Shown: positions 1-64,000 of the stretch, in pieces
Layout: every line of letters begins with the position of its first letter
Position numbering within the stretch: the stretch's first letter is position 1
From: Betaproteobacteria bacterium SCN2
Lineage (GTDB): Bacteria > Pseudomonadota > Gammaproteobacteria > Burkholderiales > Thiobacillaceae
NCBI GenBank assembly: GCA_008923285.1
Contig: WBSG01000012.1
Span: forward strand, 1 to 64,000
Length of the DNA stretch: 64,000 nucleotides
Reading direction: 5' to 3'
Made by a program: the position numbers and the translations under genes
The notes under the pieces: model-generated
The model's input: only the letters and a program-made list of their open reading frames with translations
Told to the model about the DNA's origin: nothing
The model's database searches: none

Positions 1-64
1 CCGCAACGGCAACCGCACCGGCGCCGGTGGCACCTTTGAGGACGTTTCTGCGCAAAGCGTTCAT
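1..64 (-). CDS. soxY: SoxY N-terminus (partial, runs off the left edge)
   Basis: Only the first 21 codons are in the window. They read M-N-A-L-R-R-N-V-L-K-G followed by an Ala/Gly-rich stretch, a twin-arginine export signal like that of the thiosulfate carrier protein SoxY. SoxY forms SoxYZ and carries the sulfur intermediate on a C-terminal cysteine (outside the window). An AGGAGATT-type ribosome site precedes the ATG. The gene lies 50 bases downstream of soxX on the same strand, which is the main support for the name; the peptide alone only shows a Tat-exported protein. Confidence 0.72.
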   Translation of the reverse strand, partial: MNALRRNVLKGATGAGAVAVA

Positions 65-114
65 GGTTGTTGAATCTCCTAAACTTTTTTAACAATCAAT
101 TAATGGCGATCGAC

Positions 115-744
115 TTACTTCTTGTTCAGCGGCGACTCGGCTGAGATCAGAAAGGCGGTGACATCCGCGATCTGTGCCGGCGTGAGGATGCCGAAATGTC
201 CCATGCGCGGCATGTTCGAGCACGCGACGGTGGCCTGGGTGTTGTAGAGCTTGTCGTAGGTGTACTTGATGATCTCTTCACTGGAGCCGCGCAGCGCGCC
301 ATAGCCGGCCAGGCTGGGGCCAAGGTTGCCGGCCGCGACTTCCTTCGGATCCAGCGCGTGGCAGGCGTAGCAGTTGCCGCCGTTGCCGCCTTTCTGGCGT
401 TCGACTTTGTCGGGTTCGATGTTGCCGATGCGCATGCCAAAGCCACCCTTCACCAGTTTTTCGCCGTTTTTCCAGTCACCCATCAACTTGTTGTCGTCTG
501 GATATTTGATTGTGGCCTGTTCGCGTGCATTGATGGCCTGGATTTGTGCAGGCGTAGGGCTGTTGCGCGTTTCGGAGCAAATTTTCTGGGTTTCGTCCTG
601 AGTCAGGCGAGACATGTCCTGGCCTGGGCCGGCCCTGAAGCTTTCGGCCACCAGTTTGTCGACCTTGGCGGCCAGTTTCTCATCGGCCTGCGCGAAAGGT
701 ACCAGTACAGCCAGCAGGCAGGCAGTCATCAGTTTTGTTTTCAT
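115..744 (-). CDS. soxX: SoxX, sulfur-oxidation cytochrome c subunit
   Basis: Small c-type cytochrome partner of SoxA. SoxAX starts the periplasmic Sox cycle by oxidatively attaching thiosulfate to the SoxY cysteine. A signal peptide covers about residues 1-20 with cleavage after AQA. One haem site, CYACH, lies at 125-129, and methionines near 178 and 181 (NMPRMG) are candidate axial ligands. The LGPSLAGYGALRG and TPAQIADVTAFL segments are typical of SoxX. At 209 residues it is longer than the shortest SoxX proteins because of an extra region before the haem. It follows soxA with a 13-base gap, so the two are surely co-transcribed. Confidence 0.93.
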   Translation of the reverse strand: MKTKLMTACLLAVLVPFAQADEKLAAKVDKLVAESFRAGPGQDMSRLTQDETQKICSETRNSPTPAQIQAINAREQATIKYPDDNKLMGDWKNGEKLVKGGFGMRIGNIEPDKVERQKGGNGGNCYACHALDPKEVAAGNLGPSLAGYGALRGSSEEIIKYTYDKLYNTQATVACSNMPRMGHFGILTPAQIADVTAFLISAESPLNKK

Positions 745-757
745 GTCGGTCTCCGTA

Positions 758-1561
758 TCAACGCTTCATGCCGGGCAGGTCGTAGGTGCCGCCCTTGGCC
801 TGGTAGGTAAGGAAGGAAATCAGGGCGACGGTCGCAGGCGAGCCGTAATCGATGTCCGGCGTGCGCATCTGCCAGTGGCAATCCCATATGCGGTGCTGCA
901 TGTTGCGTACCGCACCGTGTGAGACCCGATAGGTTGGCCAAGTGCTCATGGTCGCCTGGATATCCGTGGGTTTGAAGACATTGACCAGGCCCTGCAGGCG
1001 GATACGCTTGCCGTCTTCTGTGTGGCAGGTGGCGCAGGAGAAATCCATTGGGCCGTGACGGCGCCAGAACATGGCTTCGCCAAGCTTTACCGCTTCTTTC
1101 TCGGCCGCATGCTTGAGCGGCGGGTTGATTTTCATGCCGTCGGACTGGAATGAGACATAGGCAGCGATGGCCTCCATGTCGGTGTTGTCCTCATTCAGAC
1201 GCTGGTCGGCGTAAAGCTTGGCCTTGAGTTCGTCCTCTTTGAAGCCCTGAAGGGTGGTCATGCAGGTGAGCAGGCGTGACTCCAGATCCTGGACCTTTTG
1301 GGTGTCCTTGAAGTAGCGCGGCAACTGCGCATAGGCCCCCTTGATCTTGCCGGGGCCGAGGCCGAAATCGCATTTTTCCAGGCTGACATTCTTTGGGCCA
1401 CGCTTTTCATGAAAAAGCCGTTCGCCCTTGTCGATGATGAGCATGCCGGGGTTGGCGTCCTTGTCGGCGAGCGCAGCTCGGTAATCAGCCACGCTGGCTT
1501 CGCCCCAGGCCAGCGGCGTAGCCAGTGCCAGTGCGCCAAGGCTTATGACTTTCAATTTCAT
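758..1561 (-). CDS. soxA: SoxA, sulfur-oxidation cytochrome c / L-cysteine S-thiosulfotransferase
   Basis: Catalytic subunit of SoxAX. A signal peptide (about 1-20) is followed by a 267-residue protein with a single haem site CATCH at 176-180 and the probable catalytic haem-ligand cysteine at 228 in IWDCHWQ. The N-terminal domain has Cys64 and Cys100 but no CXXCH, so it should be the mono-haem type in which a disulfide replaces the first haem. I chose the ATG five codons inside the longest frame because a GAGGAGAC ribosome site sits just before it. First gene of a soxA-soxX-soxY order. Confidence 0.94.
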   Translation of the reverse strand: MKLKVISLGALALATPLAWGEASVADYRAALADKDANPGMLIIDKGERLFHEKRGPKNVSLEKCDFGLGPGKIKGAYAQLPRYFKDTQKVQDLESRLLTCMTTLQGFKEDELKAKLYADQRLNEDNTDMEAIAAYVSFQSDGMKINPPLKHAAEKEAVKLGEAMFWRRHGPMDFSCATCHTEDGKRIRLQGLVNVFKPTDIQATMSTWPTYRVSHGAVRNMQHRIWDCHWQMRTPDIDYGSPATVALISFLTYQAKGGTYDLPGMKR

Positions 1562-1576
1562 TTCGAGTCTCCTCAA

Positions 1577-1954
1577 GTTGAGTGGATACAGCCGAAGCTG
1601 AATCTCTCAAAGCAGGGAGCATGCCAATCGAAAAAAATCATTTAAATCAATGAAGATAAGGAAACTTTTCTTGGCTTTTGGGCTGGACCCCTCATGCGTT
1701 CTGCAAGAGTGCTTGCAAAATCCAATGTTTGGAGATTGATCCCGGCAGGGCCGGGTGATGGCAAGCAGTCAGTTTGTGATGGCCTTTCGACTCGGCAGGC
1801 TGTCGCTGTGCAAAAGCTTGTCATTGATGGAGGCAACAGGAATGGCTATCGCAAGTCTGATGTCAATACGGCATTCCCGTGCAGTTTCCCCGATAAGCCT
1901 GAAAGTCTGGCGACAGACAGAGCGATCGAAACCTAGGACCTCATGTATGGAAAG
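1577..1954. other. Non-coding spacer between soxA and the OsmC gene
   Basis: About 380 bases. The left part is the sox leader and promoter region (an AT-rich stretch at 1630-1680). The rest holds short frames on both strands with no recognisable motif or ribosome site. I could not identify a gene or repeat here. Confidence 0.5.
1612..1627 (-). promoter_or_regulatory. Candidate sigma-54 (-24/-12) promoter of the sox genes
   Basis: On the minus strand the sequence reads TTGGCATGCTCCCTGC. The GG and the final GC are separated by exactly 10 bases, as in RpoN promoters, and five of six bases match the TGGCAC element; the -12 element is CTGC rather than TTGC. Transcription would start about 40 bases before soxA. 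The match is short and could be chance. Confidence 0.35.
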
Positions 1955-2368
1955 TCACTTTCGCTTTACTACGCCGTCAAGCTGTGTTCCGGGAGCGAGG
2001 GTATTGAATACTGTGCCGAATTTCCGCACATTTTCGTGCAGCAGCTCCAGGCGGCGGTCGGATTCGTCGCTGTCCACGATGATTTCGTAACGGACGCTTT
2101 CCATTTTCGGTGGGACATCCTGCCGTACGCCGGTGACGCGCACTTCGACGCCGCGCAATTCGAATTTGAGCATGGGCGCCACCCGTTCGATGCCCTTGAT
2201 GATGCAACCAGACAGGGCGGCGAGCAGCAGTTCAGCCGGGTTGAAGGCATCGTCGCGATTCTGTATGTCGGTATCGAGGGTGATTTCGGCCTCCTTGCAG
2301 TAGGCGATGCTGCCGTGCGCATCCACACGCTCCGCGATGACCTGGTAAACGCGTTTTTTCTGGTCCAT
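1955..2368 (-). CDS. OsmC/Ohr-family protein
   Basis: 137 residues. The segment FNPAELLLAALSGCIIKGIERV (about 43-64), with a cysteine on a hydrophobic helix, is the hallmark of OsmC-like proteins; a second conserved cysteine of peroxidase-active members is not evident, so peroxidase activity is uncertain. Members are cytoplasmic and handle organic peroxides or other thiol-reactive compounds. It lies 11 bases downstream of a thioredoxin-like gene on the same strand, which suggests a paired thiol-redox role, possibly linked to the nearby sulfur-oxidation genes (inference). Confidence 0.82.
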   Translation of the reverse strand: MDQKKRVYQVIAERVDAHGSIAYCKEAEITLDTDIQNRDDAFNPAELLLAALSGCIIKGIERVAPMLKFELRGVEVRVTGVRQDVPPKMESVRYEIIVDSDESDRRLELLHENVRKFGTVFNTLAPGTQLDGVVKRK

Positions 2369-2379
2369 TTACATTCTTC

Positions 2380-2673
2380 CTAACAGCACTTTCCGCCGCT
2401 GCAACAGTTGCCGGCGGGTGCGGCCTGCGGTGCGCTGGGCGCGCCGGCCAGCCCGCCCGCGACCTTGTCTCGACTGGGTGCTCCGCCGGCATGCACAACC
2501 TGGCCATCAACGGCTACGCCGGGTATGAAGACGACACTGTAGCCCATGATGGCATGGATGTCCTCGATCTTCTCGAGTTTTACAGCCAGGCCTTGTGCGG
2601 CAGCGACCTCTTCGATCTGCTTGAGGGTGGTTTTGCATTTGATGCAGCCGATGCCGGGTACCTTGATATCCAT
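2380..2673 (-). CDS. Small thioredoxin-fold (redox-active disulfide) protein with a Cys-rich tail
   Basis: 97 residues. It opens with DIKVPGIGCIKCKTT, where the CXXC pair (Cys10, Cys13) is the disulfide site of the archaeal/bacterial small thioredoxin-like family (MTH895/TM0996 type). The VVFIPGVAVDGQVV segment is the cis-proline strand region of that fold. After an Ala/Pro-rich linker it ends in CCSGGKCC, four extra cysteines that could bind a metal ion or act as a thiol relay. First gene of a two-gene unit with the OsmC protein. Confidence 0.8.
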   Translation of the reverse strand: MDIKVPGIGCIKCKTTLKQIEEVAAAQGLAVKLEKIEDIHAIMGYSVVFIPGVAVDGQVVHAGGAPSRDKVAGGLAGAPSAPQAAPAGNCCSGGKCC

Positions 2674-2709
2674 GATTCGCTTCTCACAAGATCGGGTTGC
2701 AAAGATATC

Positions 2710-3259
2710 CTATTCAATGCGCTCGCCCCAGGCGAGGCGCGAAGCTTTCGTGGCGGTCGCGCCCTCATGCTCGACCGCAAGATCATCTGGCAATTCCACG
2801 TGCGTCTTTTTCAGGCGCAGGTCGACGGCCACGGATTTCTCGCCGCCCAGCCGGGTTATCCGACGCTCCTGCGGCATGCGCAAGAGTTTGATCTGCATGG
2901 CAAGCGGCATGTCGCCGATTTCGTCGAGAAAGAGCATACCGCCGTCGGCCTGTTCGGACACGCCGCGCCCGGCCGGCGCCGGTGAAAGCGTCATTCTCGT
3001 GGCCGAACAATTCGGCCTTCAGCAGGGTTTCGGGGGTGGCAGCACAATTGATGGCGATGAAGGGTGCGTCACCGCCCATGTCCGGCAGGCGGATGTCGGA
3101 CAGCACGGCGCGGTACTGGCCGTTTTCCAGCCGCGTGCAGCCTTCCGCGCCGCTGCGGGCCCAGTCGGCTTTCATGTTTTCCCGTTCGAAGCGGTCCATC
3201 AGGGATTCACCCATGATGGGGTCGTCCTCGATCAGCAGGATACGAGTTTGATTCAGCAT
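2710..3259 (-). pseudogene. Decayed sigma-54-dependent response regulator (NtrC family)
   Basis: The first frame starts like a receiver domain ([16 protein letters not shown], then DIRLPDMGG) and jumps straight into the sigma-54 AAA+ domain (PFIAINCAA then ELFGHE-DAFTG). More than 100 codons, including the rest of the receiver and Walker A, are missing. Near 2990 the frame shifts; a second frame continues with [14 protein letters not shown] (Walker B) and RITRLGGEK, then ends without a Fis-type DNA-binding domain. The deletion, frameshift and missing C-terminus make this a remnant that cannot work as an NtrC-type activator. Confidence 0.85.
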
Positions 3260-3548
3260 GGCTGTCCTCATTCAATGGCAACGCGACTGTGAATCGGGTG
3301 TGGTCCGGCTGGCTGTCGGCCTCGATTTTTTCGTTCAGTTGCTGCACCAGTTGATAAGTCACCCACAGGCCGAGGCCGTGGCCTTCGCCTTCGCCGAAGA
3401 ATGGCTCGAACAAGTGCTCGCGGCGGCGGGTGGGGCCGTCGTAGTCCACGCGAGCATGAGTTTCATGCGCTTGGATATTTGGGCCGAGGCTGACTTGCCC
3501 GCCCGCAGGCGCGGCATGAACGGCATTGATCTGATTGCCCCTGATCAT
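3207..3548 (-). pseudogene. Remnant of a sensor histidine kinase (ATPase domain only)
   Basis: The 113-residue frame carries a degraded N-box (IRGNQINAVHAAPAGGQV), an EHLFEPFFGEGEGHGLGLW stretch matching the F and G2 boxes, and TRFTVALPL, the usual kinase end. No sensor or His-containing dimerisation domain precedes it, and the spacing between the boxes is disturbed. It overlaps the start of the response-regulator remnant, so the pair looks like one decayed two-component operon. Confidence 0.78.
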
Positions 3549-3571
3549 TTGGCCGGCTTTCGGGCCGTTTT

Positions 3572-4021
3572 TTATCGACGCGCTTCCCGGTTTTTCGAGC
3601 GCTGTTCGGCCGGGAGAGCTGATTTCTCTCGTTGCCTGTCATAGGCCCGCTTCTCGAACCAGTTGTGCCAGTATGGGTTGCGGCCACGCAGCAACTGGTA
3701 GAGGCTGGACAGGAGGTAGGCGGGGAAGAACAGCACGCCCCACGACTCATACTGCCGGACGTGGATGCGCTCGTGCGCACTCAGCCTTCGCAGGCTGGCG
3801 CGACTGGCGCCGATGACGACATGGCCGAAGGTAATGGCGTGAAACGGCAGCCGCGGCCTGCCGATGCGATGCAGAAAGGGAGCGAGCGAGATTTCCATCA
3901 CGCCCCCGACCAGGCGTACCGAACTTCCGAGGAAGAGCACCGGCAGAAACAGCAGCAGTCCTGCCGCGCTGCAGGGGGCCGCCCACAGGTAACGGGCAAT
4001 GCGCAGAAATCCCCTGCGCAT
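3572..4021 (-). CDS. Conserved hypothetical membrane protein with HERIH motif
   Basis: 149 residues if started at the internal ATG (MRRGFLRIARYLW), which avoids overlap with the upstream CNNM gene; a longer frame would overlap it. A hydrophobic stretch at about 12-40 is likely one or two membrane segments. The motif SAHERIHVRQYESWG (near 80-95) resembles an HEXXH-like zinc site, and the C-terminal part is NPYWHNWFEKRAYD. The family is uncharacterised as far as I know; a protease role is not established. It lies 20 bases downstream of the CNNM gene, so it is probably co-transcribed. Confidence 0.7.
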   Translation of the reverse strand: MRRGFLRIARYLWAAPCSAAGLLLFLPVLFLGSSVRLVGGVMEISLAPFLHRIGRPRLPFHAITFGHVVIGASRASLRRLSAHERIHVRQYESWGVLFFPAYLLSSLYQLLRGRNPYWHNWFEKRAYDRQREKSALPAEQRSKNREARR

Positions 4022-4040
4022 GGTCGCATCGCCCGGCAGC

Positions 4041-5360
4041 TCATTCGAGGCCAGATTGCGCCTCCGCAGGCTGTTCCGGCTCCGGAATGCGGCTGGCCAG
4101 CACCTTGTCGATGCGCTTGCCGTCAAGATCCACCACTTCCAGGCGCCAGCTTTCCCAGGTTGCGATATCGCCCGTCTGCGGCAGCCTGCCGAGCAGCCAC
4201 ATCACCATGCCGCTCAAGGTGTGGTAGCTGGCTTTTTCCTCTTCGGGCACGGTTTTCAGGCTTAGGCGGTCCTTCAGTTCAGGAATCGGGATCATGCCAT
4301 CGAGCAGCCAGGAGCCGTCTTCGCGCATCACCGCCCAGGACTCTGCATGGTTGTGCGGAGTGAATTCGCCGGTCACCGATTCGAGCACGTCATGCAGGGT
4401 GACCAGGCCCTGCACTTCGCCGTATTCATCGACGACCAGGACCATCTGCGTGCCGGTGGCGCGGAAATGCTCGAGCAGTTCCATGCCGGTCAGGCTTTCC
4501 GGAACGAAGGCATCGGTCTTCGCCAGCGCGGCAAGGTCGATGGGCCCCTTGTCGAGCGCGAGATTGAGCAGTTGCTTGGTGTTGACGATGCCGATCACCT
4601 CGTCCAGGCCGCCCCGGCACACCGGGAAGCGGGAGTGTTCGGACGCCAGCACCAGCGTGAGGTTTTCCTCGACGGGAAGCTCCGCGTCGAGATACACGAT
4701 GTCGGCGCGCGGAATCATCAGCGAGCCGAGCAGGCGTTCGTCGAGGCGGAACACGTTGCGCACCATGTCGTGCTCCTGGCGTTCGATAACGCCGGTCACC
4801 GAGCCTTCTTCCAGCATTGCATGGATTTCTTCCTCGGTGACGCCGGACGCCGCCTGCTGGCTTTTCCCCAACAGGCGCAGCAAGGTGTCGGTGGAGATGG
4901 TGAGCAGGTGCACGAATGGGCGGGTGAGGACCGACAGCAGGCGAATCGGGCGCGCCACGGCGCGGGCGATGGGTTCGGGGTGGAATTGCGCGAGCCGCTT
5001 CGGCACCAGCTCGCCGATGACGATCGATACGTAGGTAATGATGACCACGACCAATCCGGTGGCGGCATACTGGCTGATGGAGGCGTCGATGCCGAACGCC
5101 TGCAGCCAGGCGGCAAGCGGAGCGGCCAGCGCGGCCTCGCCGACAATGCCGCTGAGAATGCCGATCGAGGTGATGCCGATCTGGACGGTGGAAAGATAGC
5201 GTGTAGGCTCATCGCCCAGTTCCATGGCGATGGCGGACGATGTGTCGCCATCTTCGGCGAGGCGCGCGAGCCGGGCGCGCCTCGCCGTCGCCAGCGCCAG
5301 TTCGGACATGGCGAAAAGGCCGTTGAACAGGATCAGGGCAAGCAGGAACAGGATTTCCAT
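4041..5360 (-). CDS. CNNM/HlyC-CorC family membrane transporter
   Basis: 439 residues with the three-part layout of the family. An N-terminal DUF21/CNNM membrane domain (starting EILFLLALILFNGLFAMSELAL) is followed by a CBS pair (about 205-335, with ADIVYLDAELPVEENL and GTQMVLVVDEYGEVQGLVTLHDVLE) and a C-terminal CorC_HlyC domain ending in LEVVDLDGKRIDKVL. Such proteins are linked to Mg2+/Co2+ efflux; the older name haemolysin is misleading. Position in the inner membrane follows from the hydrophobic N-terminus. Confidence 0.9.
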   Translation of the reverse strand: MEILFLLALILFNGLFAMSELALATARRARLARLAEDGDTSSAIAMELGDEPTRYLSTVQIGITSIGILSGIVGEAALAAPLAAWLQAFGIDASISQYAATGLVVVIITYVSIVIGELVPKRLAQFHPEPIARAVARPIRLLSVLTRPFVHLLTISTDTLLRLLGKSQQAASGVTEEEIHAMLEEGSVTGVIERQEHDMVRNVFRLDERLLGSLMIPRADIVYLDAELPVEENLTLVLASEHSRFPVCRGGLDEVIGIVNTKQLLNLALDKGPIDLAALAKTDAFVPESLTGMELLEHFRATGTQMVLVVDEYGEVQGLVTLHDVLESVTGEFTPHNHAESWAVMREDGSWLLDGMIPIPELKDRLSLKTVPEEEKASYHTLSGMVMWLLGRLPQTGDIATWESWRLEVVDLDGKRIDKVLASRIPEPEQPAEAQSGLE

Positions 5361-5474
5361 GGCATCAGGCTCGGGGCGGCTCGGGAAGAATACGACATGA
5401 TTCTACCGCGTGGCCTTGTCGCCCCGGTCTGGACGCACATGCCCGGCCAGCGAACGCGGCCGGAGACAGGCCGG

Positions 5475-5801
5475 CTATCGCACTGCCAGCAGTTCCACTT
5501 CGAACACCAGGGTGGCGTCGGGCGGGATTACGCCGCCGGCGCCGCGGCTGCCGTAGGCCATTTCCGGCGGAATGGTGAGCTTGCGCTTGCCGCCGACCTT
5601 CATGCCGGTGACGCCGTCGTCCCAGCCGGGAATGACCTGGCCGGCGCCGAGGCGGAAGTCGAAGGGTTCGCCGCGGTCCTTGCTGGAGTCGAACTTGGAA
5701 CCATTGGTAAGCCAGCCGGTGTAGTGAACCAGAACGCTCTTGCCGGCGACGGCTTCGTCGCCGCTGCCGACGGTGAGGTCTTCAATGATAAGTTCAGACA
5801 T
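5475..5801 (-). CDS. FKBP-type peptidyl-prolyl cis-trans isomerase
   Basis: 108 residues, a single FKBP domain with no signal peptide, hence cytoplasmic. Diagnostic segments are [47 protein letters not shown] and [13 protein letters not shown]. It speeds proline isomerisation during folding. It sits 30 bases downstream of a lipoprotein gene on the same strand. Confidence 0.93.
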
Positions 5802-5831
5802 GTTTGCTCCTTGTGGAAAAAAGTTGAGAAA

Positions 5832-6542
5832 TCAGATGGGCAGGAAAACCAGGCTTGCCACGTTGACGACCGTGGTGCGGATGGCGCGCCTGGTCTTGTC
5901 CTCGATGATGCGGGCGATCAGGTCCTGGGTGGCGATGAGCTTGCCGAACTCGCGCTCGAAGCTGAGGTTGGCCACGCCGTCTGCGCCGATGCCGTTGCTG
6001 AGCAGCAGCAACCCGCCGCCGGCAGCTTTCGCATTGGACAGGCGCCACGCGGCGATTTCCAGGTTGCGCGCCGCATTGTAGAGCTTTTGCGGGTCGAGGC
6101 TGTCGAGCAGATAAACTTCCGTCTTGTGGTTGTACGAGGCCATGCTCATGCTGAGCAGGCCCTTCATCAGCGCTTCGACGCGGTCGCCGGTGTAGCCTGC
6201 GTCGAAGGCGCTGTTGAGGCTGGCCTGCCAGTCCAGCGTGCGGCGCGAGGACAGGTGCCAGTGGTTGACCGGCCTGAAAATGCCGTCAACTGCATCTTCC
6301 AGGCTTGCCGCGCCGTTTTTTCTCAGTTCTCCCGGATTGCGGCGGTAGAGCTTTTCCGCCAGGCGCTTGAGGCTGGCGATGGTCTCGCGCTGGGCAAGCT
6401 CGGCGATATCATCCACATCGCTCTTGGCGATGCCGGAAAGGCTCATGGAGCGTTCGCTGCGCGCGCCGTCCTTGCGCTGGATGGCGCTGCCGGAACACGC
6501 GGCGAGGCTCAGGCAGATCAAGGCGGTCAATAGGATTTTCAC
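5832..6542 (-). CDS. Hypothetical lipoprotein
   Basis: 236 residues. The start MKILLTALICLSLAACSGS is a lipoprotein signal with lipobox LAAC (Cys16). The mature part is mostly helical with no motif I recognise; SMASYNHKTEVYLLDSLDPQKLYNAARNLEIAAWRL is the most conserved-looking piece. The start codon is GTG and shares one base with the TAG stop of selO, which implies translational coupling. The link to SelO may hint at a shared envelope or redox stress role, but this is only context. Confidence 0.78.
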   Translation of the reverse strand: MKILLTALICLSLAACSGSAIQRKDGARSERSMSLSGIAKSDVDDIAELAQRETIASLKRLAEKLYRRNPGELRKNGAASLEDAVDGIFRPVNHWHLSSRRTLDWQASLNSAFDAGYTGDRVEALMKGLLSMSMASYNHKTEVYLLDSLDPQKLYNAARNLEIAAWRLSNAKAAGGGLLLLSNGIGADGVANLSFEREFGKLIATQDLIARIIEDKTRRAIRTTVVNVASLVFLPI

Positions 6543-8008
6543 TAGGACGAGCAGCTGACGGCGATTTCCCGCGCCCAGTCGGGCGGTTCCTTCGCATAGT
6601 CGTCGAATTCGGGCTGCTCGTCAAAGGGGCGCGACAACAGGCTGCGCAGGCGCTCGATCTCGGTGTAATCGCGCTCATCGCGGGCCTTGCGGATGGCGCT
6701 CTCGGCCAGGTAGTTGCGCAGCACGTACTTGGGATTGACGCGCTGCATCCGCTCCGCGCGTTCGGCATCGATGCTGCCGATGGCGCGCAGACGCTCGCCG
6801 TAGGCCCTGGCCCAGGCATCGAAATGCTCGCGTGCGATGAAGAGATCGCGCAGCCCGGTGTTTTTCGCGTCCGCGCCGGAGTCGAAGCCGGCCAGTGCGC
6901 GGAACAGAAGGGTGTAGTCGGTGCGGTTCTTCGCCATCAGGTCGAGCAGGCCGGTGACCAGGGGTGCAGACGCCTCCTCGAAGGGCAGGCCGAGCTTGGC
7001 GCACATCAGGCGCATGTATTCGGTGGCGAATATTTCGCCGTAGCCGGCCAGTGCATCGCGCGCATGGTCGATTTCCATCAGCGGCAGCAGGGCCTGGGCG
7101 AGGCAGGTGCAGTTCCAGGCGCCGATCTGCGGCTGCTGATCGTAGGCGTAGCGGCCGTCGTGGTCGGAATGGTTGCAGATGTAGCCCGGGTTGTAGGCTT
7201 CCATGAAGCCGTAGGGGCCATAGTCGAGCGTCAGGCCGAGGATGGACATGTTGTCGGTATTCATCACGCCGTGGCAAAAGCCCACCGCCTGCCATTGCGC
7301 CATGAGGCGGGCGGTGCGCCCGGTCGCCTCGCGCAGCAGGGCGACGTAGGGTTTGGCCTCGTCGAGCAGTTCGGGGAAATAGTGCTGGAGCGTGAAGTCG
7401 GCCAGGGCCTTGATCTCGTCATGCTGGCCACGATAGAAGAACACTTCGAAACTGCCGAAGCGGATGAAACTCGGCGCCAATCGTGTGACCAGCGCGCCGG
7501 TCTCGACGCTTTCGCGGTGCACCGGCATGTCCGTACCCGTGATGCACAGCGCGCGGGTGGTCGGGATGCCCAGACCGTGCATGGCCTCGGAACAGAGGTA
7601 TTCGCGGATGGAGGAGCGCAGTACCGCGCGGCCGTCGCCGCCGCGCGAATAGGGCGTGCGCCCGGCGCCTTTCAACTGCACCTCCCAGCGGCTGCCGGAC
7701 GGGTGCGCCACTTCGCCGAGCAGGATAGCGCGGCCGTCGCCCAGTTGCGGCACATAGTGGCCGAACTGGTGCCCGGCGTAGAGCGCGGCCAGCGGGTCGG
7801 CGCCGGGCAGTGCGGCATTGCCGGAAAAAACCTCGACGAATTCGGGGCTTGCGGCTGCTTCGGCGTGCAGGCCCAGCAGTTCGAAGGCATGCGGGTTCCA
7901 GGCCACCAGATAGGGGTCGGGCACGGGTGTGGGAGCAAGCCGGGTATGGAAATGCTCCGGCAAGGAGGCGAAGCGGTTGTCGAAAACGAGTTGGCTGAGC
8001 GGTTTCAT
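6542..8008 (-). CDS. selO: SelO/YdiU protein adenylyltransferase (pseudokinase-fold AMPylase)
   Basis: 488 residues from the internal ATG (MKPLSQLVFDNRFA), the usual SelO start; the longer frame adds a low-quality extension. Family landmarks are visible: LAALYAGHQFGHYVPQLGDGRA, QLKGAGRTPYSRGGDGRAVLRSS, MNTDNMSILGLTLDYGP and YDQQPQIGAWN. SelO transfers AMP from ATP to Ser/Thr/Tyr of target proteins in redox stress, as known from work on E. coli and Pseudomonas SelO. The C-terminal selenocysteine/cysteine of some members may correspond to the Cys in AVSCSS at the very end. Confidence 0.93.
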   Translation of the reverse strand: MKPLSQLVFDNRFASLPEHFHTRLAPTPVPDPYLVAWNPHAFELLGLHAEAAASPEFVEVFSGNAALPGADPLAALYAGHQFGHYVPQLGDGRAILLGEVAHPSGSRWEVQLKGAGRTPYSRGGDGRAVLRSSIREYLCSEAMHGLGIPTTRALCITGTDMPVHRESVETGALVTRLAPSFIRFGSFEVFFYRGQHDEIKALADFTLQHYFPELLDEAKPYVALLREATGRTARLMAQWQAVGFCHGVMNTDNMSILGLTLDYGPYGFMEAYNPGYICNHSDHDGRYAYDQQPQIGAWNCTCLAQALLPLMEIDHARDALAGYGEIFATEYMRLMCAKLGLPFEEASAPLVTGLLDLMAKNRTDYTLLFRALAGFDSGADAKNTGLRDLFIAREHFDAWARAYGERLRAIGSIDAERAERMQRVNPKYVLRNYLAESAIRKARDERDYTEIERLRSLLSRPFDEQPEFDDYAKEPPDWAREIAVSCSS

Positions 8009-8190
8009 GCGCCAAGTGTATTGGCTGCGGGCGAATAAATGACCCGGCGGACAATAGGCAGTTTTGCCGGCAGGGCTGGCAATGGCGCATGCTGCGGGCA
8101 TTTGCCGGTGGATATTCCGCCAGTCAGTGGGCAGTTGTCATGTCAGGCGGTTAAACTGCGAAGCTGTACATGAAGCCGTGAGTTGAAGAC

Positions 8191-9267
8191 ATGCCGCGAT
8201 TTTCCGATATGCACCCATATGGCCAGAGCATCTGGCTCGACAACCTCACCCGCGGGCATCTCCGCGACGGCCGGCTGGCGCAGCTGATTGCGCAGGGGGT
8301 GACGGGCATCACCTCCAACCCGACGATTTTCCACAAGGCGGTCACCGAGACGGACGATTACGCCGCGCAACTGGAGCAGTTGCGGAAAACCGAGGCTGAC
8401 CCGGAACGCAGGTATGAAGCGCTGGTCAGCGAGGACCTTCGCGCGGCCTGCGACCTCCTGCTGCCGGCCTACGTCAACAGCGGCGGCGACGACGGCTACG
8501 TCAGCTGGGAAGTGGCGCCGCGTTTCGCGCACGATGCCGACATGACCGTAGCCGAGGCCGGGCGCCTGCATGGCCTGGTCGGACGCGACAACTTGCTGAT
8601 CAAGGTGCCGGGTACGGAGGCGGGGTTGCGCGCCTTCGAGCGCCTGACCGCGGACGGCATCAAGGTGAACGTGACCCTGCTTTTTTCCCTGCACCACGTC
8701 GCCCGCACCTTCGAGGCCTATATCCGCGGCGCACGGCAATGGCTGGAAAAAGGCGGCAGCGCCTTGCAACTGAAGGCCGTGGCCAGCCTGTTCCTGTCAC
8801 GTGTCGATACACTGGTGGACAAGCGGCTGGACGAAATCGGCACGCCCCGGGCGCTGGCGCTGCGCGGCAAGACCGCGGTCGCCGTGGCCCGGCTCGCCTA
8901 CCAGCGTTACCAGGATTTTTTCAAGGGCGGCGACTACTTCGGCTATCTGCGTGCGCACAAGGTGCGGCCCCAGTATCTGCTGTGGGCCAGCAGCGGCACC
9001 AAGAATCCGGCCTACAGCGATCTGCTCTACGTCGAGCCGCTGATCGGTTCCGATACCATCAACACGCTGCCGGACAAGACGCTGGCGGCCCTGGCCGACC
9101 ACGGCGTGATCAAGCCCACCGTGCATCTGGGCGTGGCGGACGCCGAGGCCGGTCTCGTCGAACTGGAGGCCCTGGGCATCAGCCCGACTGCGATCGGAGA
9201 TGAATTGCAGGTGGACGGCCTGCGCCTGTTCGCCGAGTCCTACGACAAGCTGATCGCGGCAGTGTGA
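8191..9267 (+). CDS. tal: Transaldolase
   Basis: 358 residues, the longer transaldolase form. It transfers dihydroxyacetone between sugar phosphates in the non-oxidative pentose phosphate pathway. The start SIWLDNLTRGHL, the GVTGITSNPTIFHKAV segment, and LLIKVPGTEAGL with the Schiff-base lysine are clear; KVNVTLLFSL and RVDTLVDKRLDE follow as expected. It is transcribed alone, divergent from selO. Confidence 0.95.
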   Translation: MPRFSDMHPYGQSIWLDNLTRGHLRDGRLAQLIAQGVTGITSNPTIFHKAVTETDDYAAQLEQLRKTEADPERRYEALVSEDLRAACDLLLPAYVNSGGDDGYVSWEVAPRFAHDADMTVAEAGRLHGLVGRDNLLIKVPGTEAGLRAFERLTADGIKVNVTLLFSLHHVARTFEAYIRGARQWLEKGGSALQLKAVASLFLSRVDTLVDKRLDEIGTPRALALRGKTAVAVARLAYQRYQDFFKGGDYFGYLRAHKVRPQYLLWASSGTKNPAYSDLLYVEPLIGSDTINTLPDKTLAALADHGVIKPTVHLGVADAEAGLVELEALGISPTAIGDELQVDGLRLFAESYDKLIAAV

Positions 9268-9362
9268 GGCCTGGCTCGCCGGCCGGGCTGAATCGACTTT
9301 TACCGGCCAGAGGCCGGGAAGAATATATCGTCGAGATCAGGCCGCGGCCCGACAAGGCCGTC

Positions 9363-9385
9363 GCGCCTGCAACGAAGTGTTAGAC
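9363..9385. repeat. Half of an integron attC-like site
   Basis: Read on the minus strand, the sequence starts GTCTAAC followed by ACTTCGTTGCAGGCGC. This matches the left half of many attC sites (core RYYYAAC followed by a TTCGTT-type arm). A matching right half with GTTRRRY is not found between here and the transaldolase stop, so the site is incomplete. It lies just beyond the 3' end of the small lipoprotein gene, where a cassette attC should be. Confidence 0.4.
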
Positions 9386-9404
9386 ATTGGTGGAACCCTA
9401 AGAG

Positions 9405-9755
9405 CTATTGGCATTCCTTGACCACCTGATCGATCTTCTCGTGCTTTAGCTGGAAGTTGCGCCGATATTCGGTATGGGAGCCGATAGCCTCTCCAGGCGG
9501 GTTAGGCGAGACCCTGGACCAAATGGAGGGTAATGGCAGGAAGGTGGGAAAGTCTCGGGCCAACACCACTTCAACATAGTAGTAGTCGGTGGTCTGCGTC
9601 AGCGTAACCGGCAACTGAGCTTTTGAGTCTGGTACTTTGCGCCAGCCATTCGCGATGCACTCCGATACCAGGGCGGCTGGTTTTTGGCTCGCATAGTTGA
9701 ATGTCGTGCAGCCGGTCGTCATTAGCGCTACAAACAAAAAACATGCGAATCGCAC
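9405..9755 (-). CDS. Small hypothetical lipoprotein, possible integron gene cassette
   Basis: 116 residues. The lipobox TTGCTT follows a hydrophobic signal (about 1-16). A KPAALVSECIANGW segment recalls small lipoproteins found in gene cassettes, but I do not know the function. The start codon is GTG with a GGGGGAGAA ribosome site. Seventeen bases upstream is GTTAGGC, the core motif at which cassettes begin, and an attC-like half site lies downstream. The gene is visibly richer in A/T than its neighbours, which supports acquisition between transaldolase and moaA. Confidence 0.72.
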   Translation of the reverse strand: MRFACFLFVALMTTGCTTFNYASQKPAALVSECIANGWRKVPDSKAQLPVTLTQTTDYYYVEVVLARDFPTFLPLPSIWSRVSPNPPGEAIGSHTEYRRNFQLKHEKIDQVVKECQ

Positions 9756-9771
9756 CAGTTCTCCCCCTAAT

Positions 9772-9778
9772 GCCTAAC
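9772..9778 (-). repeat. Integron-type core site GTTAGGC at the 5' end of the lipoprotein gene
   Basis: The heptamer fits GTTRRRY, and the sequence that follows it on the minus strand (attaggggga, then the GTG start) has the compact layout of integron cassettes. It lies only 8 bases beyond the moaA stop. On its own a heptamer is weak; it counts because the partner motif is at the other end of the same gene. Confidence 0.38.
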
Positions 9779-9786
9779 ATGGCCGG

Positions 9787-10758
<972 letters not shown>

Positions 10759-10773
10759 GAGATGAATTCTAGC

Positions 10774-10795
10774 GTTATATATGCAAAAATATAAC
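10774..10795. promoter_or_regulatory. Candidate ModE operator between moaA and mobB
   Basis: A perfect inverted repeat GTTATAT-N8-ATATAAC, flanked by CG on the left and CCG on the right. It resembles known ModE sites (CGNTATATA-type halves). It sits 16 bases before the moaA start and about 170 bases before mobB, and a modE-like gene lies 3.3 kb away. The site overlaps the AT-rich moaA promoter region, which suits repression by ModE-molybdate. Confidence 0.65.
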
Positions 10796-10961
10796 CGGAT
10801 TCCGATTATTTTTTAGGCATGGGGAAGACTGAAGAGATGCTGAACCTGTCCGGCCTTGCCATAGCGGCTTTCGGCTGCGCATCGCCCGGGCCTGGCGCGC
10901 CCGCTGATTGCCCGTCGACCGGGGTTCGCGGCGTTGCCGGCTTGCGAACGGTCCAGGCCAT

Positions 10962-11453
10962 ATGAAAGTTCTGGGCATCGCCGGCTACAGCGGCGCCGGC
11001 AAGACCACGCTGCTGGAAAAGCTCATCCCGCTGCTGTGCGCCGACGGCGTGCGGGTATCGCTGATCAAGCATGCCCACCATGGCTTCGATGTCGACCAGC
11101 CGGGCAAGGACAGCTGGCGCCATCGCCAGGCCGGGGCAGGCGAGGTGCTGGTGGCGAGCGATGTGCGCTGGGCGCTGATGCATGAAAACGCATCCGCCCG
11201 GGAACCGCAATTGATGGATTTGCTGGAACAGCTTTCGCCGTGCGACCTGGTGCTGGTGGAGGGCTGGAAACGCGATCCCATTCCCAAGATCGAAGTGCAT
11301 CGTGCGGACAATGGCAAGCCCTGGCTGTATCCTGACGACGATAATATTCTGGCGGTGGCGAGCGATGTTGCGCCGCCGGACGACAAGACTTGGCTGGCGC
11401 TGGATGACGTTGCCGCCATCCGCGCTTTCATCAAACAAGAAATAGGTGTCTAA
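10962..11453 (+). CDS. mobB: Molybdopterin-guanine dinucleotide biosynthesis adapter MobB
   Basis: 163 residues from the internal ATG (MKVLGIAGYSGAGKTTLLEK); the longer frame has no ribosome site. The P-loop GYSGAGKTT is at about 7-15, and SLIKHAHHGFDVD and LVLVEGWKRDPIPKIEVHR are MobB signatures. MobB binds GTP and assists MobA in making the guanine-dinucleotide form of the cofactor. It is followed directly by moeA, so it heads the mobB-moeA-moaD-moaE operon. Confidence 0.93.
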   Translation: MKVLGIAGYSGAGKTTLLEKLIPLLCADGVRVSLIKHAHHGFDVDQPGKDSWRHRQAGAGEVLVASDVRWALMHENASAREPQLMDLLEQLSPCDLVLVEGWKRDPIPKIEVHRADNGKPWLYPDDDNILAVASDVAPPDDKTWLALDDVAAIRAFIKQEIGV

Positions 11454-12659
11454 GTGTTGACCGCAGCAGAACTCTTGCAGGAACTTCTCAACCGGGCACG
11501 CCCGCTGGACGAAACCGAAACCGTCAAACTATCAGATGCTTACAACCGTATCCTGGCAAGAGGCATGACCTCTTTCGTCAGCGTGCCGCCGCTCGACAAC
11601 ACCGCCATGGACGGCTATGCCGTGCGCAGCAGGGATTGCCATCAACCCGACAGCAGGCTCAAAGTGACCCAGCGCATCGCCGCCGGCCAGGTCGGCAAGC
11701 CCCTGGGCCATGGCGAGGCCGCGCGCATTTTCACCGGCGCGCCGATCCCGCCGCATGCCGATGCCGTGGTCATGCAGGAGGATACTTCGCTCGACGGCGA
11801 CACGGTGACGGTCTACAGGCTGCCGCAGGCAGGCGACAACATCCGCCGCGCCGGCGAGGACATCCGCCCCGGCACCGACGTGCTGACCCCCGGCACCCGC
11901 CTGAAGGGGGCCGAACTGGGACTTGCCGCCTCTGTCGGCTGCACCGAAGCGAAGGTGGTGCGCAGGCTGAAAGTGGCGATGTTCTCCACCGGCGACGAGC
12001 TGGCCGAACCGGGCACGCCGCTGCGGGCAGGGCAGATCTACAACTCCAACCGCGCCACCCTGGCCGGTCTGCTGACCGGCATTGGCGCCGAGGTCATCGA
12101 TCTCGGCGTGGTGAAGGATACTTTCGATGCGACCCGGACTGCGCTGGAAAAGGCGGCGAAGCGCGCGGACGTGATCATCACCACCGGCGGCGTGTCGGTC
12201 GGCGAGGAGGACCACGTCAAGGCCGCAGTCGAGCAACTGGGCCGCATCGAGATGTGGAAAGTGGCCATGAAGCCCGGCAAGCCCGTGGCCTATGGGCGTA
12301 TCGGTGAGGCCGACTTCATCGGCTTGCCGGGAAATCCCGTCTCGGCCTTCGCCACCTTCTGCCTGTTCGCGCGGCCCTTCCTGTTGAGGCGCATGGGCGC
12401 CAGCCAGGTGTTGTACCGGGCCTACCCGGTGCGCGCGGCCTTCGACTGGGGCAAACCCGGCAACCGGCGCGAATTCCTGCGCGGCCATCTGGTTGCCGGG
12501 CTTGATGGCGCCGGCGAAGTCCGCATCTACCCCAATCAGGGCTCAGGCGTGCTGACCTCGGCGGTGTGGGCGGACGGTTTCGTCGACATCGAAATCGGCC
12601 AGACCGTGCTGCGCGGCGAGTGGGTGCGTTTCATTCCTTTTTCCGAGGTTGTCGAATGA
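11454..12659 (+). CDS. moeA: Molybdopterin molybdenumtransferase MoeA
   Basis: 401 residues, full length. MoeA inserts molybdenum into adenylylated molybdopterin. Signatures: PLDNTAMDGYAVRS (about 43-56), the MoaB/Mog-like domain with FSTGDEL, YNSNRATLAGLL, TTGGVSVGEEDHVK, and GLPGNPVSAFATF. The start is GTG (or the TTG next to it), one base after the mobB stop. The end overlaps the moaD start by four bases (ATGA). Confidence 0.95.
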   Translation: MLTAAELLQELLNRARPLDETETVKLSDAYNRILARGMTSFVSVPPLDNTAMDGYAVRSRDCHQPDSRLKVTQRIAAGQVGKPLGHGEAARIFTGAPIPPHADAVVMQEDTSLDGDTVTVYRLPQAGDNIRRAGEDIRPGTDVLTPGTRLKGAELGLAASVGCTEAKVVRRLKVAMFSTGDELAEPGTPLRAGQIYNSNRATLAGLLTGIGAEVIDLGVVKDTFDATRTALEKAAKRADVIITTGGVSVGEEDHVKAAVEQLGRIEMWKVAMKPGKPVAYGRIGEADFIGLPGNPVSAFATFCLFARPFLLRRMGASQVLYRAYPVRAAFDWGKPGNRREFLRGHLVAGLDGAGEVRIYPNQGSGVLTSAVWADGFVDIEIGQTVLRGEWVRFIPFSEVVE

Positions 12660-12913
12660 AAGTAAAAGTCTTGTATTTCGCCAAGTTGCGCGAGAAATTT
12701 GGCATCGAGAACGAAGTCATCGAACTGCCGGGCGAACGTGCCTATGCCGCGGCGATCGTCGATCTGCTGAGGAAGCGCGGAGAACCCTGGAGCACCGAAC
12801 TCGCACTTGACTCAGGCAATCGCATGGCAGTGAACCAGACCCTGGCCGGCATCGTGACGCCGGTGCAGGATGGGGATGAAATCGCCATCTTCCCGCCGGT
12901 GACGGGCGGCTGA
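12656..12913 (+). CDS. moaD: Molybdopterin synthase sulfur-carrier subunit MoaD
   Basis: 85 residues, ubiquitin-like fold, ending in the obligatory Gly-Gly (PPVTGG), which carries the thiocarboxylate sulfur used by MoaE. The chosen ATG overlaps the moeA stop (ATGA) and matches the normal MoaD start KVKVLYFAKLREKFG. Confidence 0.95.
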   Translation: MKVKVLYFAKLREKFGIENEVIELPGERAYAAAIVDLLRKRGEPWSTELALDSGNRMAVNQTLAGIVTPVQDGDEIAIFPPVTGG

Positions 12914-12915
12914 AC

Positions 12916-13368
12916 ATGAAAATACAGGTCGGCGAGTCCGATTTCGATCCCGGCGCCGAGATTTCTGCACTGCATGCCGGCCAGCCCAGGGTCGGCGCGG
13001 TGGCAAGCTTCGTCGGCCTGGTGCGCGATCTCAACGAGGGCGACAGCGTGACCACGCTGACGCTCGAGCATTATCCGGCCATGACCGAAAAATCCCTGCG
13101 CGCGATCGTCGACGAGGCCGGTGAACGCTGGAGCATCCTCGATGCCACCGTCATCCACCGCGTCGGCAGGCTGCAGCCGTTGGATCGCATCGTGTTCGTG
13201 GGCGTGGCTTCCATGCATCGCGGCGATGCCTTCGCGGCCTGCGAATTCATCATGGACTACCTCAAGACCCGCGCGCCGTTCTGGAAAAAGGAGGGTACGC
13301 CGCAAGGCGAGCGCTGGGTCGAGGCGCGCAGTTCTGACGAAACCGCTGCCGAACGCTGGAAAGGGTAG
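12916..13368 (+). CDS. moaE: Molybdopterin synthase catalytic subunit MoaE
   Basis: 150 residues. MoaE converts cyclic pyranopterin monophosphate to molybdopterin with sulfur from MoaD. Landmarks: GAVASFVGLVRDLNEGD, LTLEHYPAMTEKSL, IHRVGRLQPLDRIVFVGVAS, HRGDAFAACEFIMDYLKTRAPFWKKE (with the active-site lysines) and ERWVEAR. It starts two bases after moaD and ends the operon. Confidence 0.96.
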   Translation: MKIQVGESDFDPGAEISALHAGQPRVGAVASFVGLVRDLNEGDSVTTLTLEHYPAMTEKSLRAIVDEAGERWSILDATVIHRVGRLQPLDRIVFVGVASMHRGDAFAACEFIMDYLKTRAPFWKKEGTPQGERWVEARSSDETAAERWKG

Positions 13369-13381
13369 CCGGGGAAAAATC

Positions 13382-13429
13382 GGGCCCGGACTGAGCCGGG
13401 CCCTGGTGCGGCACGGGCGGGCCCGTGCC
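13382..13429. terminator. Two strong hairpins between convergent moaE and cytochrome c genes
   Basis: The first hairpin has an 8-bp stem (GGGCCCGG, 6-base loop). The second has an 8-bp stem (GGCACGGG, 4-base loop). They lie between convergent genes, so they can serve both strands. Neither has a long T-run, so Rho or pausing may help. Confidence 0.6.
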
Positions 13430-13451
13430 TTCGGGACAAGTTGTTGTCGAA

Positions 13452-13979
13452 TCAGAGCGAGGCGATGTGTGCGGCCAGGTTTTCCACCTCGGCATCGCTC
13501 AACATCGAGGCGATCGGCATCATCACGGCAGACTGCGGGCCGATCTGCTTGCCGGCCTTGTAGGTGGCCATCTTGGACTTGATCATGTCGGCAGACTGGT
13601 CGGCGAGTTTCGGGAAGCTCCCCATGCCCTGGCCTTTCGCGCCATGGCAGCTGGCACAGGAAGACGCGTACTTGGCAGCGCCGGCCGCGCTGTTGGCAGC
13701 GGCCGCAACGGCGGTGCCGGCGGCGGCAACGGCTTCGGCGGCGGGCGCAGCCGCTTCGGCGGCAGCCTGGGTCGCGGTGCTGGCCGCGGCATCGACGGCA
13801 GAAGTCGCAGCATCGGCCGCGGCGCTGGCTGCATCGGCAGCCGAGTCGACTGCAGCGGCGGCAGCATCGGCTGCCTGTTCCATGGGGGCAGGGGCCTCGG
13901 TCTGGGCGGCTTCCTCTTTCTGGCCGCAGGCACTGAGGCCTACGGCAAGCAGGGCGGCGACGAGCAGGGTGTAGCGCAT
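13452..13979 (-). CDS. Lipid-anchored mono-haem cytochrome c with a long Ala-rich linker
   Basis: 175 residues from the ATG preceded by GGAAGGAA. The signal ends at the lipobox LSAC followed by GQKEE. About 75 residues of almost pure A/D/E/S/T/V follow (a low-complexity helical or extended linker), then a small class-I cytochrome domain with CASCH, FPKLADQ and MMPIASMLSDAEVENLAAHIASL. The linker could let the haem domain reach partners across the periplasm. It is probably an electron carrier between periplasmic oxidoreductases and a terminal oxidase; the exact partner is unknown. Confidence 0.85.
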   Translation of the reverse strand: MRYTLLVAALLAVGLSACGQKEEAAQTEAPAPMEQAADAAAAAVDSAADAASAAADAATSAVDAAASTATQAAAEAAAPAAEAVAAAGTAVAAAANSAAGAAKYASSCASCHGAKGQGMGSFPKLADQSADMIKSKMATYKAGKQIGPQSAVMMPIASMLSDAEVENLAAHIASL

Positions 13980-14054
13980 GGGGGGTTCCTTCCTGATTTT
14001 CTGATGAACGGAGCTAGTAATATAGGCCAATAATTCCTTTTTGGCAGCGCGGTA

Positions 14055-14414
14055 TCAGCCCTTGTCCAGGCGAAGCGAGAGTTCGCGCGAGGCGGCTTCC
14101 AGCCATAGCCGGTGCTTTTCCTCCAGCCGTTCGTATTCGCCGATCAGTCGCCGGCCGGCATCGGTGAGTCGGCTGCCGCCGCCGCGCGTGCCGCCGCTGG
14201 CGCTCTCCACCAGGGGTGCGGACATGGCGTTGTTCATGGCGTCGACCGCGTCCCACGCGCTCTTGTAGCTCATTTTCATGGCCTTGGCGGCCCTGGAGAT
14301 CGAGCCGGTTGCATCGATCTGGCGCAACAGCTCGAGCCGGCCCTTGCCCAGCAGCGATTTGCCGTTGGCGCGCAGCCAGACGCGTCCCTGAACTTCTATG
14401 GTTTTGCTAGTCAT
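14055..14414 (-). CDS. modE: ModE-like molybdate-responsive regulator, DNA-binding domain only
   Basis: 119 residues. It has the winged HTH of ModE (LLRQIDATGSISRAAKAMKMSYKSAWDAVDAMNN) and the wing GGGSRLTDAGRRLIGEY. The C-terminal molybdate-binding (MOP) domains of E. coli ModE are absent, as in the short ModE-like proteins of many proteobacteria. Such proteins bind dyads like the one found between moaA and mobB. How this short form senses molybdate is not clear from the sequence. Confidence 0.8.
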   Translation of the reverse strand: MTSKTIEVQGRVWLRANGKSLLGKGRLELLRQIDATGSISRAAKAMKMSYKSAWDAVDAMNNAMSAPLVESASGGTRGGGSRLTDAGRRLIGEYERLEEKHRLWLEAASRELSLRLDKG

Positions 14415-14495
14415 ACTCGTATTAAATCATCATTGGCCGCAACGGGTTAAGCCGCTAAGCTTGACCAGCCATTGACGTACGATCCGGAGAAAACG

Positions 14496-14957
14496 ATGAA
14501 GCAGGTTCTGACTTTGATAATGCTGGCAATCGCAGCGGGTGCCGCCGTCGCGGCGGACAATTACGCCACGGTCTTCAAGGCCCAGGGCAGCTACGCCGAT
14601 GTGCGCGATTTCATCCGCATGGGCATCGAATCCGAAGGCCTGGTGATCAACAACACCGGCCATATTGCCGACATGCTGGAACGCACCGGCAAGGATGTCG
14701 GCGCGAGCAAACAGGTTTACACGGGCGGCGAGCAGTTCGAGTTCTGCAGCGCCACGCTCTCGCGCACCATGATGGAGGCCGATCCGCACGCCATCGCGCT
14801 GTGCCCCTTCGTCATCTCCGTGTACCAGTTGCCCAACGACAAGACGGTCTACGTGTCCTACCGCAAGCCGGCGAAGACGAAAAACCCGGAACTTCGCAAA
14901 GCGCTGGGCGACATCGAGAAGCTGCAGGTCAAGATCATCCAGGGCGCCATACAGTAA
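14496..14957 (+). CDS. Exported DUF302-family protein
   Basis: 153 residues from the ATG after CGGAGAAAACG. A signal peptide (about 1-21, cleaved after AVA) precedes a DUF302-like domain: YADVRDFIRMGIESEGLVINNTGHIADML, then FEFCSATLSRTMMEADPHAIALCPFVISVYQL and KTVYVSYRKP. Two cysteines (in FEFCSA and ALCPFV) may form a disulfide. DUF302 proteins are common in sulfur-oxidising bacteria, but their function is not established. Confidence 0.75.
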   Translation: MKQVLTLIMLAIAAGAAVAADNYATVFKAQGSYADVRDFIRMGIESEGLVINNTGHIADMLERTGKDVGASKQVYTGGEQFEFCSATLSRTMMEADPHAIALCPFVISVYQLPNDKTVYVSYRKPAKTKNPELRKALGDIEKLQVKIIQGAIQ

Positions 14958-15009
14958 TTGCGTGGCAGGGCGGTAGAATGCCGCTCATGCAGATTCTGCC
15001 AATCTTCCC

Positions 15010-15387
15010 GTGAGCGGTTTTCTGGCCGTCGGCGTCGGTGCCATGTTCGGCGCCTGGCTGCGCTGGGGCCTGGGCCTGTGGCTCAACCCGGCTTACCCGG
15101 CCCTGCCCATGGGCACGCTGGCGGCGAACCTGATCGGCGGCTATTTCATCGGCGTGGCCATTGCCTTCTTCTCGCAGCATCCCGGCCTTGCACCCGAGTG
15201 GCGCCTGCTGCTCATCACCGGCTTTCTCGGGGCGCTCACCACGTTTTCGACCTTTTCCGCCGAAGTCGTCACCATGATCGCGCGCGGCCAGTATGGCTGG
15301 GCGCTGGCGACGGCGGCATTGCACCTGTTCGGTTCCCTGGGCGCGACCGGCCTCGGGCTGTGGACTTTCAAACTCATTCGGGGATAA
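15010..15387 (+). CDS. crcB: Fluoride channel Fluc/CrcB
   Basis: 125 residues, four membrane helices, a dual-topology fluoride exporter of the inner membrane. Typical motifs: [27 protein letters not shown] and [14 protein letters not shown]. The start is GTG; no in-frame ATG lies upstream. I saw no fluoride-riboswitch fold in the 50-base leader. First gene of a tightly packed run (DUF190, TauE, TadA, L,D-transpeptidase). Confidence 0.95.
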
Positions 15388-15389
15388 AG

Positions 15390-16922
<1,533 letters not shown>

Positions 16923-16923
<1 letters not shown>

Positions 16924-17417
16924 TGGCCAGGTATTTCATCGATGTCGACAGCCGGCTGCAGCGCCTGTACCTGTGGGAACCCTATCCGGAAGGCGACATG
17001 CTAATCCGCGAATACCGCGTGTCGACGGCGAAAAACGGACTGGGCGAACAGAGCGGCAGCTACCGCACGCCGCGCGGCCGCCACCGCATCGCTGAAAAGA
17101 TCGGCGCGGGGCAGCCTTTATATGCCGTGTTCAAGGCGCGTGTGCCAACCGGCGAAATCTGGTCGCGCGAACTGGCGCTGGAAAAACCCGGCTGCGACTG
17201 GATCCTCACCCGCATCCTCTGGCTGGAAGGCATGGAGGCCGGGAAGAACAAGGGCGGCACCGTGGACAGCCACGAACGCTATATCTACATCCATGGCACC
17301 GACGAGGAGCATCTCATCGGCACGCCGGTCTCGCACGGCTGCATCCGCATGAAGAACCAGGATGTCGCCGAACTCTTCGATCTGGTCGAGGTGGGCGCCG
17401 AGGTGCACATCAGCTAG
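16923..17417 (+). CDS. L,D-transpeptidase (YkuD domain) without a visible signal peptide
   Basis: 164 residues, a YkuD catalytic domain with the motif YIYIHGTDEEHLIGTPVSHGCIRMKNQDV, where the Cys of SHGC is the nucleophile. Such enzymes form 3-3 cross-links in peptidoglycan or attach lipoproteins. The N-terminus MARYFIDVDSRLQRLYLW is not a signal peptide, and the start is fixed by overlap with the tadA stop. Either export uses another route or the enzyme acts in the cytoplasm on a different substrate. Confidence 0.88.
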
Positions 17418-17440
17418 GCAACAAAACAGTCAGGCAAAAA

Positions 17441-17462
17441 AATGCCCGCTTGCGCGGGCATT
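17441..17462. terminator. Bidirectional terminator between L,D-transpeptidase and dapD
   Basis: A perfect 9-bp stem AATGCCCGC with a 4-base loop. On the minus strand it is followed by a run of seven T, a good factor-independent terminator for dapD. On the plus strand it closes the crcB-to-transpeptidase operon. Confidence 0.8.
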
Positions 17463-17621
17463 CGTTCAAGGATGCTGTGCTTAAGGGAAGTTCAGCGTTT
17501 ACCTGGGTAGCGTCAGGTCTGGCCCGGCGCTTCTGATTATGGGCATTGCCGTTGTGGCGGATTAACCAATGCCCTGGTATGTGTCTAAACGGCGCTTGCC
17601 GGGCTTTCTTGAGAGAAAGAC

Positions 17622-18446
17622 TCAAATCCCGCGCAACAATTCGTTGATGCCAACTTTGGACAGCGTTTTTTCGTCGACCTTTTTCACGATCACGGCGCAA
17701 TACAGACTGTACTTGCCGTCCTTGGAGGGCAGGTTGCCGGACACCACCACGGAGCCGGCGGGCACGCGGCCGTAATGCACCTCGCCGGTTTCGCGGTCGT
17801 AGATCTTGGTCGACTGGCCGATGTACACGCCCATGGAAATCACGCAGTTGTCTTCCACGATCACGCCTTCCACCACTTCCGAGCGCGCGCCGACGAAGCA
17901 GTTGTCGCCGATGATGGTGGGGTTGGCCTGCACCGGCTCAAGCACGCCGCCGATGCCGACGCCGCCGGAGAGGTGCACGTTCTTGCCGATCTGGGCGCAG
18001 GAGCCGACGGTGGCCCAGGTGTCGACCATGGCGCCTTCATCGACGTAGGCGCCGATGTTGACGTAGGAGGGCATCAGCACCACGTTCCTGGCGATGAAGG
18101 AGCCGCGGCGTGCAGCCGCCGGGGGCACCACGCGGAAGCCGCCTTCGCGGAAATCCCTGGAATTGTAGTCGGCGAACTTGGACGGCACCTTGTCGAAGTA
18201 GTTGGTGAAGCCGCCCTTGATGAAGCTGTTGTCCTCCAGGCGGAAGGACAGCAGCACGGCCTTCTTGAGCCACTGGTTGGTTTTCCATTCCTGGCCCTGC
18301 ACCCGCTCGGCCACGCGCAGCTGGCCCTTGTCCAGCATCTCGATCACCGAATTGACGGCGTCCTTGACCTTGGCGTCGGCATTGCGCGGCGTGATCTCGG
18401 CGCGGCGTTCGAAGGCTTCCTCGATGATTTGCTGAAGTTCTTGCAT
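17622..18446 (-). CDS. dapD: Tetrahydrodipicolinate N-succinyltransferase DapD
   Basis: 274 residues, full length. It makes N-succinyl-2-amino-6-oxopimelate in the succinylase branch of lysine and diaminopimelate synthesis. The left-handed beta-helix hexapeptide repeats are visible ([42 protein letters not shown]). [34 protein letters not shown] is the usual C-terminus. The upstream neighbour on the same strand is dapC. Confidence 0.96.
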
Positions 18447-18668
18447 GGTATTTCCCGTAAATGAGGTTTCAGAAAGTTGTCGGATTCGGAATTTACTGCC
18501 GCGCCGGCTTCAAAACAGCCGGACCGCGATATCTAAGCTGAGATTGTAATGCCTCGACCGTGTTCCTGATGCGCCATTGGGCGTATCGGTAGCGACCGCA
18601 TGCTGCGCTCGCCGCTTTTGCCGGCCCTGTCGCGTCGAGCACGGACACGGCAGGCGGCGTGCGCACGA
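18447..18668. other. Spacer between dapC and dapD
   Basis: 222 bases. It holds the dapD leader (GGGAAATACC before the start) and no convincing gene. A 120-residue minus-strand frame here is a continuation of out-of-frame dapC sequence and shows no motif. Confidence 0.45.
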
Positions 18669-19859
18669 TCAGCTCCCCCGGATAAACTCCACGATGCGCT
18701 GCGCGGCGTCCTGGCAGGGACCGAGGCCGTCGACCAGGGCGATGCGCACCATGCCCTTGCCCGGGTTCCGGCCTTTCGCCTCGCGCGCGAGGAAGCTGCC
18801 TGGCAGCACGGTGACGTGCTTGCGCGCATACAGTTCGCGCGCGAAGGCGGTGTCGTCCCCCCCCGGAACCTCGGCCCAGAGATAGAAGGCGGCATCCGGC
18901 ATGGGCGCGCGCATCACGCCATTCAGCACGGGCTGCACGGCGGCGAATTTCTCCGTATACAGGCGACGGTTTTCCACGACGTGGGCTTCGTCGGTCCAGG
19001 CCACGGCGCTGGCGGCCTGGATCATAGGCGACATGGCCGAGCCGTGGTAGGTGCGGTAGACCAGGAATTTCTTCATTACCTCGGCGTCGCCGGCGACGAA
19101 GCCGGAACGCAGCCCGGGTACGTTGGAGCGCTTGGACAGCGAGTTGAACACGACCAGGTTCCTGTGGCCGCGGCCGAGCTGCTTCGCTGCCGTCAGCGCG
19201 CCCAGGGGCGGATGGGCCTCGTCGAAATAGATTTCCGAATAGCACTCGTCGCTGGCGATGACGAAGCCGTGCTGGTCGGCGAGCGCAAAAATGGTTCTCC
19301 AGTCATCGAGCGACATGACCTTGCCGGTAGGGTTGCCGGGGGTGCAGACATAGACCAGTTGCACCATTTCCCACAGGTCCTCGGGCACGGTTTCCCAGGC
19401 CATGCGATAGCCATTGTCGGCCGTGGTGTTGAGATAGTAGGGCGTGGCGCCGGCGAGCAGGGCGGCGCCCTCGTAGATCTGGTAGAAGGGATTGGGCGAA
19501 ACCACGCGCTTCTTGTGACGGGTGGGGTCGACCACGGCCTGGGCGAAGGCGAACAGGGCCTCGCGGCTGCCGTTGACCGGCAGGATTTCGGTGGCCGGGT
19601 CGAGTTCGACGCCGTAACGCCTGCCGCACCATGCGGCGATGGCCTGACGCAATGCATCCGAACCCTGGGTCAGCGGATAAGAGGCCAGTCCTGCCATGTT
19701 GGCGGCCAGGGCCTGTTTGATAAACTCGGGCGTGGCGTGCTTGGGCTCGCCGATGGACAGGTTCACATGCGCGAGTTCGGGCGCGGGGGACACCCCGGCA
19801 AACAGTTCCCGCAGCTTCTGGAACGGATAGGGATGAAGTTGATCGAGCCTGGAATTCAT
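18669..19859 (-). CDS. dapC: Succinyldiaminopimelate transaminase DapC
   Basis: 396 residues, fold-type-I PLP aminotransferase. It transaminates the product of DapD in diaminopimelate synthesis. Landmarks: LSIGEPKHATPEFI, ILPVNGSREALFAFAQAV, NPFYQIYEGAALLAGA, VYVCTPGNPTGKVM, IASDECYSEIYFD, and the PLP-lysine region VVFNSLSKRSNVPGLRSGFVAGD. The pairing with dapD supports DapC over ArgD-type aminotransferases. Confidence 0.95.
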   Translation of the reverse strand: MNSRLDQLHPYPFQKLRELFAGVSPAPELAHVNLSIGEPKHATPEFIKQALAANMAGLASYPLTQGSDALRQAIAAWCGRRYGVELDPATEILPVNGSREALFAFAQAVVDPTRHKKRVVSPNPFYQIYEGAALLAGATPYYLNTTADNGYRMAWETVPEDLWEMVQLVYVCTPGNPTGKVMSLDDWRTIFALADQHGFVIASDECYSEIYFDEAHPPLGALTAAKQLGRGHRNLVVFNSLSKRSNVPGLRSGFVAGDAEVMKKFLVYRTYHGSAMSPMIQAASAVAWTDEAHVVENRRLYTEKFAAVQPVLNGVMRAPMPDAAFYLWAEVPGGDDTAFARELYARKHVTVLPGSFLAREAKGRNPGKGMVRIALVDGLGPCQDAAQRIVEFIRGS

Positions 19860-19900
19860 TATTGTTCGCTAACTACCTGAAACGACGGATTTTACACCCT

Positions 19901-20794
19901 ATGCCTTTACGCCTGATGCCCGTGCTGGGGCTGCTCTTCGGAGCCAGCATGTGGGGACTGATCTGGTATCCCTACCGACTGCTGCAGGATGGGGGCGTCG
20001 GCGGCGTGGTGTCTTCGCTGGCGTCCTACCTTGTCCCGCTGCTGCTGTTGCTGCCGTTCTTCTGGAAGCATCTTTATGCGGCACGTCCGCATTTCGGCTG
20101 GTTGCTGGTGCTGGCACTGGCCTCGGGCTGGACCAACATGGGCTATGTGCTGGCCGTGATTGGCGGCGAGGTCATGCGCGTGGTGCTGCTGTTTTATCTC
20201 GCGCCGGTATGGACGGTGATCTTTTCACGCGTGCTGCTGGGCGAGAAGCTGTCCGAGTGGGGCTGGCTCATCATGGCCTTTTCCTTCGCCGGCGCGCTCA
20301 TCATGCTGTGGCCGCAGAACGGCGGCCCGCCATTGCCGGCGAATGCCGCTGAATGGATTGCGCTGTCTGCCGGCGCCACCTTCGCGCTTGCCAACGTGGT
20401 GACGCGCAAAGTGGCCGAAGTTGATATCTGGGCGAGGGCGCTCGCCGTTTTCGGCGGGGTCACCATCGTCGCTCTGGTTGCGCTCGTACTGGAGCCCGAG
20501 CCGTTCGCGTTCGCCGGCAGTGCGCCGGCAATGATCTGGCTGCTGCTGCTGGGAGTGGGACTGAGCATTGCGCTCATGACCCTGGCAGTGCAATACGGCC
20601 TCAGCCGCACCCCGGCCAACCGCGCCATCGTCATCTTCCTGTTCGAACTGGTGGTGGCCGCCGTTGCCTCCTGGTTCCTGGCCAACGAAGCCATGAGCCT
20701 GCGCGAATGGGTGGGAGGCGCGATGATCATCGCCGGCAGCCTGTTTTCAGGACATATGGAGGGAAAGCGTGAAAATCCACAGCCTGCTGCATAG
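19901..20794 (+). CDS. EamA/DMT-family drug/metabolite transporter
   Basis: 297 residues with ten predicted hydrophobic helices in two EamA repeats (first near GLLFGASMWGLIWYPYRLL, second near WIALSAGATFALANVVTRKVAEVD). The substrate cannot be told from the sequence; YddG- or RhaT-like exporters of amino acids or metabolites share the fold. An upstream TTG start would also be possible; the ATG chosen begins directly before the first helix. The end overlaps the next gene. Confidence 0.85.
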   Translation: MPLRLMPVLGLLFGASMWGLIWYPYRLLQDGGVGGVVSSLASYLVPLLLLLPFFWKHLYAARPHFGWLLVLALASGWTNMGYVLAVIGGEVMRVVLLFYLAPVWTVIFSRVLLGEKLSEWGWLIMAFSFAGALIMLWPQNGGPPLPANAAEWIALSAGATFALANVVTRKVAEVDIWARALAVFGGVTIVALVALVLEPEPFAFAGSAPAMIWLLLLGVGLSIALMTLAVQYGLSRTPANRAIVIFLFELVVAAVASWFLANEAMSLREWVGGAMIIAGSLFSGHMEGKRENPQPAA

Positions 20795-21152
20795 CTCCCT
20801 GCTGGTGGAGGACCTGGCGCGTGCGCGCGCCTTCTACGAAGGCGTGCTGGGCCTCGAGCCCAGTCCGCTGCGTCCGGCCATGAACTTCGACGGCGTGTGG
20901 TACGCGTTCGGCCCGCAGCAAATCCACCTGATTTGCCTGCCCAGCCCGGAGAAAGGCCTGCTACGCCCCGAACATGGCGGACGCGACCGGCATCTGGCGC
21001 TGGGCGTCGATTCGATCGGGGAGCTTGAATGCCGGCTGGATGCAGCCGGCATTCGCTGCACCCGCAGCCAGTCGGGGAGGGCGGCCCTGTTTTGCAGGGA
21101 CCCGGACGACAATGCGCTGGAATTCGTCGAAATCGCGGCAAGCGTCGGCTAG
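20769..21152 (+). CDS. VOC (glyoxalase/bleomycin-resistance) fold protein
   Basis: 127 residues, two beta-alpha-beta-beta-beta units. HSSLLVEDLARARAFYEGVLGLEP opens the fold; HLALGVDSIGELECRLDAAGI and LFCRDPDDNALEFVEI follow, with His/Glu positions for a metal site. The start is GTG with GGAGGG in front and overlaps the EamA gene by 26 bases, which suggests coupling. The substrate is unknown. Confidence 0.85.
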   Translation: MKIHSLLHSSLLVEDLARARAFYEGVLGLEPSPLRPAMNFDGVWYAFGPQQIHLICLPSPEKGLLRPEHGGRDRHLALGVDSIGELECRLDAAGIRCTRSQSGRAALFCRDPDDNALEFVEIAASVG

Positions 21153-21311
21153 CGAGCATCCATCCGCTACGCCTCCCGCTACTGTATGACAGCCTGGCCG
21201 CTGTCTGCATCCGGATGGCAATGAACCGGAATTCGTTGGGATTTTCGTGGTCTCGACTTTCGATGGCGGTTCCGCCCGGACTGCCCGGCCAAGCCAACAA
21301 AGGAGATGTCC

Positions 21312-22007
21312 ATGCTGTTTCGGCAGTTTTTCGATTCTGTGTCGAGCACCTATACCTATCTGGTCGCCTCGGCGGCAGGGCGTGAAGCCCTCATCATCGA
21401 CCCGGTCAAGGAACAGGTTGCGCAATATCTGCGGGCCATCAGCGAGCTTGATCTGCGGCTGGTGCGCGCCATCGACACCCACACGCATGCCGACCATGTG
21501 ACTGGCCTCGGCGATTTGCGCGACGCGACCGGGTGCATCACGCTGATGGGCGAATACAGCCGGGCCGAATGCGTATCCGAGCAGGTGCGCGAGGGCGAGC
21601 TGATCGAGGTCGACGGCATCACGCTTTTCGCCGTCTACACGCCAGGACATACCGACGAGTCGTTCAGCTTCGTGCTCGAGCCTGCGCGCCCGCATGCGGT
21701 GTTTACCGGCGACGTTCTGCTCATACGCGGCACCGGGCGTACCGATTTCCAGAACGGCGATCCTGAAAAATCCTGGGATTCCATCGTCAACAAGCTGTTC
21801 AGGTTGCCGGACGAAACCCTGGTCTATCCCGCACATGACTACAAGGGATGGAGCGTTTCCAGCATTGGTGAGGAAAAGCGCCACAACTCGCGCCTGGCCG
21901 GCAAAACGCGTGAGCAGTACATTGCCCTGATGAATTCGCTGGATCTCCCCGATCCCAGGCTGATGGATATTGCCGTGCCTGCCAATCTGGCTTGCGGCAA
22001 GCTCTAG
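21312..22007 (+). CDS. Persulfide dioxygenase (ETHE1-type, metallo-beta-lactamase fold)
   Basis: 231 residues. It oxidises glutathione persulfide to sulfite and glutathione. The metal motif THTHADHVTG, the GHTDES box, and LLIRGTGRTDFQNGDPEKSWDSI (typical for ETHE1/PDO) followed by VYPAHDYKGW are present. I took the second ATG because AAAGGAG ends six bases before it; the first ATG touches the ribosome site. It fits with the sox genes and the TauE exporter: persulfide oxidation yields sulfite. Confidence 0.92.
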   Translation: MLFRQFFDSVSSTYTYLVASAAGREALIIDPVKEQVAQYLRAISELDLRLVRAIDTHTHADHVTGLGDLRDATGCITLMGEYSRAECVSEQVREGELIEVDGITLFAVYTPGHTDESFSFVLEPARPHAVFTGDVLLIRGTGRTDFQNGDPEKSWDSIVNKLFRLPDETLVYPAHDYKGWSVSSIGEEKRHNSRLAGKTREQYIALMNSLDLPDPRLMDIAVPANLACGKL

Positions 22008-22151
22008 CTGGCAGTCAAAAAACTGACGGGCGATCGGGCGCAGCCGACGGAGGAGGGCATTGCACCGCGCCGAGGGAAGCCGCCTTGCCAGTGCCGCTCG
22101 CCCTTCTATTATGAAAGTGTGGCGACGACAAAACGATCAAGCACACGAACC

Positions 22152-22548
22152 ATGAGCAAACTGAGCCGCGATACCCTCGCCAAAATCACCCGAAATCTGC
22201 GCGACCGGCAAAAGGCAGTGCTGGAAGCGGTGCGCACTGAATACGACCAGCGCGACAACCAGCAGTTGATCGAACTGAGGGCGTGAGCCCGGCGACAGTG
22301 GCGACGTCTCGCTGGCGGACGCGGTGGCTGATCTCAATGTTCTGAGGGCCGATCGCCATGTTCACGAACTGCGCGACATCGACGGCGCTTTTGCCCGCAT
22401 GAAGTCGGGCGCATACGGCATCTGCACGGATTGCGGCGCAGACATTCCGGCACAGCGCCTGCTTGTCTATCCTGCCGCCAAGCGCTGCATGGCCTGCCAG
22501 CAAAGGCATGAGCAGCTTTTCGCACAGGAGGGCAAGCCGACGCTCTAG
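22152..22548 (+). pseudogene. Frameshifted DksA/TraR-type zinc-finger gene
   Basis: The first 44 codons (MSKLSRDTLAKITRNLRDRQ and onward) end at a TGA near 22283. The +1 frame then continues with REPGDSGDVSLADAVADLNVLRA and a normal DksA/TraR C4 finger, CTDCGADIPAQRLLVYPAAKRCMACQ. Removing one G from the GGG run at about 22278-22280 restores one frame. It could be a true mutation, an assembly error or recoding. The intact protein would be a small TraR-like regulator of RNA polymerase. It lies just before the ribosome-hibernation gene. Confidence 0.8.
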
Positions 22549-22604
22549 CTTCCCTGTCGCGCCCTTTCTGCAATGCCGCCAGGCAATGGACTCAAGGAGT
22601 CATC

Positions 22605-23150
22605 ATGCAAGTTCCCCTGCAAATCACCTTTCATGACGTAAGCCATTCCGAGGCGCTGGATAAGCATATCCGCGAAAAAGCCGGAAAACTCGAACGTTTC
22701 TATACGGGACTGATGGGCTGCAAGGTCGTGGTCGAACAGCCGGGATTGCACCAGCACAAGGGCAAGCCTTTCAACATTCGTATCGACCTCACGGTTCCGG
22801 GCGCGGAAATCGTGGTCGACCGCCAGCAGGATGAAGATGTCTATGTCGCCCTGCGGGATGCCTTCAATGCCGCGCGCAGGAAACTCGAGGACTATGGCCG
22901 GCGCCAGCGCCTGGAAATCAAGACGCACGATCCGGTGCTGTCCGGGCGCGTGGCCAGGCTGGTCACCGAAGAGCGCTATGGGTTCATCGCCGGCATCGAC
23001 GGGCGCGAGTTCTACTTTTCGGCCATGAACCTGGCGAACGGAAATTACGACCACCTGGCCGAAGGCGACGAAGTGCATTTCCTCGAAGATGCCGGCAGCC
23101 AGGGCCTGCAGGCCAGGCGCGTGACCTTGCGCAGGCACGAGGAGGCCTAG
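22605..23150 (+). CDS. Ribosome hibernation (HPF/S30AE) domain fused to a cold-shock-like domain
   Basis: 181 residues. The first 100 match the S30AE fold of HPF/YfiA (LQITFHDVSHSEALDKHIREKAGKLERFY, then NIRIDLTVPGAEIVV and DVYVALRDAFNAARRKLEDY). Residues about 108-180 (GRVARLVTEERYGFIAGIDGREFYFSAMNL then LAEGDEVHFLED) look like a cold-shock OB fold with a YGFI RNA-binding patch. The C-terminal dimerisation domain of long HPF is absent. It probably protects idle ribosomes, with the extra domain adding RNA contact. Confidence 0.85.
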   Translation: MQVPLQITFHDVSHSEALDKHIREKAGKLERFYTGLMGCKVVVEQPGLHQHKGKPFNIRIDLTVPGAEIVVDRQQDEDVYVALRDAFNAARRKLEDYGRRQRLEIKTHDPVLSGRVARLVTEERYGFIAGIDGREFYFSAMNLANGNYDHLAEGDEVHFLEDAGSQGLQARRVTLRRHEEA

Positions 23151-23187
23151 CGAATCCGGGCGGCAGCGCTGCCGCCCGGATCAGGTC

Positions 23188-23556
23188 TTATTGCCGTTCT
23201 TCCAGGTTGCGGATCAGCACGAGGTGCCGACAGGTCCCGTGCAGATAGTCCTGGCGCAGGCCAACCATGACCTGGAAGGTGTTCCCGTCGGCATGCCTGG
23301 CTTCCATGCGCACGTTCTTGAACTGCGGGGGCGCAGATTGCCTGTCCGGAGCATTGGCTCTTCCCTGTGAAAAATCAGGCAGGAGCTGGCTGACATGCTT
23401 GCCCAGCATTGAAATCTCGGGAAAGCCGAACAGCGTGCTGGCTGCGTCCCCGTAGGTGCATACGTGGTAATCCTCGTCCAGCGTCAGCGCGGTATACGGG
23501 ATGTAAGTCTGTTTCGGCGTGAATTTTCGGGCTTTCTTGTCTGATGCGTCCGTCAT
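23188..23556 (-). CDS. PAS-domain protein
   Basis: 122 residues from an ATG preceded by AAGAGGGG. The body is one PAS fold: YTALTLDEDYHVCTYGDAASTLFGFPEISMLGKHVSQLLPDF, then VRMEARHADGNTFQVMVGLRQDY. There is no output domain. It sits 200 bases downstream of a FixL/FixJ-like pair on the same strand, so it may be a separate sensor or ligand-binding modulator of that system (inference). Confidence 0.75.
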   Translation of the reverse strand: MTDASDKKARKFTPKQTYIPYTALTLDEDYHVCTYGDAASTLFGFPEISMLGKHVSQLLPDFSQGRANAPDRQSAPPQFKNVRMEARHADGNTFQVMVGLRQDYLHGTCRHLVLIRNLEERQ

Positions 23557-23757
23557 GTCGTCCCCTCTTGTCTGTTTATGTCCATCCGGAGCCAAGCCAG
23601 AGCCATGTCTTGCCATGGCTGGTATGAATTTACCAGCACCCGCGCCGGGGCAGCATACGTAGTAATACGGATAATTGAATGAAATCAAGCAGAAAGCGCG
23701 CGAATCTGCCGCGGGGCCAAAACATTTTGGCCTGCGGGTGCGCCCCAAGACATCCGC

Positions 23758-24363
23758 TCAAACACTGTCGGCGATGTAATAGAGCTGGCCCAGTTCTATG
23801 AGATTCGACGTGCCGGTCTTGGCGAGAATGTTCTTGCGGTGGATTTCCACCGTACGCGGGCTCAACCCCAGTTGCCTGGCGACTTCCTTGTTGGTCCTGC
23901 CGCTCAGCAGCAGGGCCAGCACGCCTTCCTCGCGCGAGGTGAGCAGGCTCAGACGTACCTGCGCGGCATCGCGCTCGGACTGCCTGAGCCATCGGTATTC
24001 ATCCAGTTTCAGGGCGCCGCGGACCCGTGCCAGCAGGGTGTCCGCCGCCACCGGCTTTTCGAGGAAATCGTAGGCGCCGGCCTTCATCGCCCGCACCGAC
24101 ATGGGCACGTCGCCGTGCCCGGTGAGGAAGATTACCGGCATGAGTATGCCTCGGCGCTTGAGTTCGGCCTGGGCCTGCAAGCCGTCCATGGCGGGCATGC
24201 GCATGTCGAGCACGACGCAGCCGGCCGACTGCGGGCCGCAGGACTGCAGCAGCAGTTCCGCCGACTCGAAGGTCTTGACGTCAAAGCCTTCGCCTTCGAC
24301 GATTTTTTCCAGCCCGCGCAGGACGGCGGCATCGTCGTCCACCAGGAATACGGTCGCCTTCAT
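23758..24363 (-). CDS. FixJ/NarL-type response regulator
   Basis: 201 residues. A receiver domain (phospho-acceptor Asp53 in VVLDMRMPAMDG, conserved Lys in DFLEKPV) is followed by a LuxR-type HTH (LTSREEGVLALLLSGRTNKEVARQLGLSPRTVEIHRKNILAK). It overlaps the kinase gene by four bases (ATGA), so the two form a cognate pair. Targets are unknown. Confidence 0.92.
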   Translation of the reverse strand: MKATVFLVDDDAAVLRGLEKIVEGEGFDVKTFESAELLLQSCGPQSAGCVVLDMRMPAMDGLQAQAELKRRGILMPVIFLTGHGDVPMSVRAMKAGAYDFLEKPVAADTLLARVRGALKLDEYRWLRQSERDAAQVRLSLLTSREEGVLALLLSGRTNKEVARQLGLSPRTVEIHRKNILAKTGTSNLIELGQLYYIADSV

Positions 24364-25553
24364 TGCGAAACCGGCAAGGCGAACAGGAAGCGGCCGGCTT
24401 CCCCGGGTTCGGCCCAGATGCGGCCACCGTGGCCTTCGATGATCGAGCGGCTGATGACCAGGCCCATGCCGATGCCGTTCTTCTTGGTCGTGTAAAGCGG
24501 TTCGAACACCCTGGAAACAGCATCGGCTGCCAGCCCGGGGCCGCTGTCCTCGACGCAGGCGAGGACCTGGTTCTTCGCCGCTTCGTGTCTCGTGCCGATC
24601 TCGATCGTGCCGCTTCGATGGCCGGCGTCCGCCATCGCATCCATGGCATTTTCGATCAGGTTGACGATGACCTGTTCGATCTGCGAAGGACGCATCAGGA
24701 TGAGCGGCATGGATTCTTCCAGCTTCATCCTGAGGCGTATCTTGCGGCCGCGCGCCAGCACCTCCATGAGCTTGCAAGCGGCACGCACTTCAGCGTTGAG
24801 GTCGGCCTCGACCATCGCCTGCGGCTGGCGGGCAAGGAACTTGCGCAGGTCGCGGATGGACTTTGCCGCCCGTTCGGACTGCTCCACGATATCCTGCATG
24901 GTCGAAACCGCTTCCTGCATGTCGAAGTCGCCGCGTCGCAGCCTGGCCAGCCGCGCTTCGGCAAAACTGCGGATCGCCGCCAGCGGCTGATTGAGCTGAT
25001 GCGCCAGCAGGGCCGCGATTTCCCCCGCAACATGCAGGCGGTGCATTTGCGCCTTGTCCTCGAGCCGTGCATATTCCGCGCGCTCCTGCTCGAGCTGCTT
25101 GTGCTCGGTGATGTCGAAATTGACGCCTATCAGGTGCAAGGACCCATCCGTCGCGGTCATCAGAGGCTGCCCGCGGCCGGCCAGCCAGTGCAGGCTCCCG
25201 TCCGGGTGCCTCACGCGGAACTCCATTCCGAACACATCGGACTTGTTGAGCGCCTGCTCGATGATCGCGCGCACATGCGCCTGGTCTTCTGGGTGAATGA
25301 GCCCGATCGCATCGGAACCCAGTCCCGAAAAGTTGTCGGGGGAGGTGCCGAACAGCTGGTACTGCCGCTGATCCCATTGGATTGCATCCGTGGTCAGGTT
25401 CCAGTCCCAGGTGCCCATCTCGGCGCTGTCGAGCGCGAGCCTCAGGCGGTGCTCGTTTTGGCGCAAGGCGTCCTGCGAGCGCCGCCTCTCGAGGGCGTTG
25501 CCATTGCTGTCCTGGGCTTTTGCCCCGCTTGGCATTTTCTGGCTTTTACTCAT
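24360..25553 (-). CDS. PAS-domain sensor histidine kinase (FixL-like)
   Basis: 397 residues, no membrane helices, so cytoplasmic. A PAS domain spans about 34-155 (LDSAEMGTWDWNLTTDAIQWDQRQYQLFG to LIGVNFDITEHKQLEQE). The dimerisation segment has His185 in AHQLNQPLAAI, a FixL/DctB-type H-box. The ATPase domain shows LIENAMDAM (N-box), VEDSGPGL (G1) and GIGMGLVISRSIIEGHGG (G2). The PAS lacks an obvious haem histidine, so the signal is open. Confidence 0.92.
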   Translation of the reverse strand: MSKSQKMPSGAKAQDSNGNALERRRSQDALRQNEHRLRLALDSAEMGTWDWNLTTDAIQWDQRQYQLFGTSPDNFSGLGSDAIGLIHPEDQAHVRAIIEQALNKSDVFGMEFRVRHPDGSLHWLAGRGQPLMTATDGSLHLIGVNFDITEHKQLEQERAEYARLEDKAQMHRLHVAGEIAALLAHQLNQPLAAIRSFAEARLARLRRGDFDMQEAVSTMQDIVEQSERAAKSIRDLRKFLARQPQAMVEADLNAEVRAACKLMEVLARGRKIRLRMKLEESMPLILMRPSQIEQVIVNLIENAMDAMADAGHRSGTIEIGTRHEAAKNQVLACVEDSGPGLAADAVSRVFEPLYTTKKNGIGMGLVISRSIIEGHGGRIWAEPGEAGRFLFALPVSQ

Positions 25554-25640
25554 TGCCGCTTGTCGATCCGATATGAAGCCGGGCTGTTTTGCAGCCTCGG
25601 GAAGGGTCTGTTATATGCCGGATTGTGGCATGTCCGGTTT

Positions 25641-26873
25641 TCAGTGTGGCAAAAGTTGCGGCCCTGAGCGGGCCAGCATTGCGCTGCCAAAGGCGGCTTC
25701 GCCATGAATTGCGGCCCCGACCGGAACTTGCAGCGCCTGCTGCCGGATCATGGCCCAGATACGGTTGCGTGCGCCGCCGCCTGCCGTCAAGACCCGCTTC
25801 AACGGGGTGGCGCCCAAAGCTGCCAGCTTGCGATAGCCCAGGGCTTCGATCGCGGCCATGCCTTCGAGCAGGCCATGCAGGAAGCGGGCATCGTCCTCGG
25901 GGCGAGGGCTCATGCGCGGCGCCAGCGCGGGATCGTTGAGCGGGAAGCGCTCGCCCGGGGCGGGCAGGGGGTAGTAGTCGAGTCCGCTGGAGCGGGCAGG
26001 GTCGATGCGTGCAGACAACTGGACCAGCATCGCGTCGCTGAAATACTGCCTCAAGACGCCGCCGCCACTGTTACTGGCGCCGCCGGCAAGCCACAAGCGG
26101 CCATAGCGGTGCGAATACACGCCGCTGGCCGGCTCTTCCACGCGGGTTTCGGACAATAGCTTCAATACCAGGGTGGTGCCTAGTGAGGTCACGGCCTCGC
26201 CAGGCTCGGTAAGTCTGGCGGCCATGAAGGCGGCGATGCTGTCGGTGGTGCCGGCACGCACGATGCAGTCGGGGTTGAGGCCGAACCGCCGTGTCATTGC
26301 CGGCAGCAAGGGGCCAATGGCATCACCCGGCGTGAGCACCTTCTGCTGCCAGCGCGAGCCGGGAAGCCGGCCCACCCAGTCCGGCCAGGCCAGGTTTTCC
26401 GCATCGAAGCCGGATTTCAGCGCATTGTGGTAGTCGGTAATGTCGCCCCTGCCGGTCAACAGCGCGGCCAGCCAGTCGGCCTGATGGAAGCAGTGGACGG
26501 CATCAGGAAAGTTTTTAGCCAGCCACAGGCGCTTGGCCAGGCCGGATGTCGCACCGTATTGTGGATTGCCGATGGCCCTGGCCTCGTCGGCTGCGCGGCC
26601 GTCGTTGTAGAGCAGGGCGGGGGCCATGGGCTCGAACGCGGCATCGGCCGCCAACAGGGTGCCCGAAGTGCCGTCGATGGCCAGTGCAGCCAGATTGAGG
26701 CGGATTTCGGCAGGCAGGTCGTCTATCAGCCCGAACAGGGCCTCACGCCAGGCCTGCGCACTGGCCGGATCAGCGTAGGCGGCCCGGTTTTCGGAAACCG
26801 TCTCCCCGGCCTTGTCCAGCACGCAGGCGCGCGCGCCCGAAGTGCCGAAGTCGAGGCCGAGATAAAAGGTCAT
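25641..26873 (-). CDS. FGGY-family carbohydrate kinase
   Basis: 410 residues, shorter than xylulokinase (about 480-500). FYLGLDFGTSGARACVLD is the N-terminal phosphate loop, IDGTSGTLL the second motif, and TSLGTTLVLKLL with VLTAGGGARNRIWAMI the C-terminal ATP site. The length and the LGTTLVLKLLSE context recall the cyanobacterial/plant D-ribulose kinase group, so the substrate may be D-ribulose or D-xylulose. The gene appears monocistronic. Confidence 0.85.
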   Translation of the reverse strand: MTFYLGLDFGTSGARACVLDKAGETVSENRAAYADPASAQAWREALFGLIDDLPAEIRLNLAALAIDGTSGTLLAADAAFEPMAPALLYNDGRAADEARAIGNPQYGATSGLAKRLWLAKNFPDAVHCFHQADWLAALLTGRGDITDYHNALKSGFDAENLAWPDWVGRLPGSRWQQKVLTPGDAIGPLLPAMTRRFGLNPDCIVRAGTTDSIAAFMAARLTEPGEAVTSLGTTLVLKLLSETRVEEPASGVYSHRYGRLWLAGGASNSGGGVLRQYFSDAMLVQLSARIDPARSSGLDYYPLPAPGERFPLNDPALAPRMSPRPEDDARFLHGLLEGMAAIEALGYRKLAALGATPLKRVLTAGGGARNRIWAMIRQQALQVPVGAAIHGEAAFGSAMLARSGPQLLPH

Positions 26874-26966
26874 TCAAACAAGGCGGACAGAGGCACAGGG
26901 GAAATAACGCTACGAGAGTTGGTTTGCCTCAAGTGCTCCTGCCCTCTTTGTGAAAGATGAAATGAG

Positions 26967-27386
26967 TCAGCCACGCGTGTTGGACTGGTGCTCGAACTGG
27001 GTAAGGTCTACCCTGGGCGCGGGCTTCCAGCCCTTCTTGCGATGTTCGGCGACGACGTTGGTGAATATGCCGCCACGCACGTAGAACTTGGCGGTCAGGC
27101 GCATGAACCTCGGCTTGGTCACCTTGACCAGATCATCAAGAATCCGGTTGGTGACGTCCTCGTGGAAGTGGCCTTCGTTCCTGAAACCCCAGATGTAGAG
27201 CTTGAGGCTTTTCAGTTCGACACAGGTCTTGTCCGGGATGTAATCGAGGTAGAGCGTGGCGAAATCCGGCTGCCCGGTCTTGGGGCAAAGGCATGTAAAT
27301 TCAGGAATTTCCATGTGGATGTGAAAATCCCGCTCAGGTTTCGGGTTGGGGAAGGTTTCCAGGGTTTTTGAAGGTTGGGACGGCAT
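26967..27386 (-). CDS. queF: NADPH-dependent 7-cyano-7-deazaguanine reductase QueF
   Basis: 139 residues from the ATG ([15 protein letters not shown]); an in-frame TTG 24 bases upstream is an alternative. QueF reduces preQ0 to preQ1 in queuosine synthesis. The catalytic Cys is in [16 protein letters not shown], and the family motif is [27 protein letters not shown]. This is the short (unimodular) form. Confidence 0.95.
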
Positions 27387-27469
27387 GGTCGGGCTCGGGG
27401 TAGAATTCAAGGAGCCGGCTGGAGGAGGCCGGTTGTTGTCGCCAATTATATAAGCAACGGGTAATCATC

Positions 27470-30400
27470 TTGCGTCTGACATCCATCAAACTCGCCGGCT
27501 TCAAGTCCTTTGTCGATCCCACCACCATCCCCATCCCCGCGCAGCTGACGGGCGTCGTCGGCCCCAACGGCTGCGGCAAGTCCAACGTCATCGACGCCGT
27601 GCGCTGGGTGCTGGGCGAATCCTCGGCCAAGCACCTGCGCGGCGAGTCCATGCAGGACGTGATCTTCAACGGTTCCTCGGCGAGGAAGCCGGTGTCGCGC
27701 GCCTCGGTGGAACTGATTTTCGACAACAGCCAGGGCAAGGCCTCGGGCCAGTGGTCGCAGTACGGCGAGATTTCGGTCAAGCGCGTGCTGACTCGCAACG
27801 GCGATTCCAGCTACTACATCAACAACCTGCATGTGCGCCGCCGCGACGTGGCCGATCTGTTCATGGGCACGGGCCTGGGGGCGCGCGCCTACGCCATCAT
27901 CGAACAGGGCATGATCTCGCGCGTGATCGAGGCCAAGCCGGAAGAACTCCGCGCCTATCTCGAGGAAGCCGCCGGCATTTCCAAGTACAAGGAGCGGCGC
28001 AAGGAAACTGAGGCACGCTTGAGGGATGCACGCGACAACCTCAACCGCGTCGAGGACATCCGCCAGGAGCTCGACAAGCAGATCGAGAAGCTCTCCAGTC
28101 AAGCCGAAATTGCCAAGCAATACAAGGCCTTCCAGGAACAATTGACGGTATCGCAGCACATGCTGTGGTACGTGAAAAAGCGCGACGCGCAGGCCGCGCG
28201 CGGCCGTCTGGCGCGTGACCTCGGTGAAGCCGGCAACCGCCTGGAAGCCGAAACCGCGCGCCTCAGGGAAATCGAAGCCCAGCTCGAAACCACGCGCAAC
28301 GAGCATTACGCCTCGCAGGACAGCTTCAACGTGCTGCAGGGAGAGTACTACTCGGCGCAGTCCGAAGTTTCGCGCATCGAGCAGGCTCTGGGCCATCTGC
28401 GCACCACGCGCGAGCGCCTGTCGCGCCAGCAGGGCGAACTGGAAACCCGCAACCAGTCGCTGAACGAGCGCATCGCCGCCGCCGCCGCGGAAAAGGAAAG
28501 CCAAACGCACAAGCTCGCCAACCTCGCCGACCTGCTGGCACAGGCCGAAGCGCGGCTCACTGCCGCTTCCAGCCAGCACCTGCCGGAAAAGGAAGAGGCC
28601 CTGAGGCAGGCGCAGCAGGCCGTGGGCGAGGCCCAGCGCGAACTCTCGAATTCTGAACAGAATCGCCAGGTGGACGAGACCCATCTCGCGCATGCGAAGA
28701 AAACCGTCCAGCAACTGGAGGAACGCAAGGAACGGCTGGACCGCGAACTGGCGCAGCTGCCGCGTCCGGATGCCGCCGCGCTGTCTGCCAAGGAAGCCGA
28801 ACTCGCCGAACTTGCCGAAACCCTGGCCCAGGCCAGAATGCAGCTAGAGGGCCACGAAGCCGAGCTGCCGGCGCTCGACCATGCGCGCAGCGCCGTTTCG
28901 CGCGAACTTGACGAGGCGCGGCGCGAATCCCATCGTATTGAAGCCGAACTCAGCGCGCTCACGAAACTGCAGGAAAGCCTCAAGGCCGACGAAAAGCTCG
29001 GCCACTGGCTCGCCCAGCAGAACCTCGCCGAGGTTTCCAGAATCTGGCAGCGCCTCGACGTCGAGCCCGGCTGGGAAGCCGCCGTGGAAGCGGTGCTGCG
29101 CGAGCGTCTGCAGGCGCTCGATGTCGGCGCGCAGGACAGCTGGTTCAGCGAGGGCCCGCCTGCGCGCATGACCGTGTTCGACGCCGCAGGCGAGGGCGGC
29201 ACAGCCGAAGCCGGTAGTAGCCTGTTGGGTAAATTGCGCGCCACGACCGGCAGCCTGCCCGGGGCCGTGAACGACTGGCTGGCCGGGGTGCTGACCGCCG
29301 ACGGCGTCGAAGATGCGCGCCGCCGGCAAAACGCATTACAGGCCGGGCAATGCCTGGTTACCCCGCAAGGCCATGTGTTCACCCGCCACAGCGTGACTTT
29401 TCACGGCCCGCACACGGCCGTGGAAAGCGTGCTCGCGCGCAGCCGCGACATCGAGCATCTCGGCCGGCAACTGGTGGAACAGAAAGCGCGCATGGCCGAA
29501 TTCGAGTCGGCGCTACAGGGCGCACAATCGGCCTACACTGCCGCGCAGCAGGCTGTGCAACAGTTGAGGCAGCAGGTCAGCCAGGCGCAAAGCCGCCACC
29601 AGTCCGTGCAGATGGAAGTCGTGCGCTTCCAGCAGGCGGTCGAACGCGTGACCCAGCGCCGCAGCCAGATCGAGAATGAACTCGCCGACATCGAGAACAG
29701 CCTGGCCGAAGAACGCGCCGAGTCCGTCGCCACCGAAGAGCGTCTGCACAGCCATCGCACCGAGATCGACTTCGCCCGCGAACGCGTGTACGAAGCGCGC
29801 CAGGCACGCGACATCGCCGACCGCGCCGTGCACGAAGCGCGCGAAATGCAGCGCGAGGCCGAGCGCAGCCTGCAGGAAACGCGCTTCATCGAGACCACGG
29901 CCGCCAACAAGATCAGTGAGCTGACCGCGCTGCTCGCCTCGCTGGAAGAGGAGAAGAGCCAGTCCGCGCAGTCGCTGGCTTCGCTGCAGCAGGAAATGTT
30001 CGGTCTGGACGAGGCGCCGCTGGAAACCGGCCTGCAGAATGCCCTGGCTGCGCGCGTGGCGCGTGAGGAGTCTTTGGGCGCTGCACGCAATGCGCTGGAA
30101 GAAATGACCAACCGCCTGCGCAACGAAGACGAGGCCCGCGTGCAGTGCGAGCAGGGGCTGACCCCGCTGCGCGAGCGCATGGAGCAGTTGCGCCTGAAGG
30201 ACCAGGAACTCCTACTGACCGAAACCCAGTTCGAGGAGAACTTGAAGCAGGCCCAGGCCGACCAGGAAGCACTTAAAGTCAGCTATGAGCAGACCGGTCC
30301 CAAGGCCGGGCCCTTGCAGAGTGAAATCAACCGCTTGAGCAACGATATTGCCGCGCTGGGTGCAGTCAACCTGGCGGCACTTGACGAGCTGACCGAGGCG

Positions 30401-30976
30401 CAGGAGCGCGGCACCTATCTCGCCAACCAGCATGCCGACCTGCTGGAAGCGACCAATACCCTGGAAGCCGCGATCAAGAAAATCGACCAGGAAACGCGCG
30501 AGCTATTGAAGGCGACCTTCGACACCGTCAATGCCAACCTCGGCGAGTTGTTCCCGCAGTTCTTCGGCGGCGGCCGCGCCGAACTGGTGCTGACCGGCGA
30601 GGAACTGCTCGACGCCGGCGTGCAGATCATCGCCCAGCCGCCCGGCAAAAAGAACGCCAGCATCCATCTCCTGTCCGGCGGCGAGAAGGCGCTCACCGCG
30701 CTATCCCTGGTGTTCGCGCTGTTCAAGCTCAATCCCGCGCCGTTCTGCCTCTTGGACGAAGTCGATGCGCCGCTCGACGACGCCAACACCGTGCGCTATT
30801 CGGAAATGGTCAAGCGCATGTCGAGTGAAACCCAGTTCCTGTTCATCACCCACAACCGCATTACCATGGAAATGGCCCAGCACCTGGCCGGCGTGACCAT
30901 GAACGAGCCGGGCGTATCGCGCATCGTCGCGGTCGACGTGCAGGAGGCGTTGCGCTTCCAGGAAGCGGCGGCCTGA
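27470..30976 (+). CDS. smc: Chromosome segregation ATPase SMC
   Basis: 1168 residues. SMC forms the condensin core that compacts and separates sister chromosomes. The N-terminal Walker A is GPNGCGKSN (about 31-39), followed by the Q-loop region YINNLHVRRRDVADLFMGTGLG. Long coiled coils flank a hinge at about 500-640. The C-terminal signature HLLSGGEKALTALSLVFALF and Walker B PFCLLDEVDAPLDDAN complete the head. The start is TTG. Confidence 0.97.
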   Translation: MRLTSIKLAGFKSFVDPTTIPIPAQLTGVVGPNGCGKSNVIDAVRWVLGESSAKHLRGESMQDVIFNGSSARKPVSRASVELIFDNSQGKASGQWSQYGEISVKRVLTRNGDSSYYINNLHVRRRDVADLFMGTGLGARAYAIIEQGMISRVIEAKPEELRAYLEEAAGISKYKERRKETEARLRDARDNLNRVEDIRQELDKQIEKLSSQAEIAKQYKAFQEQLTVSQHMLWYVKKRDAQAARGRLARDLGEAGNRLEAETARLREIEAQLETTRNEHYASQDSFNVLQGEYYSAQSEVSRIEQALGHLRTTRERLSRQQGELETRNQSLNERIAAAAAEKESQTHKLANLADLLAQAEARLTAASSQHLPEKEEALRQAQQAVGEAQRELSNSEQNRQVDETHLAHAKKTVQQLEERKERLDRELAQLPRPDAAALSAKEAELAELAETLAQARMQLEGHEAELPALDHARSAVSRELDEARRESHRIEAELSALTKLQESLKADEKLGHWLAQQNLAEVSRIWQRLDVEPGWEAAVEAVLRERLQALDVGAQDSWFSEGPPARMTVFDAAGEGGTAEAGSSLLGKLRATTGSLPGAVNDWLAGVLTADGVEDARRRQNALQAGQCLVTPQGHVFTRHSVTFHGPHTAVESVLARSRDIEHLGRQLVEQKARMAEFESALQGAQSAYTAAQQAVQQLRQQVSQAQSRHQSVQMEVVRFQQAVERVTQRRSQIENELADIENSLAEERAESVATEERLHSHRTEIDFARERVYEARQARDIADRAVHEAREMQREAERSLQETRFIETTAANKISELTALLASLEEEKSQSAQSLASLQQEMFGLDEAPLETGLQNALAARVAREESLGAARNALEEMTNRLRNEDEARVQCEQGLTPLRERMEQLRLKDQELLLTETQFEENLKQAQADQEALKVSYEQTGPKAGPLQSEINRLSNDIAALGAVNLAALDELTEAQERGTYLANQHADLLEATNTLEAAIKKIDQETRELLKATFDTVNANLGELFPQFFGGGRAELVLTGEELLDAGVQIIAQPPGKKNASIHLLSGGEKALTALSLVFALFKLNPAPFCLLDEVDAPLDDANTVRYSEMVKRMSSETQFLFITHNRITMEMAQHLAGVTMNEPGVSRIVAVDVQEALRFQEAAA

Positions 30977-31070
30977 ATCGAAAATCCGCTGACTTTGGTC
31001 TGTCATGGCATCGGTTCATGATTCAATACCCACGCCATGCCGGCGTGTGTTTGAATCAATACATTAGACA

Positions 31071-33278
31071 ATGACAGGGGACCCGGGCTTGAACCCTCTC
31101 GATCAGTTGTGCGCCCTTTATGGCGTGCACCAGGAGTACTACACCATCTGGGGGGAACATCACCCCACGAGCGAACATGCCAAGCGCACGATGCTCGCTG
31201 CCATGGGCGTTGCTGCCGGGGACGACTCTGAAGTGGCAGGCGCCCTGCGCGAGCATGAACGCCGGCAATGGAGCCGCCTGCTGCCGCCAGTCATGGTGAT
31301 GCGCGAACTCGCCGGCCCCTGCCGGATTGCCTTGAACATGCCTCTCGACTTCGATCAGGCTGCCTGTAACTGGCAATTGCATACCGAATTCGGCCAGCAG
31401 TTGGGCGGCGAGTTCGTGCCTGCCGGCCTGGAAGAGGCGGGGCGCCATCATCTCGACGGCCGTGAATTGGTGAGGCGCGTGCTCGTGCTCGACCTGCCGC
31501 TCGAAGCGGGCTACCACCGGCTCACCGTCGATTGCGGCAACGACCTCGCGGGCGAAATGCCTTACATCGTGGCGCCGCACACCTGCTACACCCCGCCCGC
31601 GATCCATGGTTGGCGCAGGGCCTGGGGATTCTCCGCCCAGCTCTACGGCGTGCGCTCGGATCGCAACTGGGGCATGGGTGATTACAGCGATCTGCGCGCA
31701 GTGGTCGATTTTTGCGCCGACAGCGGAGCCGGCACCGTCCTGTTCAACCCCCTTCACGCATTGTTTCCGGATGTTCCGGAGCATGCCAGTCCTTACAGTC
31801 CGTCAAGCCGTGTGTGGCTCAATACGCTGTATCTGGATGTCGAGGCGATGGCCGACTTTGCCGAATGTGGAGCCGCCCGGGAGCGGCTGGCTGCGCAGGA
31901 CTTCCAGGAAAAGCTCAAGGCGCTGAGAGCGGCCGGCCAGGTCGATTATGTCGGCGTCGCTTCCGCCAAGCAGGAATTGCTCGAACTGCTGTACCGTCAT
32001 TTCCGCACGCATCATCTTGCAACAGGCAGCGAGCGGGGCAGGGACTTCCGCAATTTCCAGGCCGGGCACGGCGACAGCCTGCGCAAGCTGGCTGAATTCG
32101 AAGCCCTGCAGGCGCATTTCCGCGCGCGTGACACGTCAACCTGGGGCTGGCCGTCCTGGCCGGAGGCCTATCGCGACCGGCTTGCGCCGGAGGTGGCCGC
32201 ATTCGCCGAAGCCAACCTGGAGCGGATCGAATTCTACGAATACCTGCAGTGGCAAGCATTCCTGCAGCTCGAAGCCTGCGGACAGCGCTCATGGGATCGC
32301 GGCCTCGGCGTCGGCATCATGCTCGACCTTGCCATCGGCGTCGCCGAGGGCGGGGCGGACACCTGGGCCCGGCCGGGCCTGTATGCGCTGAACGCCAGCG
32401 CCGGCGCGCCGCCGGACGAGATCAACCTCATGGGCCAGAACTGGGGACTGCCGCCCTGGATTCCCCACAAGCTGCGCGAGGCGGCCTACGCGCCCTTCAT
32501 CGAATTGCTGCGCGCCAACATGCGCTTTGCCGGGGCATTGCGCATCGACCACGTCATGGGTCTCTATCGGCTGTTCTGGGTGGCGCGGGGCCTGCCAGCC
32601 GTTGAAGGCTGCTATGTCGGCTATCCCTTCGAAGACCTGCTGGGCATTCTGGCGCTGGAAAGCCAGCGCAACCGCTGCCTGGTGGTGGGCGAGGACCTCG
32701 GTACCGTGCCCGACGAGGTGCGCCATGCCCTGCAGCCGGCCGGCGTGCTGTCCACGCGGGTGCTGTATTTCGAGCGATGGGGGGACGGGCGCATGAAGCC
32801 GCCGCGCGACTATCCGGAGCAGGCGGCCGCCACCGTCACCACCCACGACTTGCCCACGCTTGCGGGTTACTGGCGGGGCCTCGACATCGAACTGCGTCAG
32901 CGCCTGGCCCTGTTCCCGTCGGATGAAGTGCGCAATCGCCAGATCGCCGCGCGCGATGCGGACCGCCCGCATCTGCTGCGCGCGCTGGAAGAGGAAGGGC
33001 TGCTGCCGCCGGGCAGCAGCACACAAGCCGCATCCTTTCCGGACATGACGGCAGAACTGGCGCAAGCGGTATACGCCTACCTCGCCCGTTCGCCATCGAA
33101 ACTGCTGCTGGTGCAGATGGAGGATGGCTTCGGCGTCGCCGAGCAGCCCAACCTGCCCGGCACCACTGAGGCCATTTATCCCTGCTGGCGGCTCAGACTG
33201 CCAGTAAAGCTGGAAGACTGGCACAACAACAACTGGCTGAGGGGCATCGTGCAAGCCTTGCGCACGGCAAGGCCATAA
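31071..33278 (+). CDS. malQ: 4-alpha-glucanotransferase (amylomaltase) MalQ
   Basis: 735 residues, long MalQ with an N-terminal extension as in E. coli. It moves maltosyl units between alpha-1,4-glucans in glycogen or maltodextrin turnover. Catalytic-domain motifs: RSDRNWGMGDYSDLRAVVDF, LRIDHVMGLYRLFW (nucleophile Asp, about 492), VVGEDLGTVPDEV (acid/base Glu, about 541) and TTHDLPTLAGYW (about 590). It stands alone in the window. Confidence 0.95.
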   Translation: MTGDPGLNPLDQLCALYGVHQEYYTIWGEHHPTSEHAKRTMLAAMGVAAGDDSEVAGALREHERRQWSRLLPPVMVMRELAGPCRIALNMPLDFDQAACNWQLHTEFGQQLGGEFVPAGLEEAGRHHLDGRELVRRVLVLDLPLEAGYHRLTVDCGNDLAGEMPYIVAPHTCYTPPAIHGWRRAWGFSAQLYGVRSDRNWGMGDYSDLRAVVDFCADSGAGTVLFNPLHALFPDVPEHASPYSPSSRVWLNTLYLDVEAMADFAECGAARERLAAQDFQEKLKALRAAGQVDYVGVASAKQELLELLYRHFRTHHLATGSERGRDFRNFQAGHGDSLRKLAEFEALQAHFRARDTSTWGWPSWPEAYRDRLAPEVAAFAEANLERIEFYEYLQWQAFLQLEACGQRSWDRGLGVGIMLDLAIGVAEGGADTWARPGLYALNASAGAPPDEINLMGQNWGLPPWIPHKLREAAYAPFIELLRANMRFAGALRIDHVMGLYRLFWVARGLPAVEGCYVGYPFEDLLGILALESQRNRCLVVGEDLGTVPDEVRHALQPAGVLSTRVLYFERWGDGRMKPPRDYPEQAAATVTTHDLPTLAGYWRGLDIELRQRLALFPSDEVRNRQIAARDADRPHLLRALEEEGLLPPGSSTQAASFPDMTAELAQAVYAYLARSPSKLLLVQMEDGFGVAEQPNLPGTTEAIYPCWRLRLPVKLEDWHNNNWLRGIVQALRTARP

Positions 33279-33389
33279 GCTCACGCCGGTCTCGCCAGCA
33301 GTGAGTCCGTAACGCATCAATCCTGCGGGACAAGTGTTCTTCAAGGCCAAGTCGTTTCTTGCGCCGTGCCTCATCGCGCAGAAAAAATA

Positions 33390-33425
33390 AATGCAACAAG
33401 ATTGCATATGCAATCTTGTTGCATT
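33390..33425. promoter_or_regulatory. 36-bp perfect palindrome overlapping the TonB-receptor promoter
   Basis: Each half contains TGCAA-N5-TTGCA, a 15-bp dyad in a 7-1-7 layout like sites of Fur-family regulators, and the two dyads meet back to back. A possible promoter overlaps it: TTGCAT at 33402-33407 and TATGCT at 33425-33430 with a 17-base spacer. It lies 80 bases before the receptor start. A Fur-family gene is encoded at the far end of this operon, so binding by that protein is the simplest guess. Confidence 0.7.
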
Positions 33426-33504
33426 ATGCTTCGCTCCAATCAGGCTGCCCCATGACAAGGGGGAGCGCTTTCCATGGTGTGACAGAAAGGATTGGAGCAG
33501 CATC

Positions 33505-35607
33505 ATGCTGTACGAGAACAATGCGGCGAACAAACCACGATTGCAGCAACTTCACCTGGCCATCCTGAGCGCACTGGCCTTACCCCTTGCCCATGCCGAA
33601 ACGGTGCTTCCCACCGTCCAGGTAATTGAAATCGCGGAAGAGGGCGAACTGGCAAGAATCTCATCCAGTGGCAGCCGGCTCGGCCTGACGCTGCATGAGC
33701 TTCCCGCCAGCCTTGAAAGCGTCGACAGCGATACCATGCAAAAGCGCGGCGACTACAGGGTTTCCGAGGCCATCACGCGAACGGCCGGAGTGACGGGCAC
33801 CGGCACCAGCGGCGACGGGGGCATGGCCTTTTCCGTGCGGGGATTTTCCGGGACGAATTCGGTGGGCCTGGCGGAAGACGGCCAGCGCCTCGCCACCGGG
33901 GCGGGCACGCAATCCCATCCAAGCGACAGTTGGGGCTATGAGCGCATCGAGGTATTGCGCGGCCCCGCTTCAGTCGTCTACGGAAGCGGCACAGTGGGCG
34001 CGACCATCAATGCGATTCGCAAGGCGCCCCGCCGGGAACCCAGCCTGGAAGCGCTCATGGGGATAGGCACTGATGGTTTGGTCAGGGCAGGGGTGGGCGG
34101 AACGGGGGCGATAGGGGAGAACGCCAGTTTCCGCATAGACGCCTACGGCCACACCAGCGATGGCAGCCGGGACCTCGGCGACGCCAGGGGCGGCAAGTTC
34201 ATGGGCACCTTGCAACTGCAGCCAAGCAGCAATCTGCAATTCCAGGTTCTTGCCGACTACAGCGACCAGCGACCCGAACGCTACTGGGGCACGCCCCTCG
34301 TCAACGGCCGGATAGCCGGCAGGCTCAGGGACGAGAATTACAACGTCAACGACAGCGTCATCCGCTACGAGGACAACCGCCTGCGTGGCCGAGCAGAGTG
34401 GCGAGTCAACGACTGGCTGCTTCTTAGGAACGAAGCCTACCGTTTCGGTGCAGACCGCCACTGGAAAAACGTCGAGCAGTACCAGTTCGACCCCGTGACG
34501 AACACCGTGGACCGGTCGGATTATCTGGAAATCAAGCACGACATGGTGCAGTCGGGCAACCGGCTGGAGGCCGCACTGACAGGCAACAGCCATCGGGCCG
34601 TGCTGGGATGGGAGGTCGCCAAGGTCGATTTCACCCATATCAACAACTCGCCCTACGGCGGAAGTTCCACGGTGTCTGCGAACAACCCGGCACACGGTCA
34701 ATGGGCCAGCCCCGACCCGACCTTGCCGAAATACCAGACCGAAACCATCCTGCAGGGGTTTTACGCCGAGGATGCATTCCAGCTCAGCGATCGCTGGCTG
34801 CTGCTGGGCGGGATTCGCCATGACATCGCCGACATATCACGCGACGACCTCGTGGGCGCTGGCACCGATCTGGACGCGACGATTTCTGGTACCGCCTGGC
34901 GCCTGGGGCTGACCTACATGATGTCCGGAGCCACCAGCCTGTACGCGCAGGCCAGCACCGGGCACGACCCGGTCACCAGCCTGGTCACGATGAATCTCCG
35001 CAACAAGGATTTTTCCCTGACCCGCGGCCGTCAGGTCGAGGCCGGCATCAAACAGCGCCTGCCCAAAGGGCTAGGGGAATGGACTGCGGCGCTCTACCGC
35101 ATCGAAAAGGATGACATCATCACCCGCGACCCTTCGAATCCGGCGCTTTCCGTGCAGGGCGGCAGCCAGCATTCGAAGGGCCTGGAGGTCACCGCCAACC
35201 TGATTCCGCACAAGAACTGGCGCCTGGAAGGCAACCTGGCCTTGCTCGATGCGCGCTATGACAAGCTCGTGGAAGCGGGCGGCGCCGACCGTTCCGGCAA
35301 GCGTCCTGTGGATGTGCCGGAAGTCGTTGCCAATCTCTGGGCGCATTACCGCATGGCTGACTGGGAACTGTCGCTGGGCGCGCGCCATGTCGGCAAGCGC
35401 TATGCCGACAATGCCAATACGCTTGCGCTGCCGGCCTATACCGTGGCGGACGCTGCGCTCTCCTGGCAGTACGACAAGCGCACGACCTTGCGTTTCCTGG
35501 CCAGAAACCTCACCGACGAGGTGTATGCAACGACGTCCTACGGCAGCAATCAGCTCGTGCTGGGGGAAGCTCGCCGGTTCGAGGCGGTTGCGGAACTGAA
35601 GTTCTGA
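33505..35607 (+). CDS. TonB-dependent outer-membrane receptor
   Basis: 700 residues from the ATG preceded by GGAGCAGCATC. A signal peptide ends near AHA (about 33). A plug domain follows (LPASLESVDSDTMQKRGDYRVSEAITRTAGV through the RGFSG and IEVLRGPASVVYGSGTVGATIN boxes). The rest is the 22-strand barrel with the C-terminal LGEARRFEAVAELKF. The siderophore-type signature in the plug fits ferric-siderophore or other metal-complex uptake; substrate not provable here. First gene of a receptor-PepSY-tonB-exbB-exbD operon. Confidence 0.93.
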   Translation: MLYENNAANKPRLQQLHLAILSALALPLAHAETVLPTVQVIEIAEEGELARISSSGSRLGLTLHELPASLESVDSDTMQKRGDYRVSEAITRTAGVTGTGTSGDGGMAFSVRGFSGTNSVGLAEDGQRLATGAGTQSHPSDSWGYERIEVLRGPASVVYGSGTVGATINAIRKAPRREPSLEALMGIGTDGLVRAGVGGTGAIGENASFRIDAYGHTSDGSRDLGDARGGKFMGTLQLQPSSNLQFQVLADYSDQRPERYWGTPLVNGRIAGRLRDENYNVNDSVIRYEDNRLRGRAEWRVNDWLLLRNEAYRFGADRHWKNVEQYQFDPVTNTVDRSDYLEIKHDMVQSGNRLEAALTGNSHRAVLGWEVAKVDFTHINNSPYGGSSTVSANNPAHGQWASPDPTLPKYQTETILQGFYAEDAFQLSDRWLLLGGIRHDIADISRDDLVGAGTDLDATISGTAWRLGLTYMMSGATSLYAQASTGHDPVTSLVTMNLRNKDFSLTRGRQVEAGIKQRLPKGLGEWTAALYRIEKDDIITRDPSNPALSVQGGSQHSKGLEVTANLIPHKNWRLEGNLALLDARYDKLVEAGGADRSGKRPVDVPEVVANLWAHYRMADWELSLGARHVGKRYADNANTLALPAYTVADAALSWQYDKRTTLRFLARNLTDEVYATTSYGSNQLVLGEARRFEAVAELKF

Positions 35608-35608
35608 T

Positions 35609-37045
35609 ATGGCGGCAACGGTGTTGACCGCACGCGATCTGCACCTGCTGCATCGCTGGATGGGCATCGGGCTCGGGCTTGTTGTTCTGATCTGGTTCGT
35701 GTCCGGCGTGGTCATGCTTTTCGTCAGCCGCCCGGCGCTGGAGGAAAGCGAGCGGCTGCAAGCCCTGCCGGAACTCGGCCCGACTGCTGCCTTCGCTGCT
35801 CCGCTGGCAGCCTGGCAGTCACTGGGCCTGACGGGCTGGCCGGAGGACGTGCGCCTCAATGCCGCGAACGGACAGCCCGCCTACCATTTCCTCGCTGAAG
35901 GCAAATGGTCGTCCGTGCGCGCAGCGGACGGCATGCCGCAGCCCGCAACCAGTGCCAGTCAATCGGTCGACACTGCACGCAAGCTGGTTCCGGATGGGAA
36001 TGTCGTAGCGGTCACGCCGATAGACACTGACCAGTGGACGGTCTATCGAAGCTTCGACGCATGGCGGCCGTTTCTTCGGGTCGAGTTCGACAATGGCGAA
36101 CAAATCTATATTTCCAGCCGCACTGGGGAGGCGGTGCTCGATACCAATAAATGGGAGCGCGTAGGAAACTGGCTGGGTAGCGTCGTCCACTGGGTCTATT
36201 TCGTCCCCATACGCCAGCACGCCCAGCTTTGGCGCAGCACAGTGCTTGTGCTCAGCTTCCTTGCGCTGCTGCTCGCGGTGTCCGGTTTGTGGCTCGGTTT
36301 TCAGCGGCTGCGCCTGGTGCGCCGCTACAAGGAGGGACGCATCAGCCCCTACCGGGAGGGGCTGAAAAAATGGCATCACCTGCTGGGCATCGCCGGTGGA
36401 GGATTCATCGTCAGCTGGCTGCTGAGCGGCTGGCTCTCCATGTCGCCGCTCGGCCTGGCCGCGGGGGTCGGGTCCAGCCAGCAAGACCACCTCGGCTTTG
36501 CAGGCGGCCCGCTGTCAGCCGATGTGCTCGGCCTGGAGGCAAACTGGCCGGAAAGCACCCGTGAAATCGAATGGCTCAGGATCGGCGGCGAGGGCGTGAT
36601 GCGCCAGCGCGGCGCCGAAGGAGAGAACCGGCTGACATGGCAAGACGGCAGGCACATGCCTTCGCTTTCGCTGGAGATGATTGCACGATCGGCCGAGCAG
36701 CTCAGGACAGGCTCTACATACACGGCCGAGTGGCTGCACGCGCCTGACCGGCGCTATTACCCGTTGCGCCACCACCCAAAGCCGTTCCCGGTTGCCCGGA
36801 TCAGCTTCAAAGACGAGCGCAACAGTGTGTTCTACATTGACCCCGCAGCCGCGTCGATCACGATGCTTTCCGATCGCACGGACACCGCGCACCGCTGGCT
36901 TTTCCTGGCGCTGCATCGGCTGGATTTTCCGCTGCTGGTCGCCAGTCCCTTGTTCCGGGACATTCTGGTCATTGTCTTTTCCGTGCTCGGGGGGGCCGTG
37001 GTCATGGCCGGGTGCATCCTCGGATGGCGTCGGTTGAGAAAGTAA
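35609..37045 (+). CDS. PepSY-domain membrane protein (PepSY_TM family)
   Basis: 478 residues. It has an N-terminal helix (HRWMGIGLGLVVLIWFVSGVVMLF), a large soluble part with PepSY-like repeats (VVAVTPIDTDQWTVYRSF, VEFDNGEQIYISSRTGEAVLDT) and three or four further helices with HLLGIAGGGFIVSWLLSGW and AHRWLFLALHRLDFPLL. Conserved histidines on the helices suggest haem binding; relatives act as ferric-reductase-like partners of TonB receptors. One base separates it from the receptor gene. Its role in metal release in the periplasm is inferred. Confidence 0.85.
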   Translation: MAATVLTARDLHLLHRWMGIGLGLVVLIWFVSGVVMLFVSRPALEESERLQALPELGPTAAFAAPLAAWQSLGLTGWPEDVRLNAANGQPAYHFLAEGKWSSVRAADGMPQPATSASQSVDTARKLVPDGNVVAVTPIDTDQWTVYRSFDAWRPFLRVEFDNGEQIYISSRTGEAVLDTNKWERVGNWLGSVVHWVYFVPIRQHAQLWRSTVLVLSFLALLLAVSGLWLGFQRLRLVRRYKEGRISPYREGLKKWHHLLGIAGGGFIVSWLLSGWLSMSPLGLAAGVGSSQQDHLGFAGGPLSADVLGLEANWPESTREIEWLRIGGEGVMRQRGAEGENRLTWQDGRHMPSLSLEMIARSAEQLRTGSTYTAEWLHAPDRRYYPLRHHPKPFPVARISFKDERNSVFYIDPAAASITMLSDRTDTAHRWLFLALHRLDFPLLVASPLFRDILVIVFSVLGGAVVMAGCILGWRRLRK

Positions 37046-37049
37046 GGCG

Positions 37050-37721
37050 ATGCAGAGGCCTGCTATTGCGACACATTCGATCCGCCACTCGCCCGTGCTG
37101 CTGGCGGCCGTGCTGCTGGGCCACGCCGGCGTGCTGCTGGCCGTGGTGACGATGCAGCAGGTCGACGAGGCGGTCGCGCCCCCGCGTGCGCTCACGGTCA
37201 GCCTGATTGAAATGCCCGAAGAAGCGAGGAGGCCGGAGCCGAGGCCGCAGCCGCCCAGGCCCGTGGTCAAGCCGCAACCCAAGCCGCAGGTGCTGGCCGT
37301 GGCGCAGCCGAAAGCCGCGCCGGCCGAGCAGACGCCTGTGCTGGCGGAGCTGCCGAAACCGGTGGCTGAGCCTGAGCCGCAGCCGGCAGCCCCTGCGGCA
37401 GCGGCCGAAGCGTCGCGGCCGGCCCCGCCGCCGCCGCTGGTCGAGCCGCGTTTCGATGCCAACTATCTCGACAACCCCAGGCCGTCCTACCCCAGCCTGT
37501 CCAGGCGGCTGGGCGAGCAGGGCACGGTGCAGCTGCGCGTCTTCGTCAACGCCGACGGCCGCGTCGGCAAGCTCGAACTCAGACGCAGCAGCGGCCATCC
37601 GCGCCTCGACCGGTCGGCCATGAATGCCGTGCAGGCCTGGCGCTTCGTGCCGGCGCGCCAGGGCAGCCAGGCGGTCGCAGCCTGGGTCGTCGTGCCCATC
37701 CATTTCACCTTAGGGAGTTAA
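37050..37721 (+). CDS. tonB: TonB energy-transducing protein
   Basis: 223 residues. An N-terminal membrane helix (LLAAVLLGHAGVLLAVVTM), a Pro/Lys/Glu/Ala-rich periplasm-spanning rod (about 55-125) and a C-terminal TonB domain (SYPSLSRRLGEQGTVQLRVFVNADGRVGKLEL and SAMNAVQAWRFVPAR). It links ExbBD to the upstream receptor. Five bases follow the PepSY gene. Confidence 0.93.
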   Translation: MQRPAIATHSIRHSPVLLAAVLLGHAGVLLAVVTMQQVDEAVAPPRALTVSLIEMPEEARRPEPRPQPPRPVVKPQPKPQVLAVAQPKAAPAEQTPVLAELPKPVAEPEPQPAAPAAAAEASRPAPPPPLVEPRFDANYLDNPRPSYPSLSRRLGEQGTVQLRVFVNADGRVGKLELRRSSGHPRLDRSAMNAVQAWRFVPARQGSQAVAAWVVVPIHFTLGS

Positions 37722-37724
37722 ATC

Positions 37725-38471
37725 ATGGAACCCGCATCCGCTCAGGTCCAGCTGGGCTTCGCCCATTTCATCGCCCAGACAGACAGCCTGGCCAGGTTCC
37801 TGCTGGTCGTGCTCTTGGCCATGTCGGTCATCACCTGGTATCTCATCGTCAGCAAGACGATTGCCAACTGGCGCATGAAGCAAAGCGCACGCCTGTTCCT
37901 TGCGCGCTTCTGGGATGCGCCGGGCCTGGCCTCGGTGGCCGAGCACATCCAGGCCGCCGGCGTGCATGATCCGTTCTCGCACCTGACCCACCACGGCCTG
38001 AAGGCGGCCGAGCAGTACCGCAACAAGACCGGCAGCCGCCTGATCGAGTCCGGCTCGGCCGACGAGTTCCTCACCCGCGCGCTGCGCCGCGCCATCGAGC
38101 AGGACACCGCGCGCCTGGAGTACGGCCACACCATGCTCGCCTCCATTGCGTCCTCCGCGCCCTTCGTCGGCCTGTTCGGCACCGTGTGGGGCATCTACCA
38201 CGCCCTGGTCAACATCGGCATGAGCGGCTCCGGCAGCCTCGACCAGGTCGCCGGCCCGGTGGGCGAGGCGCTCATCATGACCGCGCTCGGCCTGGCCGTG
38301 GCGATTCCCGCCGTGCTCGCCTACAACTTCTTCAACCGCGCCAACCGCATGGTGCTGAATGAGCTCGACGGCTTCGCGCACGACCTCTTTGCCTTCATGT
38401 CGACGGGGGCGCGGGTGAACGTCCCCGACGCGTCAGGCCAGCCGCTGGCGCTCAAGATGAGGGAGGCGTAA
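37725..38471 (+). CDS. exbB: ExbB (MotA/TolQ/ExbB proton channel)
   Basis: 248 residues, three membrane helices. The conserved region GHTMLASIASSAPFVGLFGTVWGIYHALVNIGMSG and the LIMTALGLAVAIPAVLAYNFFNR helix mark the family. It powers TonB with ExbD using the proton gradient. It follows tonB by three bases and precedes exbD with no gap. Confidence 0.94.
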   Translation: MEPASAQVQLGFAHFIAQTDSLARFLLVVLLAMSVITWYLIVSKTIANWRMKQSARLFLARFWDAPGLASVAEHIQAAGVHDPFSHLTHHGLKAAEQYRNKTGSRLIESGSADEFLTRALRRAIEQDTARLEYGHTMLASIASSAPFVGLFGTVWGIYHALVNIGMSGSGSLDQVAGPVGEALIMTALGLAVAIPAVLAYNFFNRANRMVLNELDGFAHDLFAFMSTGARVNVPDASGQPLALKMREA

Positions 38472-38903
38472 ATGGCCTTCGGCGGACTCAGTGCGGGCGG
38501 TGCGACCAAGGACGTGGCCGAGATCAACATGATCCCGTTGATCGACGTCATGCTGGTGCTGCTGGTCATCTTCATCATCACCGCGCCGCTCCTGACGCAC
38601 GCGGTCAAGGTCGACCTGCCCAGGGCGGCGAGCCTGCCCGATTCACCGCGGCCGCAGACCGTGCAGCTGTCCATCCAGGCCGACGGCGCGGTGTACTGGA
38701 ATGCGGAAAAGGTCGATGCCGATGCCTGGCGCGGGAAAATGCAGGCGGCATCGCAGCAGACGCCGCAGCCGGAAATCCACATCCGCGCCGATGGCGAGCT
38801 GGCCTACAGGCATGTCGCCCAGATCATGGCCGATGCCGCGCGCGCAGGATTGAGCAAGCTCGGCTTCGTCACCGATCCGCGCGGTTCTGGCAAATTGCCA
38901 TGA
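38472..38903 (+). CDS. exbD: ExbD biopolymer transport protein
   Basis: 143 residues, one membrane helix with the essential Asp in INMIPLIDVMLVLLVIFIITAP, then a periplasmic domain (VKVDLPRAASLPDS, VQLSIQADGAVYWNAEKVD and IHIRADGELAYRHVAQIMADAARAGLSKLGFVTDP). It ends the TonB operon. Confidence 0.94.
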   Translation: MAFGGLSAGGATKDVAEINMIPLIDVMLVLLVIFIITAPLLTHAVKVDLPRAASLPDSPRPQTVQLSIQADGAVYWNAEKVDADAWRGKMQAASQQTPQPEIHIRADGELAYRHVAQIMADAARAGLSKLGFVTDPRGSGKLP

Positions 38904-38929
38904 GGGCGATTTCCCCGCCCGGGTCTGAA

Positions 38930-39343
38930 CTACATCTGACCGCTGCAGCGCGGGCATATGCCCTCGATGACGAGCATGGATTCTTCGAATTGATAGCCCT
39001 TGGGCAGGCGGATCAGTTCCGTCTTGGTGCTGGCAAGGCAGACGGTCTGGTCGCAATGCGTGCAGTGGAAATGAACGTGGTGATTGGTTTCCTGGAAGGC
39101 GGCGCTGTATCGCCAGACACGGTCCTTTCCCGGGATTTTATGGGCGAGGTGCTTGCTGACCAGCCATTCCAGCACTCGATAGATGGTCACGCGGTCGATT
39201 TGCTGCCCCACCGCGAGCAACGCGGCTTCCACTTCCGCGTGGCTGAGCGCGTGTGTTGCGTAAAGCAGCATGTCGAGCACGACGATGCGCGCATGTGTCG
39301 CGCGACCGTGCGGCTTGATGAGTTTTTCAGTTTCGGAGGGCAT
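38930..39343 (-). CDS. Fur-family transcriptional regulator (Zur/Fur-like)
   Basis: 137 residues. A winged HTH (ALSHAEVEAALLAVGQQIDRVTIYRVLEWLVSKHLAHKI) precedes a metal domain with HHVHFHCTHCDQTVCL and a C-terminal GICPRCSGQM; the two CXXC pairs form the structural zinc site. It could be Zur, Fur or another metal sensor; ligand positions do not settle it. It is convergent with the TonB operon and is the natural candidate to bind the palindrome upstream of the receptor. Confidence 0.88.
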   Translation of the reverse strand: MPSETEKLIKPHGRATHARIVVLDMLLYATHALSHAEVEAALLAVGQQIDRVTIYRVLEWLVSKHLAHKIPGKDRVWRYSAAFQETNHHVHFHCTHCDQTVCLASTKTELIRLPKGYQFEESMLVIEGICPRCSGQM

Positions 39344-39444
39344 GGTGTCTGCAGTTCGGCAAGAAGCGGGAATTTTAGCCTACATCCATGCCGGTTATCC
39401 GCCCACCCGCCGGGGCGGGGCTAGCGCTTCCAATGGAGAAAGAA

Positions 39445-39810
39445 ATGAGCAAGCGTCATGAAATTGCAGAGCGTCTGCGCAATGAAGGCAAGACTTTCCG
39501 TCAGATCGGCATCGAACTCAATGTCAGCCTGGAGCGTGCCAGACAGCTGGTTCTGGATGCGCGCAAGCTGAGAGAGCATGAATGGCTGCGCCGGGACATT
39601 CCCTGGCTCACTCTCAGCACGCGCACGCGGAATCGCATCATGTACTACGGACTCTCCCGCCATGTGGGGGCGTCAGGCGCCGGGGGCTTCCCCACGCCGC
39701 AACTGATTCGCAGGCTGGTGAACGACGGGACCATACACAGGCAGTTGCCGAATTTCGGCAGGATTTCGTTCCAGGAACTGGAGGATTGGCTGCGGCGTCA
39801 TGGCGCCTGA
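39445..39810 (+). CDS. HTH protein joining a sigma-4-like helix-turn-helix to an alpha-CTD-like domain
   Basis: 121 residues from an ATG with GGAGAAAG in front. The N-terminal part (EIAERLRNEGKTFRQIGIELNVSLERARQLVLDARKL) looks like sigma-factor region 4. The C-terminal part (WLTLSTRTRNRIMYYGL, then TPQLIRRLVNDGTIHRQLPNFGRISFQELEDWLRR) follows the pattern of the RNA polymerase alpha-subunit C-terminal domain (L-x-R-x-x-N-x-L ... N-x-G-x-x-S-x-x-E). It may act on RNA polymerase or bind DNA; I know of no characterised protein with this exact layout. Confidence 0.72.
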   Translation: MSKRHEIAERLRNEGKTFRQIGIELNVSLERARQLVLDARKLREHEWLRRDIPWLTLSTRTRNRIMYYGLSRHVGASGAGGFPTPQLIRRLVNDGTIHRQLPNFGRISFQELEDWLRRHGA

Positions 39811-39874
39811 TCCGGTCGTTTCCTGAGCATGCTTCGCTGCGGGCAATTCAAGTTGGCCGCAACGATGCACGCCG

Positions 39875-40375
39875 CTATTCGCAGCCCAGGAATTCCTCGG
39901 CCAGCGAGTGGGGGCCGAATTGTTCGATGAGGTCATCGACCTCGGCGAGAAGCGTGTCATCCTCGTCCTCATCCAGCACGCCTTCGCCCACGAGACGGAC
40001 TCCCAGACCGGAAACGAGTGCCGCCCTTACTGCGGACAAGGTAGGCGGAGCTTGACGATTGTCATCGTCGACCATCGATTCGATTACCCGTGAAAGCGCT
40101 TCGCCGGCATGTGCCTGCACGAAATCCACGGCCAGCGCGCCCTCGCCGAACTCCTCGATCAGCGCATCCATCTCGTCGAGCATCGAGGCATCGGTGTCGA
40201 AATGATGCAGGCGTTCGGCTTCCCTGAAGTCGGAAGGAAGCAGCCCGGCAAGAAAACGGCGCGCAGCGACGAGGGTAATGGGCTGATCGCTGTCGGGGTC
40301 GTTGACCCGGTTGCGGAGAAGTGCGGACAGGCCGGGACTGACACGGCTTGCCACATCGACGGAATGATGAATCAT
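39875..40375 (-). CDS. Hypothetical acidic protein
   Basis: 166 residues from the internal ATG (MIHHSVDVASRVSP). Very acidic; it contains two similar segments, DTDASMLDEMDALIEEFGEGALAVDFVQ and DTLLAEVDDLIEQFGPHSLAEEFLG, an internal duplication. No known domain. Divergent from the Lon-like protease gene with about 140 bases between. Confidence 0.6.
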   Translation of the reverse strand: MIHHSVDVASRVSPGLSALLRNRVNDPDSDQPITLVAARRFLAGLLPSDFREAERLHHFDTDASMLDEMDALIEEFGEGALAVDFVQAHAGEALSRVIESMVDDDNRQAPPTLSAVRAALVSGLGVRLVGEGVLDEDEDDTLLAEVDDLIEQFGPHSLAEEFLGCE

Positions 40376-40516
40376 GGCATTCCCCTGCTTGTGTCGAGCG
40401 GAATTAAACTGGTGACGCCGTTCTGATTCCGCCATCTGTTCCTATTCTGAATATATAGCAGACGATGCATCCTGCGATGCGCCGAGCCCCACCACTGGAA
40501 AAACAGGAAAAAGCCC

Positions 40517-42943
40517 ATGGTCCAGCCGCTGCCACCGGATCGCCTCTGCCACGCATGCGATGCCGAGCATTTTGCCTTCGATACCACTGACGATCTTGAA
40601 GAACTGACAGAGGCCATCGGCCAGATGCGTGCCGTCGACGCGGCGCAATTCGGCATCGGCATGCGACACACGGGCTACAACCTCTATGTCATGGGGCCAG
40701 CCGGCATCGGCAAGCGCTTTCTGGTCTACCAGTTGCTGGGACGCCAGGTCGTTTCCGATGCCGCGCCTTCGGACTGGTGCTATGTAAACAATTTCAGCCA
40801 GCCCCACAAACCGCGCGCGATCGAATTGCCTGCCGGTACCGGCGCCGGATTGCAGACCGACATGCAGCAACTGCTCGCCGAGCTGCAGTCCGCCATCCCC
40901 GCCGTGTTCGAAGGCGAGGAATACCGCCGCCGCCTTGCGCAGATAGACGAGGAGTATGAAGGACAGCAGGCTCAGGCTTTCGGTGACGTCGGTGAAGAGG
41001 CCGGCAAGCAAGGCATCATGCTGCTGCGCACTCCGAACGGCTTCTCGTTCGCTCCAGTCAAGGATGGCGAGGTGATGAGTCCGGAAGACTACGACAAGCT
41101 GGCGCAGCAGCAAAAGGACCGCATAGACGAGGACGTCAACAGGCTGCAGGACAAGCTGGAGAAAGTCATCCGCCAAGTGCACCAGTGGCGGCGCGAACGC
41201 AACGAACGGGTGCGCAAGCTCAACGAGGAGGCCGTGCTGTTCGCCGTCGGCCACCTGATCGACGCCCTGCGCAGCGAGTACGCGGCCTATCCGGCAGTGA
41301 GCGAATATCTCAACGAGGTGCAGCAGAACGTCATAGCGAGCATGGACGAGTTTCGCAAGCCGAGGGAGGCATTGACCGGGCTCGCCGCGCTTGCCGGGGA
41401 CCAGCCGGGTTTCAACCGCTTTCTGGTCAATCTGCTGGTCGGGCACGGCAAAACCGACGGTGCGCCGGTCGTTTACGAGGAGAACCCCAGTTTCCAGAAC
41501 CTGATGGGGCGGGTCGAGCACGTGTCGCAACTCGGCGCCCTCGTCACCAATTTCCTGCTGATCAAGCCCGGTGCGCTGCACATGGCCAATGGCGGCTATC
41601 TGCTGCTCGACGCCATCAAACTGCTGTCGCAGCCGTTTTCCTGGGAAGCGCTGAAGCGGGCGCTGTCCACGCGCGAAATCCGCATCGAATCGCTGGGACA
41701 GATGTACAGCCTGGTCAGCACCGTGTCGCTCGAGCCCGAGCCGGTCCCGCTCGACGTCAAGGTCATCCTGCTCGGCAACCGCATGCTGTATTACATGCTG
41801 GCCGAATACGATCCCGAGTTCGGTGAGTTGTTCAAGGTGGCGGCCGATTTCGAGGACGAAGTCGAGCGCAATGCCGAAAATGACCTGCTCTACGCGCGCC
41901 TGGTCGGCACGCTGGTGCGCAGGGAAAAGCTGCATCCTTTCGACCGTGGCGCCGTGGCCAGGGTGATCGAGCACTGCTCGCGCCGTGCCGAGGACGCCAA
42001 GAAGCTGTCGACACACATGGAGAGCCTGTCGGATCTGGTGCGCGAAGCGAATTACTGGGCGGTACAGGCGGGCAGGGCGATCGTTTCCCGCAACGATGTC
42101 GAGCGTGCCATCCATGCACAGATACGGCGCGTCGACCGCCTGCACGAACGTTCGCAAGAATCCATCCTGCGCGGCATCCTGCACATCGACACCGGAGGCG
42201 AGAAGGTCGGCCAGATCAATGCGCTGTCCGTGTTCCAGCTCGGCGATTACGCATTTGCCCAGCCTTCGCGCGTTACCGCCAGCACCCGCCTGGGCGACGG
42301 CGAACTGATCGACATCCAGCGCGAGGCCAAACTTGGCGGCTCGATCCATTCCAAGGGGGTGATGATCCTGGCCTCATTCCTGTCCGCGCGCTACGCCGCA
42401 GAACAGCCGCTTTCGCTTTCCGCCAGCCTGGTGTTCGAGCAGACCTACGGCCAGGTCGAGGGCGACAGCGCCTCGGTCGCGGAGCTGTGCGCCCTGCTGT
42501 CCTCGCTGGCGAACGTCCCCATCCGGCAATCTCTTGCCGTGACCGGATCAGTCGATCAGTTCGGACGGGTGCAGGCGATCGGCGCGGTCAACGACAAGAT
42601 CGAGGGCTATTTCGACATCTGCAGCAAGCGCGGCCTCGACGGCAGCCACGGCGTGCTCATCCCCGCGTCCAACGTGGAACACCTGATGCTACGCCAGGAC
42701 GTGGTGGAGGCCGCGGCGGCCGAGCGCTTCCATGTCTATGCCGTGGAAACCGTGGATCAGGCGATCGAACTGCTGACCGGCCTGCCGGCCGGCGAGCCGG
42801 ATGCAGAGGGCTATCTGCCGGAAGGCAGTCTCAACGCACTCGTTGCCGAACGTCTCGCCTATCTTGCTGAATTAAGAAGGGCGTATGCAGGAATGAAAAG
42901 TGAACTTTCCGTGGCCGCGGAACACGAAGACAAGGATGACTGA
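40517..42943 (+). CDS. Lon-family AAA+ protease (LonB/LonC-like, no N-terminal Lon domain)
   Basis: 808 residues. It begins almost directly with the ATPase (Walker A MGPAGIGKRF, about 59-68) that carries a long inserted helical region (about 110-240, VFEGEEYRRRLAQIDEEYEGQQAQAF). The second half has the Walker B/ISS-like segment HMANGGYLLLDAIKLL and the S16 protease domain: catalytic Ser near 651 in EGDSASVAELCALLS and Lys near 694 in GAVNDKIEGYFDIC. It is an ATP-driven cytoplasmic protease, separate from housekeeping Lon. Confidence 0.92.
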   Translation: MVQPLPPDRLCHACDAEHFAFDTTDDLEELTEAIGQMRAVDAAQFGIGMRHTGYNLYVMGPAGIGKRFLVYQLLGRQVVSDAAPSDWCYVNNFSQPHKPRAIELPAGTGAGLQTDMQQLLAELQSAIPAVFEGEEYRRRLAQIDEEYEGQQAQAFGDVGEEAGKQGIMLLRTPNGFSFAPVKDGEVMSPEDYDKLAQQQKDRIDEDVNRLQDKLEKVIRQVHQWRRERNERVRKLNEEAVLFAVGHLIDALRSEYAAYPAVSEYLNEVQQNVIASMDEFRKPREALTGLAALAGDQPGFNRFLVNLLVGHGKTDGAPVVYEENPSFQNLMGRVEHVSQLGALVTNFLLIKPGALHMANGGYLLLDAIKLLSQPFSWEALKRALSTREIRIESLGQMYSLVSTVSLEPEPVPLDVKVILLGNRMLYYMLAEYDPEFGELFKVAADFEDEVERNAENDLLYARLVGTLVRREKLHPFDRGAVARVIEHCSRRAEDAKKLSTHMESLSDLVREANYWAVQAGRAIVSRNDVERAIHAQIRRVDRLHERSQESILRGILHIDTGGEKVGQINALSVFQLGDYAFAQPSRVTASTRLGDGELIDIQREAKLGGSIHSKGVMILASFLSARYAAEQPLSLSASLVFEQTYGQVEGDSASVAELCALLSSLANVPIRQSLAVTGSVDQFGRVQAIGAVNDKIEGYFDICSKRGLDGSHGVLIPASNVEHLMLRQDVVEAAAAERFHVYAVETVDQAIELLTGLPAGEPDAEGYLPEGSLNALVAERLAYLAELRRAYAGMKSELSVAAEHEDKDD

Positions 42944-43213
42944 GCCGCTCGATGAAGCGTTCGATGGAACTGCCCGTGTTCGAGGCGAATAGGCAAGCTG
43001 ACAACTTTTCTGTATATTTGAGTATTCGAGTTTGTTGATGCAGTTGTAGTGAAATAAAGAAAACACGTGCGGTGCAACATCGTGGACATGCCCTTGGCGG
43101 CATGGCCGACCGCCGCGTCAAGCGCCTGTGGCAGGTAAGCAAGTGCGCGTCGAAGGCAACACGTAAACGCCCGCGTCATATCCCACCATCGTTCACAAAC
43201 AGGAGATGAACCA
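42944..43213. other. Spacer upstream of the first HiPIP gene
   Basis: 270 bases. An AT-rich patch near 42995-43065 is a likely promoter region. Two minus-strand frames here lack motifs and ribosome sites. AGGAGATGAACC precedes the HiPIP start. Confidence 0.45.
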
Positions 43214-43552
43214 ATGAACACTCACGATCCCAAACGACGATCTGTATTGATGGGCACCCTTGCTGCCGGCACGGCATTCATGCTGTTCGGTTGCGGGTCC
43301 AAGCAGGAGGAGGCCGCCGTTGAGGCCGGTGAGGAAGCTACGCCGGAAACTGCACAGAACGCTGCTGCATCGCAAATGCCGGATGAGCCGACGCCCAAGA
43401 TGAGCCAGGAAGGCGCACTGTACCAGGCCGAGCCGCTGGACGACCGGAAGTGCCAGGACTGCGGCAACTTCATTGCCGAATCCAAGACCTGCAAGCTCGT
43501 GGAAGGCCAGGTCAGCGAGGAAGGCTATTGCATCCTCTGGGATTGGGCATAA
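43214..43552 (+). CDS. High-potential iron-sulfur protein (HiPIP), lipid-anchored form
   Basis: 112 residues. The N-terminus KRRSVLMGTLAAGTAFMLFGC combines a twin-arginine-like start with a lipobox (LFGC). The cluster domain has the HiPIP cysteine spacing: CQDCGNF, SKTCKLVEG, YCILW. HiPIPs carry one 4Fe-4S cluster and pass electrons between cytochrome complexes and reductases in the periplasm. The export of a folded cluster protein by Tat fits. A paralogue lies 0.9 kb downstream. Confidence 0.9.
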   Translation: MNTHDPKRRSVLMGTLAAGTAFMLFGCGSKQEEAAVEAGEEATPETAQNAAASQMPDEPTPKMSQEGALYQAEPLDDRKCQDCGNFIAESKTCKLVEGQVSEEGYCILWDWA

Positions 43553-43939
43553 AGCCGGATCCGCTCCAGCCACTTGCCTGAATTGGCAGTGGCGAAATCT
43601 TCAAATTCCCACCATTGAAACGGCTTGTCGTCATGCAGTCGCGTGATGACAAACCCCAGCACTGCCAATTGCCCGCTCGATACGCCTGTGTCAGCGGGCA
43701 ATTCATTTTGGCAATGCAGCAGCGGGGCCCAGCCTGCGCCCCTTGGCATACCGTACGACAGCGGCGATTTTGAGCCGGGATTCCCTGCTGGACAACTGGC
43801 GCAACCCCGCCACGGCCACGTACCTTAGACGGCATTGCCGTCATCACACGGGTCAGCACTTGTCTGGACAAGCAGAAAATCGCTCGGCCTGTAGGTTTCT
43901 CTTCTATACTGAGTTTTATCCTGTTGCAGGAGACTGGTG
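43553..43939. other. Spacer with a nested inverted repeat between the HiPIP and glycine-zipper genes
   Basis: 387 bases with no convincing gene. It holds AATTGCCCGCT (43667-43677) and its exact inverse (43693-43703) around a 15-base spacer. Outer arms of about 10 bases (GCACTGCCAA and TTGGCAATGC) almost pair as well, so a long imperfect hairpin is possible. The right end is AT-rich and likely carries the promoter for the next gene. Confidence 0.5.
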
Positions 43940-44398
43940 ATGAAACAGCGAACTGCAGTATCAATGATTGCGCTGGCGCTGGTGCTGGGCGGATGCGCAG
44001 AACTGGGCAACCTCGGCGCCACAAAATATGGCGAAACCGGCGCCACAAGCTCGAGCCAGTCGGAGCGGGACGGCAAGATCATCCAGATGGAAAACCTCAA
44101 GGTAGCCGAAGACTACAAACTGGGAGTGGGCACGGCTGTCGGCGCTGTTGCGGGCGGCCTGCTCGGTGCGGGCATCGGCGACGGCAAGACCGCCACGGTA
44201 GTGGGGGCGGTCGTGGGCGGCGCAGCCGGCACCTATGCCGAAAGCAAGCTGAGACAGAAGGATGCCCAACGCATTGTTGTGGAAATGTCGACAGGCGGCC
44301 GCGTCACCGTTACGCAGCCGCCCGACAGCCGTCTGCGCGAAGGCATCCAGGTACGGATAGAAGGTAGTGGAGAAAGTGCGCGCGTAGTACCCAAGTAG
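43940..44398 (+). CDS. Glycine-zipper outer-membrane lipoprotein (SlyB/Pcp-like)
   Basis: 152 residues. The lipobox is LGGCAEL. The middle has a glycine-zipper hairpin (VGTAVGAVAGGLLGAGIGDGKTATVVGAVVGGAAGTYAESKL), typical of the 17-kDa antigen/SlyB group. The C-terminal segment (RIVVEMSTGGRVTVTQPPDSRLREGIQVRIEG) is a small beta domain. It is thought to sit in the outer membrane and help stability. It lies between two HiPIP genes. Confidence 0.85.
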   Translation: MKQRTAVSMIALALVLGGCAELGNLGATKYGETGATSSSQSERDGKIIQMENLKVAEDYKLGVGTAVGAVAGGLLGAGIGDGKTATVVGAVVGGAAGTYAESKLRQKDAQRIVVEMSTGGRVTVTQPPDSRLREGIQVRIEGSGESARVVPK

Positions 44399-44426
44399 AT
44401 CCATCATAAGGAAAAGGAAAAGGAGA

Positions 44427-44780
44427 ATGACGATGAAAGAGCATGATTCCAAACGCAGAACCGTATTGATCGGCACGCTCGCTGCCGGCGCCGCCCTGAT
44501 GCTGCATGGTTGCAAGGGCAAGCAGGAAGAGGCTTCGGCGGACAGCGAGGCCGCGCCTGCGCCCCAAGGCGCAGCACCGGCCGCTCCGCAAGGCGAACGG
44601 CGCATGGACGATGAGCCGACACCGAAAATGAGCAAGGATGGCGCTCAATATCTGGAGACGGCCCAGGGTGACCAGAATTGTTCCGGTTGCGAAAATTTCA
44701 TCGCCGACTCAAAAACCTGCAAGGTCGTGGAAGGGGAGGTCAATCCAAAAGGATGGTGCATCTTCTGGACCGCCGCATGA
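44427..44780 (+). CDS. Second high-potential iron-sulfur protein (HiPIP)
   Basis: 117 residues, paralogue of the upstream HiPIP. It starts KEHDSKRRTVLIGTLAAGAALMLHGC (twin-arginine-like and lipobox) and has an Ala/Pro-rich linker with the cluster cysteines in QNCSGCENF, SKTCKVVEG and WCIFW. GGAAAAGGAGA precedes the start. The PTPKMSKDGAQYLE segment before the cluster is shared by both copies. Confidence 0.9.
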   Translation: MTMKEHDSKRRTVLIGTLAAGAALMLHGCKGKQEEASADSEAAPAPQGAAPAAPQGERRMDDEPTPKMSKDGAQYLETAQGDQNCSGCENFIADSKTCKVVEGEVNPKGWCIFWTAA

Positions 44781-44808
44781 CTTTTTGCTCTTCCTGACAG
44801 AACAGCCG

Positions 44809-44832
44809 ACGGCCGTGAAGCTTCACGGCCGT
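44809..44832 (+). terminator. Terminator after the second HiPIP gene
   Basis: A perfect 24-base palindrome (arm ACGGCCGTGAAG) followed by TTTTCTTTG on the plus strand, a good factor-independent terminator. Since the palindrome has no free loop, a few central bases must stay unpaired. Confidence 0.82.
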
Positions 44833-45050
44833 TTTTCTTTGCATAAGCGATATGCCATCGGCTTTATCCCGACTGCGAAAATCTCCCAGGAACCTACAAT
44901 TTCCCATTGTTTTTAAATGGAAAACGCTCGTCATGCGAGCACGCGATCAAGTTTCACGCGCTTGTAACTGCGTTCGGCTGAACTACGATTCAACTCCTGA
45001 CACACCGCTTGAAGGTGTCCCGACCAAATTCTTATGCAAAGGAGAAGAAC

Positions 45051-45635
45051 ATGAACAGGCAAACCCGCTTGAGCCTGGTGACGGCCTGCCTTGGCGCCGT
45101 GATGGGAATCGCAGCCCAGGCCCAGCAAGCTCCGACACCCGGATACGGCATGTGGCAACAGCCAAGCCCTGAACAGCAGAGGCAAATGTGGGAAAACATG
45201 CAACGCGGCGGCTACGGACCCGGCATGATGGGTGGGGGCTCGGGTTACGGCATGGGCATGGGCCCAGGCATGATGGGGGGGTATGGCCCGGGTTACGGCA
45301 TGGGCATGGGCCCAGGCATGATGGGCGGCTGGCAAGGGCTGGATCTCAATGAATCCCAACTCGATCAGTGGGACAAGATTCACGACAAGCTGCAGGATAA
45401 GCATCGCAAGCTCATGCGGCAGATGTGGCAAGAGCAGGCCAGGCTTGCCGATCTTTATAACGCCGAGAAGCGCGACCCGACAGCCATCGGCAAGTCCCAT
45501 GACAATCTCGCCAAACTCCAGCGCGAGGCCATCGAAGCCCGCATCGAAGCAGAAAACAAGCTAATCGAGATTTTGACCAAGGAGCAGAAAGCCCAATTCC
45601 GTCGCAACCGGGGCTGGGGCATGATGGGCTATTGA
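45051..45635 (+). CDS. Spy/CpxP-like periplasmic protein with Met/Gly repeats
   Basis: 194 residues from the ATG after AAAGGAGAAGAAC. A signal peptide (about 1-24) is followed by a low-complexity Met/Gly/Tyr region in which GYGMGMGPGMMGG occurs twice, coded by a 36-bp direct repeat. The second half is helical with LDLNESQLDQWDKIHDKLQDKHRKLMRQMWQEQARLADLYNAEKRDPTAI, as in Spy-like chaperones and heavy-metal sensors (CnrX). The Met-rich part could bind copper. The downstream partner gene has the same plan. Confidence 0.82.
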   Translation: MNRQTRLSLVTACLGAVMGIAAQAQQAPTPGYGMWQQPSPEQQRQMWENMQRGGYGPGMMGGGSGYGMGMGPGMMGGYGPGYGMGMGPGMMGGWQGLDLNESQLDQWDKIHDKLQDKHRKLMRQMWQEQARLADLYNAEKRDPTAIGKSHDNLAKLQREAIEARIEAENKLIEILTKEQKAQFRRNRGWGMMGY

Positions 45636-45711
45636 TGCTGGCGGTCGGCGGCTGCCTGAACAGCCAGCCAGGCCTTTCTCGATTCGAAATTGCAGTTCCA
45701 AGGAGTATTAC

Positions 45712-45942
45712 ATGATGGGCGGCTATGGCATGGGCGGTTTTGGATTCGGCGGCATCTTCATGATCTTGTGGTGGATTCTGATCATCGTCGGCATCGTCGT
45801 CCTGCTCAAATGGCTGTTTGGTCCGGGCCTCAGTCACGGCGGTGGCAGCGACCGGGCTCTCGATATCCTCAAGGAACGCTACGCCCGCGGCGAAATCGAC
45901 GAGCAGGAATACCGGCAGAAAAAGCAGGATCTCGGCCAGTAA
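45712..45942 (+). CDS. SHOCT-domain small membrane protein
   Basis: 76 residues. A Gly-rich start and one membrane helix (IFMILWWILIIVGIVVLLKWLFG) are followed by a SHOCT motif (ALDILKERYARGEIDEQEYRQKKQDL). Found often with envelope-stress or copper genes. It lies between two Spy-like genes, with GGAGTATTAC just before its ATG. Confidence 0.85.
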   Translation: MMGGYGMGGFGFGGIFMILWWILIIVGIVVLLKWLFGPGLSHGGGSDRALDILKERYARGEIDEQEYRQKKQDLGQ

Positions 45943-45957
45943 ACGAGAGGGAAACGC

Positions 45958-46581
45958 ATGGATCGGAATAAGGTTTTCTGGGTCGCGCTCTGGCTTGTTC
46001 TCGTTCTCATCACCGGCTATTTTGCATTTTCCCACTCACCGTGGCGCATGGGTTACGGGTCCTGGCATGGCTGGGGAGGCGGGTGGAGTGATGAAAGCGC
46101 CTATCCGGCCTATCGCTCGCGTGGCTGGCATGGCATGGCGCCGGGTTGGAGGGGCGGCTGGCAGGGGGATGGCGGATGGGATGCGGGACGCAATTACGGC
46201 ATGATGGGCCCCTATGGCAGCGCCATGCCCGGAATGGGATTCGGCATGCCAGGCTATAGCATGGTGCCGGGGGCCTTGCCCGAGCTGACGCCAGCACAAT
46301 CCCGGCAATTCGAGCAGTTGCAAGCCGAGCAATTCGAACGCAGCCGCGCATTGATGCAACAGATGTGGCAAGCCCAGGCGCGGCTCAACGAACTCTATGC
46401 AGCCGACAAGCGCGACTGGAACGCGATCCGTGGCGCCACGCAGAAGCTCTTCGAACTGCAACGCCAGCAGCATGATTCGGCCATTGAGCTGCAACAGAAG
46501 ATAGACGGCCTGTTGACCGAAGCCCAGCGCCAGGCATTGGCGCGCTCGCAGCGCGGCTACGGATGGATGGGCAAGCAGTAA
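45958..46581 (+). CDS. Membrane-anchored Spy/CpxP-like protein
   Basis: 207 residues. An N-terminal helix (VFWVALWLVLVLITGYFAFS) anchors a Trp/Gly/Met-rich stretch (about 25-100) and a helical domain (ELTPAQSRQFEQLQAEQFERSRALMQQMWQAQARLNELYAADKRDWNAIRGATQKL) very like the first Spy-like protein. It could sense or buffer metal ions or misfolded protein in the periplasm. It lies 15 bases after the SHOCT gene. Confidence 0.8.
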   Translation: MDRNKVFWVALWLVLVLITGYFAFSHSPWRMGYGSWHGWGGGWSDESAYPAYRSRGWHGMAPGWRGGWQGDGGWDAGRNYGMMGPYGSAMPGMGFGMPGYSMVPGALPELTPAQSRQFEQLQAEQFERSRALMQQMWQAQARLNELYAADKRDWNAIRGATQKLFELQRQQHDSAIELQQKIDGLLTEAQRQALARSQRGYGWMGKQ

Positions 46582-46813
46582 AGCTTGTGGAATTCTTCCT
46601 GGCCTGACGCTGCCGCCTGGCAGGTGCATGCCTGCCGGCGTTTCCCTTGAGGGGAAAATCGATATGGTCAGAGACCCAAATCTTGAGCAGCTTGCCCCCG
46701 GTTTCCCGGTGCTTACTTCGCATAATGTATATTATGTCAAATATTGTAATTGTACGGGGCAAGAAAAAAGCGGCGTGCCGCAGCACCCGCCCATAACTAC
46801 CCTGTTGTCTCGC
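46582..46813. other. Junction spacer left of the mobile element
   Basis: About 230 bases of probable native downstream sequence of guaA. It contains an AT-rich stretch at 46725-46760 and a minus-strand terminator. No gene is seen. Confidence 0.5.
46764..46781 (-). terminator. Minus-strand terminator, probably that of guaA
   Basis: On the minus strand GCGGC-AC-GCCGC is followed by six T. It lies about 35 bases beyond the guaA-like stop codon, so it would end a guaA transcript coming from the right before the mobile element was inserted. Confidence 0.6.
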
Positions 46814-46831
46814 TTATTCCCACTCAATTGT
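46814..46831 (-). repeat. attL: duplicated guaA 3' end (codons T-I-E-W-E-stop)
   Basis: On the minus strand the 18 bases ACAATTGAGTGGGAATAA encode Thr-Ile-Glu-Trp-Glu and a stop, the conserved end of GMP synthase. The preceding bases do not encode the rest of the protein (normally a Pro-Pro/Gly segment). This is what an island inserted at the guaA 3' end leaves at its far side. guaA is a known integration hotspot. Confidence 0.78.
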
Positions 46832-47072
46832 TTCCGAGGCCTGGAAACCCGTATTAACACTAGCTTTAATAATGTTCACAATCCGTCTTTACCGTCAATT
46901 TTACCGTCAAAAACCGATCGCTTTATCTGGTGCGTGAAATGCACTCGGTTTGCGCGGCGGCTACTCTTTCACATCAATCGTCAACTATCGTCGGGAGCTG
47001 AAAGCCTGTTTCAAGCCGATCAGACCACCTGCTCACCCTTTACAAAGTACCACGATCATCCGTATCACTACG
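46832..47072. other. Element-end spacer with a direct repeat
   Basis: 240 bases between attL and the first cargo gene. TTTACCGTCAA occurs twice, at 46888-46898 and 46900-46910, a 12-base period. Short direct repeats near att sites are often arm-binding sites of tyrosine integrases or excisionases. No gene is recognisable. Confidence 0.45.
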
Positions 47073-47750
47073 TCAAGCCACGGCATCTGCAAGTCCGAGA
47101 AAAGCATGATGCAGGCGGACTGGTGACGACGGTGTTGCCCGTGCATGTTGGCTTTCCCAGCTCGGTGCGTCTTCGCAAATATCGGCAGGTTCGAGATGTT
47201 CCACTTTGCGAGAGACGCGTGTCAGGTGTGCGTTGACACCATCCGCAGCTTCCACGGCCGTGCCGGAGAGCACATAGCCGACCATGAAGCCCAACGCGTG
47301 GTTCTGCCCGTATTTTCCGGTGCGGAATCTGTCGATGCCTTCCACTACATACTCACGGCACAGATGCGTATCCGAGCCGGCAATGCGCTTGCATTCGATG
47401 ATCGCGTGAGGATCGTGTTCTTGTGTTCGCAAGAACACTTCGATCAGCATCAGTGGAATGTCGGTTCGACCGTCGGGTATCACAACAGTGCTATGGGATC
47501 GTGACTCAGTGCCTGGGAGCACCACCAACATCTTGCCCCACCGATACCCTTTCGAATTCAACTCGCTGCGCATGCCGTCGCGCAAGCGCTCTGTCATCAG
47601 CACCTCACCTGCCTGCGCGTTGACATCGTTGAAGGCACAGGCACGCTGCCACCCAGCAACCAGCGTGAGCAAGATCGCGGCGACGACTTCCGGCGCCAGC
47701 TCGATGAATTCTCTACCCAAGGTAGCAGGGGCTTCATAAGGGATCCTCAA
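47073..47750 (-). CDS. Putative PD-(D/E)XK-type nuclease linked to a DNA methylase
   Basis: 225 residues, no close family recognised. The segment GRTDIPLMLIEV (Asp97) followed by HAIIECKRIAG (Glu119-x-Lys121) and EYVVEGIDRFRTGKYG fits the core of a PD-(D/E)XK nuclease, as in restriction enzymes. Its start overlaps the methylase stop by four bases (ATGA), so the two are co-translated. It may be the cutting partner of the methylase or a helper; the assignment rests on spacing of a few residues. Confidence 0.7.
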   Translation of the reverse strand: MRIPYEAPATLGREFIELAPEVVAAILLTLVAGWQRACAFNDVNAQAGEVLMTERLRDGMRSELNSKGYRWGKMLVVLPGTESRSHSTVVIPDGRTDIPLMLIEVFLRTQEHDPHAIIECKRIAGSDTHLCREYVVEGIDRFRTGKYGQNHALGFMVGYVLSGTAVEAADGVNAHLTRVSRKVEHLEPADICEDAPSWESQHARATPSSPVRLHHAFLGLADAVA

Positions 47751-50710
47751 ACGTTGCCCCCTGTGAAGCTTTCCGCTACCACGGCATCGGCATCCTCCAG
47801 CGCGGCAACACCCATCCAGTAGCGCTGCGCTGCCGGCTTGATGATCACGACCTCATTGCGTCCGTGGATTCGCAGTTCGCGCTCGCCGCTAAGTGCGGTA
47901 GCAAGCTTGACCTTCAGACGTTTGCCGATGCGAGCAAGAACGTCATTCAGCTCGCCCTCTGGCGTCACCACTTCGACGCTAGTATCACCAGGACCATCTT
48001 CAAGAACAAAACGCACGACTCGGAGCGCAGCGCCTCTTGGCAGGTCGAAAATTTCGGCGCGCATGTGTCGCTTGTTGCGGGCTGAAAGCCAGCCACTGAT
48101 CACACTCAAGAAGACTTCTGCGTATCGGGCAATGTCGGTGTGGGCGTTGGCGCTGGCTACCGAGCTTTCTCTGCCAGCTTGCCATTGCCAACTGGCGCGA
48201 AACAGGCCATCACGGACGACCACGCGATCAGTTTCATCGAGATCGTACAAATCGAATACCGCCTCGTCCAGAGCACGCCAGTCCTCTTCCGTGGCGGCCT
48301 GTTGCTGGAGCCTCTTCTCGACCTGCAACAGCCGTTTGCCGGCCTCCGACTTGACGGCTGGCTTCAGGTCGGGAGTCGGGATTAATGCAACATCGTGCCG
48401 GAGCAGTCGCCGCTTCCAGATACCGAATTCTGATGCGGCCATCAGAAAGAACCAAGACGCAAGCGATGAACTCAGGATCGCGGCGAGAAGGTGTGCAGAC
48501 TGACGATGCGCAACTGGCATCGAAGCGCCGAAGTACGCGTTAGTGAAAACCAAATCACGATCCGCCACGGCCACAATGGCACGCGGCCCTGCACTCAGCG
48601 TTTCCTTGACTATGAGGACAGGTGCCCGGTAGATGTCTCGCGATCGCGGCCACTGCGCCTTCGACAATTTGAACGGGGGTAGCTCATTCGGTATCCGAAA
48701 CGGTTCGATGTCATCGGCTTGCAGCAACTCCAAGCCCTTCAGCTCACGTGCATCGCGAGTTTGATTGGCTGGCAAGCCGCGAATCAGACCGACATGCAGT
48801 TCGGTATCCAACGATGCAAACTGAGCACCCAAGGTGAGATGAGACGATGCCAGCGAATCGAGCAGAGCGACATCGCGCCTGCGCCCTATCGCCGCTGCCT
48901 TCAACTTCATCGGTCGCGCTTCGATGTCGGGCATCGAAAGTTTGATGATGTCGCTGGGCGAGACCTCAAACGAATGAGTTCTTGCGCCGCTTGCAGTCCA
49001 GGGGATTTGTACAACCGTCACTTGGTCCGAAGGCTGCGGCCGATGCCGCGCAAACAGCACAACAGCCGGCATCGTGGCCGTGGCGAATAGCCAACTGCAC
49101 AGGTTCGACAGGTTGACCAACGTTATCGGCGCAAGAAGTCGCATGACATGCTGCGCGGCCGCCATGCCCGTACCGCTTCGGCTGAAGAACGGCATTGCAC
49201 TGAGAATCACGCCAAAGCGAGTCTTCTCATGCGAGAACTCAGCCGCACGCAACACAAAGTCAAGACCTTCGCCACGAGGTTGCGCAGGGATGCCTGCGAC
49301 GCGCGTCTTGCGGCGTGCTTCGGTCCCGGTCTGACCCTTAAAACTCCATGGCGGGTTGCCAACGATGAGATCGAATTGCTTCAACCCCGTCTGCGTCGTC
49401 AAAACCGCTTCGCCTTCATCACTCTGTTCAACGGTGCGGGCGTCCCCGATCAGCAGCGTCTTGCCAATAAGCGGTCGGAATTTCAGTGAGTGTGGTGGCT
49501 GAGGATCGGGATCGAGTTCGAGTGCAGCCAGGTAGAGGCTGAACGCAGCCACACGGACGGCAGCCTCACTGATGTCAACACCGTAGACTTGTTCATACAG
49601 GGTCGAACGAATCAGATCCCGTGTCAGTGGTTGGCCGTCAGCACGCAAATGCACTAGGCGCCGTAGCGCCTCGACCAGAAACACACCAGAGCCGCAGGTC
49701 AAGTCAAGCACCGACTCCTTGCCTGTTAACCCGTCCATCACTTCATCGAGTACTAGCGACACCAAGGACAAGCGCGTGTAGTGCACGCCGTTTCTGACGG
49801 CCTCGATCGAACGCCGGGCGTCAACTCGCGGCTCGGCATGAGCAAATTGCTCGTAGATCGAACTGATGAGCTCGACCGGAATCACATCGAATTGATACGG
49901 GAAGAAGCTCTGCTGCCCGCTCTCTGGATCAACGGCGTCCAAGAAGTCGGCAACGCGCACAAGATGGCTGATGGCCGGCGTGTTCTTAACGGACGACGGT
50001 GGGAACATGTCGCCGTTGAAGGTCTGGCTGAGCCAACCAAAAAGCTGCCCGGTCGCCGTACGATCACGCAGGATCGGTGGCAGCGCCGTATGCCCGCACA
50101 GTCTCTTCAGACGTGTCGCGCTGACGATCTCACGATCAATCAGGTACTGAGTGAAGATCACTCGCCCAATCAGGGCTTGCGCAGCACTGCGCGCGAGATT
50201 TGCTTCGACGAGATCGCACTCCAAGAAGGCCAAATCCGACAACAGCCTTTGGTCGACGCTAGTCTTGCGATCGACCACAGTCGCCTGTGTCCAAAATTGT
50301 CCGGTCTCAATCGACAGTCGCCCCGCCAGGGCGTCCAGTTCGCCGAGAGAGGTCTCGATGTTCTTGAAGGACCGGATCAGATGCTTCTGTGCATCCCCTT
50401 CTTTGACCGGTGCGCCGAAGCCGTTATATAGATCAATGCGCTCGGGTGAGACCACCCACAGCAGCGGTGCAAAGCCTTCATTCCAGACTTCGCGGCGCCA
50501 CTGGCTGACCAGTTCATCGGCCGGGGTGGTCTGCTCGAACTTGAAATAGACAGTCAGCGACGATGGGCTGCGCCAGAGTGCGTCTGGAGAAAAGTCGCGG
50601 CGATGGCGCAAGTTGCGCGCGTCCTGACCCAGATGCAAACCTGCCGCAGGCTGTCCATCCGGGAGATAACCCGTGGCCGCCAGCACCTGCATGAGCGTTG
50701 CGGCGCTCAT
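47747..50710 (-). CDS. Large adenine-N6 DNA methylase (Eco57I/type IIG-like)
   Basis: 987 residues. The AdoMet motif I is SVLDLTCGSGVFLVEALRRLVHL (about 333-355) and the catalytic motif IV is FDLIVGNPPWSF (about 446-457), an NPPW box typical of N6-adenine methylases. The 300-residue N-terminal part (PSSLTVYFKFEQTTPADELVSQWRREVWNEGF and onward) is not assigned; the C-terminal part beyond 600 should hold target recognition (LYDLDETDRVVVRDGLF is similar to the end of Eco57I-like methylases). It overlaps both neighbours by four bases. It may act in restriction-modification or a BREX/DISARM-like defence. Confidence 0.87.
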   Translation of the reverse strand: MSAATLMQVLAATGYLPDGQPAAGLHLGQDARNLRHRRDFSPDALWRSPSSLTVYFKFEQTTPADELVSQWRREVWNEGFAPLLWVVSPERIDLYNGFGAPVKEGDAQKHLIRSFKNIETSLGELDALAGRLSIETGQFWTQATVVDRKTSVDQRLLSDLAFLECDLVEANLARSAAQALIGRVIFTQYLIDREIVSATRLKRLCGHTALPPILRDRTATGQLFGWLSQTFNGDMFPPSSVKNTPAISHLVRVADFLDAVDPESGQQSFFPYQFDVIPVELISSIYEQFAHAEPRVDARRSIEAVRNGVHYTRLSLVSLVLDEVMDGLTGKESVLDLTCGSGVFLVEALRRLVHLRADGQPLTRDLIRSTLYEQVYGVDISEAAVRVAAFSLYLAALELDPDPQPPHSLKFRPLIGKTLLIGDARTVEQSDEGEAVLTTQTGLKQFDLIVGNPPWSFKGQTGTEARRKTRVAGIPAQPRGEGLDFVLRAAEFSHEKTRFGVILSAMPFFSRSGTGMAAAQHVMRLLAPITLVNLSNLCSWLFATATMPAVVLFARHRPQPSDQVTVVQIPWTASGARTHSFEVSPSDIIKLSMPDIEARPMKLKAAAIGRRRDVALLDSLASSHLTLGAQFASLDTELHVGLIRGLPANQTRDARELKGLELLQADDIEPFRIPNELPPFKLSKAQWPRSRDIYRAPVLIVKETLSAGPRAIVAVADRDLVFTNAYFGASMPVAHRQSAHLLAAILSSSLASWFFLMAASEFGIWKRRLLRHDVALIPTPDLKPAVKSEAGKRLLQVEKRLQQQAATEEDWRALDEAVFDLYDLDETDRVVVRDGLFRASWQWQAGRESSVASANAHTDIARYAEVFLSVISGWLSARNKRHMRAEIFDLPRGAALRVVRFVLEDGPGDTSVEVVTPEGELNDVLARIGKRLKVKLATALSGERELRIHGRNEVVIIKPAAQRYWMGVAALEDADAVVAESFTGGNV

Positions 50711-51183
50711 GCCCTGCTCCGAACGGCTTCAGGCGGGAACGGCAACACCGTCTGGCTTGAGACGGGCATGACGGGCAGCATGTGCCGTTGGATTCTGGCC
50801 ATCAACGGTGCCAACGGAATCACGAGCGCGGGTTTGGTCGGCGCTTGGCCGATGTCCTCGACGCCTGCTTCATACAAGGTCGCCTCGGTTGCGGTGATGA
50901 ACACAATGGCGCCATCCAGCGAAGCCGGGCCGCTGGCGGCTAGCAATCGAAAGAGCGAATCGACGCCCGCGCTCAGGGTGGCAATGTGAACGCCAAACGA
51001 ATTCACCAGTTCGTGTGTGACGGCCAACCCCAACAGGTCGGCAAAGGTGAACCGCGCGGCCTTGCCAGTCTTGGAAGACAGATAGGGGATGGCCTTTCGC
51101 CAATGGCGCACAGTCTCAACCGACACGCCTGTGAGCGTGCGAGTTTGGTCCTGCGTGAATTGAATGGCGGTGATTTCAGACAT
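50707..51183 (-). CDS. MerR-like helix-turn-helix regulator of the methylase operon
   Basis: 158 residues from the ATG MSEITAIQFT; the longer frame adds a hydrophobic extension in the upstream region. The N-terminal part (FTQDQTRTLTGVSVETVRHWRKAIPYLSSKTGKAARFTFADLLGLAVTHELV) is a MerR-type winged HTH. The rest (SAGVDSLFRLLAASGPASLDGAIVFITATEATLYEAG) has no clear domain. First gene of the operon, so it likely controls the methylase and nuclease. Confidence 0.82.
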   Translation of the reverse strand: MSEITAIQFTQDQTRTLTGVSVETVRHWRKAIPYLSSKTGKAARFTFADLLGLAVTHELVNSFGVHIATLSAGVDSLFRLLAASGPASLDGAIVFITATEATLYEAGVEDIGQAPTKPALVIPLAPLMARIQRHMLPVMPVSSQTVLPFPPEAVRSRA

Positions 51184-51444
51184 TCTGGTTGCTGACAACG
51201 CAAAATATATCAGCATTATGCACACAATAACAGGTGCTGGCAACATGCAGTGTTCGCTACGCTGTTCAGAAGGCGGCCGTAAGTAGCCTTACTCTACCCG
51301 TGACTCTACCCGTGGCGCTTCTTGTACTTCAATCCCGATACACGCAAGGAGAGCGCTCGTTGCGCCCGTCTGCCCCGCGCAAGCCGTAGGGCTTGCAAAG
51401 TGTCAGAAGTAGCCTCATAATTCTACCAGTCAGGAGATATCGCC
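51184..51444. other. Divergent promoter region between the methylase operon and abiE
   Basis: 260 bases between divergent units. AT-rich at 51195-51235 (ATATATCAGC.., TTATGCACACAATAAC), probably the promoter of the methylase operon. A CAGGAGATATCGCC ribosome site precedes abiEi. No gene is evident. Confidence 0.45.
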
Positions 51445-52041
51445 ATGCAGACCCTCGCCAAACAAGTCTTGGAACACGCCACAGGAGTACCGGAGGGTAC
51501 GCCTTTGGTCGCCAAAGAACTGTTGCACTTGGGCAGCCGCGCAGCCGTAGACCAAGTGTTGTCCCGCTTGGTGCAGCGAGGAGCCCTGCTGCGCGCGGGT
51601 CGTGGTATCTATGTCCTGCCCGTCGAGAGCCGCTTTGGCACCCGTGCGCCTTCGGCTGTCAAGATGGTCGAGGGCTTGGCGAACCAGCGCGGGGAAACCA
51701 TCGTGTCGCACGGTGCCGCCGCCGCCAACGCGCTGGGCCTGACCACGCAAGTGCCGATGCGGGCGGTCTATCTCACGTCCGGCCCCAGCCGCCGCTTGAA
51801 ATTGGGCGCGCAGATGGTCGAGTTCCGGCACGCGCCGATCTGGCAACTGATCTTCCCGGGGCAGGCCGCGGGCGATGTGGTGCGGGCACTGGCCTGGCTG
51901 GGCCCGGAAAAAGCCGGGGAAGCGATCCAAAAACTGCGCGCCAAGCTGCCGGCGTCTGAGCTGAAGGAAGTCGCGTCGGCGCGATCGCGCCTACCGACTT
52001 GGATGGCCCAAGAGGTCAGCGCCCTGGTGACCCATGGCTGA
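51445..52041 (+). CDS. abiEi: AbiEi-type antitoxin
   Basis: 198 residues. A winged-helix start (TPLVAKELLHLGSRAAVDQVLSRLVQRGALLRAGRGIYVLP) and the DUF6088/AbiEi body (GETIVSHGAAAANALGLTTQVPMRAVYLTSGPSRRLKLG) mark the antitoxin and autorepressor of AbiE systems. It overlaps the toxin gene by eight bases. AbiE gives abortive infection against phage and helps keep mobile elements. Confidence 0.87.
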   Translation: MQTLAKQVLEHATGVPEGTPLVAKELLHLGSRAAVDQVLSRLVQRGALLRAGRGIYVLPVESRFGTRAPSAVKMVEGLANQRGETIVSHGAAAANALGLTTQVPMRAVYLTSGPSRRLKLGAQMVEFRHAPIWQLIFPGQAAGDVVRALAWLGPEKAGEAIQKLRAKLPASELKEVASARSRLPTWMAQEVSALVTHG

Positions 52042-53056
52042 GTTCTTCCAGCTCTCCATCGCTGAACGCCTAGACGCGCTCAACGCCGCAGCTAACGTAT
52101 CGGGCCTGCTGCCCCATCTGCTGGAAAAAGATATCTGGGTGGTCTGGTCGTTACGGCACCTCTTTGCTGGCCCCTATGCTGACCACTTAGTATTCAAGGG
52201 CGGCACGTCCTTGTCGAAGGCTTATGGCGTCATCCGGCGCTTCTCCGAGGACGTGGATCTGACCTACGATATCCGCGCCATTGCCGGCGATCTGGTGGGC
52301 GATGCTGATACGCCACTGCCGGCCAGCAAGAGCCAGGAGAAGAAGTGGAGCAAGGAGATTCGTGCGCGCCTGTCGGACTGGGTCGGCGCCGAGATCGTGC
52401 CCCGTCTCAAGCATGACCTTGAGCAGCAGGGTCTGTCGGCAACCGTACGGGCCGAGGGCGACAAAGTATTCATCGACTACGCACCGCTGGCCACCGGCAC
52501 CGGCTATGTCGCGCCCGCCGTCATGTTGGAGTTCGGCGCCCGCTCGACCGGCGAGCCCAGCGAACCGCGCGTCATCCGCTGCGATGCGGCCGCGTATCTG
52601 CAGGGGGTAGAGTTTCCGATCGCCACACCGCAGGTCATGCGCGCCGAGCGCACCTTCTGGGAGAAGGCCACGGCGATTCACGTTTTCTGTGCACAAGGCG
52701 AGTTCCGGGGTGGTGACCGCTTCGCGCGTCACTGGCACGACGTGACAAGACTGGATGCCGCCGGCTTCGCCGACGCAGCCATCGCGGACAAAGCCCTCGC
52801 TCGCGCAGTTGCCGAACACAAGAGCGTGTTCTTTGCAGAAAAGAACACGCATGGCGATGTCATCGACTATCACGTTGCCGTCGCCGGTGGGCTCCAGCTT
52901 GTACCTGATGACAACGCGTTGGCCAAATTGGCTGACGACTATCAGCACATGGTCGATGACGGTTTGTTTCTCGATGATGCCGAACCTTTCGACGCTCTGC
53001 TGGAGCTATGCCGAGCAATTCAACAGAAAGCCAATGCAAAGCAACCACCACAATGA
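52034..53056 (+). CDS. abiEii: AbiEii-type nucleotidyltransferase toxin
   Basis: 340 residues, DNA polymerase-beta-like nucleotidyltransferase. The GGTSLSKAYGVI loop (56-67) and RFSEDVDLTYD (69-79, catalytic Asp pair) are the key motifs. RTFWEKATAIHVFCAQGEF and ARHWHDVTRL in the second half are usual for AbiEii. Such toxins add nucleotides to tRNA or related targets and stop growth unless the antitoxin acts. Confidence 0.9.
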   Translation: MAEFFQLSIAERLDALNAAANVSGLLPHLLEKDIWVVWSLRHLFAGPYADHLVFKGGTSLSKAYGVIRRFSEDVDLTYDIRAIAGDLVGDADTPLPASKSQEKKWSKEIRARLSDWVGAEIVPRLKHDLEQQGLSATVRAEGDKVFIDYAPLATGTGYVAPAVMLEFGARSTGEPSEPRVIRCDAAAYLQGVEFPIATPQVMRAERTFWEKATAIHVFCAQGEFRGGDRFARHWHDVTRLDAAGFADAAIADKALARAVAEHKSVFFAEKNTHGDVIDYHVAVAGGLQLVPDDNALAKLADDYQHMVDDGLFLDDAEPFDALLELCRAIQQKANAKQPPQ

Positions 53057-53273
53057 TATTCAATTGACATGAGATGAGAATCTCTGTCGGGCACGCTGCC
53101 TGGATGGAGAGCACCAAAGGGGGCCGTATGGCTGGAGCAATCGATACGCAAAACAAGCGAGGCTCGATATGGCATCGTTGGGATCGTCGCCACCTGCGGG
53201 CCGCATCGGCCCGGCCAGTTACCACTCATCACATATGAGAGTGGTAGCCTCGAAAACTCACGTATTCGGCGGC
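53057..53273. other. Spacer between abiEii and radC
   Basis: 217 bases. It includes the inverted repeat TACCACTC-N11-GAGTGGTA (53220-53246), possibly an operator or the abiE terminator. No gene is recognised. Confidence 0.45.
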
Positions 53274-53777
53274 ATGTCTGCGATATCTTGGAAGGCGGCG
53301 AACGCGCTTTCAAGGAGCGCGCCAAGCGGCTACCGTCCGGCCAACGCCGACGAGGTGCTGCAGGCGGCGCAACGTGTGCTTGCCGGGCAGATGCGCGGCT
53401 GCGAAGCGCTGACCTCGCCGCAGGTGGTGCGCGACTTCCTGCGGGTCAAGCTGGGGACGCTGGAGCACGAGGTGTTCGGTGTCATCCACCTGGATGCGCA
53501 GAACCGTGTCATCGACTACGTCGAGATGTTTCGCGGCACGGTGAGCCAGACATCGGTGTATCCGCGCGAGGTAGTCAAGGAGGCACTGGCCAGGAACAGC
53601 GCTGCGCTGCTGCTGGTGCATAACCACCCGTCGGGTGCAGCCGAGCCATCGCGCGCCGACGAGATGCTGACGCAGACGCTGAAATCGGCGCTGGCGCTGG
53701 TGGACGTGCGGGTGCTGGATCACCTGATCGTCGCTGGCAGCGCCATCCTGAGTTTTGCCGAACGTGGGCTGTTGTAG
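53274..53777 (+). CDS. RadC-like JAB-domain protein
   Basis: 167 residues from the internal ATG. The JAMM-type motif is [17 protein letters not shown], with [23 protein letters not shown] and [13 protein letters not shown] around it. The first 18 residues ([17 protein letters not shown]) do not look like the usual RadC N-terminus, which resumes at [14 protein letters not shown], so the 5' end may be rearranged. RadC-like proteins are frequent in ICEs; their role is unresolved. Confidence 0.85.
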
Positions 53778-53780
53778 CCC

Positions 53781-53804
53781 GAGGGGGCTTTGCCCCCTTT
53801 TTTT
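53781..53804 (+). terminator. Terminator after radC
   Basis: GAGGGGGCTTTGCCCCCT followed by eight T. Hairpin stem AGGGGGC/GCCCCCT with a short loop; a factor-independent terminator. The same hairpin recurs after the DUF932 gene. Confidence 0.9.
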
Positions 53805-54347
53805 GCTGCGTCCTTGGTTTCGAGAATAAGCTGTGCGCTGCGCTTGCCTCCAGGGGTCGGCTGACGCCCACCCCGCCGCGCAGGCTTGGCGCCCCGCAAG
53901 ACCGCCGAACAGGCGGCGCCTGATCGGCCTGCGCACATTGCCGTTTTCGCGCTGCGCGCTTCGTTCACTTCTATCAAAGCGTGCCTGCGGCACGCAGCAG
54001 CGCTCGCCGCGCGGCGTCGGTCCGTCGATCATCTGGCCGTAGGCCGGTCATCCGTCTTTCCCTCTCCTTCATCACCAATCCCGCGACCGTAGCCAGCGGT
54101 GCCTGTCCGTCAAGGCGCGCAGGACCGTGTCCTCGCTGCGCTGCGGGCCGCACCACCCTGCGCTTTCCTCCTTGACCGCCAGACCCTCGCTGACCCGGTT
54201 GTTCGCGGGCGATGAACTCAGGAAAGACGGCGGCAACGGCGACCAGCCCAGGTCACTGCGCCGAACCCACCAAAGCCAACACCGGGCTCCGAATCTTGGA
54301 ATCCGGTCAGCTTTGAAACCACAACCTGTAACCACTGGAGAAATACC
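53805..54347. other. GC-rich non-coding leader of the DUF932 gene
   Basis: 543 bases with only frames lacking any motif. Short inverted repeats such as GCCTGCGGCACGC occur. A GGAGAAATACC ribosome site ends it. Similar long leaders precede the DUF736 and first DUF2958 genes, so they may be a regulatory feature of this backbone. Confidence 0.45.
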
Positions 54348-55175
54348 ATGCAACTCAGTTCCCGTTTCGCAAACGCTACACCCATCTTACGCGCCGACCA
54401 TCCGTTATCGGATGATCAGATTCGCAGCGTAGCCCCTTCCATCTTCGCGGAGGAAAAGCACCTGAGCCGATCCGACCGCTACACCTATATCCCGACCGGC
54501 GAAGTATTGGGTGCCCTGCGCAAGGAAGGCTTCCAGCCTTTCATGGTGTGCCAGACACGCGTGCGCGATGGCGGCAAGCGTGAGCACACCAAGCACATGA
54601 TGCGATTGCGCCACGCGGCGCAGATCAACGGTGCAGAGGCCAACGAAAACATTTTGCTGAATTCGCACGATGGCACCAGCAGCTATCAGATGCTGGCGGG
54701 AATGTTCCGTTTCGTTTGCAGCAATGGGCTGGTATGCGGCGACACCGTGGCCGACCTGCGCATTCCGCACAAGGGCGACGTGATCGGCCAGGTGATCGAA
54801 GGCGCCTACGATGTGCTGGATGGGTTCGAGCTGGTGCGGGAACGTCAGGAAGAGATGGCTGCCATCACGCTCAACCACGGTGAATCAGAGGCATTTGCCC
54901 GCGCCGCGTTGTCGCTGAAATACGATGACCCGGTCAAGCCTGCGCCCATCACGGAAACACAATTGCTTCACTCTCGACGCCGGGAGGATGATCGACCCGA
55001 CCTATGGAGCACGTTCAACCGCGTGCAGGAAAATCTGGTTCAAGGTGGGCTGTCCGCACGCACGGCCAACGGACGCAGGAACCGCACCCGCGCCATCCAG
55101 GGCATTGACCAGAACGTCAAGGTCAACCGGGCGCTATGGATATTGGCCGAAGAAATGAAGCGGCTCAAAGGCTGA
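54348..55175 (+). CDS. DUF932 (phage/plasmid-like) protein
   Basis: 275 residues. It contains TPILRADHPLSDDQIRSVAPSIFAEE at the start and the core YQMLAGMFRFVCSNGLVCGDTVADLRIPHKGDVIGQVIEGAYDVL. DUF932 is common on plasmids, phages and ICEs; a role in DNA transfer or replication is suspected but not shown. Expressed alone, with its own terminator. Confidence 0.88.
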   Translation: MQLSSRFANATPILRADHPLSDDQIRSVAPSIFAEEKHLSRSDRYTYIPTGEVLGALRKEGFQPFMVCQTRVRDGGKREHTKHMMRLRHAAQINGAEANENILLNSHDGTSSYQMLAGMFRFVCSNGLVCGDTVADLRIPHKGDVIGQVIEGAYDVLDGFELVRERQEEMAAITLNHGESEAFARAALSLKYDDPVKPAPITETQLLHSRRREDDRPDLWSTFNRVQENLVQGGLSARTANGRRNRTRAIQGIDQNVKVNRALWILAEEMKRLKG

Positions 55176-55180
55176 CATGC

Positions 55181-55200
55181 GAGGGGGCTTTGCCCCCTCA
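55181..55200 (+). terminator. Terminator-like hairpin after the DUF932 gene
   Basis: GAGGGGGCTTTGCCCCCTCA, the same hairpin as after radC but followed by TTTC rather than a long T-run. It begins five bases after the stop codon. Confidence 0.65.
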
Positions 55201-55235
55201 TTTCAAGGCAATGCAGCAGCGGGTGGCCATGCAAC

Positions 55236-55322
55236 GCCGCCGCGCCGCCCAGACTGATAAAGCTGGGCGGCGCGGCGGCAGTCGGGTAGCGACTGCCCGA
55301 TGGCGAAATGCCTTTCGCCATC
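55236..55322. repeat. Three consecutive perfect hairpins
   Basis: Hairpin 1: 17-bp stem (55236-55252 with 55263-55279), 10-base loop. Hairpin 2: 8-bp stem GGCAGTCG (55277-55284 with 55290-55297), 5-base loop; it shares three bases with hairpin 1. Hairpin 3: 10-bp stem GATGGCGAAA (55299-55308 with 55313-55322), 4-base loop. This is far more folding than a terminator needs. It could be a structured RNA, a single-strand origin or a protein-binding site. Confidence 0.75.
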
Positions 55323-55387
55323 CCTATCTTTGTTCATCCGTCCAATGAGTACACTATGCTTTGGGCTGGGCATCCGATCCCAAAAAC

Positions 55388-55412
55388 GCGCCCCGCCGCT
55401 TGGGCGGGGCGC
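55388..55412 (-). terminator. Hairpin acting as a minus-strand terminator, inverted copy of one at 56254
   Basis: A perfect 10-bp stem GCGCCCCGCC with loop GCTTG. On the minus strand it is followed by TTTTTG. It is the exact reverse complement of the 25 bases after the DUF736 gene. It would stop transcription from the right, where no gene is read, which raises the question of an untranslated RNA. Confidence 0.6.
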
Positions 55413-55935
55413 TGAGGACGACAGGCGTTACTGCGCCGGGTTGTGCAATCACGCGCCTTACCCGACGCTGGCGGGCAGACTGCCATAAACGACGGCGGCT
55501 CACCGATAAGCCGTCCACCATGCCGAGACCTAACCACGCCGCGATCGATCAAGCCCGCGCCAATGCGCGAGGAGCTTTCATCCTTGGTGATTCGGAACTT
55601 ACCTTGCCTGCGATGAGGTGCGTGCCGGCAACGCTTCTGTGCAGGGATGCCGGAGCCATGCTGCCTTTCGGTGAGGATCACACCCAACGGCGGCCTTGGC
55701 TTGTCGTGAATCCTGGCGAGGCAACGGCTACGCCTCGGGCTTCATGGCTGCAACCGTCCGGCCCAACAAATTTCCCCGGCACTGCGTGCCTTCCTCGCGA
55801 AACAAATTTCTTGTTCCTCCCGGTCCTCCACTGCGTTGCGGCCGCTGCGCGATGCAACCCGCCCGTACCTCGCCCTTCGGATCACCGACAAGGCCGCGAT
55901 GGGCGCGACCTTGCACCACCAAAAGGAGATTCATC
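55413..55935. other. GC-rich non-coding leader of the DUF736 gene
   Basis: 523 bases. Frames on both strands lack motifs. AAAAGGAGATTCATC is the ribosome site at its end. A minus-strand transcript is possible because a minus-strand terminator lies at its left edge. Confidence 0.45.
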
Positions 55936-56241
55936 ATGGCAAACATCGGCACCTTCACCGCACAGAACGACAGCTTCACCGGCACGGTTCGCACCCTGAC
56001 GCTCAACGTTAAGGTCAAAATCATTCCGAACGCCAAGGAAAGCGAGAACGCCCCGGACTACCGCATCGTCGCCGGCAACTTCGAGATCGGCGCGGCGTGG
56101 AAGAAAATCAGCAAGGCAGAGCGGCCCTACCTGTCGGCGACCCTGGATGATCCGTCGTTCCCGGCGACCATCTACGCCCGCCTGGTCGAAGGCGAGGACG
56201 GCGCGCACAACCTGATCTGGTCGCGCAGCAAGGGCGACTGA
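55936..56241 (+). CDS. DUF736 protein
   Basis: 101 residues. It starts MANIGTFTAQNDSFTGTVRTL, the family hallmark, then APDYRIVAGNFEIGAAWKKISKAERPYLSATLDDPSFPATIYARLVEGEDG. DUF736 is a standard member of this ICE backbone; predicted small beta protein of unknown role. The ATG was chosen from the ribosome site and the family start; a longer frame upstream is not supported. Confidence 0.93.
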   Translation: MANIGTFTAQNDSFTGTVRTLTLNVKVKIIPNAKESENAPDYRIVAGNFEIGAAWKKISKAERPYLSATLDDPSFPATIYARLVEGEDGAHNLIWSRSKGD

Positions 56242-56253
56242 TCGTCGCCCTCG

Positions 56254-56278
56254 GCGCCCCGCCCAAGCGGCGGGGCGC
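56254..56278 (+). terminator. Terminator after the DUF736 gene
   Basis: A 10-bp stem GCGCCCCGCC with loop CAAGC, followed by TTTCG. Exact inverse of the hairpin at the left of this gene module. Confidence 0.75.
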
Positions 56279-56760
56279 TTTCGAGTTCAGCGTCCGCGTT
56301 GGACGCATTTCCGTAAAAGCGCCATTGCGGCTTCGTGCATCGGCGGCAAGCCGCTTTCACGAATCTGCGATTCCGTGGAACGCAGTCAATGCGCGGAGCC
56401 GGCTTCGTGCATCCGTTGTTTTACAGGGAAGCGGTTTCGCTATTTTCAGGGATCGGGAAACTCCGTGCGTCCACCGGCTGATGCCGGGGCGCGCTGTCGT
56501 GCTGCGCATCGAGCCACCCTTGGCGTCTCGCCCCTTCGGCTTCCATCACTGACGCCTGCGCGCTTCGCTTGCTATAGCGGGCAACGGTGGGGGCTGGCTT
56601 GCTGTGCCCTTCACCTTATCACGGCGTTCTCGCCGTCAAGGTCTGCGCGCGCCTTGCGCGCTGGCGTCCTGCGGCCGTCTGCGAACCCTGACGGCTGTGC
56701 TGCGCCGTGCCTCTCGCGGTCTCGGGCAATCCCGCCCGAAATCCTTCCAAGGAGAAGACC
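56279..56760. other. Non-coding leader of the first DUF2958 gene
   Basis: 482 bases with no convincing gene. CGGCTTCGTGCATC occurs twice (56328-56341 and 56400-56413). CCAAGGAGAAGACC ends the leader. Confidence 0.45.
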
Positions 56761-57108
56761 ATGACGAAGCTCATCACCGACGAACAACGCGCACAACTGC
56801 TGACCAACGGCCGGCAGTCCCTCGAAAACGAAAACTTCGACCCACCACCCGTGGTCAAGTTGTTCACCCCTGATGCGGGCGCGACCTGGCTGCTCACCGA
56901 GATCGACCCGGACGACCACGACCATGCTTTCGGGCTGTGCGATCTGGGGCAGGGTTTTCCGGAGCTGGGCTATGTGAGCCTGGCCGAGCTGCAATCCGTG
57001 CGTGGCTGTCTCGGCCTTGCGGTCGAGCGGGATCTGCACTTCATTGCGACGAAGGCGATCAGTGCCTATGCGCGTGAAGCGCGGCTCGCGGAGCGCATCG
57101 TGGCGTAG
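56761..57108 (+). CDS. DUF2958 protein (copy 1)
   Basis: 115 residues. Core: PPPVVKLFTPDAGATWLLTEIDPDDHDHAFGLCDLGQGFPELGYVSLAELQSVRG and ERDLHFIATKAISAYAREAR. DUF2958 is typical of ICE backbones; function unknown. A paralogue lies about 630 bases downstream, with the XRE gene between them on the other strand. Confidence 0.92.
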   Translation: MTKLITDEQRAQLLTNGRQSLENENFDPPPVVKLFTPDAGATWLLTEIDPDDHDHAFGLCDLGQGFPELGYVSLAELQSVRGCLGLAVERDLHFIATKAISAYAREARLAERIVA

Positions 57109-57150
57109 CCGTCACGCGGGCGCTGCCGCTGGGCAGCGCCCTTTACTCCC

Positions 57151-57438
57151 CTATTTGCTCTTCTTGGCCTGAATGGCGGCCAGTTCGCGCTGCACGTGCT
57201 CGATGAGCTTGTCCACCCCCTTGATGTCGCCGCCATAGGCCAGCGTCAACAGCGTGAGCGGATGCACGTCCATGACCTCGCACAGCTCGGCGACCTTGCT
57301 CAAGGTCGGGCTTTTCAGGCCACGTTCGAGCGAACTCATGTACGTGCGGCTCGACACGTCCGAGAAAGCTTCCTGGCTGAGGCCACGGGCTTTTCTGACT
57401 GTCTTGAGCGCCGCAGGGAATGAGTTCTTCGATGTCAT
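57151..57438 (-). CDS. XRE-family controller-type regulator (QseC/C-protein-like)
   Basis: 95 residues, one HTH_3 domain: ALKTVRKARGLSQEAFSDVSSRTYMSSLERGLKSPTLSKVAELCEVMDVHPLTLL. Size and motif (YMSSLERGLKSPTL) resemble controller proteins of restriction-modification systems and QseC of ICEMlSymR7A, which sets a bistable switch for transfer. A dyad just upstream with GACT/AGTC halves is the likely operator. Divergent from the second DUF2958 gene. Confidence 0.85.
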   Translation of the reverse strand: MTSKNSFPAALKTVRKARGLSQEAFSDVSSRTYMSSLERGLKSPTLSKVAELCEVMDVHPLTLLTLAYGGDIKGVDKLIEHVQRELAAIQAKKSK

Positions 57439-57741
57439 CAGATCGTTTCATGTAAAACAACGATGACACCTGATCGCGCCCTATAGGACTACAATCTATA
57501 GTGTTCATTTGTAGTCTTCCCTGCTTGAATTTGTTGCGGGCGTGTCTATGCTGAAAGCCGCTTTTACTGACATCATGGCTTCCGTACTTACGCAATCGCC
57601 GATTCGTGTACCCACGGATTCGGTGAAATCCGCTTTGGCAATTTGGTGCGGAAGCGCACTTGTACATTCAAGTTTTGACTCATCGACACGTTTGCGCAAA
57701 ACTGACGCCGCGTTGATCGTGACCCCTTGCGCGCAACAACC
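57439..57741. other. Divergent regulatory region between the XRE and DUF2958 genes
   Basis: 303 bases. It contains the dyad operator and, on the plus strand, a small frame coupled to DUF2958. The rest is lower in GC than the surrounding backbone, as expected for promoters. Confidence 0.5.
57481..57516. promoter_or_regulatory. Candidate operator of the XRE controller
   Basis: GACTACAA (57487-57494) and its exact inverse TTGTAGTC (57509-57516) are 14 bases apart. CTATAG occurs at 57481 and 57496. GACT/AGTC halves recall controller-protein C-boxes. It starts 43 bases upstream of the XRE start. Confidence 0.6.
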
Positions 57742-57745
57742 ATGA
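57542..57745 (+). CDS. Possible small coupled ORF upstream of DUF2958 copy 2
   Basis: 67 residues (GTG start; an in-frame ATG is two codons later). Its stop overlaps the DUF2958 ATG as ATGA, which suggests translational coupling. There is no known motif and no good ribosome site, so it may be spurious. The peptide has several Thr/Ser and a SFDSSTRLRKTDAA segment. Confidence 0.25.
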   Translation: MSMLKAAFTDIMASVLTQSPIRVPTDSVKSALAIWCGSALVHSSFDSSTRLRKTDAALIVTPCAQQP

Positions 57746-58089
57746 AACCACTCATCAACGACGATCACCGCAGCCAACTGCTGGACAACGGCGCTGCCGC
57801 CGCGCGTGGCGAGAAGCGTGACCCGCTGCCGGTCGTCAAGCTGTTCACCCTGGACGCACATGCGACCTGGCTGTTGACTGAACTCGATCCCAACGATGGC
57901 GACACGGCCTTCGGCCTGCTCGACCTCGGCATGGGCATGCCGGAACTCGGCTATGTGAAGTTGTCCGTCCTGGAAGGCATTCGCGGGCCACGGAACCTGG
58001 CCGTTGCACGTGATCTGCATTTCACGCCAAAGCGGCGACTGTCCGAGTACGTCCGGCAGGCGCGAACCGATGGATCAATCAACGATTGA
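57742..58089 (+). CDS. DUF2958 protein (copy 2)
   Basis: 115 residues, paralogue of copy 1: LPVVKLFTLDAHATWLLTELDPNDGDTAFGLLDLGMGMPELGYVKLSVLEGIRG and ARDLHFTPKRRLSEYVRQAR. The two copies share most core residues but differ at the N-terminus, so the duplication is not recent or has been under different selection. This copy is under the divergent region with the XRE operator. Confidence 0.9.
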   Translation: MKPLINDDHRSQLLDNGAAAARGEKRDPLPVVKLFTLDAHATWLLTELDPNDGDTAFGLLDLGMGMPELGYVKLSVLEGIRGPRNLAVARDLHFTPKRRLSEYVRQARTDGSIND

Positions 58090-58423
58090 TCGATTCCTGT
58101 TGGCCTGCTGGTGGCGGGCCACTCCATGCGATGACATATAGGCTCGCATTGCGTCTTCTTGGGTCTGAGTCCAGGCATTCTTTAGTATTGATCGTTGCTC
58201 ATTCCTGCAGCGGCGCAACGCGGTCGCAAATAGTGCGAATGTCCCGCCCGTTATTGGCCACCTTGCCGACGCAGACCGATGATGGAACTTTACCCACCCA
58301 TCATCATCAACTTAAAATCTTGCGTTTATGTGATTAACCCATAACAGTCGAAGACCGAGGCGGTCTTGCCCACCGTGTCCCCCGTGGCGATTGATTTCTT
58401 TCTAATCGAGAGGAGGTTTCGCC
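58090..58423. other. Leader region of the DUF6499-DUF2285 gene
   Basis: 334 bases. It has AT-rich promoter-like sequence near 58300-58345 (TTAAAATCTTGCG, TTATGTGATTAACC), a small GACCG-AGG-CGGTC hairpin and a strong GAGAGGAGG ribosome site. No gene or clear operator is seen. Confidence 0.5.
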
Positions 58424-59197
58424 ATGGCAGATTCGAGCGCCGTTCACTGGCATCCCAGCGCTGCATACCTGTACGTCCTGCATCTGGACGGCCCGGCGCT
58501 GGCTTGGGAATACCTGCGGCGTAACCCGGAATACCGTCACGCTTGGAAACACCACCGGCACCGTCCGCAGCACGCGGCGCTTCGCTGGGGCTTGCGCCTG
58601 CTGGAAGACCCCATGCGCGATGCACGCGACGCGCACCCCGACTGGTTCCCTGATCCCTCCTCGGTCGTCCAGGTCTATCCCGACGCCGACCCCACTGAAG
58701 ATGCGCTGCCGTTCCATCTCTGGCACTTCCCCGGCCGCAAGCACCTGACGCACGACGGCAAGCGCCTGGTGCTGACCACCCGGCTCGTCGGCCGCATGCT
58801 GCGCATGGCGATATCTCCCGCACTGGCGGACGGCATGGCTTACGCCTATGCCGTCCGCGCCGGTTGCCAGCTCCGCGAGCGCTGGCGTGCAATCGAACCT
58901 GAGCTGTCGATGCTCGACACCGACAGCGCGCACCACAGCGCGACCACCTCGGACAGACCAGGCCGCACATCGATGCTCCACATGCACACCCTGCAGGCGC
59001 TCGACGGCACGCTGGCAGGTGCCTCGCAGCGCGGCGTGGCCGAAGTGTTGTTCGGCATCACCACGGTCGCCGAGCGTTGGTACGAGGACAGCGATCTGCG
59101 CGCCCAGGTTCGCCGCATCATCCGGCGCGGACAAACGCTCATGGGAGGCGAATACCGCCGCCTACTGCAACCCGGCAGCGCAGCACAGGGACGTTAG
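58424..59197 (+). CDS. One-piece FseA-like activator (DUF6499 + DUF2285)
   Basis: 257 residues. Residues about 9-75 (WHPSAAYLYVLHLDGPALAWEYLRRNPEYRHAW) fit DUF6499; about 125-250 (HFPGRKHLTHDGKRLVLTTRL.., LHMHTLQALDGTLAGASQRGVAEVLFG.., DLRAQVRRIIRRGQTLMGGEYRRLL) fit DUF2285, a variant HTH domain. In ICEMlSymR7A these two halves come from two genes joined by a programmed +1 frameshift to make FseA, which turns on the excision factor rdfS. Here they are one continuous frame. A GAGAGGAGG ribosome site precedes the ATG. Confidence 0.88.
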   Translation: MADSSAVHWHPSAAYLYVLHLDGPALAWEYLRRNPEYRHAWKHHRHRPQHAALRWGLRLLEDPMRDARDAHPDWFPDPSSVVQVYPDADPTEDALPFHLWHFPGRKHLTHDGKRLVLTTRLVGRMLRMAISPALADGMAYAYAVRAGCQLRERWRAIEPELSMLDTDSAHHSATTSDRPGRTSMLHMHTLQALDGTLAGASQRGVAEVLFGITTVAERWYEDSDLRAQVRRIIRRGQTLMGGEYRRLLQPGSAAQGR

Positions 59198-59304
59198 CAC
59201 GAACGCGCAAAACGTCCCTGCGCAGAACGCCTGACTTTCCCGAGACTGCTTCCATCCGGCGGCGATTGCTTCGTCGGCGATCTTGACCGATGGAGGCCCA
59301 TGCC

Positions 59305-59604
59305 ATGAGACCCGCACCGTTACGGCAGCATCCCGTACCCGCAGCCACCCAGCAGCCTACCCAGACCACGCAGTCTGCGCGTTACCTGACTAACAACGAA
59401 GCCGCCGAGTTCCTGCGGCTGTCGCCGCGCACGCTGGAAAAACAGCGCGTCATCGGCGGCGGGCCGCGCTTTCGCAAATTCGGCCGGCGCGTGATGTACG
59501 CCGTCGCCGACCTCGAAGCGTGGGCCGATGCACGCAGCTTCGAGATGACTTCCGACCCCCAATACACCGAACAACACGCCGCGCGCCGTTCCGGCTCGCG
59601 CTGA
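59305..59604 (+). CDS. AlpA/RdfS-like HTH protein (candidate excision factor)
   Basis: 99 residues from the ATG eight bases after GGAGG. An MerR/AlpA-type HTH (ARYLTNNEAAEFLRLSPRTLEKQRVIGGGPRFRKFGRRVMYAVADLEAWADAR) follows a Gln/Pro-rich start. It sits directly after the FseA-like gene, as expected for RdfS, the recombination directionality factor that favours excision. It could instead be another HTH regulator; position is the main support. Confidence 0.82.
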   Translation: MRPAPLRQHPVPAATQQPTQTTQSARYLTNNEAAEFLRLSPRTLEKQRVIGGGPRFRKFGRRVMYAVADLEAWADARSFEMTSDPQYTEQHAARRSGSR

Positions 59605-59626
59605 TCGGCGATGGACACCTTTGTCG

Positions 59627-60520
59627 ATGGCCATCGGGCAGGACCCGCAGCGCGAGCAGCTCGAACTGTTCCATGCTTTCTCGGGCGAACTGCCCGCGCG
59701 CGATGCGCAGGACCTGATGGCGTATCCGTTCTTCTCGCTGGCCAAGAGCAAGCGCACGGCGCCGATCGACTTTCGCACCAGCAGCGTGACGGTGCGGGTC
59801 GAAGGAACGGCCGAGCATGGCATCGCGACGATCTGGGATGCCGACATTCTGATCTGGGCCGCCAGCCAGATCGTCGAGGCGCGCGATGCGGGCATTCGCT
59901 CGTCGCGGCTGATGGCGGCCACGCCCTACGAGATCCTGCGCTTCATCGGTCGCGGCACGTCGCTACGCGACTACCAGCGCCTCAAGGCGGCGCTGGATCG
60001 CTTGCAGTCCACCAGCGTGGCCACGTCGATCCGTCAGCACAATGCGCGGCGTCTGCACCGCTTCTCGTGGATCAACGAGTGGAAGGAGCGCGCGGACGGC
60101 CAGGGCCGGCCGCTGGGCATCGAGCTGATCCTGCCGGACTGGTTCTACGCCGGTGTGCTCGAAGAGAGCCTGGTATTGACCATCGACGCCAACTACTTCC
60201 GCCTGACCGGCGGCATCGAGCGCTGGCTGTACCGTCTGGTGCGCAAGCACGGCGGCTGGCAGCGCGACGGCTGGCGTTTCGATTTCCCGCAGCTGTACCG
60301 AAAATCCGGCAGTCTGGCGCGCTTCACCGACTTCGCCTACGACCTGCGCTGCATCGTGGCGCGCCAGCCCTTGCCGGGCTACACGCTCGCCATCTTGCGG
60401 TCGAGGCATGGGCCGGAAGTGTTGACCTTCCGCGCCGTACCGTCCACGGCACCGCTGCGACCCGGCGGCAGCTTTGGTGCCAGCCAGGGTGTCATCAGCG
60501 TGCCTGTGGAAAAACGGTGA
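59627..60520 (+). CDS. repA: RepA-type replication initiator
   Basis: 297 residues (an upstream TTG two codons earlier is possible). Replication initiator protein A family: MAYPFFSLAKSKRTAPIDFR, TPYEILRFIGRGTSLRDYQRLKAALDRLQSTSVATSIR, HRFSWINEW and LTIDANYFRLTGGIERWLYRLVRKH. It should bind the iterons right after its stop codon and start plasmid-like replication of the excised element. Confidence 0.9.
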   Translation: MAIGQDPQREQLELFHAFSGELPARDAQDLMAYPFFSLAKSKRTAPIDFRTSSVTVRVEGTAEHGIATIWDADILIWAASQIVEARDAGIRSSRLMAATPYEILRFIGRGTSLRDYQRLKAALDRLQSTSVATSIRQHNARRLHRFSWINEWKERADGQGRPLGIELILPDWFYAGVLEESLVLTIDANYFRLTGGIERWLYRLVRKHGGWQRDGWRFDFPQLYRKSGSLARFTDFAYDLRCIVARQPLPGYTLAILRSRHGPEVLTFRAVPSTAPLRPGGSFGASQGVISVPVEKR

Positions 60521-60526
60521 ATCCAC

Positions 60527-60700
60527 TCGTGCTATCGGGAGTAGAAATCCTCGTGCTATCAGGCGCAGCACTGTCGTGCTATCAGGAGTACGAACAGGCC
60601 ACAAAGTATTGTGTGGCGCTGGTCTCGGCGCCTCTTAACTTGGTTTCTAACTTTGAATCTATAAAACTAACGATAAAAAGACCCCGCGCGCTGTGGATAA
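60527..60700. other. Putative replication origin: three iterons, AT-rich region, DnaA box
   Basis: TCGTGCTATC occurs at 60527, 60551 and 60574 (periods of 24 and 23 bases), with a longer shared core in the second and third copies (TCGTGCTATCAGG). An AT-rich stretch follows (60636-60680), then CTGTGGATAA at 60691-60700, the reverse complement of TTATCCACAG, a perfect DnaA box. The order iterons/AT-rich/DnaA box next to repA is that of an iteron plasmid origin. Confidence 0.75.
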
Positions 60701-60725
60701 ACCGGCGCGCGAAAGGCCACGCATC

Positions 60726-61364
60726 ATGATCATCGCGCTGCTCAACCAGAAAGGCGGGGTCGGCAAAACGACACTCGCCACGCACATTGCTGGCGAGCTG
60801 GCCTTGCAAGGCAGCTCAGTGATCCTGCTTGATGCCGATCCACAAGGTTCGGCACTCGATTGGACCCAGCGCCGTAGCCAGAATGGTTTGCCAAGATTGT
60901 TCAGCGCTGTCGGTCTGGCAAGGGAAACCCTGCATCAGGAAGCGCCAGAACTCGCCAGGCGCTGCGATCACATTGTCATCGATGGCCCACCCCGAATTGC
61001 CGCCCTCGCGCGCTCCGCGCTGCTCGCAGCGGACCTGGTGCTGATTCCCGTTCAGCCCAGTCCCTACGACGTATGGGCCAGCGCCGAAATGGTGTCGCTG
61101 ATTCGCGAAGCGCAAGTGTTCCGGCCAACGCTACGCGCGGCCTTCGTCATCAACCGGCGGGTCAGCACCACGGTGATCGGGCGCGAGGCACGTAATGCGC
61201 TCACCGATCAACCGTTGCCATCGCTGTTGTCCGAGGTTCGCCAGCGCATCGTGTTCGCCGACAGCGTGGCCAGGGGTCAACTCGCCCACGAACTCGACGC
61301 AGACAGTAATGCCGCACGCGAGATCGCGACGCTCGCCGCTGAAGTGTTGAGGATGGCGCCATGA
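60726..61364 (+). CDS. parA: ParA-family partition ATPase
   Basis: 212 residues. The deviant Walker A is LNQKGGVGKTTLATH (Lys9 and Lys14), followed by VILLDADPQGSALDW and HIVIDGPPRIAALARSALLAADLVLIPVQPSPYDVWAS. ParA proteins segregate low-copy DNA. It starts after the origin and overlaps the next gene by four bases. Confidence 0.93.
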   Translation: MIIALLNQKGGVGKTTLATHIAGELALQGSSVILLDADPQGSALDWTQRRSQNGLPRLFSAVGLARETLHQEAPELARRCDHIVIDGPPRIAALARSALLAADLVLIPVQPSPYDVWASAEMVSLIREAQVFRPTLRAAFVINRRVSTTVIGREARNALTDQPLPSLLSEVRQRIVFADSVARGQLAHELDADSNAAREIATLAAEVLRMAP

Positions 61365-61606
61365 AGAATGGGAAACGGGTTGCCATCGGTGCGCGTCCAC
61401 CTGCCAATCCACACGCAGATGCCTGGGTGCGCCAGGGCGACGGTGCAGACATCGGCAAGACCGATCTCTACACCGCCCGGTTGACCCTCGACGTGACGCC
61501 GGCGCTGCGCGCCCGCATCAAAATTGAAGCCTTCACACGCGGCATCACGGTCGCCGAGATGCTGCGTGCGCTGCTGGAACATGAATTCCCGGAGAAACAG
61601 CCATGA
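61361..61606 (+). CDS. Small protein with ribbon-helix-helix-like C-terminus (ParG/ParB-like?)
   Basis: 81 residues. The C-terminal part (LYTARLTLDVTPALRARIKIEAFTRGITVAEMLRALLEHEF) has the beta strand and two helices of a ribbon-helix-helix DNA-binding fold. Lying directly behind parA with a four-base overlap, it may be the partition-site binding partner. Overlaps the next gene too. Confidence 0.82.
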   Translation: MKNGKRVAIGARPPANPHADAWVRQGDGADIGKTDLYTARLTLDVTPALRARIKIEAFTRGITVAEMLRALLEHEFPEKQP

Positions 61607-62136
61607 GTGCGCTGCCGCAGGCGGCCAGCAACGTACCACCAACACCACGTCCCGTGCTATCAAGCGTTACGAACAACACGCCGCTGACGCGCGTGTCGCT
61701 GGCGTTCGTCGAACACCGGATCAACCTCTACCTGCGCTTCGGCCATCCGGTGCGCGAACTGCGGCTGGACCGCTGGCGGCGCAGCGCGATCTTCACACCG
61801 GCGGCAGTGTTCTGCCGGGTGCGCTGGGAATCCAACGACTACGGTACGACGCGCTGGCAGCTCATGATTTTGCAGGCCTGCTCACCGCTCGATGACATTC
61901 AGCGCATCGCCGGCATCCGACCGGGCGCGCGCCTGTTGCTGTGCGCTGAGGGCGAGTTGCAGGTGCAATCGGTGTTACCGCAGATCGACGCCATCGAAAC
62001 GCTCGACATCGATCCGGTGACGGTGTCGCCCGCGTACTGGCGCACGCTGGGTAATCGACTGTCTGCGCGTTTGCCACTGCCGGCTTACACGGTCGAACGG
62101 CATGCCGCTTACCTCGCGGGCGAGGTGTTGCGATGA
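61603..62136 (+). CDS. DUF2840 protein
   Basis: 177 residues. TRVSLAFVEHRINLYLRFGHPVRELRLDRWRRSAIFTPAAVFCRVRWESNDYGTTRWQL is the DUF2840 core. The family belongs to the transfer region of this ICE type, just before traF; its function is unknown. Its 5' end includes a sequence resembling the origin iterons. Overlaps both neighbours by four bases. Confidence 0.9.
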   Translation: MSALPQAASNVPPTPRPVLSSVTNNTPLTRVSLAFVEHRINLYLRFGHPVRELRLDRWRRSAIFTPAAVFCRVRWESNDYGTTRWQLMILQACSPLDDIQRIAGIRPGARLLLCAEGELQVQSVLPQIDAIETLDIDPVTVSPAYWRTLGNRLSARLPLPAYTVERHAAYLAGEVLR

Positions 62137-62657
62137 ACACCCGCGTCCATCGCTGGGCCGTCGTACTGTTCACCGTCCTCGGCATCGCTGCGCTCGCCTG
62201 GCCGTCTAACCATGCGCCCGCTGCGCGCCTCGTCTACAACCCAAGTGACAGCGTGCCACGCGGCTGGTATCGCATCGGCCCGCCTGACTCGCTGCACGTC
62301 GACAGCATCGTGCTCGCCCGGCTTCCGGCAGACGCCGCCGCGCTGGCTGCGCAGCGTGGCTACCTGCCCGAGCACATCCCGCTGCTCAAGCGCATCGGCG
62401 CGATGTCGCCGCAGCAGGTGTGCATCGAGAAGCACATCGTCCGCATCGACGGCGTGGCAGTCACTGGCGTTCGTGCAACAGATGGTCGTGGCCGTCCGCT
62501 GTCGGCCTGGCAACAATGCCGACCGCTTCGCGACGGCGAGCTGTTCCTGCTCAGCGCAACCAATCCGGCGTCGTTCGACAGCCGCTACTTCGGTCCCGTT
62601 GAGGTCTCCGCCGTGATCGGCAGCGCGCAGCCCTTGTGGACGTGGGGCATGCCATGA
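62133..62657 (+). CDS. traF: TraF-like S26 signal peptidase
   Basis: 174 residues. One N-terminal membrane helix (VVLFTVLGIAALAW), catalytic Ser40 in SDSVPRGWY and Lys86 in LLKRIGAM, then SRYFGPVEVSAVIGSAQPLW. TraF-type proteases process pilin in conjugation. Part of a chain of four-base overlaps from parA to the relaxase. Confidence 0.93.
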   Translation: MNTRVHRWAVVLFTVLGIAALAWPSNHAPAARLVYNPSDSVPRGWYRIGPPDSLHVDSIVLARLPADAAALAAQRGYLPEHIPLLKRIGAMSPQQVCIEKHIVRIDGVAVTGVRATDGRGRPLSAWQQCRPLRDGELFLLSATNPASFDSRYFGPVEVSAVIGSAQPLWTWGMP

Positions 62658-62980
62658 ACGTGCAGCACTGCATGCCGTTCTTCGTGCAGCCCCACTGCAC
62701 ATCGCTTGCACCACAGCCTGCGGTTGCGGTGCTTCACCCGTGCAGACCATCGCAGCCTGACCGTCTGGGCCGGTCGCGTCAGCGATCGGAAAAGACGGAG
62801 GGCAAGATAAAAGGACGCGGCACTTCGCTGCGTCGAAAGCCTTGTCTACACGTGGGTTGGCGCGGCACGCGCTTTGGGTGGCAATGTGCCGTGTGCGGCG
62901 CGAAGCCCGCGCCCGCACTGATCGAATGGCGTGCTTTGTCCGCTGGACTTGGCAGTGCTGCGCTGGAGTTCATGCCATGA
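62654..62980 (+). CDS. Small protein between traF and the relaxase, with a CXXC pair
   Basis: 108 residues. The start overlaps the traF stop and its stop overlaps the relaxase start (ATGA at both ends), good evidence of a real coupled gene. A C-terminal GWRGTRFGWQCAVCGAKPAP may be half of a zinc ribbon. The N-terminal part is Pro/His-rich without a known domain. Confidence 0.6.
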   Translation: MNVQHCMPFFVQPHCTSLAPQPAVAVLHPCRPSQPDRLGRSRQRSEKTEGKIKGRGTSLRRKPCLHVGWRGTRFGWQCAVCGAKPAPALIEWRALSAGLGSAALEFMP

Positions 62981-64000
62981 GCAAGCAGGACGATGACCGT
63001 TTCCGCGTCCGCCCCGGCGCACCCAGGAACCGCCAACAGAAGTTCGTCTCGCAGGTTTTGAAGGAGGTCAGCAAGGCTGGCGGCAAGTCGGTGCGCAAGT
63101 CGGGAGCCCGGCCCGGCGCACGCCTTGGTCGCGGGCATGTAGCCGCCAGTTTCACCGGCCGCTCTGCGCAGCCTGGCTCACGGCGCGTCACCATCAAGAC
63201 CCGGCTGGTGAACCTCAAACAGGCCGGGGCACGCTCGACTACCACGCATCTGCGCTACATCGAGCGGGAGGGCGTGGGCCGCGATGGCGAACCGGGCCAG
63301 GCCTATGGATCAACAACGGACAACGCCGATCTGGCCGCCTTCGAGGAACGCGGACGGGAGGATCGGCACCAGTTCCGTTTCATTGTTTCGCCCGAGGATG
63401 CCGAGCAGCTCGACGACCTGCGCCGCTATACCCGCCACCTGATGAGCCGCGTGGAAGCCGACCTGGGTACACGGTTGGACTGGGTGGCCGTCGATCACTG
63501 GAACACCGACAACCCGCACACCCACGTCGTGCTGCGCGGCAAGGATGACACAGGCAAAGACTTGATCATTTCCCGCGACTACATCGCGCAAGGCATGCGC
63601 GAGCGGGCCTCGGAACTGGCGACCGAATGGCTGGGGCCGCGCACCGAGCTGGAGATACAACAGAGCCTGCGGCGGGAGGTCGATCAGGAACGATGGACCA
63701 GTTTGGATCGCACGCTGCAACGCGAAGCGCAAGGTGGGCTCGTCCACATCAATCAACCCACCGAAGACCCCAAGCGCAGGCAGCAGCGCGCGCTATTGAT
63801 CGGGCGACTGCAACGCTTGCAGCACATGGGACTGGCGCACGAGTCATCGCCCGGCGTGTGGGGCGTCCACGCCGATGCCGAACAGGTTCTGCGGGCGATG
63901 GGCGAGCGTGGCGACATTGTGCGCACCATGCAGCGGGCGATGAGCGGTGTGCCGCGCGACTTGGCGGTGTTCGATGCTGGCGAGAACGCCCGGCCGGTGG
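62977..64000 (+). CDS. Relaxase (VirD2/RlxS-like, DUF3363 type), partial
   Basis: The first 341 residues; the gene runs off the right edge. The metal-binding histidines are in DHWNTDNPHTHVVLRG (His174, His181, His183). A candidate nicking tyrosine lies in THLRYIERE (near 94). The N-terminus is basic. It would nick the transfer origin and lead the DNA strand into the recipient. It closes the overlapping chain parA to relaxase. Confidence 0.9.
   Translation, partial: MSKQDDDRFRVRPGAPRNRQQKFVSQVLKEVSKAGGKSVRKSGARPGARLGRGHVAASFTGRSAQPGSRRVTIKTRLVNLKQAGARSTTTHLRYIEREGVGRDGEPGQAYGSTTDNADLAAFEERGREDRHQFRFIVSPEDAEQLDDLRRYTRHLMSRVEADLGTRLDWVAVDHWNTDNPHTHVVLRGKDDTGKDLIISRDYIAQGMRERASELATEWLGPRTELEIQQSLRREVDQERWTSLDRTLQREAQGGLVHINQPTEDPKRRQQRALLIGRLQRLQHMGLAHESSPGVWGVHADAEQVLRAMGERGDIVRTMQRAMSGVPRDLAVFDAGENARPV

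Follow-up and report, generated by a model that had tools for sequence, protein, structure and literature searches.

At the edge of a mobile element in Betaproteobacteria bacterium SCN2, three genes overlap one another; what do they encode, and do their products form a defence system? The window studied here is a stretch of 64,000 nucleotides (positions 1 to 64,000 of contig WBSG01000012.1), in which a preliminary description had pointed to a MerR-like regulator, a Type IIG-like methylase and a small PD-(D/E)XK nuclease as a candidate defence operon. Family scans, conservation, structure models and a recurring gene order all support that reading, with defence as its predicted role. The layout, which the same description could not name, can be named as regulator-M-R, like that of controller-regulated restriction-modification systems but with a Type IIG-type methylase.

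Organization of the operon

All three genes are located on the reverse strand. The first (positions 50707–51183, with an ATG start at 51183) codes for a MerR-like helix-turn-helix (HTH) regulator of 158 aa, the second (47747–50710) for a 987-aa gamma-class N6-adenine DNA methyltransferase (MTase) of Type IIG/IIL layout, and the third (47073–47750), which starts with TTG, for a separate small PD-(D/E)XK-type protein of 225 aa. The open reading frames are exactly those described earlier, and both junctions are four-base overlaps (ATGA and TTGA).

The HTH-MTase-nuclease order was found again, with the same overlaps, in 30–33 of 33 close loci from beta- and gammaproteobacteria. The HTH-MTase overlap is −4 in all 30 close loci with an intact HTH gene, the MTase-nuclease overlap is −4 in 32/33, and the nuclease start codon is TTG in 30/33. 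The nuclease gene lies 3′ of the MTase gene in 32 intact close loci and in 19 distant ones, and the pairing of the two holds down to about 20% identity. In a search of 398 Pseudomonadota genomes, the MTase and nuclease profiles matched the same seven genomes, where the two genes are adjacent. The three-gene arrangement is far above chance. A solitary MTase was seen in two cases (L052 and L058); the MTase is otherwise nearly always accompanied by its partner, and the concern that homologous methylases might occur alone is not borne out. Among the close loci, the MTase is intact wherever the nuclease is; in one locus (L027) the nuclease is broken and the MTase retained, and in another (L004) the HTH gene is broken and both enzymes are retained, a pattern of losses that is expected if the MTase protects. 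No relative was found in the phage records searched, and no close relatives were found in the viral contigs searched.

The regulator and its promoter

The HTH protein matches Pfam MerR_1 (2.2e-4, just above the Pfam cut-off), and an intact copy is present in 30 relatives. A longer version would start with the ATG at 51246, which is not conserved; the codons upstream of 51183 are not conserved among relatives and a conserved palindrome stands at a fixed distance from the ATG at 51183, which supports the latter as the start. This palindrome, the candidate operator GTTGTCAGCAAC (51188–51199, reverse strand), occupies positions −16 to −5 relative to the HTH start. At the same positions, exact GTTGnnnnCAAC is present in 17 of the 18 core operons examined and the 18th has a single mismatch, against a background rate of 7.4e-5 per position. 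A second, imperfect candidate copy, GTTGCCAGCACC, is located at 51233–51244 (reverse strand), and the best match to the operator lies at −60/−61, with one to three mismatches, in 18/18 core operons. A σ70-like promoter, TTGCCA-17-CATAAT (51215–51243, reverse strand; 10 of 12 in a consensus scan), is placed so that its −35 box shares bases with the distal operator copy and its −10 box is located between the two copies. Since the GTTGnnnnCAAC palindrome stands at −16 to −5 in all 18 core operons, the HTH protein is probably an autoregulator of the operon. The conserved operator at the promoter and the finding that distant clades carry different regulators both fit a regulatory role.

The methyltransferase

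Family scans of the MTase retrieved N6_Mtase (2.7e-12), Eco57I (9.8e-9) and MmeI_Mtase (1.2e-8), and in PADLOC the protein matches REase_MTase_IIG (1.2e-43), labelled there as Type IIG. The NPPW motif and motif I noted previously are both present and conserved; the D336xxCGSG and NPPW columns, along with structure matches, define a catalytic domain at aa 305–560 (49031–49798, reverse strand). The AlphaFold model (pLDDT 83.9) is best matched by CamA, MmeI, DrdV, LlaGI and BrxX, and a helical spacer, the gamma-MTase and the target-recognition domain (TRD) are shared with MmeI, DrdV and LlaGI. The TRD (aa 600–830; 48221–48913, reverse strand) has a weak TaqI_C match at aa 662–778, overlaps CamA and MmeI structurally up to aa 824–832 and is the most variable region of the MTase. 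A gamma-class N6 MTase and a TRD are therefore combined in one chain, as in Type IIG enzymes. In sequence comparisons, solved relatives gave only weak matches, and the alignment of the MTase profile with an MmeI-like protein covers only aa 158–456, so that it speaks neither for nor against homology of the N-terminus.

The N-terminus (aa 1–145; 50276–50710, reverse strand) contains a degenerate PD-(D/E)XK-like domain with the motif PD43-x11-Y55-F-K57. In the MTase model, strands 44–47 and 53–58 are followed by a helix (65–77) and strands 83–87 and 91–95. Among 30 relatives, D43 and Y55 are each found in 25 and K57 in 23, and an acidic residue (D/E) at the ExK position is absent from all 30. Judged by these aligned residues, the nuclease-like domain is without its catalytic glutamate, and the polypeptide is predicted to contain no active cleavage domain of its own.

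The small nuclease

The D...ExK pattern that had been noticed in the 225-aa protein is present and conserved as D97...E119CK121. In the predicted catalytic motif E119-C-K121 (47388–47396, reverse strand), neither E nor K varies among 27 relatives, and D97 (47460–47462, reverse strand; part of a PDGRTD motif) is invariant in 13 and conserved at ≥90% in 27. E49, E119, K121, Y159 and H215 are invariant, T53 and D97 are near-invariant, and the catalytic residues are retained down to about 20% identity. In the AlphaFold model (pLDDT 83.8, pTM 0.83), D97 is located just before strand 98–102, E119 and K121 lie in strand 116–123, and E49 starts helix 49–66. The model has the alpha-beta core of the PD-(D/E)XK superfamily, with D...E-x-K placed in neighbouring strands.

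Structure prediction, which had been proposed as a check, produced a model resembling a nuclease fold when compared by VIA-align, where most top rows are PD-(D/E)XK folds and the scores are 7.0 for McrC and 6.8 for both BstYI and BglII (Z values of 5–7 being the range of common arrangements); Foldseek alone returned no significant match. The protein belongs to no family in Pfam, PADLOC or NCBIfam, PADLOC has no model for it, and no solved relatives of its profile were found by sequence.

A proposed two-enzyme mechanism

We consider it likely that the operon is a restriction-modification system of two enzymes that regulates itself. The HTH protein would bind the GTTGnnnnCAAC sites at the promoter and limit expression of the operon. 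The TRD of the MTase would read a DNA sequence, and the MTase, whose fold and motifs are those of an adenine methylase, would methylate adenine there. Its N-terminal nuclease-like domain appears to have lost the catalytic glutamate, and unmethylated DNA would be cut instead by the separate small PD-(D/E)XK protein encoded in the same gene arrangement. This protein would be the last to be produced, its weak TTG start being reached through translational coupling.

Natural mosaics bear on the way in which the nuclease would locate its target. L008 differs from otherwise near-identical ICE relatives in its TRD as well as in its nuclease core (residues 46–165). In L094, the nuclease core is 99–100% that of L008 and the TRD is of the L015 type, so that the same core is seen beside either of two types of TRD. 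Comparison of L008 with L015 had suggested that TRD and nuclease core are strictly exchanged together; as a rule, this was rejected on account of L094. Beyond relatedness, variation of nuclease residues 49–97 is weakly correlated with that of the TRD (partial r 0.35, p 0.0025; 0.30, p 0.0075 with L008 left out), as might be expected if the nuclease reads DNA itself or touches the TRD. The pairing seen in L094 favours direction of the nuclease by the MTase, and on balance we lean towards a nuclease that does not read sequence alone but is brought to DNA by the MTase, i.e., a Type IIG enzyme split in two.

The main competitor, which we regard as rather unlikely, is a Type IIP-style pair in which a nuclease dimer recognises the same sequence independently and the methylase merely protects. 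For such a complete enzyme 225 aa would suffice, BstYI and BglII are among the closest folds, and both the covariation of residues 49–97 and the double difference in L008 could be expected; however, L094 would then have unprotected sites unless both TRDs share specificity, and the conserved nuclease-like N-terminus kept on the MTase would be left unexplained.

Genomic setting

The operon lies within an ICE integrated at guaA, about 240 bp from the distal att site. This site, a copy of the guaA 3′ end at 46814–46831 that marks the distal ICE end, is the one match in the window (0.01 expected), and the genome has just one further copy, at the end of guaA on contig C11, with the integrase next to it. 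A position at the edge of a mobile element had been proposed and is confirmed by this repeat; the neighbouring genes are indeed AbiE (PADLOC AbiEi 1.8e-65, AbiEii 6.9e-101). AbiE was rejected as a component of the operon: it adjoins the operon in the window only, and no AbiEi/AbiEii homologue is found near 34 relatives. The contexts of the operon are mobile and defence-rich, and relatives occur in conjugation modules of other ICEs, beside TniQ/AAA transposition genes, on plasmids and in other settings that have no element backbone in common.

Restriction-modification systems can behave as addiction modules, and the operon, being placed at an ICE end here and within conjugation modules elsewhere, might mainly serve the element through post-segregational killing or transfer control rather than phage defence; we judge this improbable, since the cassette's presence beside TniQ/AAA genes, on plasmids and in other settings shows its independence of any single transfer system. 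Element-maintenance and defence roles are not exclusive. Still less probable is methylation-linked defence without ordinary restriction, as in BREX or MADS, or an abortive effector, with the nuclease set free to attack DNA once the methylase is blocked, e.g., by a phage DNA mimic: the MTase model does match BrxX/PglX, all members match PADLOC mad2 weakly, and the TTG start, like the tight regulation, hints at a dangerous product, but no BREX or MADS partner genes stand beside the operon and NCBIfam scores are far below cut-offs (35 vs. 400 bits for BREX-2 PglX, 16.8 vs. 720 bits for MAD2).

Significance

Literature searches with thin coverage of subscription journals found no paper describing this operon, a weak sign of novelty. 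In the output of annotation tools, such a methylase appears as a stand-alone Type IIG enzyme and the nuclease as a hypothetical protein; the present analysis defines the two genes together with their regulator and operator across many genera. If correct, the two-enzyme reading would add a nuclease family that is not yet listed and show a path by which evolution can pass between fused Type IIG enzymes and restriction systems of two proteins. More tentatively, there might be a widespread lineage of split Type IIG enzymes in which the dead nuclease domain of the MTase is a dock for the separate nuclease, while TRDs and nuclease cores are swapped independently by recombination; restriction specificity could then shift without re-evolving the nuclease. 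The natural mosaics L008, L015 and L094 allow a direct test of whether the nuclease borrows the specificity of the methylase.

Comparison with known systems

The methylase fold is like that of BREX PglX/BrxX over about 595 residues (VIA Z 21–22), and neither protein has an active nuclease domain. BREX, however, does not include this small nuclease, and membership was rejected given the score above, the absence of BREX genes and the end of the operon 240 bp from att, with AbiE on the other side. With MADS (MAD1-MAD2), the operon shares an HTH protein and an N6 MTase through weak matches; membership was likewise rejected, as the MAD2 score is low and the other MADS genes are absent.

Type IIG/IIL enzymes (MmeI, DrdV, BpuSI, Eco57I) resemble the MTase in that a single chain of about 1000 aa comprises a PD-(D/E)XK-like region at the N-terminus, a helical spacer, a gamma-class MTase and a TRD. 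By definition, R and M of a Type IIG enzyme are in one chain (PMC3874165, PMC4081073), whereas the operon MTase is without the N-terminal catalytic E (30/30) and its gene is nearly always followed by a separate one for a nuclease. Controller-regulated Type II systems resemble the operon, which has a putative autoregulator-like HTH protein, palindromic predicted operators at the promoter and linked but separate genes for M and R, the latter here with an intact PD-(D/E)XK active site (E49, D97, E119 and K121 conserved). They differ in that the regulator here is MerR-like, of 158 aa and not of the classical C-protein type, the C-M-R order is joined by 4-base overlaps, and M has the size and layout of a Type IIG enzyme.

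The proposed split Type IIG pair of Haloferax volcanii, HVO_A0006 and HVO_A0237 (PMC4389544), embodies the same idea of a solitary nuclease that works together with a Type IIG methylase lacking one. The genes of that pair are 231 genes apart and its nuclease is a fragment from the N-terminus of a Type IIG enzyme (PMC4389544), whereas here the nuclease gene follows in the operon of the MTase, which retains a degenerate domain of its own.

Structure and recurrence of the operon

The operon lies on the minus strand and consists of genes coding for a MerR-like HTH protein (50707-51183), a 987-aa methylase (47747-50710) and, from a TTG start codon, a 225-aa small protein (47073-47750); the coordinates in the preliminary description were exact. 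The 4-base overlaps claimed there are present at both junctions, and the claimed AbiE neighbour is a divergent pair (51445-53056) bordering the operon on one side, with a guaA-type att site (46814) on the other.

A scan for close relatives (one genome per species) retrieved 34 loci from beta- and gammaproteobacteria, with methylase identities of 54-93%. A homologue of the 225-aa protein is encoded immediately 3′ of the methylase in all 33 complete loci (it is broken in one, L027), and the HTH gene is detectable 5′ of it in 31 of the 33 (truncated in one, L004). The HTH and methylase genes overlap by 4 bases at 30/30 junctions with an intact HTH gene, the methylase and small-protein genes do so in 32/33 loci, and the TTG start is conserved in 30/33. 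Distant loci (methylase identity 22-37%) were collected from genomes, plasmids and viral contigs with the methylase as the only query. The gene order, which it had been proposed to look for in other islands, recurs in close loci, and its methylase-small protein part also in distant ones. Methylases without the partner, which were to count against a joint system, were seen only in L052 and L058, versus 19 distant loci with the small protein downstream; one more locus ends at a contig end. In 398 Pseudomonadota genomes, the profiles of the two proteins match the same seven genomes, with the genes side by side.

Both solitary methylase genes (L052:7971-11048 and L058:5711-8785) lie on viral contigs, and in L052 a Dam-like methylase gene is located immediately upstream. 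The SCN2 genome itself contains a second, distant methylase (G000:C20:60390-60989; open frame of 1133 aa, 28% identity).

Mobile context

The att sequence at 46814-46831 has only one other copy in the genome, which ends guaA on contig C11; guaA is followed there by a gene for a tyrosine integrase and by conjugation genes of the trb type (G000:C11:12872-15987). The ICE is therefore inserted at the guaA 3′ end, with its two ends on different contigs and the operon at the far end, opposite the integrase. In the distant locus L048, the order is guaA, integrase, HTH, methylase, small protein. Some other relatives are part of the conjugation module of a PFL_4706-type ICE and adjoin RadC, some adjoin TniQ/AAA transposition genes or are carried by plasmids, and some have HipA, AbiEii or an MmeI-like gene nearby. 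In L031, L015, L019, L022 and similar loci, the operon is located between RadC and conjugation genes of PFL_4706-type ICEs, with an AbiEi_3 gene ca. 6 kb downstream; AbiE thus recurs in such elements but does not adjoin the operon.

As judged by eye, the ICE backbone carries two similar DUF2958-like paralogues (56707-57108 and 57727-58089). Just beyond the att site are two short genes for what, again by eye, are Tat-type, HiPIP-like iron-sulphur proteins (43214-43552 and 44427-44780), near genes for small glycine-/methionine-rich metal-type periplasmic proteins (45009-46581).

Putative operator

The 18 core operons examined have a palindrome, GTTGnnnnCAAC, at positions -16 to -5 relative to the start of the HTH gene; it is exact in 17 and mismatched at one base in the other (background of exact matches, 7.4e-5 per position). 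A second copy, which matches less well, lies at -60/-61 and overlaps the -35 box. The four inner bases are variable and the flanking sequence is poorly conserved. Palindromes upstream of its own gene are consistent with the HTH protein being an autoregulator of the operon. Different palindromes seem to lie upstream of the HTH genes of the distant loci L047 (e.g., GGGGTTAACCCC), L061, L048 and L050, and could be clade-specific operators. In distant clades, the regulator appears, by eye, to be XRE-S24-like (L054), small XRE-like (L038, L059) or AbiEi-like (L060). Since the regulator is replaced, the methylase and the small protein form a two-gene core.

Methylase and small protein

The methylase matches the N6_Mtase, Eco57I and MmeI_Mtase families, and the PADLOC Type IIG model is matched by 30/30 aligned members. 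Its structural model (pLDDT 83.9) aligns over residues 152-832 with CamA (Z 26.6), MmeI (24.2), LlaGI (23.0), DrdV (22.5) and BrxX (21.6), which indicates a layout of spacer, gamma-methylase, TRD and C-terminal extension. The large N-terminus, previously left unassigned, has a strand-strand-helix-strand order in the model and a PD-(D/E)XK-like motif, PD43-x11-Y55-F-K57, whose D and K are kept in 25 and 23 of 30 members. The acidic residue of ExK is missing in all 30 (Y in 25), and, read within the full-length model and alignment, the region is probably a degenerate nuclease domain.

The small protein has no family match in Pfam, PADLOC or NCBIfam. Among 27 diverse members, five residues do not vary (E49, E119, K121, Y159, H215), and two more, T53 and D97, hardly do. 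Structure prediction, which had been suggested for this protein, gave an AlphaFold model (pLDDT 83.8, pTM 0.83) in which E49 opens the first core helix, D97 lies just ahead of a strand, and E119/K121 are in the next strand; as modelled, this arrangement is the PD-(D/E)XK pattern. Foldseek returned no significant match with this model. VIA-align on Foldseek candidates placed McrC (7.0), BstYI (6.8) and BglII (6.8) on top, followed by Can2, NucC, PspGI, EcoT38I, PaqCI, BstEII and BbvCI; most rows are PD-(D/E)XK enzymes, and a few are unrelated. These Z scores are moderate, and the conserved motifs weigh more.

Specificity and mode of action

The loci L008 and L015 belong to nearly identical ICEs, and their operons are ca. 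95-99% identical outside two blocks, methylase residues ca. 469-850 (the TRD; down to 63%) and small-protein residues ca. 46-165 (down to 73%), at 9405-10550 and 11096-11455 of L008. A third locus, L094, combines an L015-type TRD (90-97%) with an L008-type nuclease core (99-100%), which rules out the strict coordinated change suggested by the first pair. The blocks of this natural mosaic therefore reassort, and one nuclease core pairs with two TRD types. Small-protein residues 49-97 covary weakly with the TRD (partial r 0.35, p 0.0025; 0.30 and p 0.0075 without L008).

The evidence comprises gene order, motifs, a conserved active site, predicted folds, the operator and the mobile context, and restriction-modification is probably its best account. 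The methylase would methylate a specific site, the small protein would cut unmethylated DNA, and the HTH protein would regulate its own operon. We lean towards a nuclease that is steered by the methylase, on which it may dock, over one that, as in Type IIP systems, reads the site itself while the methylase merely protects; if the two TRD types differ in target, the nuclease cannot read DNA alone. Confidence in the alternatives overlaps, since the Type IIP reading is a sub-case of restriction-modification and a maintenance role is compatible with it. Membership in BREX and MADS is ruled out by score and neighbouring genes.

Our search of open papers found no description of this operon. Reviews define Type IIG enzymes by fused R and M functions (PMC3874165, PMC4081073). 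For Haloferax volcanii, a Type IIG pair split over two unlinked genes has been proposed (PMC4389544), whereas the genes of the methylase and putative nuclease described here overlap.
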